Below the pieces are notes generated by a model, which had not been told where the DNA came from, ran no database searches, and saw nothing but the letters and a program-made list of their open reading frames with translations. 64,000 nucleotides of DNA. Origin: Desulfosarcina sp. BuS5. Lineage in GTDB: Bacteria > Desulfobacterota > Desulfobacteria > Desulfobacterales > BuS5. A program made the position numbers and the translations under genes. Location of the stretch: NCBI RefSeq assembly GCF_028752835.1, contig NZ_CP087952.1, positions 2,213,041 through 2,277,040 on the forward strand, read 5' to 3'. Below, one piece after another: positions 1-64,000 of the stretch. Position 1 is the stretch's first letter. Each line of letters opens with the position of its first letter.

Positions 1-1590
1 CTGTACCGTAAGCCAGTTTATACGTGTTAAAATAGCTGCCCCCAATAAAAGATTCATTGCAACAGTAACAGTCTTTCTGTTTTCAGGCTTTTCAAGAAAC
101 GACCCTTTAGCCCATTCATTAAAAGCTCCTATGGCCGGGCCGCACCATATCTGAAAATCTATTTTACGCGATTGATCACCCCGTATCGACCAGGCCGAAC
201 TCCGGCCCAGGTAAGAACGAAAAACAAGGGCCATTTTATGTTTAGGATCGTTTTCCGCCCGGGCAATCTGTTTTGGGTCATAATTAGCAAAAAAACCTTT
301 TGTCTGCTCCCATTCCTCATCAAGACTACATCTGAAAAAATCTCTTTCCAGGATCTTTTGCTGCATTTCAGGCAGATCGTCCAGTCCGCCATACCTGTTA
401 TACAGATTGTATAGTTTAGCGCTCTTTAAAGGAAACATGGTGCCCCGTTTCAGCACCTGAACCTTGACGCCCAGTTCAAACATGTCCGCTGCCGGAGACA
501 TGGTTACGTCAGCCTGCCTGGCATCTGCCAGCATTGCCTTCACAGCATCAGATGTGCCTGCTTCAATGCAGGCCTGGTTAATCGAGCCGGTCAACACATA
601 AGCGGCTCCCATGGCAAAGGCGGCGGCGGTCGACTCCGGGGTGGCTATACCGCCGCCCAGGCCGACGAAAACCGGTCTGGCTAATTTATACTTTGCGGCA
701 ACCCTGTCCCTGAGAGAAAGCATGGTAGGCAGCGTTGTAAAAGCAGGCCTGTTATCGGTATGCCCTCCGGAATCGGCTTCCGCTGTAAGAGCGTCCGCCA
801 TAGACACGGCACTTGACAGCTCAGCCTCTTCAGCCGTTATCATTCCCTTGTCAAGGAGTTGTTTAATGAATTTATCGGGCGGTGGAGAGAAAAATTTCTC
901 CGCGACCTCAACCCTGGAAACCTTGGCGACAATTCTGTTAGGGCATACTATCTCACCCATTGAGTCACGATGGATACCCTTTACCCTGAAATAAACAAGG
1001 GGCAAAGACAAATCCATAAATGCCGAAGCGCTTATGAGGTTTATACCTCTTTTTAAATAGAGTTTTATAGTAGCATCTTCAAGCTCGAAATTATTGGGGC
1101 TGTGTATTAAATTAAAACCAAAAGTAAAATCATTTAATCTGTTTTTAAGTCTGAATATGGCCTCATCAATCTTATCCAGCCCCAGCCCGGCAGCGCCGTA
1201 AAAACCCATCATACCTGAACGGCCGGCTTTTTCAACCATTTCAACGGATGTAATTCCATTGGCCATGGCCCCGGCGACATAAGCGTAACGTAAATTGAAT
1301 ATTTTTTTAAAATAAGGATCGCCCAAAGCGTCAGGATGCAATGGAGGGACATAAGCCGCCAGGGGATATGTTCCGGGATTGTCGGATTTTTCACCCGGGC
1401 ATACGCCCTGACTATTTTGCAAAGTGATTGTGCCTCCGCGCCCCAATAGAAGGCGTCCTTTTTTTCTGATAAGCACAACAGGCCGGATAACATCGAAAAT
1501 CGCCTTACGCAGGGCACTCTCCTCAAACAGGGGTTCCTCCTCACCCTGACTCCACCATCCTGCAAAAGTTCTGTTTTCAAATCTATTCAT
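1..1590 (-). CDS. pfaD: PfaD-family enoyl reductase, 3' end beyond the window
   Basis: The frame is open from an ATG at 1590 to the window edge (530 codons, no stop). It reads as a PfaD-type FMN-dependent TIM-barrel protein of the 2-nitropropane dioxygenase superfamily. PfaD proteins supply the enoyl-reductase activity of polyunsaturated fatty acid or related polyketide synthases. Visible marks are a GMMGFYGAAGLG segment near residues 126-137, a glycine-rich VGLGGGIATPES segment near 310-325, and a family-typical C-terminal stretch with FNEWAKGSF and EKPENRKT. The usual family length is about 530-560 residues, so only a few are missing. A TTGACA-type promoter lies upstream. Partner pfaA-C genes would lie outside the window; whether they exist is unknown. 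Confidence 0.85.
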   Translation of the reverse strand, partial: MNRFENRTFAGWWSQGEEEPLFEESALRKAIFDVIRPVVLIRKKGRLLLGRGGTITLQNSQGVCPGEKSDNPGTYPLAAYVPPLHPDALGDPYFKKIFNLRYAYVAGAMANGITSVEMVEKAGRSGMMGFYGAAGLGLDKIDEAIFRLKNRLNDFTFGFNLIHSPNNFELEDATIKLYLKRGINLISASAFMDLSLPLVYFRVKGIHRDSMGEIVCPNRIVAKVSRVEVAEKFFSPPPDKFIKQLLDKGMITAEEAELSSAVSMADALTAEADSGGHTDNRPAFTTLPTMLSLRDRVAAKYKLARPVFVGLGGGIATPESTAAAFAMGAAYVLTGSINQACIEAGTSDAVKAMLADARQADVTMSPAADMFELGVKVQVLKRGTMFPLKSAKLYNLYNRYGGLDDLPEMQQKILERDFFRCSLDEEWEQTKGFFANYDPKQIARAENDPKHKMALVFRSYLGRSSAWSIRGDQSRKIDFQIWCGPAIGAFNEWAKGSFLEKPENRKTVTVAMNLLLGAAILTRINWLTVQ

Positions 1591-1628
1591 ACTTCACTTT
1601 ATCACTGTAAAATTTCAATATACGCGGC

Positions 1629-1657
1629 TTTTTATAAGAGAAGAGACTATGTGTCAA
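1629..1657 (-). promoter_or_regulatory. Putative sigma-70 promoter for pfaD
   Basis: On the minus strand TTGACA (1652-1657) is followed after 17 nt by TAAAAA, or after 15 nt by TATAAA. It lies in the 86-bp gap between xerD and pfaD, so pfaD may be transcribed separately from the genes upstream. Inferred from sequence only. Confidence 0.45.
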
Positions 1658-1676
1658 GACAAGCAAATCGGGCAGC

Positions 1677-2573
1677 TCAGCCTCTGGGGTGATACTTTTT
1701 ATGCATTTTTACCAGATGCTCCCGGGCAACATGGGTATATATCTGTGTGGTTGAAATATCAACATGCCCAAGCATAACCTGGACGGTCCGAAGATCAGCG
1801 CCGCCTTCCAGCAGATGGCTTGCAAAAGAATGTCTTACGCTATGAGGTGTCACTTTTTTCACAATTCCCGCTTCAAGGGCATACTTTCGCAACAGCTTCC
1901 AGAAGCCCTGCCTTGTCATGGGGTTACCGGCCCTTGCAACGAAAAGATATCTGCTTAGATTTGTTTTTAAAAGTTTGGTACGCGCAGTCTTGATATAAAA
2001 CTCTATCTTATCTCTTGCATATTGCCCGATGGGGACAACCCTCTCTTTCGATCCCTTCCCTAAAACCCTCACAAAACATGCTTCCGTATTAATATCAACA
2101 GACCTAATATTAACAAGCTCCGAGACCCTGAGACCGGCCGCATAAAGGAGCTCCAGCATGGCCGCATTCCTGGCACCTGTCGCCCTGCTTGTATCCGGCA
2201 TCTCCAGGATACGTTGAATATCTTCCACAGACAGAACATCAGGAAGCTTGAATCCTGTTTTGGGCAGATCTATTATCTTTGTAGGATTAGCACTGATAAG
2301 CTTTTCCTGAGATAGAAACCTGTAAAATCCCCTTAAGGTAACAAGATGTCTGGCACGGGACCTTGCCCCTAATTTTTCCTTTCGTAAATCAATCAGATAT
2401 TTTAATATAACTGTAGTATCAGCTTCAGCAATATTTTCAATCAAGTTGTCCTGTAAAAAAACTGAATATCTGGCCAGATCCGACCCATAAGATTCGATCG
2501 TTCTGTCGGACAGGCCTTTCTCTATCATCAGATAATTCAAATATTGGTCAACAAAAACATCAGAATCTTTCAC
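1677..2573 (-). CDS. xerD: Tyrosine recombinase XerD
   Basis: A 298-residue tyrosine recombinase of XerC/XerD type, which resolves chromosome dimers at dif during division. The N-terminal SAM-like core-binding domain spans about residues 5-90 and the catalytic domain about 110-290. Catalytic residues are visible: R149 (GLRVSEL), K173 (GKGSKER), H244 and R247 (HSVR), H270 (LGH) and nucleophile Y279. The length is standard. The start is GTG with AGGA 7 nt upstream, inside the end of the peptidase gene; only 9 nt separate the two, which suggests cotranscription. An integron integrase is unlikely because the extra patch typical of IntI is not evident. Confidence 0.9.
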   Translation of the reverse strand: MKDSDVFVDQYLNYLMIEKGLSDRTIESYGSDLARYSVFLQDNLIENIAEADTTVILKYLIDLRKEKLGARSRARHLVTLRGFYRFLSQEKLISANPTKIIDLPKTGFKLPDVLSVEDIQRILEMPDTSRATGARNAAMLELLYAAGLRVSELVNIRSVDINTEACFVRVLGKGSKERVVPIGQYARDKIEFYIKTARTKLLKTNLSRYLFVARAGNPMTRQGFWKLLRKYALEAGIVKKVTPHSVRHSFASHLLEGGADLRTVQVMLGHVDISTTQIYTHVAREHLVKMHKKYHPRG

Positions 2574-2582
2574 ATCACTGTC

Positions 2583-3692
2583 CTATATAAAAACCACAGG
2601 TTCATGCATATTCAACACTTCAGCGCCATCCTCCCGCACCACCACCATATTCTCAATCCTTACACCGCCCCAGCCGGGTATATATATTCCTGGCTCAACC
2701 GTAAAGACCATCTGCGGTTCAAGTATGTTATTGGAAAGCGAACTTACCCTTGGAGGTTCATGCACGGCAAGTCCGACACCATGCCCTATGCCGTGACCAA
2801 ACCGTCCCTTAAAACCCATATCCTCAATATGCCCGCGCGCCACTGCATCCACATCTTTAGCATTCATCCCGGGTTTTATGGATGCAATCGCTTTCTGCTG
2901 TGCTTCCAAAACGGTGCTGTATACTTTTATAAATGTTTCATCAGGTTTTCCGATCAGAATCGTCCTGGAAATATCCGAGCAATAGCCATCCAGCTTTGCA
3001 CCCCAGTCGAACAGAATCGGTTCCCCTTCAGAACATCTCCTGTTTCCGGGTATGGCATGGGGCATGGCGCTGTTGGTACCGGACGCACAAATAACGGGGA
3101 AAGCCAAAGCATCGGCGCCATTTTCACGCAATCCTTTTTCAATTAACCAGGCAGCCTCATTTTCCGTAATACCCGGCATTATCATTTCGGAAACCTTGAT
3201 AAAAACCGCCTCTGAAATCGAAAGCGCTTTTTTCATTGCCCTGATTTCATCTTCATCTTTAATCAGGCGAAGGTTTTCAACCAAATTTTCAACAGCAACC
3301 AGCTCCACCCTCAGATTATCCTTATTCAGAGCATCCGAAATTCTGATGTGCTGCATACAGGACAAACGGATACTTTCAAATCCGAGTCTCTTAATATTAA
3401 GCCTGCGCAAAATAGAAGGAAGCTCATTTGCAAAATCTTTTTTATAACATACGATTTCAAAAAGAGCGGCTTCTTCAGCAGCCTGAATTTCAAAGCGTGA
3501 ATCGGTGACAAGTAGAAGGTCTTTTTCAGTAATTAAAAGTGCGCCGGCTGATTCATCAAACTGGGTGTCCTCTCCGGTATAACCGCTGAGATAACGTCTG
3601 TTTTCCTCCACGAGAACAAGCAGGCCGTCAATTCCCTTTTGAAAAATTGCTTTTCTAAGCTCGTTAATTCTGTTTTCGATTTTTTCTTTCAA
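2583..3692 (-). CDS. pepP: M24-family Xaa-Pro aminopeptidase
   Basis: A creatinase/prolidase-fold metallopeptidase that removes N-terminal residues preceding proline. An N-terminal domain (about residues 10-130) precedes the pita-bread catalytic domain. Dinuclear metal ligands are D229 (LFDWG), D240 (SDIS), H304 (GHGIGH), E333 (VEPG) and E347 (RIEN). The chosen start is TTG at 3692, because GAGGAG lies 4-5 nt upstream; a GTG at 3704 would overlap that ribosome site. The gene is probably in one operon with xerD downstream and the cysteine protein upstream. It could also be called prolidase or PepQ; the exact substrate is not shown by sequence. Confidence 0.85.
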   Translation of the reverse strand: MKEKIENRINELRKAIFQKGIDGLLVLVEENRRYLSGYTGEDTQFDESAGALLITEKDLLLVTDSRFEIQAAEEAALFEIVCYKKDFANELPSILRRLNIKRLGFESIRLSCMQHIRISDALNKDNLRVELVAVENLVENLRLIKDEDEIRAMKKALSISEAVFIKVSEMIMPGITENEAAWLIEKGLRENGADALAFPVICASGTNSAMPHAIPGNRRCSEGEPILFDWGAKLDGYCSDISRTILIGKPDETFIKVYSTVLEAQQKAIASIKPGMNAKDVDAVARGHIEDMGFKGRFGHGIGHGVGLAVHEPPRVSSLSNNILEPQMVFTVEPGIYIPGWGGVRIENMVVVREDGAEVLNMHEPVVFI

Positions 3693-3721
3693 GATACTCC
3701 TCACTGGATAAAAATTTTAAT

Positions 3722-4246
3722 TCAGAAGCTGGTTATCCTGATAAATTCATCCTCCATCCGACTCCTGCCGGTTTTTATTGCCTGCACAGCCTGACTAAAT
3801 TTTTCCTGAACACCGGAAGAGCTCCTGCGTAAGATTCTATTTTGGGGTGGACAAAGATAGAGTGTGCAAATCCAGGGCCGCTTTATTCGGGGGAGCGTAC
3901 ATCCCCTTTTACCCAGGTAACGGCAAGAATCTGCAGGTTGCTGAATAAGCTGGGCCGGGGGAATTTTTTCACCTGCAAGGCAAAAAAAAAGGAGATCCTT
4001 AAAATCAGCCCAAACCGTAGCCCTTGAACAGCATGGCTCGGGGCACCAGAGGCATGTCATAAAACATAATTCATCAAGAAGATGAAACAAAGATTTTAAA
4101 TGGCCTTTAACCTGTTCCGCCTGATTAAAGGCCATTGTCAAACGGTCTTTGTAAATATTTACCAGGTAATTAATTGAATCGCCGGCTTCCTCCCATAAAG
4201 CTATAGACCCCCAAGGCGGCAGCAAGGTGTGACTATTGACGGTCAT
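3722..4246 (-). CDS. YkgJ-like cysteine-cluster protein
   Basis: A 174-residue protein of unknown function. Its cysteines follow the YkgJ/UPF0153 Fe-S or zinc cluster pattern: a CxxCxxxCC group near residues 69-77, then C..GxC near 107-115 and RPxxC, with further cysteines in CTLYLC near 126-131. The family is predicted to bind a metal cluster. An AGGA site lies about 8 nt before the ATG. It sits between the FmdB gene (54 bp upstream) and the aminopeptidase in a same-strand run, near an Fe-S carrier (Mrp), which fits a metal role, but no activity can be assigned. Confidence 0.6.
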   Translation of the reverse strand: MTVNSHTLLPPWGSIALWEEAGDSINYLVNIYKDRLTMAFNQAEQVKGHLKSLFHLLDELCFMTCLWCPEPCCSRATVWADFKDLLFFCLAGEKIPPAQLIQQPADSCRYLGKRGCTLPRIKRPWICTLYLCPPQNRILRRSSSGVQEKFSQAVQAIKTGRSRMEDEFIRITSF

Positions 4247-4299
4247 GCATTATTCCTGATTTCCCTTTTTCCCCAACCTGGGGAAACTTATCATATGGA

Positions 4300-4509
4300 T
4301 CATCCTCCACCCTGTGGCGCGCAGGCAGGCGCTTTAAAACCGCCTGAACCTGACGGAATACCGCACGGCCTGAAATTCCCGGCTGAAATCAGTTTGGTCA
4401 CATCCTGATTCTTACATGCAGGACATACCGGCGCAGGATCATTTTCAGATAAAACCAACTCCTCAAATTCCCTGTTGCACTTATTACACATAAACTCATA
4501 AATAGGCAT
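4300..4509 (-). CDS. FmdB-family zinc ribbon protein
   Basis: A 69-residue protein starting MPIYEF, the hallmark of the FmdB/CxxC_CxxC_SSSS regulatory-protein family. Two CxxC pairs (CNKC and CPAC) should bind one zinc ion; the tail is rich in glycine and serine. The ATG at 4509 has GGAGGG 5-6 nt upstream. A start 21 nt further upstream is rejected because it would include that ribosome site. It begins 13 nt after the Mrp gene, so the two are very likely cotranscribed. The family was named from a formamidase regulator, but the function of most members is unknown. Confidence 0.85.
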   Translation of the reverse strand: MPIYEFMCNKCNREFEELVLSENDPAPVCPACKNQDVTKLISAGNFRPCGIPSGSGGFKAPACAPQGGG

Positions 4510-4522
4510 AATACCCTCCATT

Positions 4523-5365
4523 CTATACAAGTTTTGACAAATTGTCTGCTACTTGTTCAAATGCTTTGGTTACTTCCGAATCTTTAAATTGGTCTTGAAA
4601 AGAGCTGCCCGAGTCACCGCACAGCACTACATTCCGGTCAAAAGGAATCTTTCCAAGAAACCTGACACCAGCCTCAGCCGCTGTCTTCTCACCGCCCCCT
4701 GATCCGAATAAGTCCATCTTTTCCCCGCAGTGGGGACATGTAAAACCGCTCATGTTTTCTATGAGCCCAAAAACCTCCATCTTCAATGTTTTACAGAAAT
4801 TTAGCGATTTTCGCACATCTGCCAGTGAGACCTCCTGGGGGGTAGTTACAATGAGCGCCTTTGCATCAGAAATTACCTGCGCCACAGTTAAAGGCTCATC
4901 ACCGGTTCCCGGAGGAGCATCTATAATTAAAAAATCAAGCTCGCCCCACTCAACGTCGCCGATAAACTGATTTATAGCAGAATGCTTTATGGGACCTCTC
5001 CATATTATTGCATCATCCTTGTTAGGAATAAGCGATTCCACTGAAATAGCTCTAAGATTATCAGAATATCTCAAAGGGTTCAGTTTTTGATTTTTGCTCA
5101 AATCCGGTGTACCCTTTAATGCAAGCATCCTGGGAACATCAGGACCGTGAAGATCCACATCCATAAGGCCAACTTTATAACCCTTTTTTGAAAGAGCTAT
5201 AGCAGTATTGACGGATACGCTGGTTTTACCGACACCACCTTTGCCGCTCATTACGATCAGCTTATTCTTTATTTTTGCCAGTGAACTCTTTACAGCAGCA
5301 TCAGGATCCGGTTTTTGTTGTGGTTTGTTCGGCATAGAGCCTATATTAACATTCTTTGATTCCAT
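4523..5365 (-). CDS. mrp: Mrp/NBP35-type Fe-S carrier P-loop ATPase
   Basis: A 280-residue deviant-Walker ATPase of the Mrp/NBP35/ApbC family, which carries and delivers Fe-S clusters in the cytoplasm. The P-loop SGKGGVGKTS lies at residues 40-49, a DVDLHGPD switch near 70-77 and DAPPGTGD near 150. The cluster-binding CPHC motif follows in SGFTCPHCGEK. The ATG at 5365 has GGAGG 8 nt upstream; a TTG 15 nt further out overlaps that site and is rejected. It is the first gene of the run through xerD. A divergent spacer with a 16-bp palindrome separates it from the DUF1847 gene. Confidence 0.9.
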   Translation of the reverse strand: MESKNVNIGSMPNKPQQKPDPDAAVKSSLAKIKNKLIVMSGKGGVGKTSVSVNTAIALSKKGYKVGLMDVDLHGPDVPRMLALKGTPDLSKNQKLNPLRYSDNLRAISVESLIPNKDDAIIWRGPIKHSAINQFIGDVEWGELDFLIIDAPPGTGDEPLTVAQVISDAKALIVTTPQEVSLADVRKSLNFCKTLKMEVFGLIENMSGFTCPHCGEKMDLFGSGGGEKTAAEAGVRFLGKIPFDRNVVLCGDSGSSFQDQFKDSEVTKAFEQVADNLSKLV

Positions 5366-5444
5366 AACATCTGCCTCCAAATTTATATTTAACAGTTTGA
5401 TTATTTAAAAAGCCTTGATAGTTTTCCTTATATCATATATCTTT

Positions 5445-5460
5445 TGAAATTAATTTCAAG
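5445..5460. promoter_or_regulatory. 16-bp perfect palindrome in a divergent spacer
   Basis: TTGAAATTAATTTCAA is a perfect palindrome located between the divergent mrp and DUF1847 genes. Its position and symmetry suit an operator for a dimeric regulator, but AT-rich palindromes can arise by chance and no regulator is identified. Confidence 0.35.
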
Positions 5461-5558
5461 GTCATAAATAATAACAGCTGGAGCTCACTGGTGATAAGAG
5501 ATCAAAGGTATGACTGTTTGAAATTTTTAGTGAGCCCAAAGGAATAAGTGATGGTATT

Positions 5559-6242
5559 ATGGAAAAACTGAATGCTCAATGCGCCAAATGCCCCTATCCT
5601 GTCCAGGATCGACTTTGCAGAACAAAAGACGGGAAATCGCCCCCTTTTTGCCCGACCAAAAATAAAAGCGATCTTATTGAAAAATGTCTTGCGGAATATC
5701 AAAAACCGGATGTTCTCGAATTCGCAAAGCAGTCATCCATCCAGGAGGGCGAAGGCTATGGTCAAAAAGAACTTGGGTATGCTCATGTAAAACCTATCAC
5801 CCCCCGTATTCTTGAAGTGATTCAATTTGCCCGCAGGATGAATTATACCCGGCTGGGATTGGTGTTCTGTGTGGCTCTTAGGAAGGAAGCCAAGATTGTT
5901 GAAAAACTTTTTTCATCCAAAGGGTTTGATATGGTTTCGGTTATCTGCAAAGTGGGGCAGGTGCCAAAAGAATTAATCGGGATCAAGGATGAAGAAAAAA
6001 TAGCCATAGGATCATTCGAAACTATGTGTAATCCGATTTTGCAGGCCCTGCTTTTAAACAGCGAAAAAACAGAGTTTAACGTTCTGCTTGGTCTGTGTGT
6101 GGGGCATGATTCTCTTTTTTTCAAATATGCTGAGGCACCATGTACCGTGCTGGCGGTCAAAGATCGGGTCCTTTGCCATAACCCCCTGGGCGCGATATAT
6201 AATATTGATAGTTATTACAGATATCTGAAACAACCTGATTAA
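5559..6242 (+). CDS. DUF1847 metal-binding protein
   Basis: A 227-residue protein matching the DUF1847 family found in anaerobic bacteria and archaea. The N-terminus is cysteine-rich: CAKC at about residues 8-11, then a cysteine at about 20 and another near 31 in PPFCPT. Further cysteines occur in the C-terminal half, where a segment with LCVGHDSLFF is conserved. Family function is unknown and metal binding is only predicted. The ATG lacks an ideally spaced ribosome site (AGGA is about 17 nt upstream). It is monocistronic and divergent from mrp. Confidence 0.7.
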   Translation: MEKLNAQCAKCPYPVQDRLCRTKDGKSPPFCPTKNKSDLIEKCLAEYQKPDVLEFAKQSSIQEGEGYGQKELGYAHVKPITPRILEVIQFARRMNYTRLGLVFCVALRKEAKIVEKLFSSKGFDMVSVICKVGQVPKELIGIKDEEKIAIGSFETMCNPILQALLLNSEKTEFNVLLGLCVGHDSLFFKYAEAPCTVLAVKDRVLCHNPLGAIYNIDSYYRYLKQPD

Positions 6243-6342
6243 TATGAGGAATAATCGGAAGACCCTGCTTGAATATAAGGATTTATCAGCCGGACAAGAG
6301 GCTATTTTTCTCGTTTGTCGATCTCAGGCTCACCTACGGTAT

Positions 6343-6804
6343 TCAAAACATTTCATATTTCACAACCCTTCCGTCCAGACCGGCGTTGTGTAATGGTTTT
6401 TTCCAGGCGGACTTAAGGCCGATTTTCTTTATCATGTCCCGGTTTCCAAAAAAGAGATAAACATGGGATCCCTTACATCGCTTCTTTAAAAAATCACCCA
6501 AATTTTTATAAAAAACTTCTAACCCCGTATCCTCTTTCAGGCGAATCCCATATGGCGGATTACAAACGATCAGACTGTTTTCAATGCCTGATAGCTCATG
6601 CATATTTTTTTTCAATATGCTTATCCCGCCACCATCAGGGAGACAACGGCAATTGGCAGTGGCTGCTTTTACTGCAAGGCCAGCCTTATCACTGTCTGTG
6701 ATCAAACCTTTCGGCAGGCACCGTATTTTTTCATCAGATTGTGCCTTAATTTTTCGGTGCTCTCCCGCTACTACATTGATTATAAACCGAGCATGTTTAA
6801 TGTT
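6343..6804 (-). pseudogene. C-terminal remnant of an RlmL-like rRNA methyltransferase
   Basis: The frame from 6804 to 6343 encodes about 150 residues of a class I SAM-dependent RNA (guanine-N2) methyltransferase of the RlmL/YcbY or THUMP type. It has a GLITDSDKAGL segment (SAM-binding acidic loop), the catalytic NPPYG motif and a C-terminal FFGNRD segment. Full proteins have about 380 or more residues. Here the THUMP and first SAM-binding motifs are missing and a stop lies at 6805, only 37 bp from a 127-bp mobile repeat. It is interpreted as a gene truncated by element-associated deletion. Confidence 0.7.
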
Positions 6805-6841
6805 TTAATTGAAAGTTAACATAGCTTTTTGTTACATACTG

Positions 6842-6968
6842 CAGCAATTCCCGGTCATAAATAGCTTAACTTATTGGAATCATTGAACTTTCAATTTTAG
6901 AGTTTGCGAAAACTCTTGTCTGATAACATAATAATATCAGAGAGTTAAGACTCGTCCGGGAATTGCTG
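6842..6968. mobile_element. MITE family A, copy 1 (127 bp)
   Basis: A non-coding element with 13-bp terminal inverted repeats (CAGCAATTCCCGG at one end, its complement at the other). The 9-bp direct repeat TACATACTG flanks it on both sides (6833-6841 and 6969-6977), which shows it inserted by transposition. Two further copies lie at 22580 and 32617. It contains no ORF and must be moved in trans. Confidence 0.92.
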
Positions 6969-7066
6969 TACATACTGTTTATTTTTAATTCTGATTTGAT
7001 GCTTATTTTTAAAACAAACAAGGACTCATTTTTGCTTCTTGCTACCCAGTTTGGGAGGAAAAGATT

Positions 7067-7156
7067 ATGAGAAAATCATCAGATTGGAATCAACCTTGCC
7101 CGAACAAAAATTGTAAGTGCTATGGGCAAGTAAATCAAAGAAATATTAGTTCTATC
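7067..7156 (+). pseudogene. N-terminal fragment of an IS1-type transposase
   Basis: The ATG at 7067 has GGAGG about 9 nt upstream. About 30 codons follow, including CPNKNCKCYGQ, a zinc-finger start typical of IS1-related transposases. The frame then runs directly into the left end of the IS4-type element at 7157. The rest of the gene is not present on the far side, except possibly a short transposase tail shared with repeat C. Confidence 0.6.
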
Positions 7157-8474
7157 CAGTAATGTCCGGTTAGGTTTTTGCGTGTAGCTGGCAATGTTTT
7201 TGTTCTTTGAAAAAAAATGACTCTGTAGAGCTACCGGAATCACGAAGCTCATTTTGAATTTGTATCCTTAACTGCCTAACCCTTTTGATACTAACAGGTT
7301 CGCCATGATTTTTATGGCAATAAATTGCAAGAAGCAGGTAAGTAATGAGTCCTCTAAGGATTTGGACCATTAGCCCGTATTCACTCCTTGCAATGAGGTG
7401 GTACACTCGAAGATGGCGTTTCCACCATGCAAAAAAAATTTCGATGTTCCATCTGAGTTTATAAATCTGAGCGATTTGCTCTGCGGTCAAGTCCCTACAA
7501 TCCGTTGCTACCCAGTAATCAACACCATTTACACGATAACCTACAAGGCGGACAGATTTTTCAGTTTGATTATTGTTTTCCACAGTACCTAACAGAACAT
7601 CGGCATCATAAAAAACAATACTGTCAGGGTTAACCTCATGTTCTTTGATAAGCGTTTTGGTTGTACCGGCCTTTATCCGAATTACAAAGCTTTTGCCTTC
7701 AGCCTGCAGCAAATCAAAAAGGGCATGTTTTTGGTAACCTCGATCACCTACACCAGTTTGCCCGGGAGATAGCAATTGATTGACAAACGGTCTTTCAGCT
7801 CCTTTGCCGGCGGTAAGAAAAATTTTAGCTGGAATGCCCTGATTTAAATTAAAGCCAAGATGTACCTTAGCTTTGTTTGCCCCTTTTCGATAGTCAGCCC
7901 AGGTCATTGAGAGTACGGCATCAATGAATGAACCATCAAATGCAACAAGATTGCCGAGGTCAGCATGCTGATCAGGCAGTACATTAGAAGCTTCAATACT
8001 AAGTTTTTCAAATACATATTTTAATTGCTCGAGCCCTCTATTATTAATGGCTTCAGAAAAACTGCTTCTGCTGATTCCATTTTCAGGAGCAATGTTTTCA
8101 CGAGCGAAATCATCCTCTTTGAGCATTTGGATGAGATGGCGAGCTGATACATGTTCTTCAAGATGAAAAAAAATTAGTGCATTGAGTTGATCTTCGAAAG
8201 TCATTTTTAATGGCCTATCTCCTTTGGAAGTCAGAGGTGGAGCCTCAGAAGCAGTTTTTATAAACGGATGAGATAATTTAAAAAATGATGGTGAATAAAA
8301 TTTTTTCCGAGACGGTTTGAAACTGTACGGCATCTTGTAACTCCTTGTAATAATTGATAATATTACAAATTGTCACAAAAATTTTTCTTTGCTCGTCAAG
8401 TAAAAAATTCAGGTTTGGTCATTTTTTTTCACCATTTTTAACAGGTTATGCAAAAAGCTAACCGGACACTACTG
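7157..8474 (-). mobile_element. IS4-type insertion sequence, copy a (1.32 kb)
   Basis: A complete element bounded by inverted repeats of about 24 bp: CAGTAATGTCCGGTTAGG at the left, and the complement of CAGTAGTGTCCGGTTAG at the right. It carries one transposase gene on the minus strand. A related element with almost the same ends is at 17176-18482. No target duplication is visible, so one flank was probably deleted or rearranged after insertion. Confidence 0.88.
7170..8333 (-). CDS. IS4-family DDE transposase (387 aa)
   Basis: A cut-and-paste transposase. Catalytic aspartates lie in VAFDGSF and GVGDRGYQ. The glutamate lies in a Y-x2-R-x3-E-x6-K signature (YKLRWNIEIFFAWWK), diagnostic of the IS4 family. 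An N-terminal DUF4372-like segment contains MTFEDQLNALIFFHL. The gene fills the element and is undisrupted, so it may be active. It is clearly homologous to the 384-residue transposase at 17315 but diverged from it, so the two are separate isoforms and not recent duplicates. Confidence 0.9.
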   Translation of the reverse strand: MPYSFKPSRKKFYSPSFFKLSHPFIKTASEAPPLTSKGDRPLKMTFEDQLNALIFFHLEEHVSARHLIQMLKEDDFARENIAPENGISRSSFSEAINNRGLEQLKYVFEKLSIEASNVLPDQHADLGNLVAFDGSFIDAVLSMTWADYRKGANKAKVHLGFNLNQGIPAKIFLTAGKGAERPFVNQLLSPGQTGVGDRGYQKHALFDLLQAEGKSFVIRIKAGTTKTLIKEHEVNPDSIVFYDADVLLGTVENNNQTEKSVRLVGYRVNGVDYWVATDCRDLTAEQIAQIYKLRWNIEIFFAWWKRHLRVYHLIARSEYGLMVQILRGLITYLLLAIYCHKNHGEPVSIKRVRQLRIQIQNELRDSGSSTESFFFKEQKHCQLHAKT

Positions 8475-8888
8475 CAAAGAAATGGGACTTAAACTGGTTC
8501 CTTGTGAAATTTAATTTTGCCATAAGCAATTTATAAAATCGTTTGAGTGGATTACAGTAATCTGATTTGCTTTGAATTGGAAAATGAAGTCGAGAGTACA
8601 ACTGAAGCCTTTGAGCGCGAATATAACATGACTGGTCGGCCTTTTGCACAACTAACTGTTAGTCCTTCAGAGAAGGAACTACGCATATAAAACTTTTTTG
8701 ATATAGGCCGACATTTCTAAATTCATTGAAAAGCTGATTACCGCAATCTTATTATTAACCAAGGAACTGATTTTATTTATACAACATTGATAAATTACTA
8801 ATAATATTAATAATTTTAAGATTACCTTAAAATCAATGGTACCCCTACGCTTTTTTTAGGGGAGTGTGTTTCATATAAAAAAAAAAAA
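8475..8888 (+). repeat. Repeat family C, copy 1 (about 414 bp)
   Basis: A long non-coding repeat almost identical to 21291-21701 and to 32245-32763. It begins with the last 12 codons of a transposase reading frame (…GLKLVPCEI stop) and ends in GGGGAGTGTGTTTCAT followed by an A-run. It looks like the 3' terminal part of a mobile element. Copy 1 abuts the right end of the IS4-type element. Confidence 0.85.
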
Positions 8889-8936
8889 TAAAGTTAACAA
8901 TTCCATCAGTTGCGGTCAATTAAAAACAGGTAAAAC

Positions 8937-9144
8937 CTAAAACTCCGAGATAAGGATTTAAGCAAAGATAATAGTATGAAATACTAATTATATCAATATG
9001 TTAATTAAGTAAACTTGATAGCCACACACTCATACAAACACCTCTATTTATGCAATTACGCGCCTGTACGCGCTTTAAAACCCCTCGTAACGTAGGCGTT
9101 GAAAGCTACCTTTTTATTTAAAAATCCTTATATCGGAGTTTTAG
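8937..9144 (+). mobile_element. MITE family B, copy 1 (208 bp)
   Basis: A 208-bp non-coding element with inverted repeats of about 23 bp beginning CTAAAACTCCGATATAAGG (one mismatch here). It is flanked by AGGTAAAA on both sides, allowing one extra C at the left. The interior holds a GC-richer palindrome, GCGCCTGTACGCGC. The other copies are at 13136 and 14190. Confidence 0.9.
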
Positions 9145-9232
9145 AGGTAAAAGCAGAAAATTTTATTTCATTACCGCGCTTCTGCCGGTAAATTATAAAT
9201 CCGTTTTGCTCTATTGGAAGGTACTATCAATC

Positions 9233-9261
9233 TTGACAATATTGCGTATTTTTTATATGGA
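9233..9261 (+). promoter_or_regulatory. Putative promoter for adk
   Basis: TTGACA at 9233-9238 is followed after about 17 nt by TATGGA, or after 15 nt by TATATG. It lies about 75 bp before the adenylate kinase start, downstream of MITE B copy 1. The -10 element is weak. Confidence 0.4.
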
Positions 9262-9335
9262 TAACAGTCAAGTTTGAAAAAAAATGAATTAAATCCTATT
9301 TGAAAAGGATACAAGCAATTAAAAGGAGAAAATCT

Positions 9336-10010
9336 ATGAACATTCTGTTTTTTGGGCCTAACGGCAGTGGTAAGGGAACGCAGGGGGCAATATTAAAAGA
9401 AAAGTACAGTATAGCCCATATTGAATCAGGCGCAATTTTTCGTGAAAATATTTCTAACGGAACCGAACTCGGTGCAAAGGCAAAGGGCTATATAGACAAG
9501 GGTGACCTTGTACCTGATGAAATCACAATTCCCATGATTCTGGATCGCCTTAAACGCGATGACTGCAAAGGGGGATGGCTGCTTGACGGTTTTCCAAGAA
9601 ATAAAAATCAGGCCATAAAACTTGATGAATCATTAAAAGCGGCAGGGATTGCATTGGATATAGTTATTGAACTGCAACTCGACCGCGAGATTGCTAAAAA
9701 CAGGATAATGGGACGCCGGCTTTGTGCTAATGATAATAATCATCCGAATAATATTTTTATAGATGCGATTAAGCCGGATGGAGACAAGTGCCGTGTTTGC
9801 GGTGGTGATTTAACGAAAAGAGACGATGACCAAGATGAGGAGGCTATCAACAAACGGCATAATATTTATTATGATGCAAATGAAGGAACCCTTGCATCTT
9901 CATACTATTTTAAAGACCTGGCCGAAAAAGACGGGTCTGTCAAATATATTACCCTGGATGGCGCGCCTGGCGTTCAAGATGTTACGGCGGAACTGGTTTC
10001 AAAGCTTTAG
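9336..10010 (+). CDS. adk: Adenylate kinase
   Basis: A 224-residue cytoplasmic kinase that interconverts ATP and AMP with two ADP. The Walker A GPNGSGKGTQ lies at residues 7-16, the AMP-binding LLDGFPR near 86-92, and a long LID with three cysteines that could bind metal (LCAND, CRVCGG) near 128-160. The arginine-aspartate motif KRDDDQDE follows. The ATG at 9336 has AAAGGAG 8 nt upstream; the more upstream in-frame start has no such site. In many bacteria adk lies in the spc ribosomal operon after secY. Here it is alone, and the spc operon in this window has none. Confidence 0.92.
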   Translation: MNILFFGPNGSGKGTQGAILKEKYSIAHIESGAIFRENISNGTELGAKAKGYIDKGDLVPDEITIPMILDRLKRDDCKGGWLLDGFPRNKNQAIKLDESLKAAGIALDIVIELQLDREIAKNRIMGRRLCANDNNHPNNIFIDAIKPDGDKCRVCGGDLTKRDDDQDEEAINKRHNIYYDANEGTLASSYYFKDLAEKDGSVKYITLDGAPGVQDVTAELVSKL

Positions 10011-10020
10011 CAGCAATTAA

Positions 10021-10060
10021 ATAAACTAAAGCCCGGCCTTCCGGCCGGGCTTTAGTTTAT
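10021..10060. terminator. Bidirectional terminator between adk and ppdK
   Basis: A perfect inverted repeat with 18-bp arms (core AAAGCCCGGCC, loop TTCC, GGCCGGGCTTT) lies between the converging genes. It has AT-rich flanks and T-containing tails on both sides. Confidence 0.9.
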
Positions 10061-10072
10061 AACTTTTTATTT

Positions 10073-12805
10073 TTATTCAGACTGTTCATCCCTAAGGGCT
10101 GCATGGGCGGCAGCCAAGCGGGCAACAGGAACTCTGAAGGGTGAGCAGGAAACATAGTTTAATCCCAGATTGTGGCAAATAAAAATCGATTCCGGGTCAC
10201 CTCCGTGTTCACCGCATATACCGCATTCCAGGTCGGGTTTTACGCTCCTTCCTTTGGTAACGGCCATCTCCATCAACTGTCCCACACCATCCTTGTCTAT
10301 TGTGGCAAACGGATTAGCCTCTAATATTTTAGTGCTTATATATTCTATCAGGAAAGCCGCTTCGGCATCATCCCTGGAGATTCCGAATGTGGTCTGCGTC
10401 AAATCATTGGTTCCAAAAGAGAAGAAGGATGCATATTTCGCTATCTGATCAGCAGTCAAAGCTGCGCGGGGGATCTCGATCATAGTGCCGAATTTATACT
10501 CTATCTTCACATTTTGTTCCTTCATCACTATTTTGGCTTCTTTTTCAAGCACGGCCCTCTGCACCTTCAACTCATTGCAATGGCTGGTAAGCGGAATCAT
10601 AATTTCCGGAAAGACTTTTATCCCCTTTTTGCTGACGGCACAAGCCGCTTCAAATATAGCGCGAACCTGCATAGTGGTAAGCTCCGGAATGCAGATCCCT
10701 AGACGCACTCCTCTGAAACCGAGCATCGGGTTGGTCTCATCCAGGCTTTCGACCCGCCTTAAAAGTTTTTCTTTTTTCTTAAAGCTTTGCAGTAACTGGT
10801 TTATTTTATCCAGAGTATCCGCATGACTGAGGCGTATTTTCAGATCCGCCAGTTCACGGACTAGTTGTGCGCGATCGGGGAGAAATTCATGGAGGGGGGG
10901 GTCGATCAGGCGGATAATAACCGGCAGACCGTCCATTTCGCTGAAAATGCCTTCAAAATCTTCGCGCTGAAAGGGCAAAAGTGCACTAATAGCTTCCCTC
11001 TTCTCACTCGGCAGATCCGCCATGATCATCCTTTGAACGAATATAAGTCGTTCAGGATTTAAAAACATATGCTCCGTGCGGCAAAGGCCGATGCCCTCTG
11101 CGCCGTAACTGCGCGCTCTCTTTGCATCGACCGGATAATCCGCATTGGCCCATACTCCGAGACGCCGAAATTTATCAGCCCATGAAAGTATAGTCATCAG
11201 CCATTCATCATTTATGTCAGGCACGGTGGACTCGATTTCGCCGATATATACTTCTCCGGTTGTCCCGTCTATTGAAATCTTGTCCCCTTCATTAATTATA
11301 ATATCACCAATGGCAAGCCTGCGCTTGTTCATCTCGATAACCATCTCCGAGAGGCCGACCACTGCAGGTTTTCCGAATTGGCGCGCCACGAGCGCCGCAT
11401 GGCTCGTACGGCCACCCCGGCTGGTAAGGATACCGTTTGCGGCAAGCATTCCATGCACGTCATCCGGTTTGGTTTCCGGACGAACCATTATGACGTCTTT
11501 TCCGTCCTTGCTCCATTCCTGGGCCAGGTCGGCGGTCAAGGCAATCACTCCACAAGCTGCGCCTGGGGAGACATTAAGACCTTTCCCAAAAAAATTCCCA
11601 GATTTTCTGGCGGCTTTTGTAGCTTCGAGCTTAAACTGGGGATGTAAAAAGAAATCGACCTGCTCTGGTTTTACCCGCATCACGGCTTCCTTTTGGGTGA
11701 TCAATTCTTCTCTAGCCATTTCAACCGCTATACGAACAGCAGCCTGGGCCGTACGTTTTCCATCACGGGTTTGGAGCATCCACAACTTGCCGTTTTCAAT
11801 AGTAAATTCTACATCCTGCATTTCACGATAGTGATTTTCAAGAAGTCGTGCAATCTTTTCGAACTCCGCATATGCTTCCGGAGCATCCTCTTTCATTAAA
11901 GAGATATCGTTGGTCATGCGTGTTCCGGCTACAACATCCTCGCCTTGGGCGTTTATCAGGTAATCGCCCTCTATCCTGTTTTCCCCTGTTGAACCATTGC
12001 GTGTCATGGCAACGCCGGTGGCGCTAGTGTCACCCATATTGCCGAAAACCATGGTTACGATATTAACCGCCGTTCCAAGATCATGAGAAATATTGGCGGC
12101 ATTCCTGTAAGCGATTGCCCGCTTGCCGTTCCAGCTTTTAAAGACTGCTTCGGTTGCAAGCATCAATTGTGTATGGGGATCATCGGGAAATTCAAGTTTG
12201 GTCTCGCTTTTAAAAATTTTTTTAAACCTACCAATCACCAATTCCCAGGCATCGGCGGTGAGTTCGGAATCAGTCTCCACCCCGGCTTTGGCCCTCGCCT
12301 CTGTGATAACATCTTCGAAAAGATCATCGTCAACACCCATAACGACAGATCCGAACATCTGTATCAGGCGGCGGTAGGAATCATACACAAATCGCGGATC
12401 TTGCGTAAGTTTAATCAAAGCCCCGGCAGTTGTATTGTTTAAACCAATATTCAGGACAGTATCCATCATCCCAGGCATCGAAAATTTTGCGCCTGAGCGG
12501 CACGATACAAGCAGGGGGTTTTCAAGGCCGCCGAATGTTTTGCCTGTTAAAGACTCAACTTTATCCATCTCCCGAAGCACTTGATCCCACATACCTTCAG
12601 GGAATATCTCTCCTAATTCGATAAACTTGTTGCATGCCTCGGTGGTTATGGTAAATCCGGGAGGAACAGGGACGCCTATCCTTTCCATCTCGGCCAGGTT
12701 GGCGCCTTTTCCGCCTAGCAGCGTCCGCACATCATCCCATTTCCCTCCGATATAATCTTCAGCCTGTTTAACTTGATCGAAAAAATATACCCATTTTTTT
12801 TCCAT
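10073..12805 (-). CDS. ppdK: Pyruvate, phosphate dikinase
   Basis: A 910-residue enzyme of standard length that interconverts pyruvate, ATP and phosphate with phosphoenolpyruvate, AMP and diphosphate. The N-terminal ATP-grasp nucleotide domain contains GGKGANLAEM near residue 32. The swivelling phosphohistidine domain carries GGRTSHAALVAR, with its catalytic histidine near residue 470. The C-terminal PEP/pyruvate barrel has ECGICGEHGGDP with the catalytic cysteine near 850. AAAGGA lies 6 nt before the ATG. It converges on adk at a shared terminator. PEP synthase is excluded by the TSHAA context and the length. Confidence 0.95.
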   Translation of the reverse strand: MEKKWVYFFDQVKQAEDYIGGKWDDVRTLLGGKGANLAEMERIGVPVPPGFTITTEACNKFIELGEIFPEGMWDQVLREMDKVESLTGKTFGGLENPLLVSCRSGAKFSMPGMMDTVLNIGLNNTTAGALIKLTQDPRFVYDSYRRLIQMFGSVVMGVDDDLFEDVITEARAKAGVETDSELTADAWELVIGRFKKIFKSETKLEFPDDPHTQLMLATEAVFKSWNGKRAIAYRNAANISHDLGTAVNIVTMVFGNMGDTSATGVAMTRNGSTGENRIEGDYLINAQGEDVVAGTRMTNDISLMKEDAPEAYAEFEKIARLLENHYREMQDVEFTIENGKLWMLQTRDGKRTAQAAVRIAVEMAREELITQKEAVMRVKPEQVDFFLHPQFKLEATKAARKSGNFFGKGLNVSPGAACGVIALTADLAQEWSKDGKDVIMVRPETKPDDVHGMLAANGILTSRGGRTSHAALVARQFGKPAVVGLSEMVIEMNKRRLAIGDIIINEGDKISIDGTTGEVYIGEIESTVPDINDEWLMTILSWADKFRRLGVWANADYPVDAKRARSYGAEGIGLCRTEHMFLNPERLIFVQRMIMADLPSEKREAISALLPFQREDFEGIFSEMDGLPVIIRLIDPPLHEFLPDRAQLVRELADLKIRLSHADTLDKINQLLQSFKKKEKLLRRVESLDETNPMLGFRGVRLGICIPELTTMQVRAIFEAACAVSKKGIKVFPEIMIPLTSHCNELKVQRAVLEKEAKIVMKEQNVKIEYKFGTMIEIPRAALTADQIAKYASFFSFGTNDLTQTTFGISRDDAEAAFLIEYISTKILEANPFATIDKDGVGQLMEMAVTKGRSVKPDLECGICGEHGGDPESIFICHNLGLNYVSCSPFRVPVARLAAAHAALRDEQSE

Positions 12806-13135
12806 TGATAATCCTTTTAGCTGCTCAAAATTTTACTGTTAATCGTTACATCTGCTGCTCATCGCTGATTGTTGTGATTTTATAAAGTAACACAGATGTT
12901 TAGTGCTGAATCAAAAACTTGTAATCTGTTTAATTGATATAGCATTATATCTGTATTTTATTTGATCCTGACAAGCCCTGAAGACAAGTTTCCACAACAA
13001 TATACGTTTAACACTTTACCATATTATTAAAAAAGAAAAATGTAAATAAATAAATGGACGATGTAAAGGGGGGCAGGTCTTTACTTCTGTACCTTTACAT
13101 CTACATCGTCCATTTTAATCTCAATTTTCAATTTT
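12806..13135. other. Non-coding spacer upstream of ppdK
   Basis: No gene is seen. Apart from the hairpin at 13052-13115 it is AT-rich sequence that should hold the ppdK promoter; I could not pick a convincing one. Confidence 0.6.
13052..13115. repeat. Inverted repeat with 14-bp perfect arms
   Basis: AAATGGACGATGTA and its exact complement flank a core of about 36 nt that contains AAAGG/CCTTT and a run of six G. It could fold as a cruciform or an RNA hairpin. No T-run follows, so it is not a clear terminator. It may be a single copy of a palindromic element. Confidence 0.6.
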
Positions 13136-13343
13136 CTAAAACTCCGATATAAGGATTTTTAAATAAAAAGGTAGCTTTCAACGCCTACGTTACGAGGGGT
13201 TTTAAAGCGCGTACAGGCGCGTAATTGCATAAATAGAGGTGTTTGTATGACTGTGTGGCTATCAAGTTTACTTGATTAACATATTGATATAATTAGTATT
13301 TTATACTATTATCTTTGCTTAAATCCTTATATCGGAGTTTTAG
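13136..13343 (-). mobile_element. MITE family B, copy 2 (inverted)
   Basis: The same 208-bp element as copies 1 and 3 in the opposite orientation. It is flanked by a perfect 8-bp target duplication, TCAATTTT. The right end is only 16 bp from the promoter of the moaD-like/cvpA operon. Confidence 0.93.
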
Positions 13344-13359
13344 TCAATTTTATCTGGAC

Positions 13360-13388
13360 TTGACATTCATGGCTAATATCTCTAAAAT
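13360..13388 (+). promoter_or_regulatory. Strong sigma-70 promoter for the moaD-like/cvpA operon
   Basis: TTGACA (13360-13365), exactly 17 nt, then TAAAAT (13383-13388). The predicted transcript start falls just before the GGAGG ribosome site at 13397, so the leader would be very short. Confidence 0.75.
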
Positions 13389-13412
13389 TTTGTGATGGAG
13401 GTTTAAGTAGTT

Positions 13413-13652
13413 TTGGGTAAAAAAATATATATTGATATAAAATTGTTTGCAACCCTTAGACAATTCAGCCCGGATAATGCCGGCCGGTTTGCTGTAAGCA
13501 GGGGCACGATCATACGTAACCTTCTAAAAACATTAGGCATCCCTGATGAAAAGGCAAAGCTGATCTTTATTAATGGAGTAAAGGGCGATCTTGAATCGAC
13601 GCTTTATGGAGAGGAAAGGGTCGGCATTTTCCCCCCCATTGGAGGAGGGTAA
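13413..13652 (+). CDS. MoaD/ThiS-like beta-grasp sulfur carrier
   Basis: A 79-residue ubiquitin-like protein ending in glycine-glycine (PIGGG), the adenylated and thiocarboxylated tail of MoaD/ThiS sulfur carriers. The hydrophobic LFATLRQF near residue 10 and the region GVKGDLESTLYGEERVGIFPP match MoaD-type folds. The start is TTG at 13413 with GGAGG 11 nt upstream; no ATG is available. Its last codons (GGAGGAGGG) form the ribosome site of cvpA 2 nt downstream, so translation is probably coupled. No moaE, thiG or E1-like gene is adjacent, so molybdopterin, thiamine or another pathway cannot be chosen. Confidence 0.7.
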   Translation: MGKKIYIDIKLFATLRQFSPDNAGRFAVSRGTIIRNLLKTLGIPDEKAKLIFINGVKGDLESTLYGEERVGIFPPIGGG

Positions 13653-13654
13653 GT

Positions 13655-14179
13655 ATGAATCTGCTCGATATGTTCATAGTTGCGATTTTATGTTTCTGCA
13701 TGATTCGCGGAATTTTTCGCGGGCTTGTAAGCGAGCTTTTTGCAATAATCGGTGTATTTGCAGGTTTTTACACTGCTTATACATATTATTTAAAAATAGC
13801 GAAGCCTTTGTTAAGCTGGATATCTAATCAGGCCTATCTTAATATATTAAGTTTTTTGATTATATTTTGTGTTGTTTTTTTTGCTATTAATTTTTTGGGG
13901 TTGCTGATCAGGTATATACTTAATATTGTTTTTCTGGGATGGGTGGACCGCATATGCGGGTCGGTATTCGGATTAATAAAGGGGATTCTTATTGTTTCCG
14001 TTTTTTTGGTAGTTCTTACCTCATTTCTTGACAAGGGCGCTCCGGTTATCAAGGATTCCATGTTATCAAAACATGTCATGTTGATTTCAGAAAATATGGC
14101 AAGAGTCGTTAGTGAAGATATGAAAAAAAAGTTTAGCGAAAAAATTCAAGCTCTAAAAAAAGAATGGAAAATAAATTAA
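13655..14179 (+). CDS. cvpA: CvpA-family membrane protein
   Basis: A 174-residue inner-membrane protein of the CvpA family (named from colicin V production; general role unclear). About four hydrophobic segments are visible, near residues 2-20, 25-45, 60-85 and 100-125, followed by a charged, lysine-rich tail. An RGIFRGLVSELFAIIGV segment near the N-terminus is typical. It starts 2 nt after the MoaD-like gene and uses that gene's glycine codons as its ribosome site. Confidence 0.8.
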   Translation: MNLLDMFIVAILCFCMIRGIFRGLVSELFAIIGVFAGFYTAYTYYLKIAKPLLSWISNQAYLNILSFLIIFCVVFFAINFLGLLIRYILNIVFLGWVDRICGSVFGLIKGILIVSVFLVVLTSFLDKGAPVIKDSMLSKHVMLISENMARVVSEDMKKKFSEKIQALKKEWKIN

Positions 14180-14189
14180 ATATATAGAT

Positions 14190-14397
14190 CTAAAACTCCG
14201 ATATAAGGATTTAAGCAAAGATAATAGTATGAAATATTAATTATATCAATAGGTTAATCAAGTAAACTTGATAGCCACACAGTCATACAAACACCTCTAT
14301 TTATGCAATTACGCGCCTGTACGCGCTTTAAAACCCCTCGTAACGTAGGCGTTGAAAGCTACCTCTTTATTTAAAAATCCTTATATCAGAGTTTTAG
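14190..14397 (+). mobile_element. MITE family B, copy 3
   Basis: A 208-bp element in the same orientation as copy 1, flanked by the 7-bp direct repeat TATAGAT. It lies 10 bp after the cvpA stop codon. Confidence 0.92.
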
Positions 14398-14412
14398 TAT
14401 AGATTTTTTTGC

Positions 14413-14441
14413 TTGACAATTAATATGATATAGATTCTAAT
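14413..14441 (+). promoter_or_regulatory. Putative promoter upstream of the PxxKW gene
   Basis: TTGACA at 14413-14418, a 17-nt spacer, then TCTAAT at 14436-14441. Its -10 part falls inside the left end of a palindromic repeat (family F), which leaves a transcribed leader of about 180 nt before the gene. Confidence 0.55.
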
Positions 14442-14604
14442 TGCTAGTTCAATAACGCTGAAGTTTTAAAGGCTGGGTATCTCTCCCCGGTCTTTTTTTT
14501 AGGGAAAAACCTGGAAGAGCCGCACTGGCAGGGGCACGATGGGTCGTGCTTCTACGAAGGTTTTGACAGATAACGGATTGAAATTATTTAAGTGGAATTC
14601 TATA
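14429..14604. repeat. Probable palindromic repeat F, divergent copy
   Basis: The ends TATAGATTC… and …GAATTCTATA are inverted, and the right half has GACAGATAACGGATTGAAATT, resembling other F copies (GATAACGC…AATTATTT). The interior contains the small hairpin GCACGATGGGTCGTGC. At 176 bp it is longer than the typical 105-125 bp. Confidence 0.45.
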
Positions 14605-14629
14605 TTTTTATTCTAAAGGGGTGTTTAAA

Positions 14630-14908
14630 ATGATTTGCACAACAATTAAAAAAGATCACGATTGTACTCTAATGACAGCGAACGGTTGTTCGTATAATGG
14701 CGGATTTTGCCATGAGATAGTAGACGAGTGTAAAGACTGCAACCGCAGCGCCGAGTTCCAGAAAGCCTGGTATTGCACTGCCTGTCCCGAGCCTGCATTG
14801 AAATGGAAAAACGGCAACTGTAATCTGGCTACGCATGTTTCCTCAATTGTAAAGTCGGAACAGGGGAATCTCAATCCTTTGAAGGCTTCCAAGAGACTCG
14901 GCAGATAG
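14630..14908 (+). CDS. PxxKW-family cysteine-rich protein
   Basis: A 92-residue protein with nine or ten cysteines, including CKDC, CTAC and a PALKW motif that names the PxxKW family seen in deltaproteobacteria. Function is unknown; the spacing suggests metal or Fe-S binding. The ATG at 14630 has AAAGGGG 8 nt upstream and is preferred to a GTG 9 nt before it. The gene stands alone between two palindromic repeats and is followed by a strong terminator. Confidence 0.8.
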   Translation: MICTTIKKDHDCTLMTANGCSYNGGFCHEIVDECKDCNRSAEFQKAWYCTACPEPALKWKNGNCNLATHVSSIVKSEQGNLNPLKASKRLGR

Positions 14909-14912
14909 CCTA

Positions 14913-15031
14913 TATAGATTGTCACATAAATAATTTCACTGCGTTATCGGTCGTCGGAGTATTACAATACGCCTTACTCCATATGTCCTTGCGCCAAATT
15001 TTAAAATCAGGTAATTATCTGACAATCTATA
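14913..15031 (-). repeat. Palindromic repeat F, copy 1 (119 bp)
   Basis: The ends TATAGATTGTC are perfect inverted repeats. Read on the minus strand it closely matches 18867-18988 and 45437-45542, including the core ATACTCCGACGACCGATAAC. It is non-coding. Confidence 0.85.
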
Positions 15032-15047
15032 GTTAATATCAGCATGT

Positions 15048-15088
15048 AAACCCCTCTTACCCTGTACAGGGTAAGAGGGGTTTTTTTT
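15048..15088 (+). terminator. Rho-independent terminator after the PxxKW gene
   Basis: An 18-bp-arm hairpin (CCCCTCTTACCCTG/CAGGGTAAGAGGGG) is followed by eight T residues on the plus strand. On the minus strand the tail is short, so it mainly serves the plus-strand transcript. Confidence 0.93.
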
Positions 15089-15123
15089 ATATTTTATGCT
15101 GTCGTAAAAAAATTCCTGATGGC

Positions 15124-16665
15124 TCAGATTCCGCGCAGATCATATTTGGAAATAAGGCGGGAGAGGTATGTTCTTTGAATGCCCATGATTACAGCGGCCT
15201 TGCTCCTCACACCGCCGGTATGTTCTAAATTTATGGTTATAAATTCTTTCTTGAAATTATTTAAAGCCTCTTCCATGGTCAGCCCTATCTGCAAACCGGG
15301 ATATTTTGGTTTTGCTCCCGATATCGTCAGGTCACTTTCCTCTATCTCCCGGCCATTCCCCATGACAACAGCCCTTTCCAAGGCATTGCGCAACTCTCTT
15401 ACATTACCCGGCCAGTCATACTGAAATATTTTCTCCATGGCTTTGTCGGATATGGTCAAATTCGGCAGTCCGCGTTCTTTTTTGAAGTTGTCGAAATAAT
15501 ACTCGACTATAGGCCGGATATCCTCTCTTCTTTCTCTTAACGCGGGGATTTGAATCTGTACGACATTCAGCCTATAGTAAAGATCCTCACGAAATTTACC
15601 CTTTTTTACATCTTCTTCTATATTCCTGTTTGTTGCTGCCAGAACCCTAATATCCACCGAAACCGGATCATTGCCTCCCACACGGTAAAATATGCCTTCC
15701 TGAAGGACCCTTAGTAGTTTTGCCTGCATTCCGGGGTGCATCTCCCCTATCTCATCAAGAAAGATCGTCCCCTGGTCTGCAAGCTCGAATTTTCCAACTT
15801 TTTTGCTTAATGCCCCGGTATAGGCTCCCTTCTCATGTCCGAAAAGTTCATCTTCAAGCAGGGCTTCAGGCAGAGCAGCACAATTAAGTATAATCATGGG
15901 TTTGTCTTTTCTGGAACTTTCTTTGTGTATTAATCGAGCCAGAAGTTCCTTGCCGGTGCCGCTTTCTCCCAGGATCAGGGTGCTTACGCTCGATCGGGCT
16001 ACCTTGGAGGCATCGCAAATGACCTTTTTTAATGCCCTGCTTTCTCCGATAATACGGTATTTCAGGGCGAGTTCTTCTTTTAAACCCCTGTTTTCCCTGG
16101 CATTGCCGATTGCAATTGCCGCAAGTGAGGAAAATTCAGTTAATTTTTTTATATCGTCCTGTTTAAAAGGTTCTCCATTAATTTTATCTATTATCTCAAT
16201 GACCCCTATGGTTTTGTTATTAATTTTCATAGGTACACAGGCAATAGATTTTGTCCGAAACTCGATAGATTCACTAATTTTTTTATACCAACGGGGATCA
16301 TTATGCACATCCGGGATCAGTAATGCTTCGCCTGTTTCCACAACATATCCGGCTATCCCCTGTCCCACTTTAATTTCGAATCCTTTTAGATGATCTTTTT
16401 TGTCACCAGTGGCAACCTTGAAAAAGAGTCGATCTGATTCCTGATCTATTAACAGCAGTGAACTTGCCCTGGCCTGCATGATTGTGGTGGTTGTTTCAAT
16501 AATACGTTCCAGGAGATGGTTAAGTTCATTATCTGATGAAACTTTTGACGTCATTTGTTCAAGGTCTTTTACATTTAGCATTTTTTTAAAAAATTCAGTA
16601 TGTTTTGAAGGGTTAATTTTTGGGTCTGCGGTTAGATATGAAAGAAGCAAAAAACGTGCCGTCAA
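15124..16665 (-). CDS. GAF-domain sigma-54-dependent transcriptional activator
   Basis: A 513-residue bacterial enhancer-binding protein. A GAF sensor domain spans about residues 50-190 and an AAA+ domain about 205-430. The AAA+ domain has Walker A GESGTGKE, the sigma-54 contact loop GAYTGA (tyrosine variant of GAFTGA) and Walker B FLDEIGE. A C-terminal Fis-type helix-turn-helix follows (about 465-510, RSKAAVIMGIQRTYLSRL). The family melts sigma-54 promoters with ATP. The start is uncertain: TTG at 16665, or ATG at 16581 (MLNVKDL), neither with a good ribosome site. No target operon is apparent nearby; the GAF ligand is unknown. Confidence 0.9.
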   Translation of the reverse strand: MTARFLLLSYLTADPKINPSKHTEFFKKMLNVKDLEQMTSKVSSDNELNHLLERIIETTTTIMQARASSLLLIDQESDRLFFKVATGDKKDHLKGFEIKVGQGIAGYVVETGEALLIPDVHNDPRWYKKISESIEFRTKSIACVPMKINNKTIGVIEIIDKINGEPFKQDDIKKLTEFSSLAAIAIGNARENRGLKEELALKYRIIGESRALKKVICDASKVARSSVSTLILGESGTGKELLARLIHKESSRKDKPMIILNCAALPEALLEDELFGHEKGAYTGALSKKVGKFELADQGTIFLDEIGEMHPGMQAKLLRVLQEGIFYRVGGNDPVSVDIRVLAATNRNIEEDVKKGKFREDLYYRLNVVQIQIPALRERREDIRPIVEYYFDNFKKERGLPNLTISDKAMEKIFQYDWPGNVRELRNALERAVVMGNGREIEESDLTISGAKPKYPGLQIGLTMEEALNNFKKEFITINLEHTGGVRSKAAVIMGIQRTYLSRLISKYDLRGI

Positions 16666-16758
16666 TTATTGTTTGAATAGATTATATAAACCCGCAGACG
16701 GTAAAAGTGCCCCCTTTTTTTTGTTATTTTGTTTGAATTTTTATTGACCTATTATAAA

Positions 16759-16884
16759 AGGGTGTTGCAAAGATTGCTATTATCGGTAGTTAAAACAAAT
16801 AGTTATGCCATAATGGAAAAATGGGGTTTTTCTGGGTTAACTAATTGATTTTATTATCAAAGTTTTTTTACTTTGCAACACCCT
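16759..16884. mobile_element. MITE family D, complete copy (126 bp)
   Basis: Inverted ends AGGGTGTTGCAAAG and CTTTGCAACACCCT, flanked on both sides by TTATAAA (16752-16758 and 16885-16891), a 7-bp target duplication. It has no ORF. A truncated copy lies at 32160-32244. The rest of the 16666-17175 spacer shows nothing further that I can identify. Confidence 0.88.
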
Positions 16885-17175
16885 TTATAAATGCCATGTA
16901 AAAATACATACAGACCTCGTACTTTTATCAATATTAATTAGACGCTATGACATCTAATAATCTGAATATATTTATAATTAAAGCTATAGTGTAAAGCTGT
17001 ATAAAAATTGGACACGGCAATTTTCATGCCATCGTTTTGTTTAAATTAATTCAATAAGTTAGTGGTAAAATTTATAAAAACATTGTCGAACTCAAATACC
17101 GAGGTCTGTAACAAGTTTTTTTTATCACAAGTGTCACCAGTAAGTGATGTGCTTGCCGTATTTTGTATTATTTTT

Positions 17176-18482
17176 CAGTAGTGTCCGGTTAGGTTTTTGC
17201 ATGTTATATGGGATAAAAAAATTAGAAAAATGTTCATTTTTTACTTGACAAACCAAATAAAAATTTTTGTTGTTTTGTTATAAAATATAATTATAACAAG
17301 GAGTTAAGACAAAAATGGACATATTCAATATCCCAAAAAAGAATTTTAATCCCCAATCTCATGCTCGATTTCTCAAACCTTTGCAAAAGATTTTTCCTGA
17401 CACGCCACAGCTTAAATCCCGAGGTCACAAGCCATTGAAAATGACTTTTGAAGATCAGCTTCACGCACTGATATTTTTCCATCTACAAGAACATGAATCA
17501 GCTCGTGATCTTATTCAACACCTTAAAGAAGACGATTTTGCCAAAGAATGTGTCGCTCCAGATGGAGGGATCAGTCGTAGCAGTTTTTCCGAAATTATCA
17601 ATTCTCGAGGGCTTGAACAGCTTGAATATGTTTTTCAAGCTCTTTGCAGCCAGGCACAAAATGCTTTACCATCAAATTATTCAGATCTCGGTGAACTCGT
17701 TTCCATTGATGGATCTTTAATTGATGCAGTTCTGTCCATGTACTGGGCTGATTACAGAAAAGGCGCTAAAAAAGCAAAAGGCCATTTCGGCTTTGATGTC
17801 AATCGCAAGATTCCTATAAAAATTCATCTGACAAATGGAAATGGCGCTGAACGCCCCTTTGTCAGGTCTATCCTTACAAAAGGCCAAACAGGAATCATGG
17901 ATCGGGGGTATCAATCACATAAGGATTTTGATCTTCTTCAGGATGAAAAAAAACATTTTGTTTGCCGCATCAAAGCGAAAACAACAAGAACTATTATCAA
18001 AGAGCAGCCTGTTGATCCCGACAGCTATATTTTTTATGATGCTGTGGTTCTTCTTGGCACTCCTGGGGTAAACCAGACCAGAAAGCCGGTTCGACTGGTT
18101 GGTTATAAAATTGCCGGTGTCAAATATTTTGTGGCAACTGATCGTTATGATCTTACAGCCGAGCAGGTTGCAACCGTTTATAAGCTTAGATGGGATATCG
18201 AAACTTTTTTCAAATGGTGGAAGAAACATTTAAAAGTGTACCACTTGATTGCTCACAGTAGATATGGCCTGATGGTTCAAATCCTTGCGGGGTTAATAAC
18301 CTACCTGCTTATGGCCATATACTGCCATGAACAGTTTAATGAACCTGTATCAATAAAGAGGATTCGTCAGCTTAGAAATACCATCCAGAACGAATTACGT
18401 ACTGACGAAAAAAACGTATGGTCTAATAATCTGATTATCAAAGAGCAAATGCTATATGCAAAAACTTAACCGGACACTACTG
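17176..18482 (+). mobile_element. IS4-type insertion sequence, copy b (1.31 kb)
   Basis: Bounded by CAGTAGTGTCCGGTTAGG and its complement. It has the same ends and gene layout as the element at 7157-8474 but a clearly diverged transposase. No convincing target duplication is seen. Confidence 0.88.
17315..18469 (+). CDS. IS4-family DDE transposase (384 aa)
   Basis: An intact transposase with catalytic aspartates in VSIDGSL and GIMDRGYQ and the YREK signature YKLRWDIETFFKWWK. The N-terminal MTFEDQLHALIFFHL matches its relative at 7170. The gene has its own AT-rich leader inside the element, with AAGGAG shortly before the ATG, and ends 13 bp from the right terminus. It is probably functional, judged only from the absence of disruptions. 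Confidence 0.9.
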   Translation: MDIFNIPKKNFNPQSHARFLKPLQKIFPDTPQLKSRGHKPLKMTFEDQLHALIFFHLQEHESARDLIQHLKEDDFAKECVAPDGGISRSSFSEIINSRGLEQLEYVFQALCSQAQNALPSNYSDLGELVSIDGSLIDAVLSMYWADYRKGAKKAKGHFGFDVNRKIPIKIHLTNGNGAERPFVRSILTKGQTGIMDRGYQSHKDFDLLQDEKKHFVCRIKAKTTRTIIKEQPVDPDSYIFYDAVVLLGTPGVNQTRKPVRLVGYKIAGVKYFVATDRYDLTAEQVATVYKLRWDIETFFKWWKKHLKVYHLIAHSRYGLMVQILAGLITYLLMAIYCHEQFNEPVSIKRIRQLRNTIQNELRTDEKNVWSNNLIIKEQMLYAKT

Positions 18483-18583
18483 TAAAAAAATAGCAGATGC
18501 CATCGGTTTTAGACTAAATTTAAGAAAAAGTTTACGAAAGGTAAATTCCTTACTTCGCTGTTTTAGGGCATTCTGGCTCCAAT

Positions 18584-18610
18584 CGGGAATTGCTGATATC
18601 GGAGTTTTAG
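18584..18610. repeat. Fused half-ends of MITE A and MITE B
   Basis: CGGGAATTGCTG equals the last 12 bp of family A, and the directly adjoining ATATCGGAGTTTTAG equals the last 15 bp of family B. No matching other halves lie beside them. It is probably the scar of a deletion or rearrangement between elements. Confidence 0.5.
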
Positions 18611-18690
18611 TATCGTTATAGACCTCTTGCAAAAAGGGCAAACATATGGTTTTATTATTCCGGGTAGTGGATCCTGTATCTGCTTTTCCC

Positions 18691-18736
18691 ATATGGTTAG
18701 AGATCTCCTTTGGAGTGGATTTGTCTCTAACCATAT
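18691..18736. repeat. Inverted repeat with 13-bp perfect arms
   Basis: ATATGGTTAGAGA and TCTCTAACCATAT are separated by 20 nt. It could form an RNA hairpin; there is no clear T-run and no adjacent gene to terminate. Confidence 0.45.
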
Positions 18737-18866
18737 AAAATTATTGAAAAAAATATAGTCAAAAATATCTTTTGTAATATCAACATGTTATGCATGTTTA
18801 TGTTTTAATCACAACCAGTTACGCTACTCATTATCAGGCTCCCCTAAATCCGATATAATCAGAATA

Positions 18867-18988
18867 TATAGATTGCCAGATATTTACCCCTCTTTTATAA
18901 AATTTGGCACAAGGCCAGAGGGAGGCAGGTCTATTGTAATACTCAGACGACTGATAACTCAGTGAAATTATTTATGTGACAATCTATA
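18867..18988 (+). repeat. Palindromic repeat F, copy 2 (122 bp)
   Basis: The ends TATAGATTG(C/T)C are inverted. The interior AAGGCCAGAGGGAGGC, then GACGACTGATAAC and GTGAAATTATTTATGTGAC, matches the copies at 14913 and 45437. Confidence 0.85.
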
Positions 18989-19328
18989 GCTTGAATTTTA
19001 TGTATATATATGCAATAAATATATTATTTTTTGTGTATGTATAGGTATTAGCAGTTGCAGATTGTAAAGATTAAAAGGCATCTTTTTGAGGAAATTTTTC
19101 CCTGGCTGGTAGACAAAAAAAAATTGATAATCAAAGGAGCGCGCCAGACTTGGAAAAATCACACTTTTACTGTAGATTTTCAGATAATCATTTAAAAACC
19201 TATATATCATACCCTCATATTCTCTTTTTTGCCTACCTATTATTAAAATATAAGAAAAGAAATTACAAAATAGATTGTCGGGTAACAAATTTCATAAGGA
19301 CAGAAAAAATTATAGGAGAAGATGCAGA

Positions 19329-19664
19329 ATGGAAAATGATTGCCTTTTTTGCAAAATTATAAATAAAGAAATTCCGTCAGATTTTATATACGAGAATGAC
19401 AGAGTTGTAGTATTCAGAGATATTAACCCCCAGGCTCCTCTTCATCTGCTTATTGTGCCTAAAAAGCATATCAGGAGCATTAATGATATTACTGGCGAAG
19501 ATTTGGGATTTATATCCGAAATGATAATCATTGCAAGGGATATGGCCAAAAAAGAGTTGGTTGCGGAATCAGGTTATAAGCTTTTTTTTAATGTGGAAAA
19601 GGGTGGGGGGCAGATAATCTTCCATATTCATCTGCATCTTATAGGTGGCTGGAAACAGGATTAA
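19329..19664 (+). CDS. HIT-family (histidine triad) nucleotide hydrolase
   Basis: A 111-residue HINT-type protein. It starts with DCLFCKIINKEIPS and carries the catalytic triad motif HIHLHLIGG near residues 98-106. HINT proteins hydrolyse purine nucleoside phosphoramidates and AMP-lysine in the cytoplasm. The zinc-binding CxxC of the family is present near residues 5-8. The ATG at 19329 has AGGAGA about 10 nt upstream; longer in-frame starts give an atypical basic extension and are rejected. It ends 24 bp before the IS4-type element copy 1. Confidence 0.9.
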   Translation: MENDCLFCKIINKEIPSDFIYENDRVVVFRDINPQAPLHLLIVPKKHIRSINDITGEDLGFISEMIIIARDMAKKELVAESGYKLFFNVEKGGGQIIFHIHLHLIGGWKQD

Positions 19665-19688
19665 AGGCACGCTAAAAAATAACTTGGT

Positions 19689-21242
19689 ACTCGATGATCA
19701 AGTTTTTATGATTAGCTAAATTTTAAGCTTGAGAGTATAATCACGGCCATTGAAAAATATTAATAATTTTGAAAGAGTCCATTCATAATGCTATTAACTG
19801 AATCTGCACCATTTATCAAACAGTACATTGAAGATCTCAACAATAGCCTGGAGCAATACAAACCTGGTGCGGGATTAACATTTACCCAGAAAGCATGGCT
19901 AAGCTTTTGTCTTACCGGTATATTAATGGTAAATGCTGTATGTTGGGCAAAATTTGAACGGGCGAGTCTGGGCAATTATAAATTAGCAGCTCTATCTTGG
20001 ATGTTTCGTAAGGGTAAGATTTCATGGGACAATTTACTTGTTGGAAGCGTCAGGCGTATTTTGAAAAAATATGGTATCACAAATGGTGTAATTGTTTTTG
20101 ATGAGTCTGATCGTGCCCGTTCTAAGAATACAAAGCGAATATACAAGGCTCATAAGCAAAAACACAAAGCAAGCGGAGGTTATGTTAATGGGCAAACAGT
20201 TGTTTTGCTTCTTTTGGTCACAGACTCTATAACCGTACCTATTGGTTTTAAGTTTTACATGCCTGATCCAGTTGTTAGTGCCTGGAAAAAAGAAGAAGAG
20301 AGATTGAAAAAAAAGGGACTCCCGAAGAGTAAGCGTCCTGTCAAACCAGCATTTAACCCTGAGTATCCGAAAAAAATTCAATTAGCCCTGCTCTTACTTG
20401 AGAATTTTAAAAAATATTATCCTAAAATTACTGTTAAATGTGTATTGGCTGACGCTTTATACGGTTCAAAAGAATTTATGAATGGAGCCTCTAATATTTT
20501 GGGAGGAGTGCAAATTATCAGCCAATTAAAGTCAAATCAAAATATACGATACAAAGGTAAAAAAAAGACAATTACGGATTATTTCAACATGATTAACAAA
20601 GGTGTAAATTGCACCATTCGTGTGCGAGGCGGTGAAAAAGTCAATGCAACAGTGAGCAGTGCCCGCCTTAAGGTTGATGCACACGATGGCAATGTGCTTT
20701 TTGTGATAGCTCTTAAATATGAAGGGGAAGATGAATACCGTTACTTAGCTGCCACTGATGTGAGTTGGCGCACAGTTGACATTATTCAAGCATATTCTTT
20801 GAGATGGCTTGTAGAGGTTTTTTTTGAAGACTGGAAGCTTTATGAAGGATGGGGACAAGAGGCCAAACAATATGACGAAGAAGGATCAAGCCGAGGCCTG
20901 ATCTTGAGTCTGTTGCTAGACCATTGCCTCCTCCTTCACCCTGAGCAAAAGGCCTGCATAGAGAACAAAACTCCCGTGTTTACCGTGGGAAGTCTACAAA
21001 AAAGAGCTCAAATGGATGTTTTGATGGAATGTGTCAAATTTTTGCTGCAACAACAAGATCCCGGTGAAAAGCTTAAAGAAATGGGGCAAGTTATCAAAAA
21101 AGTTTTCCGACTTATGCCATCGGGAAAACATATGAGCGGAAGAACCATAGGTAGATTGGAGCCAACACCCTCTCTATCACGTAAATATTGTCCTTGCTAA
21201 GTGCTTTTGGCAAGTTCGTCATCAAAAACTTGAACATCGAGT
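19689..21242 (+). mobile_element. 1.55-kb IS4-type element, copy 1 of 3
   Basis: Bounded by ACTCGATGATCAAGTTTTT at the left and the complement of ACTCGATGTTCAAGTTTTT at the right. It is nearly identical to the elements at 23410 and 29837. Its right flank enters a transposase tail and repeat C with no matching left flank, which suggests an adjacent deletion or recombination. Confidence 0.93.
19788..21200 (+). CDS. IS4-type transposase (470 aa), copy 1
   Basis: A DDE transposase with the first aspartate in IVFDESDRAR (residue 105), the second in VLADALYGS, and glutamate in the Y-x2-R-x3-E-x6-K signature YSLRWLVEVFFEDWK. The ATG follows AAAGAG about 10 nt upstream. It differs from copies 2 and 3 by only a few residues, so the family moved or was copied recently. 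It is intact and potentially active. Confidence 0.92.
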   Translation: MLLTESAPFIKQYIEDLNNSLEQYKPGAGLTFTQKAWLSFCLTGILMVNAVCWAKFERASLGNYKLAALSWMFRKGKISWDNLLVGSVRRILKKYGITNGVIVFDESDRARSKNTKRIYKAHKQKHKASGGYVNGQTVVLLLLVTDSITVPIGFKFYMPDPVVSAWKKEEERLKKKGLPKSKRPVKPAFNPEYPKKIQLALLLLENFKKYYPKITVKCVLADALYGSKEFMNGASNILGGVQIISQLKSNQNIRYKGKKKTITDYFNMINKGVNCTIRVRGGEKVNATVSSARLKVDAHDGNVLFVIALKYEGEDEYRYLAATDVSWRTVDIIQAYSLRWLVEVFFEDWKLYEGWGQEAKQYDEEGSSRGLILSLLLDHCLLLHPEQKACIENKTPVFTVGSLQKRAQMDVLMECVKFLLQQQDPGEKLKEMGQVIKKVFRLMPSGKHMSGRTIGRLEPTPSLSRKYCPC

Positions 21243-21330
21243 AATAGCTCCAAACAAACAAAAAGTGTTGAGAAATTTAAACAAAAGAGCCAAAGAAGTG
21301 GGACTTAAACTGGTTCCTTGTGAAATTTAA
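21243..21330 (+). pseudogene. C-terminal tail of a broken transposase
   Basis: The frame from the IS boundary reads …VLRNLNKRAKEVGLKLVPCEI and stops at 21330. The end of the same tail opens repeat C copy 1 at 8475. It resembles transposase C-termini, but the family cannot be fixed from so little. The rest of the gene was lost at the IS junction. Confidence 0.5.
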
Positions 21331-21701
21331 TTTTGCCATAAGCAATTTATAAAATCGTTTGAGTGGATTACAGTAATCTGATTTGCTTTGAATTGGAAAA
21401 TGAAGTCGAGAGTACAACTGAAGCCTTTGAGCGCGAATATAACATGACTGGTCGGCCTTTTGCACAACTAACTGTTAGTCCTTCAGAGAAGGAACTACGC
21501 ATATAAAACTTTTTTGATATAGGCCGACATTTCTAAATTCATTGAAAAGCTGATTACCGCAATCTTATTATTAACCAAGGAACTGATTTTATTTATACAA
21601 CATTGATAAATTACTAATAATATTAATAATTTTAAGATTACCTTAAAATCAATGGTACCCCTACGCTTTTTTTAGGGGAGTGTGTTTCATATAAAAAAAA
21701 A
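21291..21701 (+). repeat. Repeat family C, copy 2 (about 411 bp)
   Basis: Nearly identical to 8475-8888 over its whole length. It starts within the transposase tail and ends at GTGTTTCATATAAAAAAAAA. It lies immediately upstream of the prepilin peptidase gene. Confidence 0.88.
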
Positions 21702-21747
21702 TTTAATAAATTTCTGAACATGTTGCAACTTTTAATAGGGGCTTTAT

Positions 21748-22521
21748 ATGATCAGTTTTTATGTTGAAGTAATTGTTTTTTTACTCGGGTTATGTATTGG
21801 TAGCTTTTTAAATGTATGCATTTACAGACTTCCACTTTCTAAACCGATTCCCAAGCCTTCCAGATCTGTTTGCCCTGATTGCGGCTCTATAATACGTTTT
21901 TATGATAATATTCCCGTTGTGAGCTACCTTCTCTTAAAAAGGAGGTGCCGGCATTGTGGTTTTATAATACCCTTCCGTTATCCCCTGGTTGAAATCTCAG
22001 GCGGTCTTTTTGCACTTTTGATTTTAAAACAATTTGGACTTTCCCTATATTCTTTTGTATATTTTGTTTTCATAGCCGTCCTTATCGTTGTTACCTTTAT
22101 TGACCTTGATCACAGGATTATACCGGATGTAATAACACTTCCCGGCATACCGATCTTTTTCGGCCTGGCATTTTTGCTGCCGGAAAGCGACTGGGTAAAT
22201 TCAGTTTTGGGGATACTTGTCGGGGGAGGAAGCCTTTTAACGGTTGCCTGGGTATATGCCTTGTTGACAGGTAAGGAGGGGATGGGGGGGGGTGATATAA
22301 AGCTGCTGGCTATGGCAGGGGCTCTTGTTGGTTGGAAGGGCGTACTATTTACAATTTTTGTATCATCCGCGGCAGGCGCCTTGATTGGAATCATACTGAT
22401 GCTGCGAACACGCAAAGGTTTGAAGCTTGCTGTTCCTTTTGGGCCGTTTATAGCTTTAGGCGCGGTAGTATATGTTTTTTTCGGCCCTGTTCTGATAAAT
22501 TGGTATTTTAATTTATTATGA
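21748..22521 (+). CDS. pilD: Type IV prepilin peptidase / N-methyltransferase
   Basis: A 257-residue inner-membrane aspartic protease (A24 family). It cleaves type IV pilin and type II secretion pseudopilin leaders and methylates the new N-terminus. The N-terminal domain has two CxxC pairs (CPDC near residue 42, CRHC near 73) that form the zinc site. Catalytic aspartates are in FIDLDHRIIPD and the GGGDIKLLAMAG motif. About seven or eight hydrophobic segments are visible. The ATG follows AGGGGC about 8 nt upstream. No pilin genes are nearby; the gene stands alone among repeats. Confidence 0.93.
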   Translation: MISFYVEVIVFLLGLCIGSFLNVCIYRLPLSKPIPKPSRSVCPDCGSIIRFYDNIPVVSYLLLKRRCRHCGFIIPFRYPLVEISGGLFALLILKQFGLSLYSFVYFVFIAVLIVVTFIDLDHRIIPDVITLPGIPIFFGLAFLLPESDWVNSVLGILVGGGSLLTVAWVYALLTGKEGMGGGDIKLLAMAGALVGWKGVLFTIFVSSAAGALIGIILMLRTRKGLKLAVPFGPFIALGAVVYVFFGPVLINWYFNLL

Positions 22522-22540
22522 GTTCAATAGAAAATTTTTA

Positions 22541-22838
22541 GCAAGTGTCCATACATAAATAGGATAGTTTGTTCGAGATCAGCTATTCCCGGTCATAAAT
22601 AGCTTAACTTATTGGAATCATTGAACTTTCAATTTTAGAGTTTGCAAAAACTCTTGTCTGATAACATAATAATATCAGATAGTTAAGACCCGTCCGGGAA
22701 TTGCTGGTTCGAGATCAAGGCGCACTACCAAATCTTAAATCGGGTTTAACCACAGTAATACATTAAGTATCTCGAGGATTAAAATTTTAGCGCAACGCAG
22801 ATATCGGGCAAAATAGCCATTTATGGATGGGCACTAGC
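22541..22838. repeat. Palindromic element E, interrupted by MITE A
   Basis: The left end GCAAGTGTCCATACATAAAT and the complement of the right end (GCTAGTGCCCATCCATAAAT) match with few mismatches. Without the 127-bp MITE and one copy of its 9-bp duplication the element is about 162 bp. The core contains GCGCAACGCAGATATCGGGC. Confidence 0.65.
22580..22706. mobile_element. MITE family A, copy 2 (127 bp)
   Basis: A 127-bp element with one mismatch in the left inverted repeat (CAGCTATTCCCGG). It is flanked by the perfect 9-bp duplication GTTCGAGAT (22571-22579 and 22707-22715). It is inserted within palindromic element E. Confidence 0.94.
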
Positions 22839-23409
22839 AAGAAATGTCTTGGTTCAGCGTGAATTGGAGAATTCCAATTTAAAAATAAGCAACATTTTAA
22901 ACAAAAAAATGTGCTTCGCGTTTTATTTTATTGGGTTTTTAAGGCATAGGCAGGAAGGCTTGGATAATGATTATTGGAGTTGAGGGAAACAGTCATATTT
23001 TAACCGTCTCCCTCTGGTGCATTTTCCAATGCCACCTGCGTCCGGCTATCCCTTGGCAGGTTGCTCCCCAGCAGAGCCTGCATCCGTTTAACCGGATAAA
23101 AATCTGTTTATAAATTTAAGTCTGGGGTGTCTAAAAAGGTAACATGTTGATTTGATAATATTTTTTAGACAAATTTCACAAAAAATTAACGGGATATGGT
23201 ACTTATTTATAAAAAAATTAAATGAAAACAACGAGTTATATTTATATTATTGTTGAAAAAAATAGACGTTCGGTCAACTATTGAAAATGTTGTATGTATT
23301 TAATTTTATTGGCTTAAATGATATTTTACTTTAAACAGTATAAAGGCCTTTTGAAACATACCAATATCAGTTTTTCCTCACTTTTTGGACCCCTTAAATT
23401 TTGCTTAAA
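22839..23409. other. Spacer without recognised features
   Basis: No gene, known riboswitch or element family was recognised. The stretch 22960-23100 is more GC-rich than its surroundings (GAGGGAAACAG, GGTTGCTCCCCAGCAGAGCC) and could be structured RNA or an old gene fragment; I cannot assign it. Confidence 0.5.
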
Positions 23410-24962
23410 ACTCGATGATCAAGTTTTTATGATTAGCTAAATTTAAAGTTTGATAGTATAATCACGACCATTAAAAATATTAACAACTTTGAAAGAGCCC
23501 ATTCATAATGCTATTAACTGAATCTGCACCATTTATCAAACAGTACATTGAAGATCTCAACAATAGCCTGGAGCAATACCAACCTAGTGCGGGATTAACA
23601 TTTACCCAGAAAGCATGGCTAAGCTTTTGTCTTACCGGTATATTAATGGTAAATGCTGTATGTTGGGCAAAATTTGAACGGGCGAGTCTGGGCAATTATA
23701 AATTAGCAGCTCTATCTTGGATGTTTCGTAAGGGTAAGATTTCATGGGACAATTTACTTGTTGGAAGCGTCAGGCGTATTTTGAAAAAATATGGTATCAC
23801 AAATGGTGTAATTGTTTTTGATGAGTCTGATCGTGCCCGTTCTAAGAATACAAAGCGAATATACAAGGCTCATAAGCAAAAACACAAAGCAAGCGGAGGT
23901 TATGTTAATGGGCAAACAGTTGTTTTGCTTCTTTTGGTCACAGACTCTATAACCGTACCTATTGGTTTTAAGTTTTACATGCCTGATCCAGTTGTTAGTG
24001 CCTGGAAAAAAGAAGAAGAGAGATTGAAAAAAAAGGGACTCCCGAAGAATAAGCGTCCTGTCAAACCAGCATTTAACCCTGAGTACCCGAAAAAAATTCA
24101 ATTAGCCCTGCTCTTACTTGAAAATTTTAAAGAATATTATCCTAAAATTACTGTTAAATGTGTATTGGCTGACGCTTTATACGGTTCAAAAGAATTTATG
24201 AATGGAGCCTCTAATATTTTGGGAGGAGTGCAAGTTATCAGCCAATTAAAGTCAAATCAAAATATACGGTACAAAGGTAAAAAAAAGACAATTACGGATT
24301 ATTTCAACATGATTAACAAAGGTGTAAATTGCACCATTCGTGTGCGAGGCGGTGAAAAAGTCAATGCAACAGTGAGCAGTGCCCGCCTTAAGGTTGATGC
24401 ACACGATGGCAATGTGCTTTTTGTGATAGCTCTTAAATATGAAGGGGAAGATGAATACCGTTACTTAGCTGCCACTGATGTGAGTTGGCGCACAGTTGAC
24501 ATTATTCAAGCATATTCTTTGAGATGGCTTGTAGAGGTTTTTTTTGAAGACTGGAAGCTTTATGAAGGATGGGGACAAGAGGCCAAACAATATGACGAAG
24601 AAGGATCAAGCCGAGGCCTGATCTTGAGTCTGTTGCTAGACCATTGCCTCCTCCTTCACCCTGAGCAAAAGGCCTGCATAGAGAACAAAACTCCCGTGTT
24701 TACCGTGGGAAGTCTACAAAAAAGAGCTCAAATGGATGTTTTGATGGAATGTGTCAAATTTTTGCTGCAACAACAAGATCCCGGTGAAAAGCTTAAAGAA
24801 ATGGGGCAAGTTATCAAAAAAGTTTTCCGACTTATGCCATCGGGAAAACATATGAGCGGAAGAACCATAGGTAGATTGGAGCCAACACCCTCTCTATCAC
24901 GTAAATATTGTCCTTGCTAAGTGCTTTTGGCAAGTTCGTCATCAAAAACTTGAACATCGAGT
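23410..24962 (+). mobile_element. 1.55-kb IS4-type element, copy 2 of 3
   Basis: The same ends as copy 1. Its right end cuts the reverse-transcriptase gene of a group II intron (minus strand). The missing part of that intron is not on the left side, so sequence was lost or exchanged at this IS. Confidence 0.93.
23508..24920 (+). CDS. IS4-type transposase (470 aa), copy 2
   Basis: Identical in layout to the gene at 19788, with DDE residues in IVFDESDR, VLADALYGS and the YREK signature. Visible substitutions relative to copy 1 are few (for example EQYQPSAG for EQYKPGAG, KNKRP for KSKRP, and isoleucine to valine in GGVQV). It is intact. Confidence 0.92.
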   Translation: MLLTESAPFIKQYIEDLNNSLEQYQPSAGLTFTQKAWLSFCLTGILMVNAVCWAKFERASLGNYKLAALSWMFRKGKISWDNLLVGSVRRILKKYGITNGVIVFDESDRARSKNTKRIYKAHKQKHKASGGYVNGQTVVLLLLVTDSITVPIGFKFYMPDPVVSAWKKEEERLKKKGLPKNKRPVKPAFNPEYPKKIQLALLLLENFKEYYPKITVKCVLADALYGSKEFMNGASNILGGVQVISQLKSNQNIRYKGKKKTITDYFNMINKGVNCTIRVRGGEKVNATVSSARLKVDAHDGNVLFVIALKYEGEDEYRYLAATDVSWRTVDIIQAYSLRWLVEVFFEDWKLYEGWGQEAKQYDEEGSSRGLILSLLLDHCLLLHPEQKACIENKTPVFTVGSLQKRAQMDVLMECVKFLLQQQDPGEKLKEMGQVIKKVFRLMPSGKHMSGRTIGRLEPTPSLSRKYCPC

Positions 24963-25648
24963 TTAAGTAACTCGTGATTAATATTGTCAAATAGTCCTGT
25001 AATATCTGCGCTTACTATCCAGCTGATATTCTGCTTCAAGCATTGCTCACGTAAATCTTTGATTGCCATGTGTTGGCTCCGACCTTTTCTGAATGCATGG
25101 GAAAAATTGTAAAAATTCCTGTCAAATATGACATTCAATATGGCTGCTGCTGCTTTCTGGACAATTTTATCCTCAAGTACAGGTATGCCAATTGGACGCT
25201 TTTCCCCTCCTTCCTTGTCTATCCAGATACGCTTTACAGGAGACGCAACGTACTGTCCTCTCCGCAGTCGTTCATACAGATTATAAAGGTTTTGATCAAG
25301 ATTTTCGGCATACTCCTTTGCCGTAACCTTGTCCACTCCTGCAGATTCGCTTTTCCGAATTTTACGAAAGGATTGTTTCAGTAAATCAAAGTCTATCCGA
25401 TGGACTACTGATGTAAATACCAGTTCAGGATTACTTTGAGCAAGCAGCTCGATTTTGATAAGGGATGACCCACCTGTTAACACCGGTGGTTGTCCCCATT
25501 CTATCGGTCTGGAATTGCAAGCGACCGTTCTTGCAATTTCTCGGTTTTTTGTTGATATGGTTTGTGACCTCTGTGTATCTCCCATAATTCCTGCCAAAAA
25601 AAACGTTATACCCTGCTTCACCTTCCCTGCAGTGGGTCGCTTGGGCAT
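24963..25648 (-). pseudogene. Truncated group II intron reverse transcriptase/maturase
   Basis: The ATG at 25648 (MPKRPTAGK) has a GGGGAAG site upstream. About 229 codons cover the N-terminal reverse-transcriptase blocks: SAGVDKVTAKEY, RPIGIPVLEDKIVQKA, and the first catalytic-aspartate region VSADITGLFDNINHELL. The frame then enters the IS end and stops 15 codons later. The YADD catalytic block, thumb and maturase domains are absent, so no activity is expected. Confidence 0.88.
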
Positions 25649-26325
25649 CACTTCCCCACCTTTCCGATCAAGATAGTTCAATTCTTAATCATCGGTACTA
25701 TGATCTGCTAAGACTTCCGAATGTTTATCTCAGGTTCGTTCGCTCTTCGCTATCCTCCCCTGATACCTTGTATCGCCCATCTTTTAATGTTTGTGTTTCT
25801 GCCAATGGCAGACTCGTTGCAAGGCGGGACATTCCTATGCAACGCCGGGATTTCGCTTGCGCTGGATTTCCTGTTACCGTTCTTTTTACCCAAGGAAACA
25901 TCCGGGTCTCCCAAGTTCCCGAGCTACCCCTTTGAGTACATGCCCTGGTCTAAGACCCCGGTGGTGTCCTGAATACTTGCCTTAGCATATTCAGGACTGC
26001 TGCCTTCCGCTGTCTCCAAAGCGTCGGCTTTTTCCTGCAAGCAGGATTATCACAATGACCACAACCATACATTTTTCGGGGCTCAATACAGAGCCTGCAA
26101 TCTTGCTCCGTCCAGCTCCAGACTCCCGTTACCGGGTTTACCTGTGGACTTCGCTACTGACCTGCTGGTTAGTCTTTAGTCAGGTGGGACTATCTTAACA
26201 TCAATGCCAGAGCAAGCCCTGCAGAGATGAAGGAAACAAACCGTTTCCCGAGCACCCACTTGGTAACAATATCGAGTTTCAAAGACCTTGTGTCTTATCC
26301 CAACGATTCGGATTTATCTTGGCAC
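24963..26325 (-). mobile_element. Group II intron, 5' portion, truncated by an IS
   Basis: Reading the minus strand from 26325, the sequence begins GTGCC (group II 5' end) and continues for about 680 nt of structured RNA. A typical segment with GAAGTCTTAGCAGATCATAGTACC precedes the intron-encoded protein gene. It ends at the IS4-type element boundary (24962), so domains IV-VI are missing and it cannot splice or move by itself. Its upstream exon is a half attC-like site. Confidence 0.82.
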
Positions 26326-26344
26326 GAGGAGCGCCTTGTTATGC
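26326..26344 (-). repeat. Half attC-like site (left arm) used as intron exon
   Basis: On the minus strand GCATAACAAGGCGCTCCTC directly precedes the group II intron start. GCATAAC is complementary to GTTATGC at 27593-27599, and AACAAGGCGCT is the usual left-arm sequence of integron attC sites. It starts 9 bp after the permease stop codon, the normal position of attC in a gene cassette. Confidence 0.65.
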
Positions 26345-26353
26345 CCCCAATAG

Positions 26354-27160
26354 CTATATGATTCCCTTTGTATGAAGTGCATTAATTACCATAAACAAAG
26401 CTGCAAGCCAATTGGTATAAGCAAATAGTTTCTTGAGATGTTTGGGCTTTGTTTTTAATGCAAACTTTCCACCCAGTAATCCACCTATAATTGTAATAAA
26501 GGCTAATGGAACAGCCCATGAAGGATTAAAATCTCCTTGAACCGCATGACCTGTAAAACCCATAAATGCAGTTGCCGCTATTAATGTGGAAGCTGTTCCG
26601 ACCGCTGTATGCATCGATACTCCACAAGCCAAAACCATTAACGGAACCAGAAAAGACCCTCCTGAAACTCCGACCATCCCAGAACCAAAACCTGTTAAAA
26701 CAGTAATCGGTAAAGCAACCCATAAATTTACATTATAAATTTCATTGCCAGATTTAATACTTATAATTCCTAAATGTTTGTTTTTTGGCATGGTTTGATT
26801 TTCTGAAACAGGAATCAACATTACTATTCCTGCTATCAACAACATAACAGCAAATATCAGCTTTAATGAAAATCCGCTGAACAAATGAGAAAAATATCCT
26901 CCTCCAAGTGCTGACAAGGCTGTAAATATTCCGATCAGAACAGCCAGTACCCATGATACAGACTTATTTTTTTGAAAAATAATCATTGCCGCAACAGAAG
27001 CTGAAAAAAGAATAAACTGACCTGTTGTTGCTGCCTCGTGCATTGGGATATTGGCAATTGCCAGAATTACAACATAGAAATTCCCTCCGCCTTTACCGAC
27101 CATTGTCATTGCAATAGCAACGATAAAAATGAGAGAACTTACTATAATAAGATTTGTCAT
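26354..27160 (-). CDS. TauE/SafE-family sulfite/organosulfur exporter-like permease
   Basis: A 268-residue integral membrane protein with about eight hydrophobic segments and the repeated glycine-rich motifs of the family (GKGGGNFYVV near residue 23, GVSGGSFLVPLM near 165). TauE/SafE proteins export or import sulfite, sulfoacetate, thiosulfate or related anions; the substrate cannot be read from sequence. It lies 14 bp downstream of the rhodanese gene in the same operon, which favours a sulfur compound. The pair is enclosed by half attC-like sites. The ATG follows AGAGGGATTATTAG. Confidence 0.85.
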   Translation of the reverse strand: MTNLIIVSSLIFIVAIAMTMVGKGGGNFYVVILAIANIPMHEAATTGQFILFSASVAAMIIFQKNKSVSWVLAVLIGIFTALSALGGGYFSHLFSGFSLKLIFAVMLLIAGIVMLIPVSENQTMPKNKHLGIISIKSGNEIYNVNLWVALPITVLTGFGSGMVGVSGGSFLVPLMVLACGVSMHTAVGTASTLIAATAFMGFTGHAVQGDFNPSWAVPLAFITIIGGLLGGKFALKTKPKHLKKLFAYTNWLAALFMVINALHTKGII

Positions 27161-27174
27161 CTAATAATCCCTCT

Positions 27175-27567
27175 TCATTTTTTGCTTTTAATGACCTTGA
27201 GAACCTGTCCCGGCTTCAAGGCTTCTGTCAGAGCAGAATATCCGCCTTCAACAATGCGTACCTCCGGGAATTCTTTTGACAGTAGATAGGCATAGACAAT
27301 AGACGACCTGACATTTGCAGGACAGAATACACCTATAAATTTTATCTTTGGAATTTCATCAATTCTGTCAGGAATTTCGTTAATCGGTATGTTTAAAGAT
27401 TCCACATTAGGATGATGCTCCAATTTTATAGAGATGGAATCTGATTCTTCTTTTGATCGAACATCCAATAGAAGACCTTTCTTCATATCGAAAAACTTCT
27501 CCGGCGATATTTTATGTTTTCCATTTCCAAAATAATCTAATGTAAGACTTTTAAGAACTTGTTCCAT
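27175..27567 (-). CDS. Rhodanese-like sulfurtransferase
   Basis: A 130-residue single-domain rhodanese. LLLDVRSKEE near residues 32-41 is the typical strand-loop. C82 in VFCPANVRSS is the predicted persulfide cysteine, with R87 closing the active-site loop. Rhodaneses move sulfane sulfur between donors and acceptors. The ATG at 27567 has AAAGGAGA 6 nt upstream; the longer open frame that runs into the attC-like site is rejected. The gene starts 26 bp from the GTTATGC box, as in integron cassettes, and leads a two-gene unit with the permease. Confidence 0.85.
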   Translation of the reverse strand: MEQVLKSLTLDYFGNGKHKISPEKFFDMKKGLLLDVRSKEESDSISIKLEHHPNVESLNIPINEIPDRIDEIPKIKFIGVFCPANVRSSIVYAYLLSKEFPEVRIVEGGYSALTEALKPGQVLKVIKSKK

Positions 27568-27592
27568 TTCAATCTCCTTTCTCATATGATGG

Positions 27593-27660
27593 GCATAACG
27601 CCACAAATCACCGGCTGCACAAAGCAGAGCGAGGAACGAGCGGCGCTTTTTGCTGTCCGA
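27593..27660 (-). repeat. Half attC-like site (right arm)
   Basis: Read on the minus strand it runs TCGGACAGC … GCAGCCGGTGATTTGTGGC and ends GTTATGC. Joined to the half site at 26326-26344 it forms a near-complete attC-like palindrome interrupted at one point by group II intron sequence. Inference; no integrase gene is in the window. Confidence 0.65.
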
Positions 27661-27800
27661 GTTCCAGGTAGGAGCATCGGTTACCCGACGCCCCCCCTAC
27701 AGACCCGTACGTGAAGATTTCCCTCATACGGTTCCTCGGTTCAAATCCTTTTTACCGGATTATCAACCAAACAGGCGACACCCCGTTTGGCGTATAACTT
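27661..27800 (-). ncRNA. Group II intron 3' end (domains V and VI)
   Basis: On the minus strand GAACCGTATGAGGGAAATC and TTCACGTACGGGTC form the hairpin of a group II domain V. A domain VI-like stem (GCGTCGGGTAACCGATGC) and an end in AC, abutting TCGGAC, follow. No reverse-transcriptase frame precedes it; the sequence upstream belongs to an IS1-type transposase remnant. It is therefore a separate 3' relic. Confidence 0.75.
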
Positions 27801-28030
27801 TGCAGCCCTTACGGCATCAAATATTAGGTAGTCCCTACAAAACAATGCAGGTTCGAAAAATCAGCTACTTACAAGGTATTGGGACTGTAATGAGATATCT
27901 CCAGTTTAGTGGAGAATTCGTAAGTCCCATCTGCATTGCCGGTGTATTATGGTTATACTTTTTTATAAATTTCTCGTTTTCATTGTTAATTCGTATTCGT
28001 AAGCTCTTATGAAATTGTATGTAATTATAG

Positions 28031-29689
28031 TTGAATAGTATCTGCTGAATTTCTTTTTTATGAAAGAAATGCTTTGCTATCCATAGCAGTATATGCCATT
28101 TTTTAAATTGCAGCTAAATGGTATTTTAAGCACTCTAAAAAGGATAGGAGGTATTCTGATGATAAAAAATACTTTTGAAGAAGTTCTTTCTGATGAATGG
28201 GTGAAAGCAAATATAACCAATCCAGTTCAGGAATTGGTTATTATCCGTGGGATAATTCCATGGCAAAAAATGATTACAAAGTTGTGTAAATTTTATAACA
28301 CCAGTCAGGGTGCTTTTGGAAAATCTCTCAGGATGATGACAGCGATTTTGATTTGTATAAAATACTATCAATTAAGTGATAGGCAAATGGTTAAGCATAT
28401 AAAAGAAAACCACTATATTCAATATTTTTGTAACATCACAAATGAGGAATTGCAAACATGCCTGGATCCGAGTTCTATATGTGTATTTCGAAAACGTATA
28501 GGTGAAGAAGGTGTTGAAATTATAGAAAAAGAAGTTTTTGAGGTTCTACGCAAAGCTGGGATAATACAGGGTGATAATGCTATGATAGATTCAAGCGTAT
28601 TGAAAAATAACGTTATCTATCCAAATGATGTACATTTAATTTTTAAAGCTTTTGACAAAATGAAACAATTTGCCGTTTTGCATCAAATCTCCTTGTGGTG
28701 GGACAATAATGAAGTAAAAAAATTATGGCGAGAATTTTTTTTGAACAAAAAACAAAACCGTTTGGAATGGTTACTCAAATTTAATATATTATTTATTCCT
28801 GCTCTAAAAATATTTGATAAAAAAGTTGAATCATTAAAGACCACAAAGAAAAAACAAATAAAAGCTGACAATATGTTTGCTATTCTTACTATTCTTGAAG
28901 CACAAACCTTAGAAAAACTCGAAGGTAAAAAACAGATAAAAAACCGGATTGTATCCATTGATGAACCGGATGCCCGCCCGATTGTAAAAGGAAAAGAGCA
29001 TCCGAAGTGTGAATTCGGCACAACAATGGAAATGACTTTCAATAGGGAAGGATTCATGATTACCATTGAAAATTTTATCGGTAATCCAAATGATAAAACG
29101 CTTTTTGCTGGAACACTCGAACAGTTCAAAAAACGGATGAAAGGCGAACCGGAAAATATTATTACCGACCTTGGTTACAGAAGCAATGGTAATTTTAAAA
29201 TTGCAGACAATATCAGTAACGTTTTTTTGGGGCGTAAAAAAGATGTATCCGAAGAAAAACAGAGTTTTTGCTGTAAAGCCCGTTCAGCAACAGAAGGTTT
29301 CATAGCTATTGCAAAAAATATTAGAGGTTTTGGATGCAGTCTTTATAGAGGATTTGAAGGAGACCGTATATGGTCATTGCTTTGTCAAACCGCTTATAAT
29401 CTTAAAAAGTTTATTCAGCTTCTAATGGGAGAAAAGATTGAAGAAAAAAAACTGATGAAACTCGGGCTGGCATAAGCCGAACAAGGATTTTATCAAAAAT
29501 AGTTGATTTTAAAAAATATGCGGATAGGAGAGGTGCGTCTATAGGTGTTAACAATTTGCCGTTTTTTACCAAAATTCAATTAAAATACCACAAATGAGCT
29601 TAAAATTTTAGATTAAAATTCTCTATGATTAATATATGAACAATGCTGATATACTATGTTATTATCGAAATTCAGCGGATACTGAATAA
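28031..29689 (+). mobile_element. IS5/IS1182-like insertion sequence (1.66 kb)
   Basis: The left end TTGAATAGTATCTGCTGAAT and the complement of the right end (TTATTCAGTATCCGCTGAAT) are imperfect inverted repeats of about 23 bp. The element separates two pieces of an IS1-type transposase frame that read WIN and YNYIQFH, which fixes its borders to within a few bases. Confidence 0.85.
28159..29475 (+). CDS. IS5/IS1182-like DDE transposase (438 aa)
   Basis: The ATG at 28159 has GGAGG 8 nt upstream. The N-terminal half contains MMTAILICIKYYQLSDRQM. The first catalytic aspartate is in AMIDSSVLKNNVIYPND, the second in ITDLGYRSNG, and the glutamate in a C-terminal ATEGFIAIAKN segment. This layout is typical of DDE transposases of the IS1182 or related ISNCY groups. 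The coding region is intact, so the element may be active. Family assignment is by motif only. Confidence 0.85.
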   Translation: MIKNTFEEVLSDEWVKANITNPVQELVIIRGIIPWQKMITKLCKFYNTSQGAFGKSLRMMTAILICIKYYQLSDRQMVKHIKENHYIQYFCNITNEELQTCLDPSSICVFRKRIGEEGVEIIEKEVFEVLRKAGIIQGDNAMIDSSVLKNNVIYPNDVHLIFKAFDKMKQFAVLHQISLWWDNNEVKKLWREFFLNKKQNRLEWLLKFNILFIPALKIFDKKVESLKTTKKKQIKADNMFAILTILEAQTLEKLEGKKQIKNRIVSIDEPDARPIVKGKEHPKCEFGTTMEMTFNREGFMITIENFIGNPNDKTLFAGTLEQFKKRMKGEPENIITDLGYRSNGNFKIADNISNVFLGRKKDVSEEKQSFCCKARSATEGFIAIAKNIRGFGCSLYRGFEGDRIWSLLCQTAYNLKKFIQLLMGEKIEEKKLMKLGLA

Positions 29690-29836
29690 GTTAATCCACA
29701 TTACATTACTAAAATTCAGCTTGTTCTTGCAATACCCCAGGGTTTTTCTCTGAAGATAGGAGATATGTTGCCTCAGGGTAAGGTTCAGTCTCTCAATAAA
29801 TGAGGTGTTTTGGCTTTTTCCAGGGAAATCTTTTAC

Positions 29837-31389
29837 ACTCGATGATCAAGTTTTTATGATTAGCTAAATTTAAAGTTTGATAGTATAATCACGACCATTA
29901 AAAATATTAACAACTTTGAAAGAGCCCATTCATAATGCTATTAACTGAATCTGCACCATTTATCAAACAGTACATTGAAGATCTCAACAATAGCCTGGAG
30001 CAATACAAACCTGGTGCGGGATTAACATTTACCCAGAAAGCATGGCTAAGCTTTTGTCTTACCGGTATATTAATGGTAAATGCTGTATGTTGGGCAAAAT
30101 TTGAACGGGCGAGTCTGGGCAATTATAAATTAGCGGCTCTATCTTGGATGTTTCGTAAGGGTAAGATTTCATGGGACAATTTACTTGTTGGAAGCGTCAG
30201 GCATATTTTGAAAAAATATGGTATTATAAATGGTGTAATTGTTTTTGATGAGTCTGATCGTGCCCGTTCCAAGAATACAAAGCGAATATACAAGGCTCAT
30301 AAGCAAAAACACAAAGCAAGCGGAGGTTATGTTAATGGGCAAACAGTTATTTTGCTTCTTTTGGTCACAGACTCTATAACCGTACCTATTGGTTTTAAGT
30401 TTTACATGCCTGATCCAATTGTTAGTGCCTGGAAAAAAGAAGAAGAGAAATTGAAAAAAAAGGGACTTCCGAAGAGTAAGCGTCCTGTCAAACCAGCATT
30501 TAACCCTGAGTATCCGAAAAAAATTCAATTAGCCCTGCTCTTACTTGAGAATTTTAAAAAATATTATCCTAAAATTACTGTTAAATGTGTATTGGCTGAC
30601 GCTTTATACGGTTCAAAAGAATTTATGAATGGAGCCTCTAATATTTTGGGAGGAGTGCAAATTATCAGCCAATTAAAGTCAAATCAAAATATACGATACA
30701 AAGGTAAAAAAAAGACAATTACGGATTATTTCAACATGATTAACAAAGGTGTAAATTGCACCATTCGTGTGCGAGGCGGTGAAAAAGTCAATGCAACAGT
30801 GAGCAGTGCCCGCCTTAAGGTTGATGCACACGATGGCAATGTGCTTTTTGTGATAGCTCTTAAATATGAAGGGGAAGATGAATACCGTTACTTAGCTGCC
30901 ACTGATGTGAGTTGGCGCACAGTTGACATTATTCAAGCATATTCTTTGAGATGGCTTGTAGAGGTTTTTTTTGAAGACTGGAAGCTTTATGAAGGATGGG
31001 GACAAGAGGCCAAACAATATGACGAAGAAGGATCAAGCCGAGGCCTGATCTTGAGTCTGTTGCTAGACCATTGCCTCCTCCTTCACCCTGAGCAGGAGGC
31101 CTGCATAGAGAACAAAACTCCCGTGTTTACCGTGGGAAGTCTGCAAAGAAAAACTCAAATGGATGTTTTGATGGAATGTGTCAAATCTTTGCTGCAACAA
31201 CAAGATCCCGGTGAAAAACTTAAAGAAATGGGCCAAGTTATCAAAAAAGTTTTCCGACTTATGCCATCGGGAAAACATATGAGCGGAAGAACTATAGGTA
31301 GATTGGGGCCAACACCCTCTCTATCACGTAAATATTGTCCTTGCTAAGTGCTTTTGGCAAGTTCGTCATCAAAAACTTGAACATCGAGT
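29837..31389 (+). mobile_element. 1.55-kb IS4-type element, copy 3 of 3
   Basis: The same termini as copies 1 and 2. CTTTTAC directly precedes the left end (29830-29836) and recurs at 31398-31404, 8 nt (TACAGTAC) beyond the right end. This is most likely a 7-bp target duplication plus a short filler or a longer true end. It interrupts the IS1-type transposase frame. Confidence 0.92.
29935..31347 (+). CDS. IS4-type transposase (470 aa), copy 3
   Basis: Intact and with the same DDE/YREK residues as the genes at 19788 and 23508. It is the most diverged of the three, for example VRHILKKYGIING for VRRILKKYGITNG and QRKTQMDVLMECVKSL near the C-terminus, but still nearly identical overall. Confidence 0.92.
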   Translation: MLLTESAPFIKQYIEDLNNSLEQYKPGAGLTFTQKAWLSFCLTGILMVNAVCWAKFERASLGNYKLAALSWMFRKGKISWDNLLVGSVRHILKKYGIINGVIVFDESDRARSKNTKRIYKAHKQKHKASGGYVNGQTVILLLLVTDSITVPIGFKFYMPDPIVSAWKKEEEKLKKKGLPKSKRPVKPAFNPEYPKKIQLALLLLENFKKYYPKITVKCVLADALYGSKEFMNGASNILGGVQIISQLKSNQNIRYKGKKKTITDYFNMINKGVNCTIRVRGGEKVNATVSSARLKVDAHDGNVLFVIALKYEGEDEYRYLAATDVSWRTVDIIQAYSLRWLVEVFFEDWKLYEGWGQEAKQYDEEGSSRGLILSLLLDHCLLLHPEQEACIENKTPVFTVGSLQRKTQMDVLMECVKSLLQQQDPGEKLKEMGQVIKKVFRLMPSGKHMSGRTIGRLGPTPSLSRKYCPC

Positions 31390-32159
31390 TACAGTACCTT
31401 TTACAAAATATTTTTTAACTGTTACAAGCCGACGCTTTATTCGGCGCTTAACAATTTGCAGGTAAGCATAAGGAATTTCAGACATAATGTTAGCGCATTT
31501 TTGTAAGCCGCTAATTTATCTGTAGCGACCTTTAATATATTATCTTTTCCCCATTTGCCCAACTTTTTAATGCCCTTTACTAAACGGTTTGCAGTGTAAG
31601 TTGTTCTTGAACCCAACTCGAAACCGATCCAGAATTTTGTTGTGGATTCAAGAGCGATAAAAACCCATAATTGTTGACTTTTATTTTTAAGGTAAGACCA
31701 TAGTTCATCCATCTGGAGAAATATAATGGTAAGTCCGATAGTAAAACAAAGAAATAGGTGAAATTGCTGGCCTTTTTGCCCAATAGCTTTTTGCCATTGT
31801 TCAATTGTCCTTCGATCTTTTTGAAGTACATCGGCAATTGCATCAGTGCCAAGGCCGTAAGAGTTTAGCTTTGCCGTTTGCTCATATTCTTTAAAACTGC
31901 CATGCTTTCCAAAAAGATCGGAATATCCTGTTTCTGAGAATCTATGTTTGCCACCATTGCAGTAAAACATTTGTCTTGGCTCAAAATCGGATTTTGTTAT
32001 GTAAACTCCATCCTTGGTGATTTTGTTCTCGGTTGATTGATAACATTTGCAGCTTTTCCTGGGACAAAAAAGTGTTAGGGCTGTATTTGCTGTATTTTGC
32101 ATGGTTGCGATCCTTTGAATAGAGTTTTAACCGTGCTCTACAAAATATATTGCTTTTAA

Positions 32160-32244
32160 AGGGTGTTGCAAAGTAAAAAAACTTTAATAATAAAATCAAT
32201 TAGTTAACCCAGAAAAACCCCATTTTTCCATTATGGCGTAACTA
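32160..32244. mobile_element. MITE family D, truncated copy
   Basis: AGGGTGTTGCAAAGTAAAA and the following 70 bp match one end of the complete copy at 16759-16884 (complementary orientation). It is cut at GGCGTAACTA, where repeat C copy 3 begins. Confidence 0.8.
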
Positions 32245-32763
32245 TGTGAAATTTAATTTTGCCATAAGCAATTTATAAAATCGTTTGAGTGGATTACAGT
32301 AATCTGATTTGCTTTGAATTGGAAAATGAAGTCGAGAGTACAACTGAAGCCTTTGAGCGCGAATATAACATGACTGGTCGGCCTTTTGCACAACTAACTG
32401 TTAGTCCTTCAGAGAAGGAACTACGCATATAAAACTTTTTTGATATAGGCCGACATTTCTAAATTCATTGAAAAGCTGATTACCGCAATCTTATTATTAA
32501 CCAAGGAACTGATTTTATTTATACAACATTGATAACTTACTAATAATATTAATAATTTTAAGATTACCTTAAAATCAATGGTACCCCTACGCTTTTTTTA
32601 GGGGAGTGTGTTTCATCAGCAATTCCCGGTCATAAATAGCTTAACTTATTGGAATCATTGGACTTTTAATTTTAGAGTTTGCGAAAACTCTTGTCTGATA
32701 ACATAATAATATCAGATAGTTAAGACCCGTCCAGGAATTGCTGGTGTTTCATATAAAAAAAAA
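32245..32763 (+). repeat. Repeat family C, copy 3, split by MITE A
   Basis: The sequence from TGTGAAATTTAATTTTGCC to GTGTTTCAT matches copies 1 and 2. It is then interrupted by the 127-bp MITE, after which the repeat resumes with a second GTGTTTCAT and the A-run. It serves as a reference for the empty target site of the MITE. Confidence 0.9.
32617..32743. mobile_element. MITE family A, copy 3 (127 bp)
   Basis: Flanked by the 9-bp duplication GTGTTTCAT (32608-32616 and 32744-32752). Repeat C copies 1 and 2 show the same site with a single GTGTTTCAT, which proves the insertion and its exact borders. Confidence 0.96.
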
Positions 32764-32891
32764 TTTAGCCCAAAGCGTGGATGAGATCAAAAGATTCTAT
32801 TACATTGACCCTTAAATTGTATTGACAAGTAAACAATAAATTTTTAAAATTCGCATGATCTTTATAACCATCAAAAATAGCGGAGGAAATG

Positions 32892-33533
32892 ATGCACTGG
32901 GTAACAAAAACATTTACAACTTCCATAGGTAAAAAAATATTAATGGCGGTTACAGGCTTGAGTTTCTGCGGCTTCCTTACTGTACACCTTATAGGCAACC
33001 TTACTCTTTATGGTGGTCAGGATCTCTTCAACGCCTATGTTGAACATCTTCATTCTTTAGGACCTGTTATTACACTGTTCGAATGGGGGCTATTATTGTT
33101 GGCAATAATTCATATCCTTACAGGGTCAATTCTTTTTTTTCAGAATCTCAAGGCAAGACCTGTAAGATACAAGGTTAACAAGAATGCCGGGGGCCGCACC
33201 CTGGGATCGGCTACTATGCCGTATACCGGTTTTATTCTTATGCTATTTATTATCTTTCATCTGTTTGACTTTCACTTTGTCGATCATACCAATCAGACTG
33301 TGTACCAGATTGTATCCAATTCTTTGTCACAAATCGGGTTAATGCCTGTTTATCTTGTTGCGGTTATTATAGCGGCAGTACACATAAGCCACGGATTCTG
33401 GAGCCTGTTCCAGACCTTAGGCGCCAACCATCCTAAATATATGCCCATAATAAAAAATATAGGAATTCTGTTCAGTCTGGTTATCGGAATAGGTTTTGGT
33501 TTTATACCTATATTCATTGCGTTTATTGTTTAG
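32892..33533 (+). CDS. sdhC: Succinate dehydrogenase/fumarate reductase cytochrome b subunit
   Basis: A 213-residue membrane anchor of the diheme cytochrome b558 type that exchanges electrons between the quinone pool and the Fe-S subunit. Five hydrophobic segments are visible. Candidate heme-ligand histidines are H32 (VHLIGN), H74 (IIHILTG), H123 (IFHLFDFH) and H164 (AVHISHG). The ATG at 32892 is 5 nt from GGAGG; an ATG one codon earlier is too close to that site. It is the first gene of a three-gene operon. Direction of catalysis (succinate oxidation or fumarate reduction) cannot be set by sequence. Confidence 0.92.
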   Translation: MHWVTKTFTTSIGKKILMAVTGLSFCGFLTVHLIGNLTLYGGQDLFNAYVEHLHSLGPVITLFEWGLLLLAIIHILTGSILFFQNLKARPVRYKVNKNAGGRTLGSATMPYTGFILMLFIIFHLFDFHFVDHTNQTVYQIVSNSLSQIGLMPVYLVAVIIAAVHISHGFWSLFQTLGANHPKYMPIIKNIGILFSLVIGIGFGFIPIFIAFIV

Positions 33534-33613
33534 AATTATTCATCCGGATTTAAGTCTAACAAAAAAATAAGAAAAAACAGACATTTCTGTATGAAAACTT
33601 GAAAGGATTTGTT

Positions 33614-35527
33614 ATGCAACTCGATAGTAAGGTTCCAGGTGGGCCGCTTCCGGAAAAATGGGATAAACACCGTTGTGAATTAAACCTGGTCAATCCCGCC
33701 AATAAAAGAAAATTTAACATTATTGTGGTTGGAACCGGCCTTGCAGGTGGCTCCGCTTCCGCATCACTTGCCGAACTCGGATATTATGTCAAGACATTCT
33801 GCATCCAGGACAGCCCCAGACGTGCGCACAGTATCGCTGCCCAGGGTGGTATAAATGGAGCCAAAAACTACCCTAATGACGGTGACAGCATCCAGCGCCT
33901 GTTTTATGACACCATAAAAGGGGGTGATTTTAGATCCAGGGAGGCTAATGTTTACAGGCTATCGCAGGCAAGCGTAGATATAATAGATCAGTGTGTAGCC
34001 CAGGGAGTACCCTTTGCAAGAGAATACGGCGGTCTGCTTGCAAACCGGTCTTTCGGAGGCGCCCAGGTTTCCAGAACTTTTTACGCAAGAGGCCAGACCG
34101 GTCAGCAGCTTCTTCTTGGCGCTTACAGCGCCCTGTCAAGGCAGATTAATGCAGGCAAGGTCGAAATGTTTACCAGGAGGGAGATGCTCGACCTGGTGGT
34201 GATAAATGATCAGGCCCGGGGAATAATAGTCAGAAATCTGGTCACCGGGGAGATTGAGTCACACGACGCAGATGCTGTTGTTCTCTGCACAGGCGGATAC
34301 GCAAATGTTTTTTTCCTCTCCACAAATGCAATGTCAAGTAATGTTACAGCATCTTTTAGAGCATATAAAAAGGGTGCTCTTTTTGCAAACCCCTGCTTCA
34401 CTCAAATTCATCCGACATGCATCCCGGTTCATGGAACATTTCAGTCGAAACTGACCCTCATGAGCGAAAGCTTAAGAAACGATGGACGTGTCTGGGTACC
34501 TAAAAACCCGGGAGACAAACGGCCTGCAAACCAGATTCCGGAATCGGAAAGAGACTATTACCTTGAAAATAAATACCCGAGCTTCGGCAACCTGGTTCCC
34601 CGTGATGTAGCCTCACGCAATGCAAAGGAACAGTGCGACATTGGGAAAGGTGTTGGTGAAACCGGTCTGGCAGTTTATCTTGACTTTGCGGAAGCCATTG
34701 AACGTGATGGGCGGGATGTAATAAAACAAAAATACGGAAATCTTTTTCAGATGTATGAAAAAATTACAGCAGACAATCCGTATGAAACACCAATGATGAT
34801 ATATCCTGCGATCCACTATGCCATGGGCGGCCTCTGGGTAGATTATAATCTAATGAGTAATCTTGAAGGCCTTTTTGTTCTTGGTGAAGCCAATTTTTCA
34901 GATCATGGAGCAAATCGACTTGGAGCCAGCGCCTTGATGCAGGGACTCGCAGACGGTTATTTTATTATACCCTATACAATTGGCGGCTATCTTGCGGGTA
35001 CATCCAGAAAGGATATTACAACAGATCATCCTGCTTTTAAAAATGCTGTCAAAATGGTCAAGGCACGTATGAACAACCTCCTTTCAATCAAGGGAAAACG
35101 AACGGTAGATGATTTTCACAGGGAACTCGGGCTGACTCTTTGGGAACATTGCGGCATGTCAAGAAATGAAGCGGGTCTGGAAAAAGCTAAAGAGAATATC
35201 AAGGGTCTGCAGGAAGAATTCTGGCAGAATGTTACTGTCCCGGGAAAAGAGAAAGACTTTAATCAGTCCCTTGAGCGTGCAGGACGTGTGGCGGATTTTC
35301 TTGAATTCAGCCAGGTAATGATAGAAGACGCCCTTGAACGTAAGGAATCATGCGGAGGTCATTTTAATGAGGCCTTCCAGACAGATGAAAATGAAGCTTT
35401 GCGCGATGATGAAAACTTCTGTCATGTATCAGCCTGGGAATTCCAAGGTGATGATAAGGATCCCAAAATGCATAAAGAACCACTGGTTTTTGAAAACGTC
35501 GAATTGACACAAAGGAGCTACAAGTGA
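33614..35527 (+). CDS. sdhA: Succinate dehydrogenase/fumarate reductase flavoprotein
   Basis: A 637-residue catalytic subunit with covalently bound FAD. The dinucleotide fold [11 protein letters not shown] lies near residue 35. The FAD-linking histidine is in [13 protein letters not shown], the substrate-site histidine in QIHPTCIP, and the C-terminal FAD loop in [18 protein letters not shown]. The ATG at 33614 has AAAGGA 6 nt upstream; a TTG 15 nt earlier overlaps that site. It overlaps sdhB by 4 nt. The sequence is of the type used by epsilon- and deltaproteobacterial quinol:fumarate reductases and reversible succinate dehydrogenases. Confidence 0.95.
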
Positions 35528-36288
35528 CAAAGACTATAAATTTAACGCTAAAAGTATGGCGTCAACAAGGGCCTGATTTAAAAGGCAGGCTTGAAACTTA
35601 TTATGCAAAGAATATTTCCACGGATATGTCTTTTTTGGAGATGATTGACGTTGTAAATGAAAAAATAACCCTTGAAGGCAAAGAGCCGATAGCATTTGAT
35701 AATGACTGCCGGGAAGGCATTTGCGGAATGTGTGGTGCTGTTATAAACGGTCGCGCGCATGGGCCTGAAAAAGGAACAACATTATGCCAGCTTCACATGA
35801 GACAATTTTCGGATAATGATGTAATAGTTATTGAACCATGGCGTGCCAAGGCTTTTAAGGTGATAAAAGACCTTGTTGTAGACCGAAGCGCTCTGGATAA
35901 AATCATCCAGGCAGGCGGTTATATTTCAGTCAACACAGGAGGCGCACAGGATGCCAACTCTATCCTCATTCCCCAGGAAACTGCCGAACTTGCCATGGAT
36001 GCAGCGGCATGCATAGGCTGCGGTGCATGTGTCGCAGCATGCCCCAACGCATCAGCAATGCTTTTTACAAGCGCCAAGATATCTCAACTGGCATTACTGC
36101 CCCAAGGCAAGCCGGAAGCAGCGCGACGCGCCATTGCCATGACCAGGGTTATGGACAAACTCGGCTTCGGCAACTGCACCAATGAAAGAGAATGCGAAGC
36201 AGAATGCCCCAAAGAAATCTCTATAACTAATATAGCGCGTATGAACCGTGAATTTTTAAAGGCAAGTTTTATTTCGACCGTACAATAG
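35524..36288 (+). CDS. sdhB: Succinate dehydrogenase/fumarate reductase iron-sulfur subunit
   Basis: A 254-residue Fe-S subunit. C62, C67, C70 and C88 bind the [2Fe-2S] cluster ([11 protein letters not shown] … TLCQL). [12 protein letters not shown] and [12 protein letters not shown] supply the [4Fe-4S] and [3Fe-4S] clusters. The start is GTG, overlapping the sdhA stop by 4 nt (GTGA), with AAAGGAG upstream, so translation is coupled. Electrons pass from the flavoprotein through these clusters to cytochrome b. Confidence 0.95.
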
Positions 36289-36319
36289 TATAGACTTTTT
36301 TACTTTGGGTTGGATTTAA

Positions 36320-36408
36320 CCGCGGAGAACGCAGAATCCGCTGAGATATTAGATTAAAATCCCAGCACTTTCCTCTGCGCTTTCAGCGTCCTCTGCGGTG
36401 AGAATACC
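36320..36408. repeat. Imperfect palindrome after sdhB
   Basis: AACCGCGGAGAACGCAGA and a complementary region GCGCTTTCAGCGTCCTCTGCGGT form a long imperfect stem. Similar CGCGGAGAACGCAGAG palindromes are common intergenic repeats in deltaproteobacteria. It may also reduce read-through from the sdh operon. Confidence 0.55.
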
Positions 36409-36454
36409 GGTTTTGACATGGAAAGATGCTTGGGATTCACTTAAAAGTAAATGG

Positions 36455-36628
36455 ATGGCTATTAACTGTTATAAATGCCAACACTATTATGTCACGTGGG
36501 ATAAAAAATTCCCGCATGGCTGCAAAGCTATAAACTTTAAAAGTAAAAATTTGCCTTCTGTGGCAGTCTTGCAAAATTCAGGGGCTGAATGCCTTATGTT
36601 CATACAAAAACAAAAAATTACAAATTAA
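36455..36628 (+). CDS. Small conserved cysteine-containing protein
   Basis: A protein of about 57 residues: CYKCQHYYVTWD, a PHGCKA segment, FKSKNLPS and a terminal ECLMF. This pattern recurs in small conserved proteins of deltaproteobacteria, sometimes labelled uracil-DNA glycosylase without basis; four cysteines could bind zinc. The start is uncertain: ATG at 36455 lacks a clear ribosome site and the frame is open back to 36398. It ends 41 bp before the diguanylate cyclase start, so the two may be cotranscribed. Confidence 0.6.
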   Translation: MAINCYKCQHYYVTWDKKFPHGCKAINFKSKNLPSVAVLQNSGAECLMFIQKQKITN

Positions 36629-36669
36629 AAAATGGTTATTACGGATGGCCCAATTTGATAAGGCAGACA

Positions 36670-37755
36670 ATGGACAACATAGAAACGATTATCGAACGTT
36701 TAAAAGAAAATGAAGAGATTGCCAAAAAATTTTATCAGGTTGAGACCAAAATTTTAAAAGTTTTGAATTTTCGAGATTTTTTTGAGGTTCTTTTAACAGA
36801 AATCAAAGATATATTCAATGTACCGTATGTATGGATTTCCTTAATCAAAACAAGCGAAGTGACGAGTCTTCTCCGCCAGATGGAATCATCAAAAATATTA
36901 AAAAAAAATATAAATATTATTAATCGAGCATCTTTTCAGAAACTTGTTGATAATAATAAAACTCCCCTGCTGGCAAACAAAGATTTAAAACTTTTTTACG
37001 ACCTTATACCCATAAAAAGAAAACATCTTATAGGCTCTATAGCCATTGCGCCCATATCTATTGACGAAGAAATCATCGGTAGTCTAAACCAGGCTGACTC
37101 TTCACCTATACGTTTTCAACCCGGCATAGACACTGCTCTTCTTGAGCATCTTGCCGTAAAAATTTCTCTCTGTTTATCAAACGTCACCGCGCATGAAAAA
37201 TTAAAAATAATGGCCTATCATGACCCCCTCACCGGACTTTTAAACCGAAGGGTAATGAATGCTGTGATCAAAAGAGAATTTAAGAGGTCAGAGAGATATG
37301 GAAGCCCGTTATCTGTTGTTTTTTTTGATATCGATAACCTTAAGCGCACCAATGACGTGCATGGTCATGATTTAGGTGATGCTATGATAAAACATGTTGC
37401 CGATATATTGTCATACAGGAGCAGGGAATCCGATATAATCACCAGATTTGCGGGAGATGAATTTGTAGCGATCCTTCCCGAAACCGATGAAAATGATGCA
37501 AAAAAACTCATTAATCGTATTAAACTTTATTGCCTTGAGCATCCTTTAAATACTGAAAAATCATTCATCCCTGTTTCTATTAGTTTTGGAGTCTCATCCA
37601 CAGTGAACAAAGCGATGAAATCGCCGGATCTTCTTTTAAAACACGCTGACAAGAATCTATATAATGCAAAAAGAACAAAGAATAAAGGATTCGGAAAAAA
37701 ATTTAATATAATTAATTTGCCTGTTAACAGGGAGAATAGCGGAAAGAAAAACTAA
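36670..37755 (+). CDS. GAF (DUF484-like)-GGDEF diguanylate cyclase
   Basis: A 361-residue protein. An N-terminal GAF/DUF484-like sensor spans about residues 15-175 (GSLNQADSS, LEHLAVKISLCLSNV). A GGDEF domain spans about 185-340, starting with YHDPLTGLLNRR. The active-site loop is AGDEF (261-265), an accepted active variant. RESD (252-255), five residues before it, is the inhibitory c-di-GMP I-site, so product feedback is likely. There is no transmembrane segment, so it is cytoplasmic. ATG at 36670 has AAGG about 7 nt upstream; an earlier in-frame ATG at 36589 overlaps the preceding gene. Confidence 0.85.
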   Translation: MDNIETIIERLKENEEIAKKFYQVETKILKVLNFRDFFEVLLTEIKDIFNVPYVWISLIKTSEVTSLLRQMESSKILKKNINIINRASFQKLVDNNKTPLLANKDLKLFYDLIPIKRKHLIGSIAIAPISIDEEIIGSLNQADSSPIRFQPGIDTALLEHLAVKISLCLSNVTAHEKLKIMAYHDPLTGLLNRRVMNAVIKREFKRSERYGSPLSVVFFDIDNLKRTNDVHGHDLGDAMIKHVADILSYRSRESDIITRFAGDEFVAILPETDENDAKKLINRIKLYCLEHPLNTEKSFIPVSISFGVSSTVNKAMKSPDLLLKHADKNLYNAKRTKNKGFGKKFNIINLPVNRENSGKKN

Positions 37756-37832
37756 AAAAGTCTTGTCAAACTTGTTCGGTTCCCATGCTCCAGCGTGGGA
37801 ACAACCCATATTGTGGAACGAGAAATAAAAAA

Positions 37833-37862
37833 AAAGCCTTATTAAATACAATAAGGCTTTTT
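37833..37862. terminator. Bidirectional terminator
   Basis: AAAGCCTTATT and AATAAGGCTTT flank a 6-nt loop, with A-runs on the left and T-runs on the right. It serves both the converging cyclase gene and the end of the ribosomal operon (rplQ). Confidence 0.92.
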
Positions 37863-37885
37863 AAAATATAATAATTATTTTTACT

Positions 37886-38323
37886 CTATCCGTTTGATGC
37901 TACCCCAGATTTTTCCTGCTCAGCTTCAATTCCGATGTCTTTTTTCTTAGTATCTTTTTTCTTAGTATCGGATCCTAATAATTCAATAATAGAAACAGGT
38001 GCTGCATCACCGGAACGTCTGCCTAATTTAGTAATTCTGGTATAACCACCGGCTATAGCGCCATAACGTTCACGAGCAACGCCAAAAAGCTCATGAACAA
38101 CACCCTTTTCTCTTACAATCGAAAGAGCCTGACGTCTGGCATGGAGATCTCCACGCTTAGCCAGAGTAATCAATTTGTCTGCCCACCGTCTCACTTCCTT
38201 TGCTTTAACATCAGTAGTACGTATACTCTGATGTTTAAACAGGGAGGTTACCATATTTCTGAACATAGCCTTTCTATGGCTGCTTGTTCTATTTAACTTC
38301 AAAACAGCTTTTCTATGTCTCAT
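37886..38323 (-). CDS. rplQ: 50S ribosomal protein L17
   Basis: A 145-residue protein with the conserved core [20 protein letters not shown] and a normal length through about residue 117. The C-terminal extension contains a perfect tandem duplication (TKKKD twice, encoded by a 15-bp direct repeat), probably disordered and basic. It is the last gene of the alpha operon, 8 bp after rpoA, followed by a terminator. Confidence 0.97.
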
Positions 38324-38331
38324 GGGATCGC

Positions 38332-39351
38332 CTATTCTCCTTCTTCAATATCTTCTTCAGGTATAACAAATCCCTCAAGTTTCATGCCAAGAGAAAGACC
38401 CATTTCATTCAAAACTTCTTTGATCTCGTTCAATGACTTTCTACCAAAATTTTTAGTTTTCAGCATCTCTGACTCGGATTTATTAACCAGTTGATAAATC
38501 TTTATTATATTGGCATTTTTAAGACAATTCGCGCTGCGCACTGATAACTCAAGCTCATCGACTCGTCTGTATAAATTTGTATTAAACTCCGGTTGCACCG
38601 GCACATCCGATTCCTTTTCAATAACAGGCTCAAGTGTTTCATCAAAATTGATAAAAATACTCATCTGTTCTTTCAGAATCTTGGCAGCATATGCAACAGA
38701 ATCCTCGGGTGCAATACTCCCATCGGTCCAGACCTCCATAGTCAGTTTATCATAATCGGTTTTCTGTCCGATACGGGCATCACTTACTGCATAAGTAACT
38801 CGTTTTATGGGAGAAAATACGCAATCGATAGATATTGTACCTTCAGGAGCATCCTCATCCTTATTCTCTTCAGATAACGCATATCGTCTGCCAATCTTAA
38901 CAACCATTGACATATTCAGAGTAGCATTTCCAGAAAGAGTTGCAATATGCAAATTGGGATTCATAACTTCACAGCTACCATCATCGCTTACAATATCTCC
39001 AGATAAAACCACACCCTCACCTGAAGCAGAAATATGAACATGAGCAGACTCTGTTTCGCTAAGTTTTAAGCGAACCTGTTTTAAATTAAGAATAATCTCA
39101 GAGACATCTTCAAGTACACCTGGAATAGTACTATATTCATGCATTACGGAATCAAATTTAACGGATACAATCGACGCGCCATAAAGAGATGAAAGTATTA
39201 TTCTTCGTAATGAATTACCTATAGTTAAGCCAAATCCTCTTTCAAGTGGTTCACATACAAATTTACCGTATAGAGGTGTAGATGTTACATGAACTTTTTC
39301 AGGCTTAACCATTTCTTGCCAGTTCATATACATTAATTCGTTTGACGACAT
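38332..39351 (-). CDS. rpoA: RNA polymerase alpha subunit
   Basis: 339 residues, standard length. The N-terminal assembly domain contains [20 protein letters not shown]-like sequence (here [10 protein letters not shown]) for alpha dimerisation. An acidic linker follows, and the C-terminal domain ([30 protein letters not shown]) contacts UP elements and activators. It lies between rpsD and rplQ as in most bacteria. Confidence 0.97.
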
Positions 39352-39426
39352 TATTTTATCTCCAGCTTTTTTTAGAAAATGTCTAAATGAAAAATTAATG
39401 TGAGAGAGTTATGGTAAAATTCAAAA

Positions 39427-40056
39427 CTACTTTGAATAAAGTTCTACTATCAACTGCTCTTGCATAGGCATTGTAAGGTCTTCCCGTACTGGAAAACTTT
39501 TTACTACTCCCTTAAATTTCTCTTTTTCCAAATCAAGCCACTGAGGCACACCTCTCCGCACCACTGCATCTAGAGAGTCTATAACAACCTTAATCTTTTG
39601 ACTTTTTTCTCTAACCTCAATAACATCACCAATTTTAACAAGAAATGAAGGAATATTGACCCTTATCCCGTTAACAGTAAAGTGATTATGCTTCACAAAA
39701 TGTCGTCCCTGGGAACGGGAGTCAACAAAACCGATACGATATACAATATTGTCAAGCCTTCGTTCAAGCAACATAAGAAAATTCGTTCCTGTTATACCTT
39801 TCTGTTTTTCTGCTTTTTTAAAAAAAAGTCGAAACTGTTTTTCAGAAAGTGAATAGATACGCTTGACCTTCTGCTTTTCTCTCAACTGAATACCATAATC
39901 AGATGGTTTTCTTCCCCGCCGCTGGCCATGATCACCAGGAGGATAGCCGCGCCTGTCAAAAGCACACTTGTCCGAATAACAACGATCTCCTTTAAGAAAC
40001 AATTTTAAATTTTCGCGCCGGCACAGCCGACAAACAGAACCTCTATATCGTGCCAA
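39427..40056 (-). CDS. rpsD: 30S ribosomal protein S4
   Basis: 209 residues. C9, C12, C26 and C31 form a zinc-binding C+ type N-terminus. The S4 RNA-binding domain contains [12 protein letters not shown] and [12 protein letters not shown]-like sequence. S4 nucleates 30S assembly and in many bacteria represses the alpha operon. It lies 24 bp after rpsK and 75 bp before rpoA. Confidence 0.97.
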
Positions 40057-40080
40057 TAGGAATTCCTCCAGTAAAAAAAA

Positions 40081-40467
40081 TTAAACTCTACGTCTTTTTG
40101 GGGGTCTACAACCATTATGCGGAACAGGAGTCACATCCTTTATCATAATTACTTTGAACCCCGCCGCTTGTAAAGATCTTAAAGCAGATTCTCGTCCAGC
40201 TCCAGGCCCTTTTAGGTAAACATCTACAGTTCTCATGCCATGTTCCATTGCTTTTTTTGCAGCATCTTCCGCAGCAAGCTGCGCAGCAAAGGGAGTACTC
40301 TTGCGTGAACCCGAGAAGCCTTTTACACCGGAACTAGACCAGGCAACAACATTACCAGCCGGATCTGTAATTGAAATAATAGTATTGTTAAAAGTAGATT
40401 GAATATGAACTACACCAGAAGGTATATTCTTTTTTTCTTTCTTTTTGGTATGTGTTCTTTTAGCCAT
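40081..40467 (-). CDS. rpsK: 30S ribosomal protein S11
   Basis: 128 residues with conserved [26 protein letters not shown]-like sequence (here [14 protein letters not shown]) and the basic C-terminus [11 protein letters not shown]. It lines the platform near the mRNA exit site. The N-terminus is lysine-rich. Located between rpsM and rpsD. Confidence 0.97.
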
Positions 40468-40493
40468 TTATATAGCACCTGTCTTCTTTTAAA

Positions 40494-40883
40494 TTACTTC
40501 TTTGCGCTACCTGCGCCACCCTGTTTCTTCACTGCTGACCTTTTAGGGCCCTTGCGAGTACGTGCATTTGTACTTGTTCTCTGTCCACGTACAGGAAGTG
40601 ACCTGCGGTGGCGCAGTCCTTTATATGACCCGAAATCCATTAATCTTTTTATATTCATTGAGACTTCTGTGCGCAGCTCACCTTCCACCTTGTAATCATT
40701 ATCAATTACTTTGCGGATGCTGTTAATCTCCAATTCCGTCAAGTCATCGGTCAATGTATTAGGATTAATATCCAGATTTGCAATTATACGCTTTGAAATA
40801 GTTTTTCCAATTCCATAGATATAAGTTAGACCTATCTCGATACGCTTACGTTTGGGTAAATCTACACCTGCAATTCTTGCCAA
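40494..40883 (-). CDS. rpsM: 30S ribosomal protein S13
   Basis: 129 residues with [21 protein letters not shown]-type start and the C-terminal [16 protein letters not shown] motif that contacts the P-site tRNA. It lies 12 bp after rpmJ. Confidence 0.97.
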
Positions 40884-40895
40884 AGCTGCCCCCCT

Positions 40896-41009
40896 CTATC
40901 CCTGCCTCTGTTTATGTCTCTTGTTCTCACATATAACCCTTAACACACCTTTTCTGCGCAGTATTTTACATTTACTGCAAATCTTCTTTACTGAAGCTCT
41001 AACCTTCAT
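40896..41009 (-). CDS. rpmJ: 50S ribosomal protein L36
   Basis: A 37-codon gene. It starts [14 protein letters not shown] and ends KRHKQRQG, with zinc ligands C11, C14, C27 and H32 of the zinc-binding (C+) L36 form. It lies between infA (160 bp upstream) and rpsM. Confidence 0.95.
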
Positions 41010-41169
41010 ATTTGCCACTCCCAATATACAAAAAAATATAAAAACTTTGCAAAAGGCCCACAAAACCAATCAACTTGTCTTTTAATCAGACTTACTAAAA
41101 CCCGATACACCTTTGACAATAATAAAAAGTTACAGTCGCCCGGTTACTTAAAACAAAATAAATACGATA

Positions 41170-41388
41170 TTATTTTACACGGTAAGTAATCCTGCCTCGA
41201 GAAAGGTCGTAAGGTGAAAGTTCTACAACAACTTTATCTCCAGGTAATATTTTAATAAAATGCATACGCATCTTGCCCGAAATATGCGCAAGAACTTGGT
41301 AATTGTTTTCAAGTTCAACTTTAAACATAGCATTAGGCAAAGTCTCAATAACCTTACCCTCTACCTTGATAGCCTCTTCCTTTGGCAT
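41170..41388 (-). CDS. infA: Translation initiation factor IF-1
   Basis: 72 residues, an OB-fold S1-like protein ([20 protein letters not shown], then [17 protein letters not shown]). It occupies the A site during initiation. It follows secY by 29 bp; the adk and map genes often found between them are absent here. Confidence 0.96.
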
Positions 41389-41417
41389 AATATATAAATC
41401 CTGTAAAAAGAATATTT

Positions 41418-42716
41418 CTAAAACCGGCCCTTTATTTTACCGCCGCTTTTTTTTAAAAATCCTTCATAATGACGAACCAGCATATGTGATTCTATTTGAG
41501 ATATAGTATCTACTCCAACACCAACCACTATTAAAAGAGCAGTACCTCCAAAATAAAACGGTACTTTAAAATATGATATCAGAATCGATGGTAACACACA
41601 TACCAAAGAAACATATATAGCCCCGCCCAAGGTAATACGTGTTAAAACCTTATCAATATAATCTGCAGTACGCTTGCCTGGCCGCATTCCCGGTATAAAG
41701 CCTCCCTGTTTTTTAATATTTTCAGCCACATCAACGGGATCAAAAGTAATAGCAGTATAAAAATAACAAAAGAAAAAAATCATTATTACATATAGTAATT
41801 CATAAAGCAGATTGCCGGGTCTTAACAAATTAATCAAATCCTGAATCCACGAAACTGTGATAAAACTTACAATTGTGGCAGGAAACATCATAATTGATGA
41901 AGCAAATATAGGTGGTATCACGCCTGATGTATTAATCTTCAAAGGCAGATGGGTGGATTGCCCGCTATACATCTTTCTCCCCACTACCCTTTTTGCATAT
42001 TGGACTGGTAAACGGCGCTGGCCCTGTTCAACAAAAACAATAAGCGCAATGACAGCCACCATGAATACAAGTAAAATAAGAATAAGAAAAACGCTCATTT
42101 CACCGGTGGCAATTAATCGGAATGTATTGCCTATTGCATCCGGAATCCTGACAATAATACCTGCAAATATTATTAATGAAATCCCGTTTCCTATACCCCT
42201 CTCGGTAATCTGTTCTCCCAGCCACATTATAAAGGCTGTTCCGGCTGTCAAGGTAAGAACAGTCATTAACCTGAAACCCCATCCGGGATGAAGCACAGTT
42301 CCCATCCTTTCCAAACCGATACTTATACCAAAGCCCTGAATTATACTTAAAAAGACAGTCCCATAACGCGTATACTGGGTAATCTTTTTATGCCCCTGCT
42401 CACCTTCTTTTTTTAGTTGTTCCAGAAATGGTATTGTGACCGTTAAAAGCTGTATAATAATAGATGCGCTTATATAAGGCATAATACCCAAAGCAAATAC
42501 AGAGAGCCTTTCCAGAGCACCCCCTGAAAACATATTGAATACGCCTAATATAGTCCCTTTTGCCCTGGCGAATATTTCAGCTAATGCAATGCTGTCAATC
42601 CCGGGCGTAGGAATATGTACTCCGATGCGATATACAATAAGAAGACCAAGGGTAACAAGGCATCTTTTTTTTAATTCCGGTATATTTAATATATTCCCGA
42701 AACCTCCAACAGCCAT
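41418..42716 (-). CDS. secY: Preprotein translocase subunit SecY
   Basis: 432 residues with ten predicted membrane segments. They form the protein-conducting channel of the Sec translocon. Conserved regions include [30 protein letters not shown] and the C-terminal [20 protein letters not shown]. The ATG at 42716 has GAGG 6 nt upstream; a TTG 12 nt before it overlaps that site and is rejected. It is the last but one gene of the spc segment, after rplO. Confidence 0.96.
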
Positions 42717-42738
42717 ATAATACCTCAACCTTTATTTA

Positions 42739-43173
42739 TTACTCAATTTTTCCACCTGCTGCCAAAATCTTTTCCACAGCAGCTTTACTTAATTTGTCTA
42801 AACGAATGGTGAGTTGTTTATTAATTTCGCCCTGAGACAAAAGCTTAATTCCGTCTCTTCTACCTTTGACAAGACCGGCTTTAACAAGTAAAGCCTCATC
42901 AACAATACTGCCATTTTCAAATCTGGACAAATCAGATATATTAATAACAGATATTCTTTTTTTAAAAATATTGGTAAAGCCTCTCTTTGGCAAGCGTCTG
43001 TGTATGGGCATCTGACCGCCTTCAAAACCAGGACGGACGCCTCCTCCTGAACGGCTGTTATAGCCCTTGGTTCCCCTGCCAGCTGTTTTACCAGTACCAG
43101 ACCCAACGCCGCGTCCAAGGCGTTTTCGCTGTTTGCGTGATCCTTGGGACGGCGCAAGTTCATTTAACTTCAT
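42739..43173 (-). CDS. rplO: 50S ribosomal protein L15
   Basis: 144 residues with the glycine/arginine-rich N-terminus KRLGRGVGSGTGKTAGRG and FEGGQMPIHRRLPKRGF. Its start overlaps the end of rpmD by 14 nt, which implies translational coupling. Confidence 0.97.
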   Translation of the reverse strand: MKLNELAPSQGSRKQRKRLGRGVGSGTGKTAGRGTKGYNSRSGGGVRPGFEGGQMPIHRRLPKRGFTNIFKKRISVINISDLSRFENGSIVDEALLVKAGLVKGRRDGIKLLSQGEINKQLTIRLDKLSKAAVEKILAAGGKIE

Positions 43174-43357
43174 CAGGTTTCTCCTCAGCCTTTACAAGAT
43201 GCGACACCTTATTAATCATACCTCGAATAGATGGAATATTTTCAAGCACAACAGTTTTGTTGCACTTTGTAAGTCCCATGCCACGCAAAACTTTACGTTG
43301 TTTTTCAGGTCTACCGATCATGCTTTTCACAAGAGTGACTTTTATTGTTCCGGTCAT
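43160..43357 (-). CDS. rpmD: 50S ribosomal protein L30
   Basis: 65 residues (KVTLVKSMIGRPEKQRKVL, then TVVLENIPSIRGMINKV), typical bacterial L30. It overlaps rplO by 14 nt and lies 61 bp after rpsE. Confidence 0.95.
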   Translation of the reverse strand: MTGTIKVTLVKSMIGRPEKQRKVLRGMGLTKCNKTVVLENIPSIRGMINKVSHLVKAEEKPDEVK

Positions 43358-43418
43358 ATAATTTCTACCTCAGATATTTAAAGGCACATTGAAGCCTTAT
43401 GGTTCGCTACCAATAACT

Positions 43419-43913
43419 TCACAGACTATTAACATCTATACCACGTCTTACTGCAACCTGCGCTCGGCTCTGAAGCTGTGTAAGGCCTTCAATGGTAGCT
43501 TTTACCAGGTTATGGGGATTATGAGAACCCATACACTTTGTAAGAATGTTCTGAACTCCAGCAGCTTCGAGGACCGCACGTACAGCACCTCCTGCTATAA
43601 CACCGGTACCCTCTGATGCTGGTTTCAAAAAAACTCTACCGGCCCCATACTTTCCTATAACTTCAAAAGGAATGGTTCCTTTATTCAAGGAAACTTTAAC
43701 CATATTTTTCTTTGCTTTTTCTATACCCTTGCGAATAGCAACGGGAACTTCTCCGGCCTTACCAAGTCCATAACCGATAGCACCATCACCATCTCCAACT
43801 ACAACAATAGCACTAAAGCTGAATCTCCGGCCACCTTTTACTACTTTCGCCACGCGATTGATATACACGACCTTATCAATTAATTGATTTTCTACTGTAT
43901 CTTCTTTGTACAA
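43419..43913 (-). CDS. rpsE: 30S ribosomal protein S5
   Basis: 164 residues with the S5 double-stranded RNA-binding domain ([21 protein letters not shown]) and C-terminal [16 protein letters not shown]. The start is TTG at 43913, set by a strong AAGGAGGA 7 nt upstream. A longer frame to 43958 would pass through that site and through a half palindromic repeat. A UUG start for a major ribosomal protein is unusual. Confidence 0.93.
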
Positions 43914-43971
43914 GTGGCTTTCCTCCTTAGTCCTATTTATAGTCCTATAGATTGTCAACTACATAATTTCA

Positions 43972-44340
43972 CTAAAAAACCAACCCAGCTTCACGTGCTC
44001 CTTCAGATACTGCTTTAACTCGACCATGATATAAAAAACCATTACGATCGAAAACAACCTTTGTTAATCCTTTTTCAATTGCTCGTCCGCCCAAAAGTTT
44101 GCCGACATAATTAGCAACCGCCACTTTGCTTTCAAATTGAGGTTGTTCTTTAGTCGCCGGCTCAAGGCTTGAAGCAGCAACAAGCGTGTGACCGGATGTA
44201 TCATCAACAACCTGTGCATATATATGTTTTGCACTACGAAATACAGTTAACCTTGGCCGCTCCGATGTTCCTGTCAATCTCTTACGAACTCTCTTTTTTC
44301 TTTTCAAACGCGCCTGTTTTTTTAAATCCTGCGAACCCAT
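43972..44340 (-). CDS. rplR: 50S ribosomal protein L18
   Basis: 122 residues with [20 protein letters not shown] and the C-terminal [15 protein letters not shown] motif that binds 5S rRNA. AAGGGAAG lies upstream of the ATG. The 58 bp to rpsE contain a half copy of palindromic repeat F (CTATAGATTGTC at 43945). Confidence 0.97.
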
Positions 44341-44365
44341 TTAAGACTTCCCTTCAGAAAATTTT

Positions 44366-44905
44366 TTATTTAACTCCGGTCTTGCCGGCTTTTCTTTTAA
44401 TATGCTCTTCAGCATATTTAATACCTTTGCCTTTATAAGGTTCAGGTGGTCTCAACTTTCTTATTGCTGCAGCGACCTGCCCAAGTTGCTCTTTATCAAT
44501 GCCGAAAAGCTTGATAGTATTATTCTTGTCCACAGTTGCCGAAACACTTTCCTGAAGATCAAAAAGAACAGGACTTGAATATCCAAGATTAAATGTTATG
44601 GTCTGTCCTTTAATTGTAGCGCGATAACCTATACCGTTTATTTGAAGTACACGTTCAAATCCCTTATCAACTCCAATTACCATATTGGAAACCAGACTTC
44701 TGGTAAGGCCCTGTAAAGCTCTGCTAACCCTATCATCCTTTTTCATAGTTACATTTATATTCTGATTTTCAATATTCAGATCAATGTCAGGATGAACCAA
44801 CCTTGTAAGCACACCTTTTTCGCCCTTCACATTCAACAAATGTTCAGAATAAGTGACTTTAACACTACTTGGTATACAAATCGTTTTTTTTCCCACACGT
44901 GACAT
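44366..44905 (-). CDS. rplF: 50S ribosomal protein L6
   Basis: 179 residues starting MSRVGKK and ending near the conserved RPPEPYKGKGIKY. The ATG at 44905 has GGGAG 8 nt upstream, so a start 15 nt earlier is rejected. It binds helix 97 near the factor-binding site. Confidence 0.97.
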   Translation of the reverse strand: MSRVGKKTICIPSSVKVTYSEHLLNVKGEKGVLTRLVHPDIDLNIENQNINVTMKKDDRVSRALQGLTRSLVSNMVIGVDKGFERVLQINGIGYRATIKGQTITFNLGYSSPVLFDLQESVSATVDKNNTIKLFGIDKEQLGQVAAAIRKLRPPEPYKGKGIKYAEEHIKRKAGKTGVK

Positions 44906-44923
44906 TCGCTTTACTCCCAATTA

Positions 44924-45322
44924 CTACCAAACGTTACAGAGAATTTCACCGCCTAAATTTTCTTTTCTCGCTCTTTTATCGGTCATTACGCCGCGAGAGG
45001 TAGAAAAAATAGAAATACCCATACCACTTAAAACCGGTTTTATATCCTTTGCTCTAAAATAAACCCTTCTGCTAGGCTTACTGATACGCTTAATTCCCAA
45101 AATAACATCTGAACGACCTTCTCCGTACTTAAGATATAAACGCAGGATACCTTGCTTGTTATCATTAATAAATTTGAAATTCTGTATAAAACCTTCAGTT
45201 TTTAGTACGTTAGCAATTTCAATCTTTATTTTTGAGCCGGGTATGTCTACTTTTGTAAATTTTGCCTTGACTGCATTCCTGATTCGAGTCAGCATATCCG
45301 CAATGGGATCACTAATTGACAT
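44924..45322 (-). CDS. rpsH: 30S ribosomal protein S8
   Basis: 132 residues with [13 protein letters not shown] at the start and the C-terminal [17 protein letters not shown]. In other bacteria S8 represses the spc operon; whether a matching mRNA site exists here was not tested. Confidence 0.97.
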
Positions 45323-45436
45323 TCTACTCTCCGTTAAAAAAAATTAACATATTATTTAGGCATGGCAGCCAAATCATATACAAAACCAAGATTATAGGAT
45401 GATGCCAAAATATTATAAATTTCAGAATAAAAGCTA

Positions 45437-45542
45437 TATAGATTGTCAGATAATAAATTTCACAAGGCCAGAGGGGAGGAAGGCGTATTGTGATACTCCA
45501 ACGACCGATAACGCAGTGAAATTATTTATGTGACAAGCTATA
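45437..45542 (+). repeat. Palindromic repeat F, copy 3, in the rpsN-rpsH spacer
   Basis: Ends TATAGATTGTC and GACAAGCTATA. The core has AAGGCCAGAGGGGAGG and ACGACCGATAACGCAGTG, as in copies at 14913 and 18867. It is transcribed within the ribosomal operon, where it would form an RNA hairpin. Confidence 0.88.
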
Positions 45543-45553
45543 GATGGTTTATT

Positions 45554-45739
45554 TTACCAACTTGACTTAGTAACGCCTGGAAGTTTACCCTGAGATGCAA
45601 GATTCCTAAAACAAATACGGCAAATACCGAACTTTCTTATAAACGCCCTTGGCCTTCCGCAAAGAGGGCATCTATTATATGCTCTTACTTTAAACTTCGG
45701 TTGTCGCATAGCCTTAATTCTAAGAGCTTTTTTTGCCAA
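45554..45739 (-). CDS. rpsZ: 30S ribosomal protein S14, zinc-binding short form
   Basis: 61 residues. C24, C27, C40 and C43 (CPLCG, CRICF) bind zinc; this is the short S14 type also called rpsN type Z. It ends [10 protein letters not shown]. It follows rplE by 89 bp. Confidence 0.96.
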
Positions 45740-45828
45740 ATCTTCCTCCTTATAAATTGATGATTTAGAAAAAGAATTACTAAATCATCAATACTCCAAA
45801 TTTGTTACACAAGGAATGCAAATATAGA

Positions 45829-46368
45829 TTAGTTTCTAAACGGCATACCTAAAAGTTTAAGGAGCTCTTTACCTTCTCTATCATTTTTTGCGGTATTCAC
45901 AATAGTAATATTGAGCCCTTTAATCTTATCTATAGCATCAAAGTCAATTTCCGGAAAAATTATCTGTTCCTTTATTCCAAGGGAATAATTGCCATGTCCA
46001 TCAAAAGCCTTACCTGACAAGCCTCTAAAGTCACGTACACGGGCAAGCGCAATATTCACAAGCCTGTTATAGAAATCAAACATACGATCATGACGAAGCG
46101 TTACCATACATCCAATGGGCACACCTTCTCTGAGTTTAAAAGCAGCAATCGACTTTTTTGCTCGTGTTATAACAGGCTGCTGACCTGAAATCACTTTCAA
46201 TTCAGCTACTCCGGAATCAAGGAGCTTATTATTATTGATCGCTTCCCCTAAACCCATGTTCAAGACAACTTTTTCAAGTTTTGGAACCTGCATAACGTTT
46301 TTATAATTAAAAGTTTCCATCATCTTAGGAACAACTTCTTTGCAGTAATATTCTCTTAACTGTGACAT
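45829..46368 (-). CDS. rplE: 50S ribosomal protein L5
   Basis: 179 residues with [16 protein letters not shown] and [20 protein letters not shown]; it binds 5S rRNA and the P-site tRNA. The ATG at 46368 (MSQLREYY) has GGGGAAG upstream and gives the standard length; an upstream in-frame start adds ten atypical residues. Confidence 0.97.
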
Positions 46369-46384
46369 TAATCTTCCCCGAAAA

Positions 46385-46510
46385 CTATAAATTTTCAAAT
46401 AATTAATTTAACAAGGATAAAGGGAAACCCATTAGGGGAGACGTAATTTTAGTACGTCGACCGAAGGTTATGACCGATAACAGATTAAAATTATTTAGAT
46501 AAAAATCCAC
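46385..46510. repeat. Palindromic repeat F, divergent copy, in the rplX-rplE spacer
   Basis: It begins CTATAAATTTTC and contains ACAAGG, AGGGGAGACG, CGACCGAAGG and GACCGATAACAG before AAAATTATTTAG, following the order of conserved blocks in the better copies. Confidence 0.65.
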
Positions 46511-46516
46511 AATGGT

Positions 46517-46846
46517 TTATACATCAATCATTTCATTACATTTGCTACATACACGAACTTTTTTTCCGTCTTCAATAAGCTTCCGCTTAATACGCACTGC
46601 ATTAAGGCATTTATTACAAACCAACATTACATTTGACCAATGAAGCGGAGCCTCCTGTTCTACTATGCCACCCTGCCTGTTAGTTGCACTTGGCTTGGAA
46701 TGTTTTTTTATTATGTTAATGTTCTCTACAATAACCCGGCTGTCTTTTCTGATAACCCTTACAATTTTTCCGATTTTATCTCTATCCTTACCGGTAATTA
46801 TCTTAACTTTATCATCTTTTTTTAAATGAATTTTATTAGCTGTCAT
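46517..46846 (-). CDS. rplX: 50S ribosomal protein L24
   Basis: 109 residues with the KOW motif KDDKVKIITGKDRDKIGKI. A zinc-ribbon-like C-terminus (CNKC … CSKC) is common in deltaproteobacterial L24. It nucleates 50S assembly. It follows rplN by 41 bp. Confidence 0.97.
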   Translation of the reverse strand: MTANKIHLKKDDKVKIITGKDRDKIGKIVRVIRKDSRVIVENINIIKKHSKPSATNRQGGIVEQEAPLHWSNVMLVCNKCLNAVRIKRKLIEDGKKVRVCSKCNEMIDV

Positions 46847-46887
46847 AAAGAACCTCTTAAAATATTATACAAGGGAAGATATCGGCT

Positions 46888-47256
46888 TTATAAAACCTCA
46901 GGAGCAAGAGAGATAATTTTCATAAATTTTTTTGCCCTAAGCTCTCTTGCAACAGGACCGAAAATACGTGTTCCTAAAGGTTCTTGATTTGCGGTTATTA
47001 AGACTGCGGAATTATCATCAAACCTTATATATGATCCGTCAGGCCTTCTAATCTCTTTCTTGGTACGTACTACTACCGCTTTAAGAACGTCACCTTTTTT
47101 TGCTTTGGCATTTGGCATTGCTTCCTTTATTGATACAACGATTATATCGCCGACACTAGCATACCTTCTTCTTGACCCGCCTAAGACTTTTATACAATAA
47201 ACAACTTTAGCTCCTGAATTGTCAGCTACAGTCAATCTTGTTTCTGCCTGTATCAT
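46888..47256 (-). CDS. rplN: 50S ribosomal protein L14
   Basis: 122 residues with [17 protein letters not shown] and the signature [16 protein letters not shown], ending LAPEVL. Standard length and position between rpsQ and rplX. Confidence 0.98.
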
Positions 47257-47314
47257 TATAAAGTATTTCCTTTTCTAATGCCACCCCTGCAACTTAAAGG
47301 TTGGCGACTTCTAA

Positions 47315-47572
47315 TTAAACAGCCCTGTCAAGTATCTTGTTTACAACCCATTTCTTGGTTTTGCTGATAGGTTTTGATTCCATGATTAGTACCTTATCAC
47401 CAAAACAGCACTCATTATCTTTGTCATGAGCAACAAATTTTGAACGCCTTTTTATATATTTATGATAAAGTTTATGTTTAACAAGTCTCTCAACATTTAC
47501 AACAACTGTTTTGTCCATCTTGTCACTAACAACAGTTCCAACAGCCTGTCTCTTTATTCCGATTTTTTTCAT
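47315..47572 (-). CDS. rpsQ: 30S ribosomal protein S17
   Basis: 85 residues, an OB-fold protein with [18 protein letters not shown] and [13 protein letters not shown]. It lies 13 bp after rpmC. Confidence 0.97.
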
Positions 47573-47585
47573 GACAGCAACTATT

Positions 47586-47789
47586 CTATTCCATATCTTT
47601 GTTGTCGATCATTTCTCTTATTAGAGTCTTAACCCTGGCAATATTCCGTTTGGTCTTTTTCATTAATTGAGTGTTATCAAGCTGGTCGGTTTGATGCTGA
47701 AAACGAAGATTAAACAATTCTTCTTCATAATTAACGAGCTTGTTATTCATCTCATCAAGGCTTAACTCTCTAATCTCACCCGTCTTCAT
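47586..47789 (-). CDS. rpmC: 50S ribosomal protein L29
   Basis: 67 residues, two long helices ([38 protein letters not shown]). Its ATG shares one base with the rplP stop (TAATG), so the two are coupled. Confidence 0.96.
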
Positions 47790-48202
47790 TAAAATAAACT
47801 CCTTGCAACAAACCTGGTTTTCACTGAAAGCTTGTGTGACGCAAGGCGCAAAGCCTCCTTGGCAAGCTCTATAGGAACACCATCCATTTCATAAAGAATT
47901 CTTCCGGGTTTAACGATGGCTTGCCATCCTTCGGGAGCGCCCTTCCCTTTACCCATTCTAACTTCAGCCGGTTTTTTTGTATATGGTTTATCAGGAAAAA
48001 TTCTTATCCAGGTTCTGCCACCTCTCTTCACATGCCTGGTCATTGCTATACGGGCTGCTTCTATCTGCCTCGCAGATATTGCTCCGCACTCAATTACCTG
48101 CAATCCATAGTCACCAAAATTTAAATTACAACCCCTTAGTGCAACACCCTTCATTCTACCTCTCTGGTGCTTGCGGAATTTCATCTTCTTGGGACTCAGC
48201 AT
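47789..48202 (-). CDS. rplP: 50S ribosomal protein L16
   Basis: 137 residues with [19 protein letters not shown] and the conserved [19 protein letters not shown]; it shapes the A-site tRNA elbow region. It follows rpsC after a 195-bp spacer that holds a palindromic repeat. Confidence 0.98.
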
Positions 48203-48222
48203 TTAAAATTACTCCTATTCTA

Positions 48223-48350
48223 CCTATAAATTTTCAGATAATTAATTTTGTTGCGTTATCGCTCAAAACATTATCTCGACGCAAAGCCAGTACGCCTCCT
48301 AAGCTTTTCTCTATAGATTGTGAAATTAATTATCTAAAAGCCCATAAATA
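48223..48350 (-). repeat. Palindromic repeat F, divergent copy, in the rpsC-rplP spacer
   Basis: Left TATAAATTTTCAGATAATTA and the complement of the right end (CTTTTAGATAATTAATTTC) are inverted. The core read on the minus strand has AGGAGGCGTACTGG and GAGCGATAACGCAAC. Confidence 0.7.
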
Positions 48351-48397
48351 GTAACTATATTTTAGATTCAAAAATAATGATATATCTTATAATATCA

Positions 48398-49033
48398 TTA
48401 TTTATTTTTCTTTAAAATCTCACCCTTAAAAATAAAAACTTTAACACCAATTACACCATATGTGGTATGCGATTCCGTAAAACCGTAATCAATATCCGCA
48501 CGTAAGGTATGCAGGGGGACCCTTCCTTCTTTGTAACATTCCGTCCGAGCCATCTCTGCACCTCCCAAGCGACCTGAGCATATAACCTTAACACCTTCAG
48601 CACCAAATCGAATGGCAGACTGAATACCACGTTTCATGGCACGCCGAAAAGCTACCCTCCGTTCTATCTGAAGAGCAATACTTTCTGCAACAAGCTGAGC
48701 ATCAACCTCAGGTTTTCGTACCTCCTGAACATCAATAAAAACTTCTTGAGAAATCATTTTTTCAAGCGTTTTTTTTAACTCAGCTATTTCAGAACCTTTT
48801 TTTCCTATTATAATACCAGGTCTAGAAGTAAAAATTTTTAGTCTGACACGCTTATTCGATCTCTCAATTTCAATTTTAGAAACACCTGCGTGATAATTTT
48901 TTTTCTTAAGAAACTTCCTGATATTAAAATCTTCTAAAATATAATCAGAATATTTCTTACCGGCATACCATTTCGACTCCCAAGTCTTAACTACACCCAG
49001 CCTCAAACTTATAGGATTAACTTTCTGGCCCAA
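48398..49033 (-). CDS. rpsC: 30S ribosomal protein S3
   Basis: 211 residues with [13 protein letters not shown] at the start. The KH domain contains [13 protein letters not shown], and the C-terminal part has [20 protein letters not shown]. It forms part of the mRNA entry channel with S4 and S5. It lies 15 bp after rplV. Confidence 0.98.
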
Positions 49034-49048
49034 GCTTTTTATCCTCCC

Positions 49049-49387
49049 TTATGCCAAATCATCACATAATATAACAGTAATATGAGCGGTACGTTTTAAA
49101 ATTCTTGTTCCCCTACCGCGCGCCCTGGCTCTGAATCGTTTTAATGTTGGTCCCTGATCAGCAGAAATATTTCGAATAACCAATGCGTCTATATCTACCC
49201 CTGAATGTTGGTCAGCATTTGCAACGGCACTGCGTATTGTTTTTTCAACTATGGCCGCCGCTTTTTGAGGCATAAATTTTAAAATATCCAGACCGGCTTC
49301 AACAGGCTTACTCTTAATGGTCCCCACTATCATACGAACTTTTCTTGGAGAAATGCGCACGTACTTTGCAACTGCTCTAAACTCCAT
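49049..49387 (-). CDS. rplV: 50S ribosomal protein L22
   Basis: 112 residues with [13 protein letters not shown] and the C-terminal loop [22 protein letters not shown], which lines the peptide exit tunnel. The ATG at 49387 has AAGGA about 10 nt upstream and gives the usual length. Confidence 0.97.
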
Positions 49388-49437
49388 TTTCGGCAATTCC
49401 TTATTTATACAGATTTTCAAACATCTGTTAATGCTGA

Positions 49438-49719
49438 TTATTTCCTTAATCTCGATTTTTTATCCCCGGCATGTCCATAAAAAACACGTGTCGGAGAAAA
49501 TTCACCAAGTTTATGACCCACCATATCTTCTGAAACAAAGACCGGAACAAATTTTTTTCCGTTATGAACTGCCATCGTAAATCCTACCATCTCAGGTATA
49601 ATGGTTGACCTTCTTGACCATGTCTTTACAACGCTATTACTTCTAGTCTCCTGGGCAGTTGTTATTTTTTTTAATAACTTTGGATCAACATACGGACCTT
49701 TTTTTAATGATCGCGGCAT
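49438..49719 (-). CDS. rpsS: 30S ribosomal protein S19
   Basis: 93 residues with [12 protein letters not shown] and the C-terminal [19 protein letters not shown]; it forms the head with S13 near the A site. It follows rplB by 47 bp. Confidence 0.98.
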
Positions 49720-49766
49720 AAAAACTCCTGGAAAAATGATAAATATATTTCAATAATTATCAAATG

Positions 49767-50594
49767 CTATTTTTTAGTTCTTTTTTTAACAACAAACCTG
49801 TTGTTCTTCCTCTTGTTCCTTGTCTTATACCCTTTGGTAGGCATTCCCCATGGAGTACAAGGATGACGCCCGCCTGAAGAACGGCCTTCACCGCCTCCCA
49901 TTGGATGATCAACCGGATTCATCGCAACTCCACGCACTTTAGGTCGTCTCCCAAGCCAACGCTTCCTGCCTGCCTTTCCCAAGGAAATATTCTCATGTAT
50001 TACATTTCCCAGCTGACCGATTGTTGCATTGCAGTTTAATAAAACCATCCGAACTTCACCTGAAGGCAATTTCACTTGAGCATATCTATCTTCTTTCGCC
50101 ATGAGCTGAGCATATGTACCGGCACTCCTGACAATCTGTCCACCTTTGCCCATCGTCAATTCAATATTATGAATATGTGTCCCTAAAGGTATGTTTTTTA
50201 AGGGTAGAGTATTTCCAGGTTTAATATCGGCTTCTATGGATGAGATAACCGAATCTCCAACAGAAAGGTTGAGCGGAGCGAGTATATAACGTTTTTCGCC
50301 ATCAGCATAATACAATAATGCTATTCTCGCAGACCTGTTCGGATCATATTCAATTGTAGCAACTGTTGCGGGAATACCGACTTTGTTCCTCTTAAAATCA
50401 ATTATCCTGTAACGCCTTTTATGACCACCGCCTCGATGCCTGCTCGTAATCCTTCCATTTACATTACGTCCACCGGTTTTTTTAATAATTTTCAACAGAC
50501 TTTTTTCAGGGGTGGTTGTTGTAATCTCTTCAAAAGTAGAATAAGTCTGAGCCCTGCGACCGGCAGATGTTGGTTTTACTCTTTTAACAGCCAT
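49767..50594 (-). CDS. rplB: 50S ribosomal protein L2
   Basis: 275 residues with [20 protein letters not shown] and the conserved [12 protein letters not shown] loop carrying the histidine next to the peptidyl-transferase centre. Standard length and position in the S10 segment. Confidence 0.98.
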
Positions 50595-50611
50595 TATAAA
50601 CCTTTAAGCTC

Positions 50612-50899
50612 CTAAGCTCCTTCAAAAAATTCAATCCGTTCACCAGGTAATAATCGAACAATAGCCTTTTTCCAATCCTTACGCTTACCTATTATTCTGC
50701 CTTTTTGTTTGGTTTTGCCTTTTACCTGAATAGTCTTAACAGAAGCAACTTTAACCTTGAATATCTTTTCCACAGCATTTCTGATCTCAATACGGTTGGC
50801 TGCTCGATCTACTTCAAAGGCAAACTGGTTTGCTTCTTCTTTCAAAAGCACTGTTTTTTCAGTAACAAGAGGCCGCTTGATTATTCTATATTTAATCAT
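50612..50899 (-). CDS. rplW: 50S ribosomal protein L23
   Basis: 95 residues with [17 protein letters not shown] and the loop [19 protein letters not shown]; it sits at the tunnel exit and docks trigger factor and SRP. The ATG overlaps the rplD stop by 4 nt (ATGA). Confidence 0.97.
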
Positions 50900-51519
50900 A
50901 CCACAAACCTCCCTTCGATGCTCTTAATGGATGGCTCCAACAACACCAAATGATTGTACTTAAGAATATCGTAAACATTAAGCCCCTCATATCTCATAAC
51001 TTTTATGTTAGGAACATTTCTTGAGGAAAGCTCAAGCTTTTCATTTTTTTCATCTATTACAATCAAAGCTTTCTTTATATTCAATTGATTGATGATACCT
51101 ATAAATTTTTTTGTCTGGATCTTATCTAAATCAAAATTATCCAGCACAACCAGTTCATTCGTCCTGTATTTGCTGCTCAGCGCCATCTTAAGGGCTAGTT
51201 TTTTTACCTTTTTAGGAACCGAGTAGGCGTACGACCTGGGATCAGGGCCAAAAACAGAACCTCCTCCACGCAATAGAGGAGATTTGATATCACCTCTCCG
51301 TGCCCTTCCAGTGCCCTTTTGCCTGAATAATTTTCTTCCACTTCCCTTTACATCACTACGATGTTTAACTGAAGCAGTTCCTGAGCGCCTGCAAGCCAAC
51401 TGCATCCTGACTACTTCATGCAGAACATTCGATTTGGCAGGTACGTCGAATATATAATCTGCCAGTTCTATTTCTGAAACCTTTTCCGCTTTTGTATTTA
51501 AAACATCCACAACAGCCAT
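50896..51519 (-). CDS. rplD: 50S ribosomal protein L4
   Basis: 207 residues with [20 protein letters not shown] and [21 protein letters not shown], the loop in the exit tunnel. In gammaproteobacteria L4 regulates the S10 operon; no evidence was sought here. ATG at 51519 is preferred to one 12 nt earlier, though no strong ribosome site is visible for either. Confidence 0.96.
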
Positions 51520-51559
51520 TTGCAATACCAAACTATAAATGTTGATGAATTCAAAAAAA

Positions 51560-51665
51560 ATTGTTTATAATTAGATTTTTATAGCTCTTAAAACAACTTT
51601 TTTATCAAGCCATCACGGTTAATAAAAAAATTATAGATTTTCAGATAATTATTTGATTTTAAAAT
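51560..51665. repeat. Degenerate palindromic sequence in the rplC-rplD spacer
   Basis: The 152-bp spacer contains TTATAGATTTTCAGATAATTA (one end of a family F repeat) and a partner-like TTTTTATAGCTC at the other side. The interior does not align well with the other copies, so it is treated as a decayed copy. Confidence 0.4.
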
Positions 51666-51671
51666 TTATAT

Positions 51672-52304
51672 TTATTCTGCAAGCGCCCTTTTTTTAATTG
51701 CTACCAGACCCGATCTATGACCAGGCAAAGCACCTTTTATCAATATCAAATTTTCTTCCGGCCGGATATCGACAATTTCGAGGTTACGTACTGTTGTTCT
51801 CGAATTGCCATAATGGCCCGGGAGTTTCTTTCCTTTTATAACCTTGCCGGGCCAAGCACTGCACCCTACAGAACCCGGAATTCTATGACTATGACTACCA
51901 TGGGTCTTTTTGCCTCCATGAAAGCCATGTCGTTTTATAACACCAGCAAAACCACGTCCCTTGCTCGTGCCGGCAACGTCAACACGTTCACCCACTTTAA
52001 AAATATCGAGAAGGATCTTCTGTCCGGGTTTATATAATTCAGGTTCATCGACATCCACTTCCCGAAGATAGAGAAAAGACTGGCCGCCGCTCTTTTGTAA
52101 ATGCCCCTGTTTCGGTTTGTTAATACGCGACTTTTTTTGCTCGCAGAACCCTATTTGAAGGGCGTCATATCCCTCATTAACGATTGTTTTAATCTGTGTT
52201 ACAAAACAAGGGCCTGCTTGTATAACTGTTACAGGTATAAACTTACCATCCGCGGAAAAAACCCCGGACATACCTATTTTTTTCCCTATCAATCCTCTAC
52301 ACAT
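51672..52304 (-). CDS. rplC: 50S ribosomal protein L3
   Basis: 210 residues with [18 protein letters not shown] and the loop [21 protein letters not shown] that approaches the peptidyl-transferase centre. It lies 20 bp after rpsJ; AGGA lies about 12 nt before the ATG. Confidence 0.97.
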
Positions 52305-52324
52305 AGCTTTAACAATTCCTATGC

Positions 52325-52636
52325 CTATAGTTTTATCTCTACATCTACTCCAGGAGAAAGATCGAGTTTCATTAATGCATCGACAGTCTGCTGGGTCGGC
52401 TCAACAATATCAAGAATTCTTTTATGTGTTCTTATCTCAAATTGTTCCCGTGATTTTTTGTCTTTATGAGGTGAACGGAGAACACAATATTTATTTATTC
52501 TTGTGGGAAGAGGAATCGGCCCAACTACTTTTGCACCTGTTTTATTGGCTGTATCTAAAATATCCGAGGCGGATTGATCAAGCAGTTTATGATCATAAGC
52601 CTTGAGTTTTATCCTTATTTTTGTATTGACTTTCAT
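52325..52636 (-). CDS. rpsJ: 30S ribosomal protein S10 (NusE)
   Basis: 103 residues with [18 protein letters not shown] and [21 protein letters not shown]. It also binds NusB in antitermination. It follows tuf by 37 bp, so the str and S10 segments are probably one transcription unit. Confidence 0.97.
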
Positions 52637-52673
52637 TATTTTTTTCTTTCGGATTGCTGATATACGATCTCTT

Positions 52674-53867
52674 CTATTCGATCACTTCACTCACAACACC
52701 TGCGCCGACGGTACGACCGCCTTCTCTGATGGCAAACCTTAACTCCGCCTCCATCGCTATGGGTGTTATCAACTCAGCCGTTATCGTCACATTATCACCA
52801 GGCATGACCATCTCCACTCCCTCGGGTAATGTCAATATCCCGGTAACATCCGTTGTCCTGAAATAAAACTGCGGACGATATCCGCTGAAAAACGGCGTGT
52901 GCCTGCCACCTTCCTCTTTGCTCAATATATAAACTTCCGCTTTAAACTTCGTATGCGGCGTAATAGATCCAGGTACAGCTACTACCTGACCGCGCTCTAC
53001 TTCTTCACGCTTTGTGCCTCTTATCAAGACACCTATGTTGTCTCCGGCCTGACCCTGATCAAGAAGCTTCCTGAACATCTCCACACCAGTGCAGACTGTC
53101 TTCAAAGTGTCCCGTATACCTATGATCTCTACATCATCACCTACTTTGATTATTCCACGCTCTACCCTGCCGGTTACTACCGTACCGCGACCGGATATAC
53201 TGAAGACGTCCTCTACGGGCATCAAAAACGGCTTGTCTATGTCTCGCTTAGGCTCCGCTATAAATGTGTCTATAGCATCCATTAACTCAAATATACATTT
53301 AGCTTCTTCACCGTCAGGATCGTCGCTCTCTAGAGCCTTTAATGCGCTGCCGCGTATTATCGGAGTATCATCTCCAGGAAAGTCATACTTGTCCAGTAAC
53401 TCCCGCAACTCAAGCTCCACCAACTCTACAAGCTCTTCATCATCAACCATATCACACTTGTTCAGAAATACCACTATGCTGGGGACACCCACCTGACGGG
53501 CTAACAATATATGCTCCCGGGTCTGAGGCATGGGACCGTCATCAGCCCCGACCACCAGTATAGCCCCGTCCATTTGAGCGGCTCCGGTTATCATATTCTT
53601 TATATAATCAGCATGACCAGGACAATCAACATGGGCATAATGACGGTTCGACGTCTCATACTCAACATGTGCAGTAGCTATCGTTATCCCGCGCTCCTTC
53701 TCTTCAGGCGCCTTGTCTATCTGATCAAACGGAACAAAATCAGCCAGACCTTTTAGGCCATTATGTTTTGTTATTGCTGCAGTCAATGTCGTCTTGCCAT
53801 GATCTATATGCCCTATTGTACCAACATTGACGTGCGGCTTGGTCCTCTCATACTTTTCCTTTGCCAT
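52674..53867 (-). CDS. tuf: Elongation factor Tu
   Basis: 397-residue GTPase that delivers aminoacyl-tRNA. G1 is [10 protein letters not shown]3 is DCPGHADY and G4 is NKCD; domains 2 and 3 are complete and end VSEVIE. It follows rpsG directly with only 55 bp between them. fusA, normally between rpsG and tuf, is absent. Confidence 0.98.
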
Positions 53868-53922
53868 CTCTAATACCCTCCCCTCTTAATGCGGAAGTAA
53901 ATTCTTCAAAAAACAACGTTTT

Positions 53923-54393
53923 CTACCAGCGATAATGGGCAAACGCCTTATTAGCTTCAGCCATTTTATGAGTATCCTCCCTCTTTTTAACAGAGGCTCC
54001 TCTTTTATTAAAAGCATCCAAGAATTCAGCGGCAAGCTTTTTGGCCATCCCTTTTTCAGATCTTTTGTGAGCAAAACCGATTATCCATCTAATACCTAAT
54101 GCATTTCTTCGTGAAGGTCTAATTTCCGTCGGTATCTGATAGGTTGAGCCACCGACCCGCCTTGACTTCACTTCAATCATGGGCTGCACATTTTTAAGAG
54201 CATTTTCAAAAACATCCACTGGCGGCTCACTAGTCTTTTCCTGAATAATATCAAGCGCATCATACACTATCGACTCGGCAAGACTCTTTTTTCCGTCTTT
54301 CATGATTGATTTAATAAATCTTGCTACCAATGTATTATTATATTTGGAATCGGGTACAATCTTCCTATGGGGAACTTCTCTTCTTCTGGGCAT
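53923..54393 (-). CDS. rpsG: 30S ribosomal protein S7
   Basis: 156 residues with [20 protein letters not shown] and [21 protein letters not shown]; it initiates assembly of the 30S head. A palindromic repeat separates it from rpsL. Confidence 0.98.
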
Positions 54394-54436
54394 ATTTCAA
54401 ACCACTTCAAACTTGATTAATTAAAAGATTGACTTT

Positions 54437-54539
54437 TATAGACTTTAAGATAAAAATTTTAGAGTTCGCCATCGGTCGTAGGATCATATAATTCCATTAC
54501 CCATCCGGCCTTACCAAAATCATTATCTTAAAGTCTATA
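54437..54539 (-). repeat. Palindromic repeat F-like copy in the rpsL-rpsG spacer
   Basis: Inverted ends TATAGACTTTAAGATAA match over 17 bp. The core read on the minus strand contains AAGGCCGGATGGG and ACGACCGATGGCG, parallel to AAGGCCAGAGGG and ACGACCGATAACG of the other copies. Confidence 0.75.
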
Positions 54540-54546
54540 CACTACC

Positions 54547-54918
54547 CTATTTAGGTTTCTTTACACCATATTTGGACCTTCCATGCTTTCTATCTTCCAC
54601 GCCAAGAGTATCAAGAATGCCTCTGACGATATGATATCTTACACCTGGGAGATCTTTAACCCGCCCGCCACGAACAAGAACAACAGAATGCTCCTGGAGG
54701 TTATGACCGATACCGGGAATATATGCTGTAACCTCTGCACCGCTTGTCAACCTGACCTTGGCGACTTTACGTAACGCGGAATTCGGCTTCTTTGGTGTTG
54801 AAGTATAGACACGGGTACATACACCTCTTTTTTGTGGCGCACCCTTAAGCGCCGGCGTATTGGTCTTCCTTTTTATCCGCTTTCTACCTTTTCTAACCAA
54901 TTGATTAATCGTCGGCAT
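54547..54918 (-). CDS. rpsL: 30S ribosomal protein S12
   Basis: 123 residues, [12 protein letters not shown] to KYGVKKPK. The decoding-site loop [11 protein letters not shown] has the wild-type lysine associated with streptomycin sensitivity. The ATG at 54918 has AGAGGA upstream; longer in-frame starts give a non-homologous hydrophobic extension. Confidence 0.98.
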
Positions 54919-55092
54919 TTCATCCTCTTTAATTTTATTATTCTTCTGCAACGCTGATAAAAGACTTATTATAAATGCAAGGTAGTATTTTGTCAAGTAT
55001 TTTATATCGATATTTTAATAAATAAAAAAAATAAGCTGTAAAGAAAGAATTTGTGTAACGAATTGACATTATTGATATTAAAATATAAAAAA

Positions 55093-58000
55093 TTACATTT
55101 CAATATCAAAAGCACCATACTCAGGAAAGCCGGTACCGGCAGGGATCAGTCTACCCATAATAATATTCTCCTTAAGTCCTTTAAGTCTATCAACTTTGCC
55201 TGAAATACTCGCTTCCGCCAGCACCTTTGTTGTCTCCTGAAAAGAAGCTGCCGAAATAAAGCTTTCGGTACTGAGTGATGCTTTGGTTATTCCAAGAATC
55301 AACGATTCGGCAACAGCCGGTTTACCCCCATTCTCCTTAACAGCGCTGTTTATCTCATCAAACCTAATCCGATCGACCTGTTCCTCAAGAATAAAATCGG
55401 TATCCCCCGCGTCAATAATCTTGACACGCTTCATCATCTGATGCACAATAATTTCAATATGTTTGTCATTGATACGAACGCCCTGCAGATTATAAACTTC
55501 CTGAACTTCATTTACCAGGTAACGAGCCAATGCAATTTCACCTTTAATATTAAGAATATCCTGAGGATTCGCTGAACCCCCAATAAGAGGTTCGCCAGCC
55601 TTTACATAATCACCCTCATAAACATTGATATGTTTACCCTGTGGAATCAAATACTCTTTTTTATCGCCAACGTCAACAGGGGTAATCGTAATTTTCCGTT
55701 TTCCCTTTTTTGTGCCTTTTCTAATGGATACATACCCGTCAATTGCACTCAAAATAGCCATCTCTTTTGGTTTGCGAACTTCAAAAAGCTCGGCAACCCT
55801 TGGCAGGCCTCCTGTAATATCTTTTGTCTTGGTTGTAGCTCGCGGCAGTTTGGCGATAACATCTCCAGGCATTACACTATCCCCCTCGTCGACCATAAGT
55901 ATAGCGTCCACAGGCAGATAATAACGAGCCTTCCCCTCAGAGGACTTCCTGTCGGCTGTCTTACCGCTCTTGTCTTTAATAGAAATCCTCGGACGTTCCT
56001 CTACGTGTTTCGATTCTATTATCATGCGACTCGATTTTCCTGTCACAGGGTCTACTTTCACCTGCATTGTTTTTCCCAGGTTTATATCTCCAAATTTGAT
56101 ATCCCCCCCAACCTCGGTCAAAATAGGTGTTGTAAATGGATCCCAGGTTGCAAGCAAATCTCCCGGCTTTACTTGATCACCCTCATTCACATTTATATGG
56201 GCTCCGTAAATTACAGGAAAACGCTCTCGTTCACGGCCTGTGTTGCCAATAATTGCAAATTCACCACCTTTTCGATTCATTACAACAATCTTATTCTCTG
56301 AATTAACCGCAGCGTCAAGATCCATATACTTTATCGTACCATCCGACATTGCCCGGATATCAGCCTGCTCAACCCTTCGGCTGGCTGTTCCTCCGATATG
56401 AAATGTCCGCATTGTCAACTGGGTTCCAGGCTCGCCTATAGACTGGGCGGCTAGAATTCCTACTGCCTGGCCTATCTCAACCGGCCTCCCATGAGCAAGG
56501 TCACGACCGTAACACATAACACATACTCCGTTTTTAACCCTACACGTCAATACAGACCTGATTTTTACAATAATAATACCTGCGGCTTCTATCTTTTCAA
56601 CATCAGCCTCATCAATATATTCACCCATCTTTACAAGCAGTTCATCAGTAAAGGGATCTAAAATATCCTCAGCGGCTACACGTCCCAATATCCTTTCACC
56701 CAGACGCTGAATAACCTCTCCGCCCTCCATTAGAGGCTCTACCTCGATCCCATTCACAGAGCCGCAGTCATGCATAATTACTGTACAGTCTTGGGCAACA
56801 TCGGCCAACCGCCTTGTAAGATATCCTGAATTTGCCGTCTTTAATGCTGTATCAGCCAATCCCTTCCTTGCTCCGTGGGTGGAAATAAAATATTGCAGAA
56901 CCGAAAGTCCCTCTCTAAAATTGGCATTAATGGGAGTCTCTATAATTTCACCTGACGGTTTTGCCATAAGCCCCCTCATCCCAGCCAATTGTCTCATTTG
57001 ATCCTTGCTGCCTCTTGCTCCGGAATCAGCCATCATATAAATAGGATTAAAACTTTCTGTAGGCCCGGATTCCCTGTCTTTATTAATAACAATATCGACA
57101 TCCTCATTATCCGTGGGAGAGGCCATTTTCATAGCATTCATCATCTCATTGGCAACATCATCAGTAGCTTTAGCCCATATATCGACGACTTTATTATATT
57201 TTTCCCCCTGGGTTATGAGACCTTCCGTATACTGCCTGCCTATCTCATTAACCTGTGCATCAGCTCTTTGAATTATATCCTGTTTTGTTGGAGGAATAAT
57301 CATAGCGTCGATGGATATTGATAACCCTCCTTTAGTCGAATATTCATAACCCAGATCCTTCAACCGGTCTGCAAGTATCACAGTAGCTTTCGGCCCAAGG
57401 TTCCTGTACACAGAATCGACAAGTTGGCCAAGAGACTTTTTATCCATTACTTTATTTATTATGTCGAAAGATATATCAGGCTTCTTGGCTACAACCTCAA
57501 AAAGATGGTAGAGATCACCATCAAAAAAGACTTCACTATATGTTCCGGGTTCTTGCGAATAAAGTTTATCCGCTTCCTCGCTTTTTAGATTAAAAAACCT
57601 GTTAAATTCTTCCTTGCTCAGAAAACCGTTATTCCCTTCATCCTGGTTATTTGAATATTCAATGGATAACTCTTTAAAATACTCTCTGTTCTTTAACCTA
57701 TCCAATATAATCTTCGCATCTTCCTCTGTAGAAACCATTATATGGTTCAAGCTCAAGACCTTTTCATTGGGAAGGATCTCGTACAGCAAAACCCGGCCGA
57801 CTGTGGTCTCTTCCCTTACGCCATTGATACGTACTACGATTTTAGAATGAAGATCAACCGCACCTGCGTCAAAGGCTGAACGAACCTCTCCCAAACTTGA
57901 AAATAGCTTGCCATCACCTTGCAAACCGGCAATTCCCCTAGTCATGTAATATATACCTAGAACAATATCCTGACTTGGAACAATGATAGGGTTGCCATTA

Positions 58001-59481
58001 GCAGGGGAAAGAATATTATCGCTGGACAGAACCAATACCCTGGCCTCAATCTGTGATTCAATAGAAAGGGGTATATGAACTGCCATCTGATCCCCGTCAA
58101 AGTCTGCATTAAATGCGGTGCAAACAAGCGGGTGAAGCTGAATAGCCTTGCCCCCTATAAGTATAGGTTCAAAGGCCTGTATTCCCAATCGATGAAGAGT
58201 GGGAGCGCGGTTAAGGAAAATAGGATATTCCTTCACAACCTCATCCAAGGCATCCCAAACCTCCGGCGTCTCTCTTTCTACTATTTTTTTGGCACTCTTG
58301 ACAGTAGAAACTATGCCTTTTTTTTCAAGGCGATAATAGACAAAAGGTTTAAAGAGCTCGAGAGCCATTTTCTTTGGAAGACCGCACTGGTGTAATCTGA
58401 GATTAGGTCCTACCGTAATAACAGTACGACCGGAATAATCGACCCTTTTTCCGAGCAGATTCTGACGGAAACGCCCCTGCTTACCCTTTAATGTGTCACT
58501 TAAGGATTTTAAAGGACGTTTATTGGTACCGAGAATGACCCTGCCCTGTCTTCCGTTATCAAATAGCACGTCCACGGCTTCCTGCAACATCCTCTTCTCG
58601 TTGCGAACTATAATATCAGGTGCCTTTAAGTCTATAAGACGTTTTAAACGATTATTACGATTAATTACCCTCCGGTAAAGATCATTAAGATCGGAAGTAG
58701 CAAATCTTCCGCCTTCAAGAGGAACAAGCGGACGCAAATCAGGCGGCAGGACAGGAATACACTCCATTATCATACAAACCGGATTCAGGCCTGAACGCCT
58801 GAAAGAATCAATTACCTTCAGTCTTTTAGAATATTTCTGGCGCTTGGCAATGGCGCCGGTGGTCTGGATATCTGTTCTTAGCTGAGCATATTCCGCTTCA
58901 AGATCAACATTTTCCAACATCTTTTTAACAGCCTCAGCGCCGATGCCGACCTCAAAATTCTCACCAAAAGTATCAAGGGCCTCATAATACTTGTCGTCAG
59001 ACAACAACTGCCCGCGCGTTAACCCGGTATCCTTAGGATCCATTACTATATAACAGTCGAAATAGAGTACTTTCTCAAGATTTTTTAAGGTCATATCGAG
59101 AAGAGTGCCGATTTTGCTGGGCAGACTCTTCAAAAACCATATATGCGCGCAAGGTGAGGCGAGCTCAATATGAGCCATTCTTTCTCTGCGGACTTTTGAC
59201 TGTATTACTTCAACGCCGCATTTCTCACAGATAACCCCCCTATGCTTCATACGTTTATATTTGCCGCAATTACATTCATAATCCTTGGTAGGACCAAAAA
59301 TCTTGGCACAAAAAAGACCATCACGTTCAGGTTTAAACGTCCTGTAATTTATTGTTTCGGGTTTCTTAATCTCCCCAAACGACCATTTACGGATCTGCTC
59401 CGGTGATGCCAACTCTATTTTTATACCGGAATATATTTTAGGGTCCATCGGTTTGGCAAAAAAATCGTATAATGTTTCCAA
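55093..59481 (-). CDS. rpoC: RNA polymerase beta' subunit with an inserted parvulin-like domain
   Basis: 1462 residues. The N-terminal zinc site is [20 protein letters not shown], the catalytic Mg motif [14 protein letters not shown], and the bridge helix/trigger loop lies near [14 protein letters not shown]. An SI3-like insertion follows the trigger region. Residues about 575-668 form an extra module between [11 protein letters not shown] and [10 protein letters not shown]. It has the order of conserved blocks of parvulin isomerases: [34 protein letters not shown], then [19 protein letters not shown]. The gene follows rpoB by 20 bp. Core function is certain; the role of the extra module is unknown. 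Confidence 0.97.
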
Positions 59482-59501
59482 AATCTTACCTCGATACCAT
59501 T

Positions 59502-62500
59502 CTAATTTTCATTCTCCAACAATGTCACATTCAGGCCCAAACTCTGCAATTCCTTTGTAAGGACTTTAAAAGACTCTGGAATTCCAGGTTCCAGCAGATT
59601 TTGGCCTTTAACGATCCTCTCATAAATGCGAGTTCGTCCAGCCATATCATCTGACTTTACAGTCAAAAACTCCTGCAAAGCGTAAGCAGCCCCATAAGCC
59701 TCCATGGCCCAGACTTCCATCTCCCCAAACCGCTGGCCTCCGAACTGAGCCTTTCCACCCAAAGGCTGCTGAGTAACAAGAGAATAAGGACCAATGGATC
59801 TGGCGTGTATTTTATCATCAACAAGATGATGCAGCTTTAACATATACATTGCGCCCACTGTTATCTTTTCATTAAAAGCTTCCCCTGTTCGACCGTCGTA
59901 CAGCGTCACCTGACCTGAAATGCTAATTCCAGCCTCATCCAAAAGAGACTTTATCTCATTCTCTTTTGCGCCGTCAAAAACAGGAGTAGCCATATGAACA
60001 CCATCCTTATAATTGGAAGCAAAATCCATTAAATCCCGGTCATCAAAGCTGTCTATCATTTCAGTTTGCTTCTTTAAGGAAAATATACGTTTTAATTTAT
60101 CTCTAAGATCGGTAAGTCTCTTTTTTTCCAGCAGCCTGTTGAGCTGATCTCCTAAGCCCTTTGCGGCTCTTCCCAAATGGATTTCCAAAATCTGTCCAAC
60201 ATTCATGCGAGAAGGGACACCAAGTGGATTCAACACCATATCTACCGGAGTACCATCTTCAAAATAGGGAAGATCCTCCAAAGGAAGAATTCTGGAAACA
60301 ACGCCTTTATTTCCATGCCGGCCTGCCATCTTATCTCCCACCGAAAGCTTCCTTTTCATCGCCACATAGACTTTTATCATTTTAATAACGCCAGGCGGAA
60401 GGTCGTCACCTTTTTCATACTGTTTTACTTTTTTATCAAAAGCATCATTGCAACTATCACATTGCTCTTTGTAAAGATCCAGAAGATCGTATACAGTTTC
60501 AGCTCTTTCATGATCCTGCAATATTATGCCATCGAGAAGCGTTAAGGGCATTCCGGCCAGATTACTTGATTCGATGAGGCTGTCTTTGGCAATAAAAACC
60601 GTCGTATTCTGCTGCACAAGCGAGAGGCTTTTCTGCCCAACCAGCAATTCCTCAAGTCGCATTCTGACGACTTCTTCAAGCATTCCAAGCTCATCATCCC
60701 TGTCTTTCTCAAGGGTTGCTATCTCTTTGTTCTCAAGCTGGCTGGTACGTTCATCTTTATCAATACCTCTTCTTGAAAAAACTTTAGCATCAATAACTAT
60801 CCCTTCGACTCCTGGAGGAACTCGAAGGGAAGTATCCTTGACATCACCGGCCTTTTCACCGAATATTGCTCGAAGTAGTTTTTCTTCCGGAGAAAGCTGC
60901 GTCTCACCCTTCGGAGTAATTTTTCCGACTAAAATATCTCCCTGAACCACTTCCGCTCCCAGCCTTATAATACCACTGTCATCAAGATTTCTCAGGGCTT
61001 CCTCGCCAACATTCGGTATATCACGCGTAATATCTTCCTTCCCTATTTTTGTATCACGCGCCACTACTTCAAACTCTTCAATGTGAACAGATGTATATAC
61101 CCCATCCCTTACAAGTCTTTCACTAACAAGAATAGAATCTTCAAAGTTATATCCCGCCCAAGGCATAAACGCCGCCATTACATTCTTGCCAAGGGAAAGT
61201 TCACCCTTCTCGGTGGCGGATCCATCGGCAATTATTTCTCCGGCCTTTACCCTTTGACCTTTTTTTACTATTGGACGGTGATTAAAACATGTATTCTGAT
61301 TTGAACGTATAAATTTAGAAAGTTTATATATGGTAACAGGAGCACCCTGAAGTTTGCCATCATGCTGTTCAAAAAAATCATGCTTTATTATTATACGAGA
61401 AGCATCAACATATATGACTACACCATCCCGTTTTGCCACCAGTGTAACACCGGAATCTTTAGCCACAACACCTTCAATACCCGTACCGACCAGGGGAGCT
61501 GAAGCATTTAACAACGGAACCGCCTGGCGCTGCATGTTTGAACCCATTAATGCTCTGTTGGCATCATCATTTTCCAAAAAAGGAATAAGAGATGCAGAAA
61601 TACTAACAAGCTGATTAGGAGATATATCCATAAACTCGATATCTTCTTGTTTGACCATCATAAACTCACCGGCAACACGTGAAGTAACAAGCGGATTGAT
61701 ATAGCATCCATGTTCATCAATAGGGGCATTCGCCTGTGCCAGGGGATGATCCTTCTCTTCAAAAGCATCCAGAAACTTTATAGTATTTGAAACTTTACCG
61801 TTCTCCACAACTCTGTATGGTGTTTCAATAAAACCGTAATCATTCACACGGGCATAGGTGCTAAGGGATACGATAAGCCCTATATTCGGACCCTCGGGAG
61901 TTTCTATGGGACATATTCGACCATAATGTGAAGGATGTACATCCCTAACTTCAAAACCGGCACGTTCACGCGTTAGCCCCCCCGGTCCCAGGGCGCTGAG
62001 TCTCCGTTTATGTGTTGTTTCCGAAAGAGGATTGGTTTGATCAAGAAACTGTGAAAGCTGACTGGTTCCGAAAAACTCTCTTACCACAGCCGTAACCGGT
62101 TTGGGATTAACAAGGTCATGGGGCATTAATGCATCTACCTCTTGCAGAGTCATCCGCTCTTTAATGGCACGAACCATGCGGACAAGTCCAATACGATACT
62201 GATTTTCAAGAAGCTCTCCAACAGCTCTTATTCTTCGGTTACCCAAATGATCAATATCGTCAACGATTCCCTGTGTATCCTTAAGATCAATAAGAGCTTT
62301 TGTTGTGCACAGAATATCTTCTTTTCGCAGCACCCTTAAATCAGACAGACTCCCTATTCCGAGACGCTGGTTAATCTTCATGCGGCCTACACCGGAAAGA
62401 TCATAATAGGTGGATCTGAAAAACAGCTTGTCAACAAAGTCCTGAGCAACCTCCTGTGTAGCTGGATTTCCAGGTCTGAGTCTTCTGTAAATTTCGATAA

Positions 62501-63626
62501 GCGCTTCCAGTTTTGACTCGGTTTTGTCCAGCAAAAGAGTCTTTTGCATAGAATCACTGCCTATTACTCCATCAATAACAAGCAGTTCAAATTCATTAAT
62601 TCCTGCCGCCCTCAATCGTTCAAGCAGATCATCATTAACCTGGTCATTGGCACGCACGATGGGGATATCAGTTTCCGGATCAAGCAAGGTAGATGCAAAA
62701 ACGCTGTCAATAATATCTTCCCTGGAAATCTGAATCATATCTAATTCAGCCGCTTTAATCTGCTTGATAGCTTTCTGGGTAAAGAGACGGCCTTCTTTAA
62801 CAAAGACCTCACCCGTTGCGGGATCCTCTACGTCATAAGAGGCTCGCCAACCCTTAAGGCTCTTCAACAGGTCATATTGCCCTTTGATAGATTTATAAAA
62901 AAATTCGTCACGAACAATAATCTTTTCTTTATGATAGAAATAAGAAAGGATATCTTCGGTAGTATATCCAAATGCTTTGAAAAGAATAGTAATTGGAAAT
63001 CTGCGTCGTCTGTCTATCCTTATATAAACGACACCTTTAGGGTCTATTTCCATATCGATCCACGAGCCGCGCACGGGAATTATTCTGGCAGAATAGATAA
63101 CCTTCCCGCTTGAATGTGTTTTTCCCTGATCATGGCTGAAAAAAACTCCTGATGATCGATGAAGCTGACTTACAACAGCCCGCTCAGTTCCATTTATTAC
63201 AAATGTACCCTTTTCGGTCATAAGTGGAATAGTTCCGAAATATACCTCCTGCTCCTTAATATCACGGATACTGGAAACCCCTGTTTCAATATCCAGATCA
63301 TATACAACCAGCCTGACAGTAATACTTATCGGTATCTCATATGTCATCCCTCTGCTTATACATTCTTCCACGCTATTCTTTATATCAACAAATCTATACG
63401 AAACAAATTCCAGGGAAGATGTTCCGGTGAGATCATTTATGGGAAATACAGATTGAAATACCGCCTGCATACCGATATCTTCACGCTTTTCGGGTGGCAC
63501 GTTCATTTGCAGAAACCGTTTATAAGATTGCTTCTGCACTCCAATAAGATCAGGTATCTCAATAATCTTAGGAATTTTACCGAAGTTTTTCCTAATCCGT
63601 TTATTTGCCAAAGAGCTTTCCGACAT
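59502..63626 (-). CDS. rpoB: RNA polymerase beta subunit
   Basis: 1374 residues. The rifampicin region [19 protein letters not shown] … [13 protein letters not shown] has D, H and S at the main resistance positions, so it looks sensitive. The C-terminal [18 protein letters not shown] segment is present. The ATG at 63626 ([10 protein letters not shown]) has GGAG about 5 nt upstream; a start 75 nt earlier gives a non-homologous extension. Confidence 0.98.
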
Positions 63627-63748
63627 GGCATCTCCAAAATCAGTTTGGTGAAAGGTTTTCAGAATCCGGATATTGGTTAAAATGCCCGGATTCTTGATCA
63701 AACATTATTTACATGAAACAACTCACAAAAAGAGTTTATATAGTGCCC

Positions 63749-63776
63749 GAACGAAAATTAGCAGTTTTCGTTCAAA
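63749..63776. promoter_or_regulatory. Hairpin between rplL and rpoB
   Basis: GAACGAAAA and TTTTCGTTC pair around a 7-nt loop 7 bp after the rplL stop. In many bacteria an attenuator here makes rpoBC expression lower than that of the ribosomal stalk genes. No long T-run follows on the minus strand, so partial termination or an RNA processing site are both possible. Confidence 0.5.
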
Positions 63777-63782
63777 GACTAT

Positions 63783-64000
63783 CTATTTTACCTCGATCTG
63801 TGCTCCCGCATCTTCAAGCTGGGACTTGATTTTGTCCGCTTCATCCTTTGCAATACCTTCCTTTACAGGAGCAGGGGCACCGTCCACAAGCGCCTTGGCA
63901 TCTTTAAGTCCAAGGCCGGTAATTGCTCTTACTTCTTTAATTACCTGAATCTTTTTATCACCAAAGGCAGTCAAAATAACATCAAACTCGGTTTTTTCAT
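63783..64000 (-). CDS. rplL: 50S ribosomal protein L7/L12, 5' part beyond the window
   Basis: The last 72 residues of L7/L12, open to the window edge: [18 protein letters not shown], then [22 protein letters not shown], ending in AQIEVK. This is the C-terminal factor-binding domain of the ribosomal stalk. It precedes rpoB by 156 bp, the usual order. Confidence 0.97.

What the first reader, a model, noticed from the sequence alone, without database searches (positions are those of the whole stretch)
45437..45542. Palindromic repeat family F sits in spacers of the essential ribosomal protein operon
Copies with inverted ends and a shared core (AAGGCC…, …CGACCGATAAC) occur between rpsZ and rpsH, rplX and rplE, rpsC and rplP, and rpsL and rpsG, with decayed halves next to rpsE and rplC. 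The same family lies free at 14913 and 18867. Each copy in the operon would add an RNA hairpin to a transcript that normally has compact spacers, so it may act as an RNA processing, stability or stoichiometry element. Alternatively it is simply tolerated.
Basis: partly seen in the sequence, partly recalled or inferred. Interest (0 to 1): 0.62.

Follow-up and report, generated by a model that had tools for sequence, protein, structure and literature searches.

The report
Mobile hairpin repeats in ribosomal operon
Short hairpin-shaped "hitchhiker" DNA elements, about 240 of them in this bacterium's genome, have repeatedly jumped into the gaps between ribosomal protein genes; they come and go between close relatives, so they look like tolerated mobile DNA rather than a built-in control switch, although the fold at their centre is unusually well preserved.

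Summary
Window 45437-45542 is a 106-bp inverted-repeat element (TATAGATTGTCA...TGACAAGCTATA) with about 240 genome copies, extrapolated from 97 in a 40% sample. The stem arms covary strongly. It is best read as a Correia-like MITE: TATAG/CTATA ends, an empty site in a congener with TA duplicated, near-identical copies, all 97 sampled copies intergenic. Three congeneric ribosomal operons show turnover: two own copies are absent in congener G002, two G002 copies survive here only as remnants, one copy is unique to G001, and one old shared copy has lost most of its fold. A conserved RNA-processing or stoichiometry role is therefore not supported; tolerated insertion is. Unresolved and more interesting: the core internal loop (5' AAGGC / 3' GATAACGCAG) is kept while its stems change sequence but stay paired. 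The same core recurs in 35 of 291 genomes of the order, inside at least two MITE types with unrelated ends. No mobilising transposase was found: no DDE_3 (IS630) here or in three close relatives, and no autonomous copy. Paired stems alone can arise by template switching; a kept unpaired loop is harder to explain that way.

The parts
45437..45542 (+). Near-intact MITE copy in the rpsZ-rpsH spacer (operon is transcribed on the - strand). Absent in congener G002, where the site reads CCATT-TA-TAGCTTTT.
   Evidence: (124 bits)
46386..46509 (+). Old, decayed copy in the rplX-rplE spacer, shared with congener G002, absent in G001 (genes overlap there).
48225..48346 (-). Diverged copy in the rpsC-rplP spacer; absent in congeners G002 and G001.
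54437..54539 (-). Copy in the rpsL-rpsG spacer, subfamily with arms TATAGACTTTAAGATAA; strong hairpin (z -7.3).
43946..43972 (-). Terminal remnant next to the rpsE start; the complete copy is still present in G002 at the same place.
51632..51671 (+). Terminal remnant in the rplC-rplD spacer; a complete copy is still present in G002, none in G001.
14913..15031 (-). Free copy of the 119-nt variant (left arm with an extra ACCTGATTTTAAAATTTGG stretch).
18867..18988 (+). Free copy of the longer variant.
14543..14604 (+).

Best explanation
[quoted passage not shown] Shown by the sequences: full copies are mostly 105-106 or 119-130 bp with imperfect terminal inverted repeats of about 27 bp, a TA target duplicated on insertion (one clean case), copies spread as near-identical insertions, 97 of 97 sampled copies between genes, and both gain and loss between congeners. 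Inferred: a transposase acting in trans, not found in this genome, cuts at the TA-flanked ends and inserts the element at TA-containing sites; coding insertions are removed by selection; spacers of the ribosomal operon tolerate copies, which then decay. Each transcribed copy forms a long hairpin, whose effect on the mRNA is incidental and untested.
For: Copies: 289 end matches versus 0 in the control; 39 further copies at 84-97% identity to the query among the 40 scored candidates; 97 copies in a 1.624-Mb sample, so about 240 in the genome. Precise insertion: the rpsZ-rpsH spacer in G002 reads CCATT-TA-TAGCTTTTG, and in the own genome CCATC-TA-[TAGCTTG...CAATCTA]-TA-TAGCTTTTA. Tandem copies share a TATA junction, as expected when one copy inserts into the terminal TA of another. 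Turnover across G002 and G001. All 97 copies are intergenic although genes cover 81% of the sample, by my own gene caller. 13 of 97 copies supply the stop codon of a neighbouring gene. The old shared copy has lost most of its fold (z -1.7) while the new one keeps it (z -5.7).
Against: No DDE_3 (IS630-type) transposase in this genome or in G001-G003, and no pair of matching ends around a gene in the 40% sample, so the mobiliser is unknown. The TA duplication rests on one clean empty site plus tandem junctions. Arms and inner stems covary and an internal loop is kept, which a plain deletion-derivative MITE does not need. Copies lie opposite to transcription more often than chance (38 vs 16 outside the window), which is unexplained.
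Confidence: 0.85

Rival explanations
1. The hairpins are RNA processing, stability or stoichiometry elements of the ribosomal operon, kept by selection for that role.
For: Strong hairpins in RNA; covarying stems; 4 copies in 17.1 kb against 0.8-1.0 expected; Correia hairpins are known RNase III substrates (PMC2649163, PMC10969869).
Confidence: 0.05
2. The core fold is a structure-recognised module (folded DNA, or RNA) that the mobility machinery or a host protein reads: stems are free to change sequence, the internal loop AAGGC / GATAACGCAG is not, and the module was exchanged between different MITE backbones. This adds to the MITE reading rather than replacing it.
For: 53 double-change cells versus 14.6 in shuffles, slid controls 2-8. 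Inner hairpins of different sequence fold with z < -1.5 in 27 of 30. The same loop lies in TATAG-ended elements and in CCCGGATATTTCA-ended elements. 35 of 291 genomes of the order have three or more copies, controls near zero.
Against: Template switching can by itself keep palindrome arms complementary (PMC8794818, PMC7202029). The pattern used to collect many remote copies fixes the loop letters, so their conservation there is partly imposed by the search. No binding protein is known.
Confidence: 0.3
3. A REP/RAYT-type or other HUH (Y1) hairpin element.
For: 32 Y1_Tnp matches in the own genome; hairpin with bulges.
Against: No GTAG or CGTC foot as in REPs (definition from the PMC3733652 abstract); symmetric TATAG/CTATA ends and a TA duplication are not expected for Y1 transposition (established knowledge); the Y1 loci inspected show no matching pair of ends around the gene.
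Confidence: 0.05

Closest known systems
Correia repeat enclosed elements (CREE, nemis) of Neisseria (PMC2649163)
   Same: TATAG-beginning inverted repeats, about 105 bp (104-108) plus a longer class, over 100 copies per genome, target duplication, insertion differences between strains, transcript hairpin.
   Different: Repeat and core sequences differ (Correia: TATAG[CT]GGATTAA...); order-wide spread with exchanged stems; no RNase III, IHF or promoter role tested here.
TATAG-ended MITEs of Candidatus Thiomargarita nelsonii (PMC4853749)
   Same: TATAG ends, long hairpin, Correia-like, many copies, parental IS not found.
ERIC / RU elements of enterobacteria (PMC2759123, PMC10969869)
   Same: About 100-170 bp, palindromic, intergenic, can affect mRNA.
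   Different: No sequence comparison was made; different hosts, and the constant loop with exchanged stems is not mentioned in the passages read.
REP elements (PMC3733652)
   Same: Intergenic palindromes in high copy number.
   Different: REPs are 20-40 bp and carry a GTAG or CGTC tag; this family is 105-130 bp with TA-flanked inverted repeats.

Membership tests
MITE (general) | Short, no coding capacity, terminal inverted repeats | tested here: met
   105-130 bp, arms of about 27 bp
MITE (general) | Target-site duplication / precise empty site | tested here: met
   One clean empty site with TA duplicated at rpsZ-rpsH; a second empty site (rpsC-rplP) too diverged to read exactly
MITE (general) | High copy number with near-identical copies | tested here: met
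MITE (general) | Parental autonomous element with the same ends (usual, not required) | tested here: inconclusive
   None found in 40% of the genome; no DDE_3 in G000-G003; ends of the main resident IS unrelated. A lost or foreign parent is not excluded
IS630/Tc1-mariner derivative | TA target duplication | tested here: met
   one clean case plus tandem junctions
IS630/Tc1-mariner derivative | Ends match an IS630 transposon | tested here: not met
   DDE_3 loci in other carriers have other ends or none recognised; so it is not filed as an IS630 derivative
Correia elements | TATAG[CT]GGATTAA... repeat sequence, Neisseria host | tested here: not met
   Repeat is TATAGATTGTCA...; nearest relatives are Desulfobacterales. 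It works like a Correia element, it is not one
Correia elements | RNase III cutting, IHF binding, promoter at ends | not testable with these tools
   No RNA data; promoter scan of the operon shows no excess over shuffles
Rfam RNA families | Match to a curated model | tested here: not met
   No match over the element at gathering score in the window, nor a credible one at E up to 10 in six loci
REP | GTAG or CGTC tag, 20-40 bp | tested here: not met
   definition from the PMC3733652 abstract

The most novel reading that the evidence does not exclude
A mobile-DNA superfamily of this order (probably Desulfobacterales) in which a folded hairpin, not a fixed sequence, is what is recognised: the internal loop (AAGGC / GATAACGCAG) is constant, the stems are replaced while staying paired, and the same fold is carried by MITEs with unrelated ends and targets.
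Probability: 0.25. Interest if true: 0.65.

Novelty: new variant of a known kind. Interest (0 to 1): 0.42.

Why it matters
It explains why an essential operon carries palindromes: recent, tolerated MITE insertions with gains and losses that can be placed between congeners. It also gives a natural experiment on how hairpins in ribosomal protein mRNA are tolerated. The wider superfamily, with paired but freely changing stems around a constant loop in unrelated MITE backbones, is not described in the papers found. It could separate two explanations of compensatory change: selection on a fold, and template-switch mutation.

Tried and rejected
Rfam at gathering and permissive thresholds: nothing credible. 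A 937-bp pair of facing ends at G000:C1:3035569-3036505 looked like an autonomous element, but proved to be two separate MITEs flanking an apparent toxin-antitoxin pair. IS630 transposases: none in the own genome or in G001-G003; those of other carriers have other ends. DDE_Tnp_1: over 100 matches in the own genome, but the 1.3-kb IS with about 40 copies has ends CAGTAGTGTCCGGTTA, unrelated. Promoter scan of part of the operon: no excess. Search for the family outside the order: only one genome (G535) with more than one match; a scan of Gammaproteobacteria could not be run because the tool takes no locus as centre. Paper searches found no description of this family. The whole genome was not available as a file, so a 40% sample was used.

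Full report
WHAT IS THERE. Window 45437-45542 lies in the spacer between rpsZ and rpsH of a ribosomal protein operon transcribed on the - strand. It reads TATAGATTGTCAGATAATAAATTTCACAAGGCCAGAGGGGAGGAAGGCGTATTGTGATACTCCAACGACCGATAACGCAGTGAAATTATTTATGTGACAAGCTATA. The two ends are an imperfect inverted repeat. The best RplE relatives are Desulfobacterales / Deltaproteobacteria MAGs at 72-80% identity, the first from an EthSRB1 bin, so a Desulfobacterales host is an inference.

COPY NUMBER. A pattern of the ends alone finds 151 + 138 places in the 4.18-Mb genome at up to 3 mismatches, and none for the reversed control. A core pattern finds 58 against 0. In a 1.624-Mb sample (40% of the genome, taken at roughly even steps, window included) iterated nhmmer finds 97 distinct elements, hence about 240 in the genome. 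Thirty aligned copies agree on a 105-nt unit. Lengths cluster at 105-106 and 119-130.

POSITION. By a simple hexamer gene caller of mine (approximate), all 97 are intergenic although genes cover 81% of the sample. In 13 of 97, the end of the element supplies the TAG or TAA stop codon of a neighbouring gene. In gaps between genes of one direction, the element lies opposite to transcription 38 times and with it 16 times outside the window (with the window 40 to 19, P 0.009). I have no explanation for that bias. The operon holds 4 copies in 17.1 kb against 0.8-1.0 expected (P 0.008-0.018, post hoc); one of 78 other 20-kb stretches also holds 4.

COMPARISON WITH CONGENERS. Two genomes of the same genus were read across the operon (G002 mostly 92-100% amino-acid identity, G001 about 66-99%). 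rpsZ-rpsH: own genome filled, G002 empty. G002 reads CCATT-TA-TAGCTTTTG and the own genome CCATC-TA-[TAGCTTGTC...GACAATCTA]-TA-TAGCTTTTA, a precise insertion with TA duplicated (read from the sequences; the automatic two-sequence alignment places its gap badly at the left end). rpsC-rplP: own genome filled, G002 and G001 without it, junction too diverged to read. rplX-rplE: filled in both own genome and G002, absent in G001. rplC-rplD and rplR-rpsE: complete in G002, a remnant here, absent in G001. rpsE-rpmD: a copy only in G001. rpsL-rpsG: filled here, not covered in the others. The old shared rplX-rplE copy folds with z -1.7 here, the new rpsZ-rpsH copy with z -5.7. This is gain, decay and loss, not a conserved operon element.

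FOLD AND COVARIATION. As single strands, the consensus and its complement fold at -36.3 and -32.8 kcal/mol (z -7.3 and -6.4). On 33 equal-length copies (28 distinct; own genome and three relatives), 97.8% of cells are paired, and 53 cells have changes on both sides against 14.6 in shuffles and 2-8 with slid partners. Nearly all of this is in the arms, for example GATTGTC/GACAATC, GACCGTC/GACGGTC, GATTTTC/GAAAATC. Shared ancestry inflates such counts. Template switching between palindrome arms can also keep pairing without selection on a fold (PMC8794818, PMC7202029). So covariation here does not prove an RNA function.

THE WIDER FAMILY. A covariance model finds the family in G001, G002, G003 and, more thinly for most, in five genomes of other families of the order. 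In relatives the arms are quite different sequences yet complementary, around the same internal loop. The pattern CAAGGCN{24,52}GATAACRCAG hits 88 of 291 genomes of the order; by my count of that table 35 have three or more hits (own genome 90, others up to 52). The reversed control is near zero, except one genome with 12 control hits. Single hits are near chance level. Outside the order only one sampled genome (G535, 3 hits) has more than one. Inner hairpins of 30 different sequences, typed from these outputs, fold better than mononucleotide shuffles: z < -1.5 in 27 of 30. A caution: the pattern fixes the loop letters, so loop conservation in those remote copies is partly built into the search; the own-genome copies and those were not collected that way. 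In G207 and G268 the same core sits in a longer element with ends TTAGCCCGGATATTTCA...TGAAATATCCGGGTTAG; several copies show TTAG/TTAG or CTAA/CTAA at the two ends, suggesting a YTAR-like duplication. So the core is shared by at least two MITE types with unrelated ends.

THE MOBILISER. TA duplication points to IS630/Tc1-type transposition, but no DDE_3 transposase is found in the own genome or in G001-G003. DDE_3 loci of other carriers do not have these ends, and no autonomous pair of ends was found in the sample. The own genome has over 100 DDE_Tnp_1 and 32 Y1_Tnp matches; the main 1.3-kb IS has unrelated ends. The mobiliser is therefore unknown, perhaps lost or of another kind.

COMPARISON WITH THE KNOWN. 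It works like a Correia element: TATAG ends, 104-108 bp class, over 100 copies, target duplication, transcript hairpin (PMC2649163). It is not one by sequence. TATAG-ended Correia-like MITEs are also reported from Thiomargarita (PMC4853749); their sequence was not at hand. RNase III cutting of Correia hairpins is known (PMC10969869), but is untested here. No paper found in six searches describes this family, though the library lacks most subscription journals.

VERDICT. Real and well beyond chance; ordinary in kind (a MITE), new as a family, with an unusual constant loop in changing stems that deserves a test.

Noticed in passing
L045 (G000:C1:3080001-3100000), positions 532-11841: A 24-mer recurs every 1881 bp seven times, so probably about seven tandem copies of an 1881-bp unit; the tandem repeat tool is limited to periods up to 500.
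   Followed up: no
window 25946-26193 (-) and 27662-27736 (-): Rfam group II intron matches (RF02005 and RF00029); on the - strand their order suggests parts of two introns.
   Followed up: no
L031 570-688 and 1388-1506: Two MITE copies in inverted orientation flank what looks like a toxin-antitoxin gene pair.
   Followed up: partly
own genome, about 40 places, e.g. L317-L339: A 1.3-kb IS with ends CAGTAGTGTCCGGTTA in about 40 near-identical copies, a recent expansion.
   Followed up: partly
97 sampled elements (window, L032-L049, L196-L255): Orientation bias against the direction of transcription (38 vs 16 outside the window) and 13 elements that supply a neighbour's stop codon.
   Followed up: partly
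G207 and G268, L256-L275: A second MITE type (CCCGGATATTTCA ends, YTAR-like flanks) carrying the same core hairpin.
   Followed up: partly

Follow-up and report, generated by a model that had tools for sequence, protein, structure and literature searches.

The parvulin domains of SurA P1 and PpiD are non-catalytic. In these periplasmic chaperone domains the fold binds peptides or acts as a scaffold and has no strong isomerase activity. E. coli has two proteins akin to prolyl isomerases, DksA and PpiC, which act on RNA polymerase or its factors in trans, as separate proteins (PMC7461557, PMC7353009). For DksA, a secondary-channel factor, weak PPIase activity was reported (PMC7461557), and NusG, Rho, SuhB and RpoA are recovered in pull-downs with PpiC (PMC7353009). 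RNA polymerase itself carries clade-wide, vertically inherited domains in loops of its β' subunit, examples being SI3, the Thermus non-conserved domain, HABAS and BEAN (PMC11515920). A 2024 survey of β/β' insertions describes HABAS, BEAN and sLC domains; one or two folds account for most of the β' insertions surveyed, and the survey text assigns a parvulin insertion to no lineage (PMC11515920). Nor did we find a parvulin domain of a bacterial RNA polymerase reported in the open-access literature, in agreement with the preliminary description of this DNA, which knew of no standard β' insertion of this type. The main catalogue of lineage-specific RNA polymerase insertions is reportedly that of Lane and Darst from 2010, where a listing is possible, and public domain databases may list an RpoC-parvulin architecture automatically.

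The β' subunit encoded in the window (the whole stretch of 64,000 nucleotides from Desulfosarcina sp. BuS5 analysed here) combines features of these systems. Its insert resembles SI3, HABAS and BEAN in being a clade-wide, vertically inherited domain in a β' loop, but differs from HABAS, BEAN and sLC in its predicted parvulin fold and in its site (E. coli 584–588), which lies near the bD4/uD3 border. In profile, order of elements and predicted fold it is akin to parvulins of the PrsA/PpiC/SurA type (PF00639, PF13616, PF13145), with PrsA, SurA, PpiD and NmPin as the closest solved chains. Unlike these parvulins, however, it is cytoplasmic and internal to RNA polymerase, has additional residues separating the pocket helix from the one that follows, and lacks the equivalents of Cys/Asp40 and F81. 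With SurA P1 and PpiD, whose domain 2kgj is among its top fold matches, it would share a use of the fold without strong catalysis, although it is a β' insertion and not a periplasmic chaperone domain. In contrast to DksA and PpiC it is part of the polymerase.

The insertion in RpoC and its predicted fold

The features discussed below are the following (window coordinates).

55093–59481, minus strand: rpoC, 1462-aa β' subunit of RNA polymerase, which hosts the insertion (open reading frame; TIGR02386 rpoC_TIGR, 1726 bits)
57478–57768, minus strand: inserted parvulin (PpiC/rotamase-type) domain, RpoC aa 572–668 (PF00639; alignment boundaries; AlphaFold2 and Foldseek)
57733–57747, minus strand: NHIMV, aa 579–583, strand β1, His aligned to PpiC His8 (alignment)
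57652–57678, minus strand: FKELSIEYS helix, aa 602–610 (alignment)
57604–57627, minus strand: GFLSKEEF, aa 619–626, class-specific motif G-L-L-x-K-[DE]-E-F (alignment)
57490–57546, minus strand: 19-residue segment with the last strands, aa 646–664, His aligned to PpiC His84 (alignment)
57355–57390, minus strand: host residues K698, I702, D705 and D709, equivalent to E. coli β' K615, I619, D622 and Y626 (alignment)

Alignment with RpoCs that lack the insert identifies 97 residues absent from ordinary β'. P571 is the last residue in common with the insert-less proteins and aligns with E. coli β' P584, while D669 aligns with G586 (phmmer against solved RNA polymerases). The insertion site is a short loop of the β' pore-1 region, and the start of the insert falls in the pore-1 domain (RNA_pol_Rpb1_3). 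The interruption of a conserved β' run, which the preliminary description had recognized, is borne out by this alignment, and its four motifs were all found at the RpoC positions it gave. Its extent of about 93 residues (575–668; 57481–57759) located the domain correctly, but the alignment sets slightly wider limits (aa 572–668; 57478–57768). The G+C content of the insert is lower than that of the remaining rpoC (0.356 versus 0.435).

The parvulin type, likewise claimed from the motifs, is upheld by PF00639, by a profile search of the PDB and by Foldseek. PF00639 scores 23.3 bits on the isolated piece from the window, above the cut-off of 21.7, and 19.4 bits, slightly under it, when the insert is searched in a 563-aa context. 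In the scan of full-length RpoC from this genome PF00639 is not reported; thus, routine annotation would miss the domain here. PF00639 is also found in 29 of 30 homologous inserts (E ≤ 0.01, best 5e-13), and in 26 of the 30 even when they are searched inside longer RpoC fragments. A profile built from the insert alignment finds PrsA in the PDB at 3e-13, followed by SurA, PpiC, Par14 and Pin1. Conversely, a profile of stand-alone parvulins scores 40.5 bits on the window insert, with a median of 56.7 over 81 inserts and a maximum of 6.5 bits on 405 shuffled ones.

Structure prediction of the inserted region, as suggested in the preliminary description, points in the same direction. The AlphaFold2 model of the insert (pLDDT 79.6, pTM 0.70) has the parvulin order of elements (β-α3-β-α-β2), and its top Foldseek matches in the PDB are parvulins (SurA, PpiD, NmPin, PrsA, Par14, Pin1 and others) with probabilities of 0.99–1.00 and query-normalised TM scores of 0.58–0.73. 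In the model of a 563-aa RpoC fragment, which is poor overall (pLDDT 57.7, pTM 0.40), the insert part is confident. The profile scores, the shuffles and the predicted fold rule out a chance resemblance of motifs. A known non-isomerase β' insertion such as HABAS or BEAN is also ruled out, since predicted fold and listed matches are those of parvulins. By sequence and by predicted fold, the RpoC insert is a parvulin domain.

A further parvulin gene of the same genome (L002; C1:3369639-3369866, minus strand) has its domain split over two frames with stop codons. It adjoins a transposase-like ORF and looks like a pseudogene.

Distribution and inheritance in Desulfobacteria

With the window insert as query, matches were obtained in 47 of 58 relatives, nearly all of them in ORFs of RpoC size. 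The insert profile has a match in all 242 genomes of the class (one order); the best matches listed lie in ORFs of about 1460–1510 aa, but for some genomes the top match is a stand-alone parvulin. We inspected directly the 30 genomes whose signal was weakest. Fifteen of them have rpoC, ten with the insert (some copies being degenerate) and five without, while rpoC is absent from the assembly in 14 of the other 15 genomes and present only as a fragment in the last. Genomes in which rpoC was unmatched with two different queries at a listed completeness of 90–100% are G004, G016, G091, G093, G108, G114 and G136, and likewise G137, G141, G081, G149, G161, G224 and G226.

Outside the class the picture is different. 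The insert is absent from 30 of 30 RpoCs of other lineages of the phylum, which have a loop of about nine residues at the site (23 residues in one of them). Among 374 genomes outside the order, the matches listed for the insert profile lie in ORFs of 227–668 aa, none of RpoC size, and represent stand-alone parvulins only. Thus, the comparison of RpoC across Desulfobacterota that the preliminary description had called for finds the insert at the same site in nearly the whole class Desulfobacteria. Within our sampling of the phylum it occupies one site, is confined to one clade and is ancestral there, as expected of a lineage-specific β' insertion. The named loci with the insert are assigned to Desulfobacteraceae, Desulfobacterales or Deltaproteobacteria and include the isolate Desulfatitalea alkaliphila; an assembly artefact is ruled out, since numerous independent genomes, this isolate among them, have the insert at an identical site.

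Some families have longer RpoC inserts (L127, L130, L132 and L067; 116–132 aa), with the additional residues lying inside the parvulin domain. In L127, L130 and L132 this nested expansion is located in the loop before the GLLxKDEF motif.

The history of the insert was traced on a tree of the RpoC host sequence, from which the insert had been removed. Class and outgroup are split in this tree with support of 100/99, and the presence of the insert requires four changes on it, namely one gain and three losses; at least three changes are forced by well-supported branches. The losses concern G193, a three-genome clade in family f23, and G008. In G193 a clean in-frame deletion joins DNI to KRPEIPF, and five congeners keep the domain. 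The loss in G008 is the least certain, because on the tree this genome groups with an insert-bearing row close to the base. As far as tree and sampling go, the insert goes back to a single gain at the root of the class Desulfobacteria, followed by vertical inheritance; consequently it is old and dispensable. The horizontal acquisition considered in the preliminary description is therefore not borne out as a recent event: the insert tracks the RpoC tree, which rules out a recent transfer.

Judging from dN/dS, the insert is under relaxed but purifying selection. The ratio is 0.44 in the insert versus 0.12 and 0.07 in the flanks, calculated over 97 codons for one species pair, formed with the closest relative, whose host part shares 97% identity. 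The insert diverges fast, with 30–40% identity compared with about 70% in the host fragment.

Active-site residues and the peptide pocket

To compare functional positions, 81 different inserts were aligned with PrsA, 14 stand-alone parvulins and E. coli PpiC, for which we used what we take to be the reference sequence. Both active-site histidines (PpiC His8 and His84) are found in 54 of the 81 inserts, including that of the window; His8 is present in 60 and His84 in 65. The position of the catalytic Cys40/Asp, two residues past FKELSIEYS, is Asn in the window and mostly Ser, Gly or Ala in relatives (Ser 46, Gly 13, Ala 10, Asp 2 among the 81). Its loss alone is weak evidence, since stand-alone parvulins of the phylum also vary there (Cys or Asp in 4 of 14). 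Cys/Asp40 together with both histidines, however, occurs in only two of the 81 inserts. The position of PpiC Phe81, in the last-strand segment, is Asp in the window and Asp (30), Gly (16), Glu (15) or Asn (10) in the set of inserts, versus Tyr (8) or Phe (4) in the 14 stand-alone parvulins. In E. coli PpiC, the F81A exchange abolishes isomerase activity (PMC7353009).

The substrate pocket appears better preserved. The Phe of GFLSKEEF aligns with the pocket residue Met57 of PpiC; this equivalent is Phe in 71 of 81 inserts and that of Phe61 is Phe or Tyr in 79, although the assignment depends on the alignment: the columns concerned fell differently in an earlier version that included a fragment of PrsA. 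Both positions are located in the class-specific GLLxKDEFxRIF helix. M57A in E. coli PpiC leads to a loss of clients such as NusG (PMC7353009). Together with the pull-downs and the F81A phenotype, this indicates that parvulin pockets can bind transcription proteins. The residue pattern fits a domain in which catalysis has been lost and the peptide pocket retained. Hence, of the isomerase-type domain proposed in the preliminary description the parvulin type stands, but activity appears doubtful, with the Cys/Asp and F81 positions lost and the histidines variable. Weak activity may be possible in the species of the window, because both histidines are present.

Place on the polymerase and possible role

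In E. coli, the β' helix K598–K615 connects the point of DksA contact within the secondary channel with the omega-side ppGpp site 1 (PMC7676912). The insert is located about 10–14 residues before K598/K599, the start of this helix. The site 1 residues K615, I619 and D622 are kept in the window as K698, I702 and D705, which lie at the end of the helix that begins just past the insertion. As the insert precedes the helix by about ten residues, a placement on the secondary-channel side is reasonable, and it is plausible from the aligned positions that the domain faces the secondary channel or the omega side. Omega and DksA-type proteins are present in this genome. For the omega subunit (L164, C1:2323465 of the same genome) the sequence is MEALVARITMEDCL; with GTG as start codon its N-terminus would become MAR, as is typical of ppGpp site 1. 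DksA/TraR-type zinc-finger proteins were found in 36 of 36 genomes, insert-bearing or not. Their occurrence consequently has no phylogenetic association with the insert, and a replacement of DksA by the insert is ruled out.

We propose that the domain is a vertically inherited, dispensable and probably non-catalytic peptide-docking module, derived from a parvulin and located near the secondary-channel/omega side, and give this reading a probability of about one half. As far as tree and sampling go, a parvulin domain entered the β' pore-1 loop once, in the common ancestor of the class. Most descendants then kept the fold and the hydrophobic peptide pocket and lost residues for efficient prolyl isomerisation; this loss of residues is seen in the alignment, and a loss of activity presumably went with it. 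The tethered module most likely docks a segment with proline or aromatic residues, predicted to belong to a transcription factor, a ribosomal or nascent protein, or a neighbouring part of RNA polymerase. Since the domain was lost at least three times, it presumably modulates transcription rather than enabling it.

Other explanations have to be weighed against this docking module. A tolerated, nearly neutral insertion, i.e. a domain that landed by accident long ago in a permissive surface loop and folds but has little function, would also account for the relaxed constraint, the repeated loss and the degenerate copies (L119, L121, L123), and the fast divergence and variable lengths are in line with it. 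We consider it somewhat unlikely, because almost every lineage of this old class keeps the fold intact, dN/dS is well under 1, and the conserved G-L-L-x-K-D-E-F-x-R-I-F and YHIF exceed the needs of mere solubility. It is improbable that the domain works as an active prolyl isomerase within RNA polymerase, with the polymerase itself, a factor (NusG, sigma, DksA) or a nascent protein as target. The fold, the hydrophobic pocket, the histidine pairs and the weak activity of DksA would agree with an enzyme, but the full set of Cys/Asp40 and both histidines is very rare, several inserts miss one or both histidines, and the F81 position, at which PpiC does not tolerate Ala, is non-aromatic in nearly all inserts compared with Phe or Tyr in 12 of 14 stand-alone parvulins. 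Highly doubtful is a regulatory gate that contacts DksA/Gre factors or the K598–K615 helix and tunes the response to ppGpp or to factors. The short distance to the helix that joins the DksA contact to site 1, the conserved K, I and D of this site and the presence of DksA-type proteins and omega would suit such a gate; however, DksA/TraR-type proteins occur regardless of the insert, and the geometry at the omega side is deduced from sequence.

The insert offers a clean phylogenetic marker for the class Desulfobacteria. Lineage-specific insertions alter the regulation of RNA polymerase, and here the transcription machinery of a major group of sulfate reducers has incorporated the fold of a protein-quality-control enzyme. 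The domain provides a direct test case of whether a peptide-binding or prolyl-isomerase module can be part of RNA polymerase, for which closely related insert-less species are natural deletion controls. As a tentative extension of the docking module, a folding enzyme could have been converted class-wide into an integral docking or chaperone module that captures a proline-containing partner beside the secondary channel. If true, NusG, the nascent chain or one of the ribosomal proteins might be the partner, and the domain would constitute a built-in coupling device without known counterpart.
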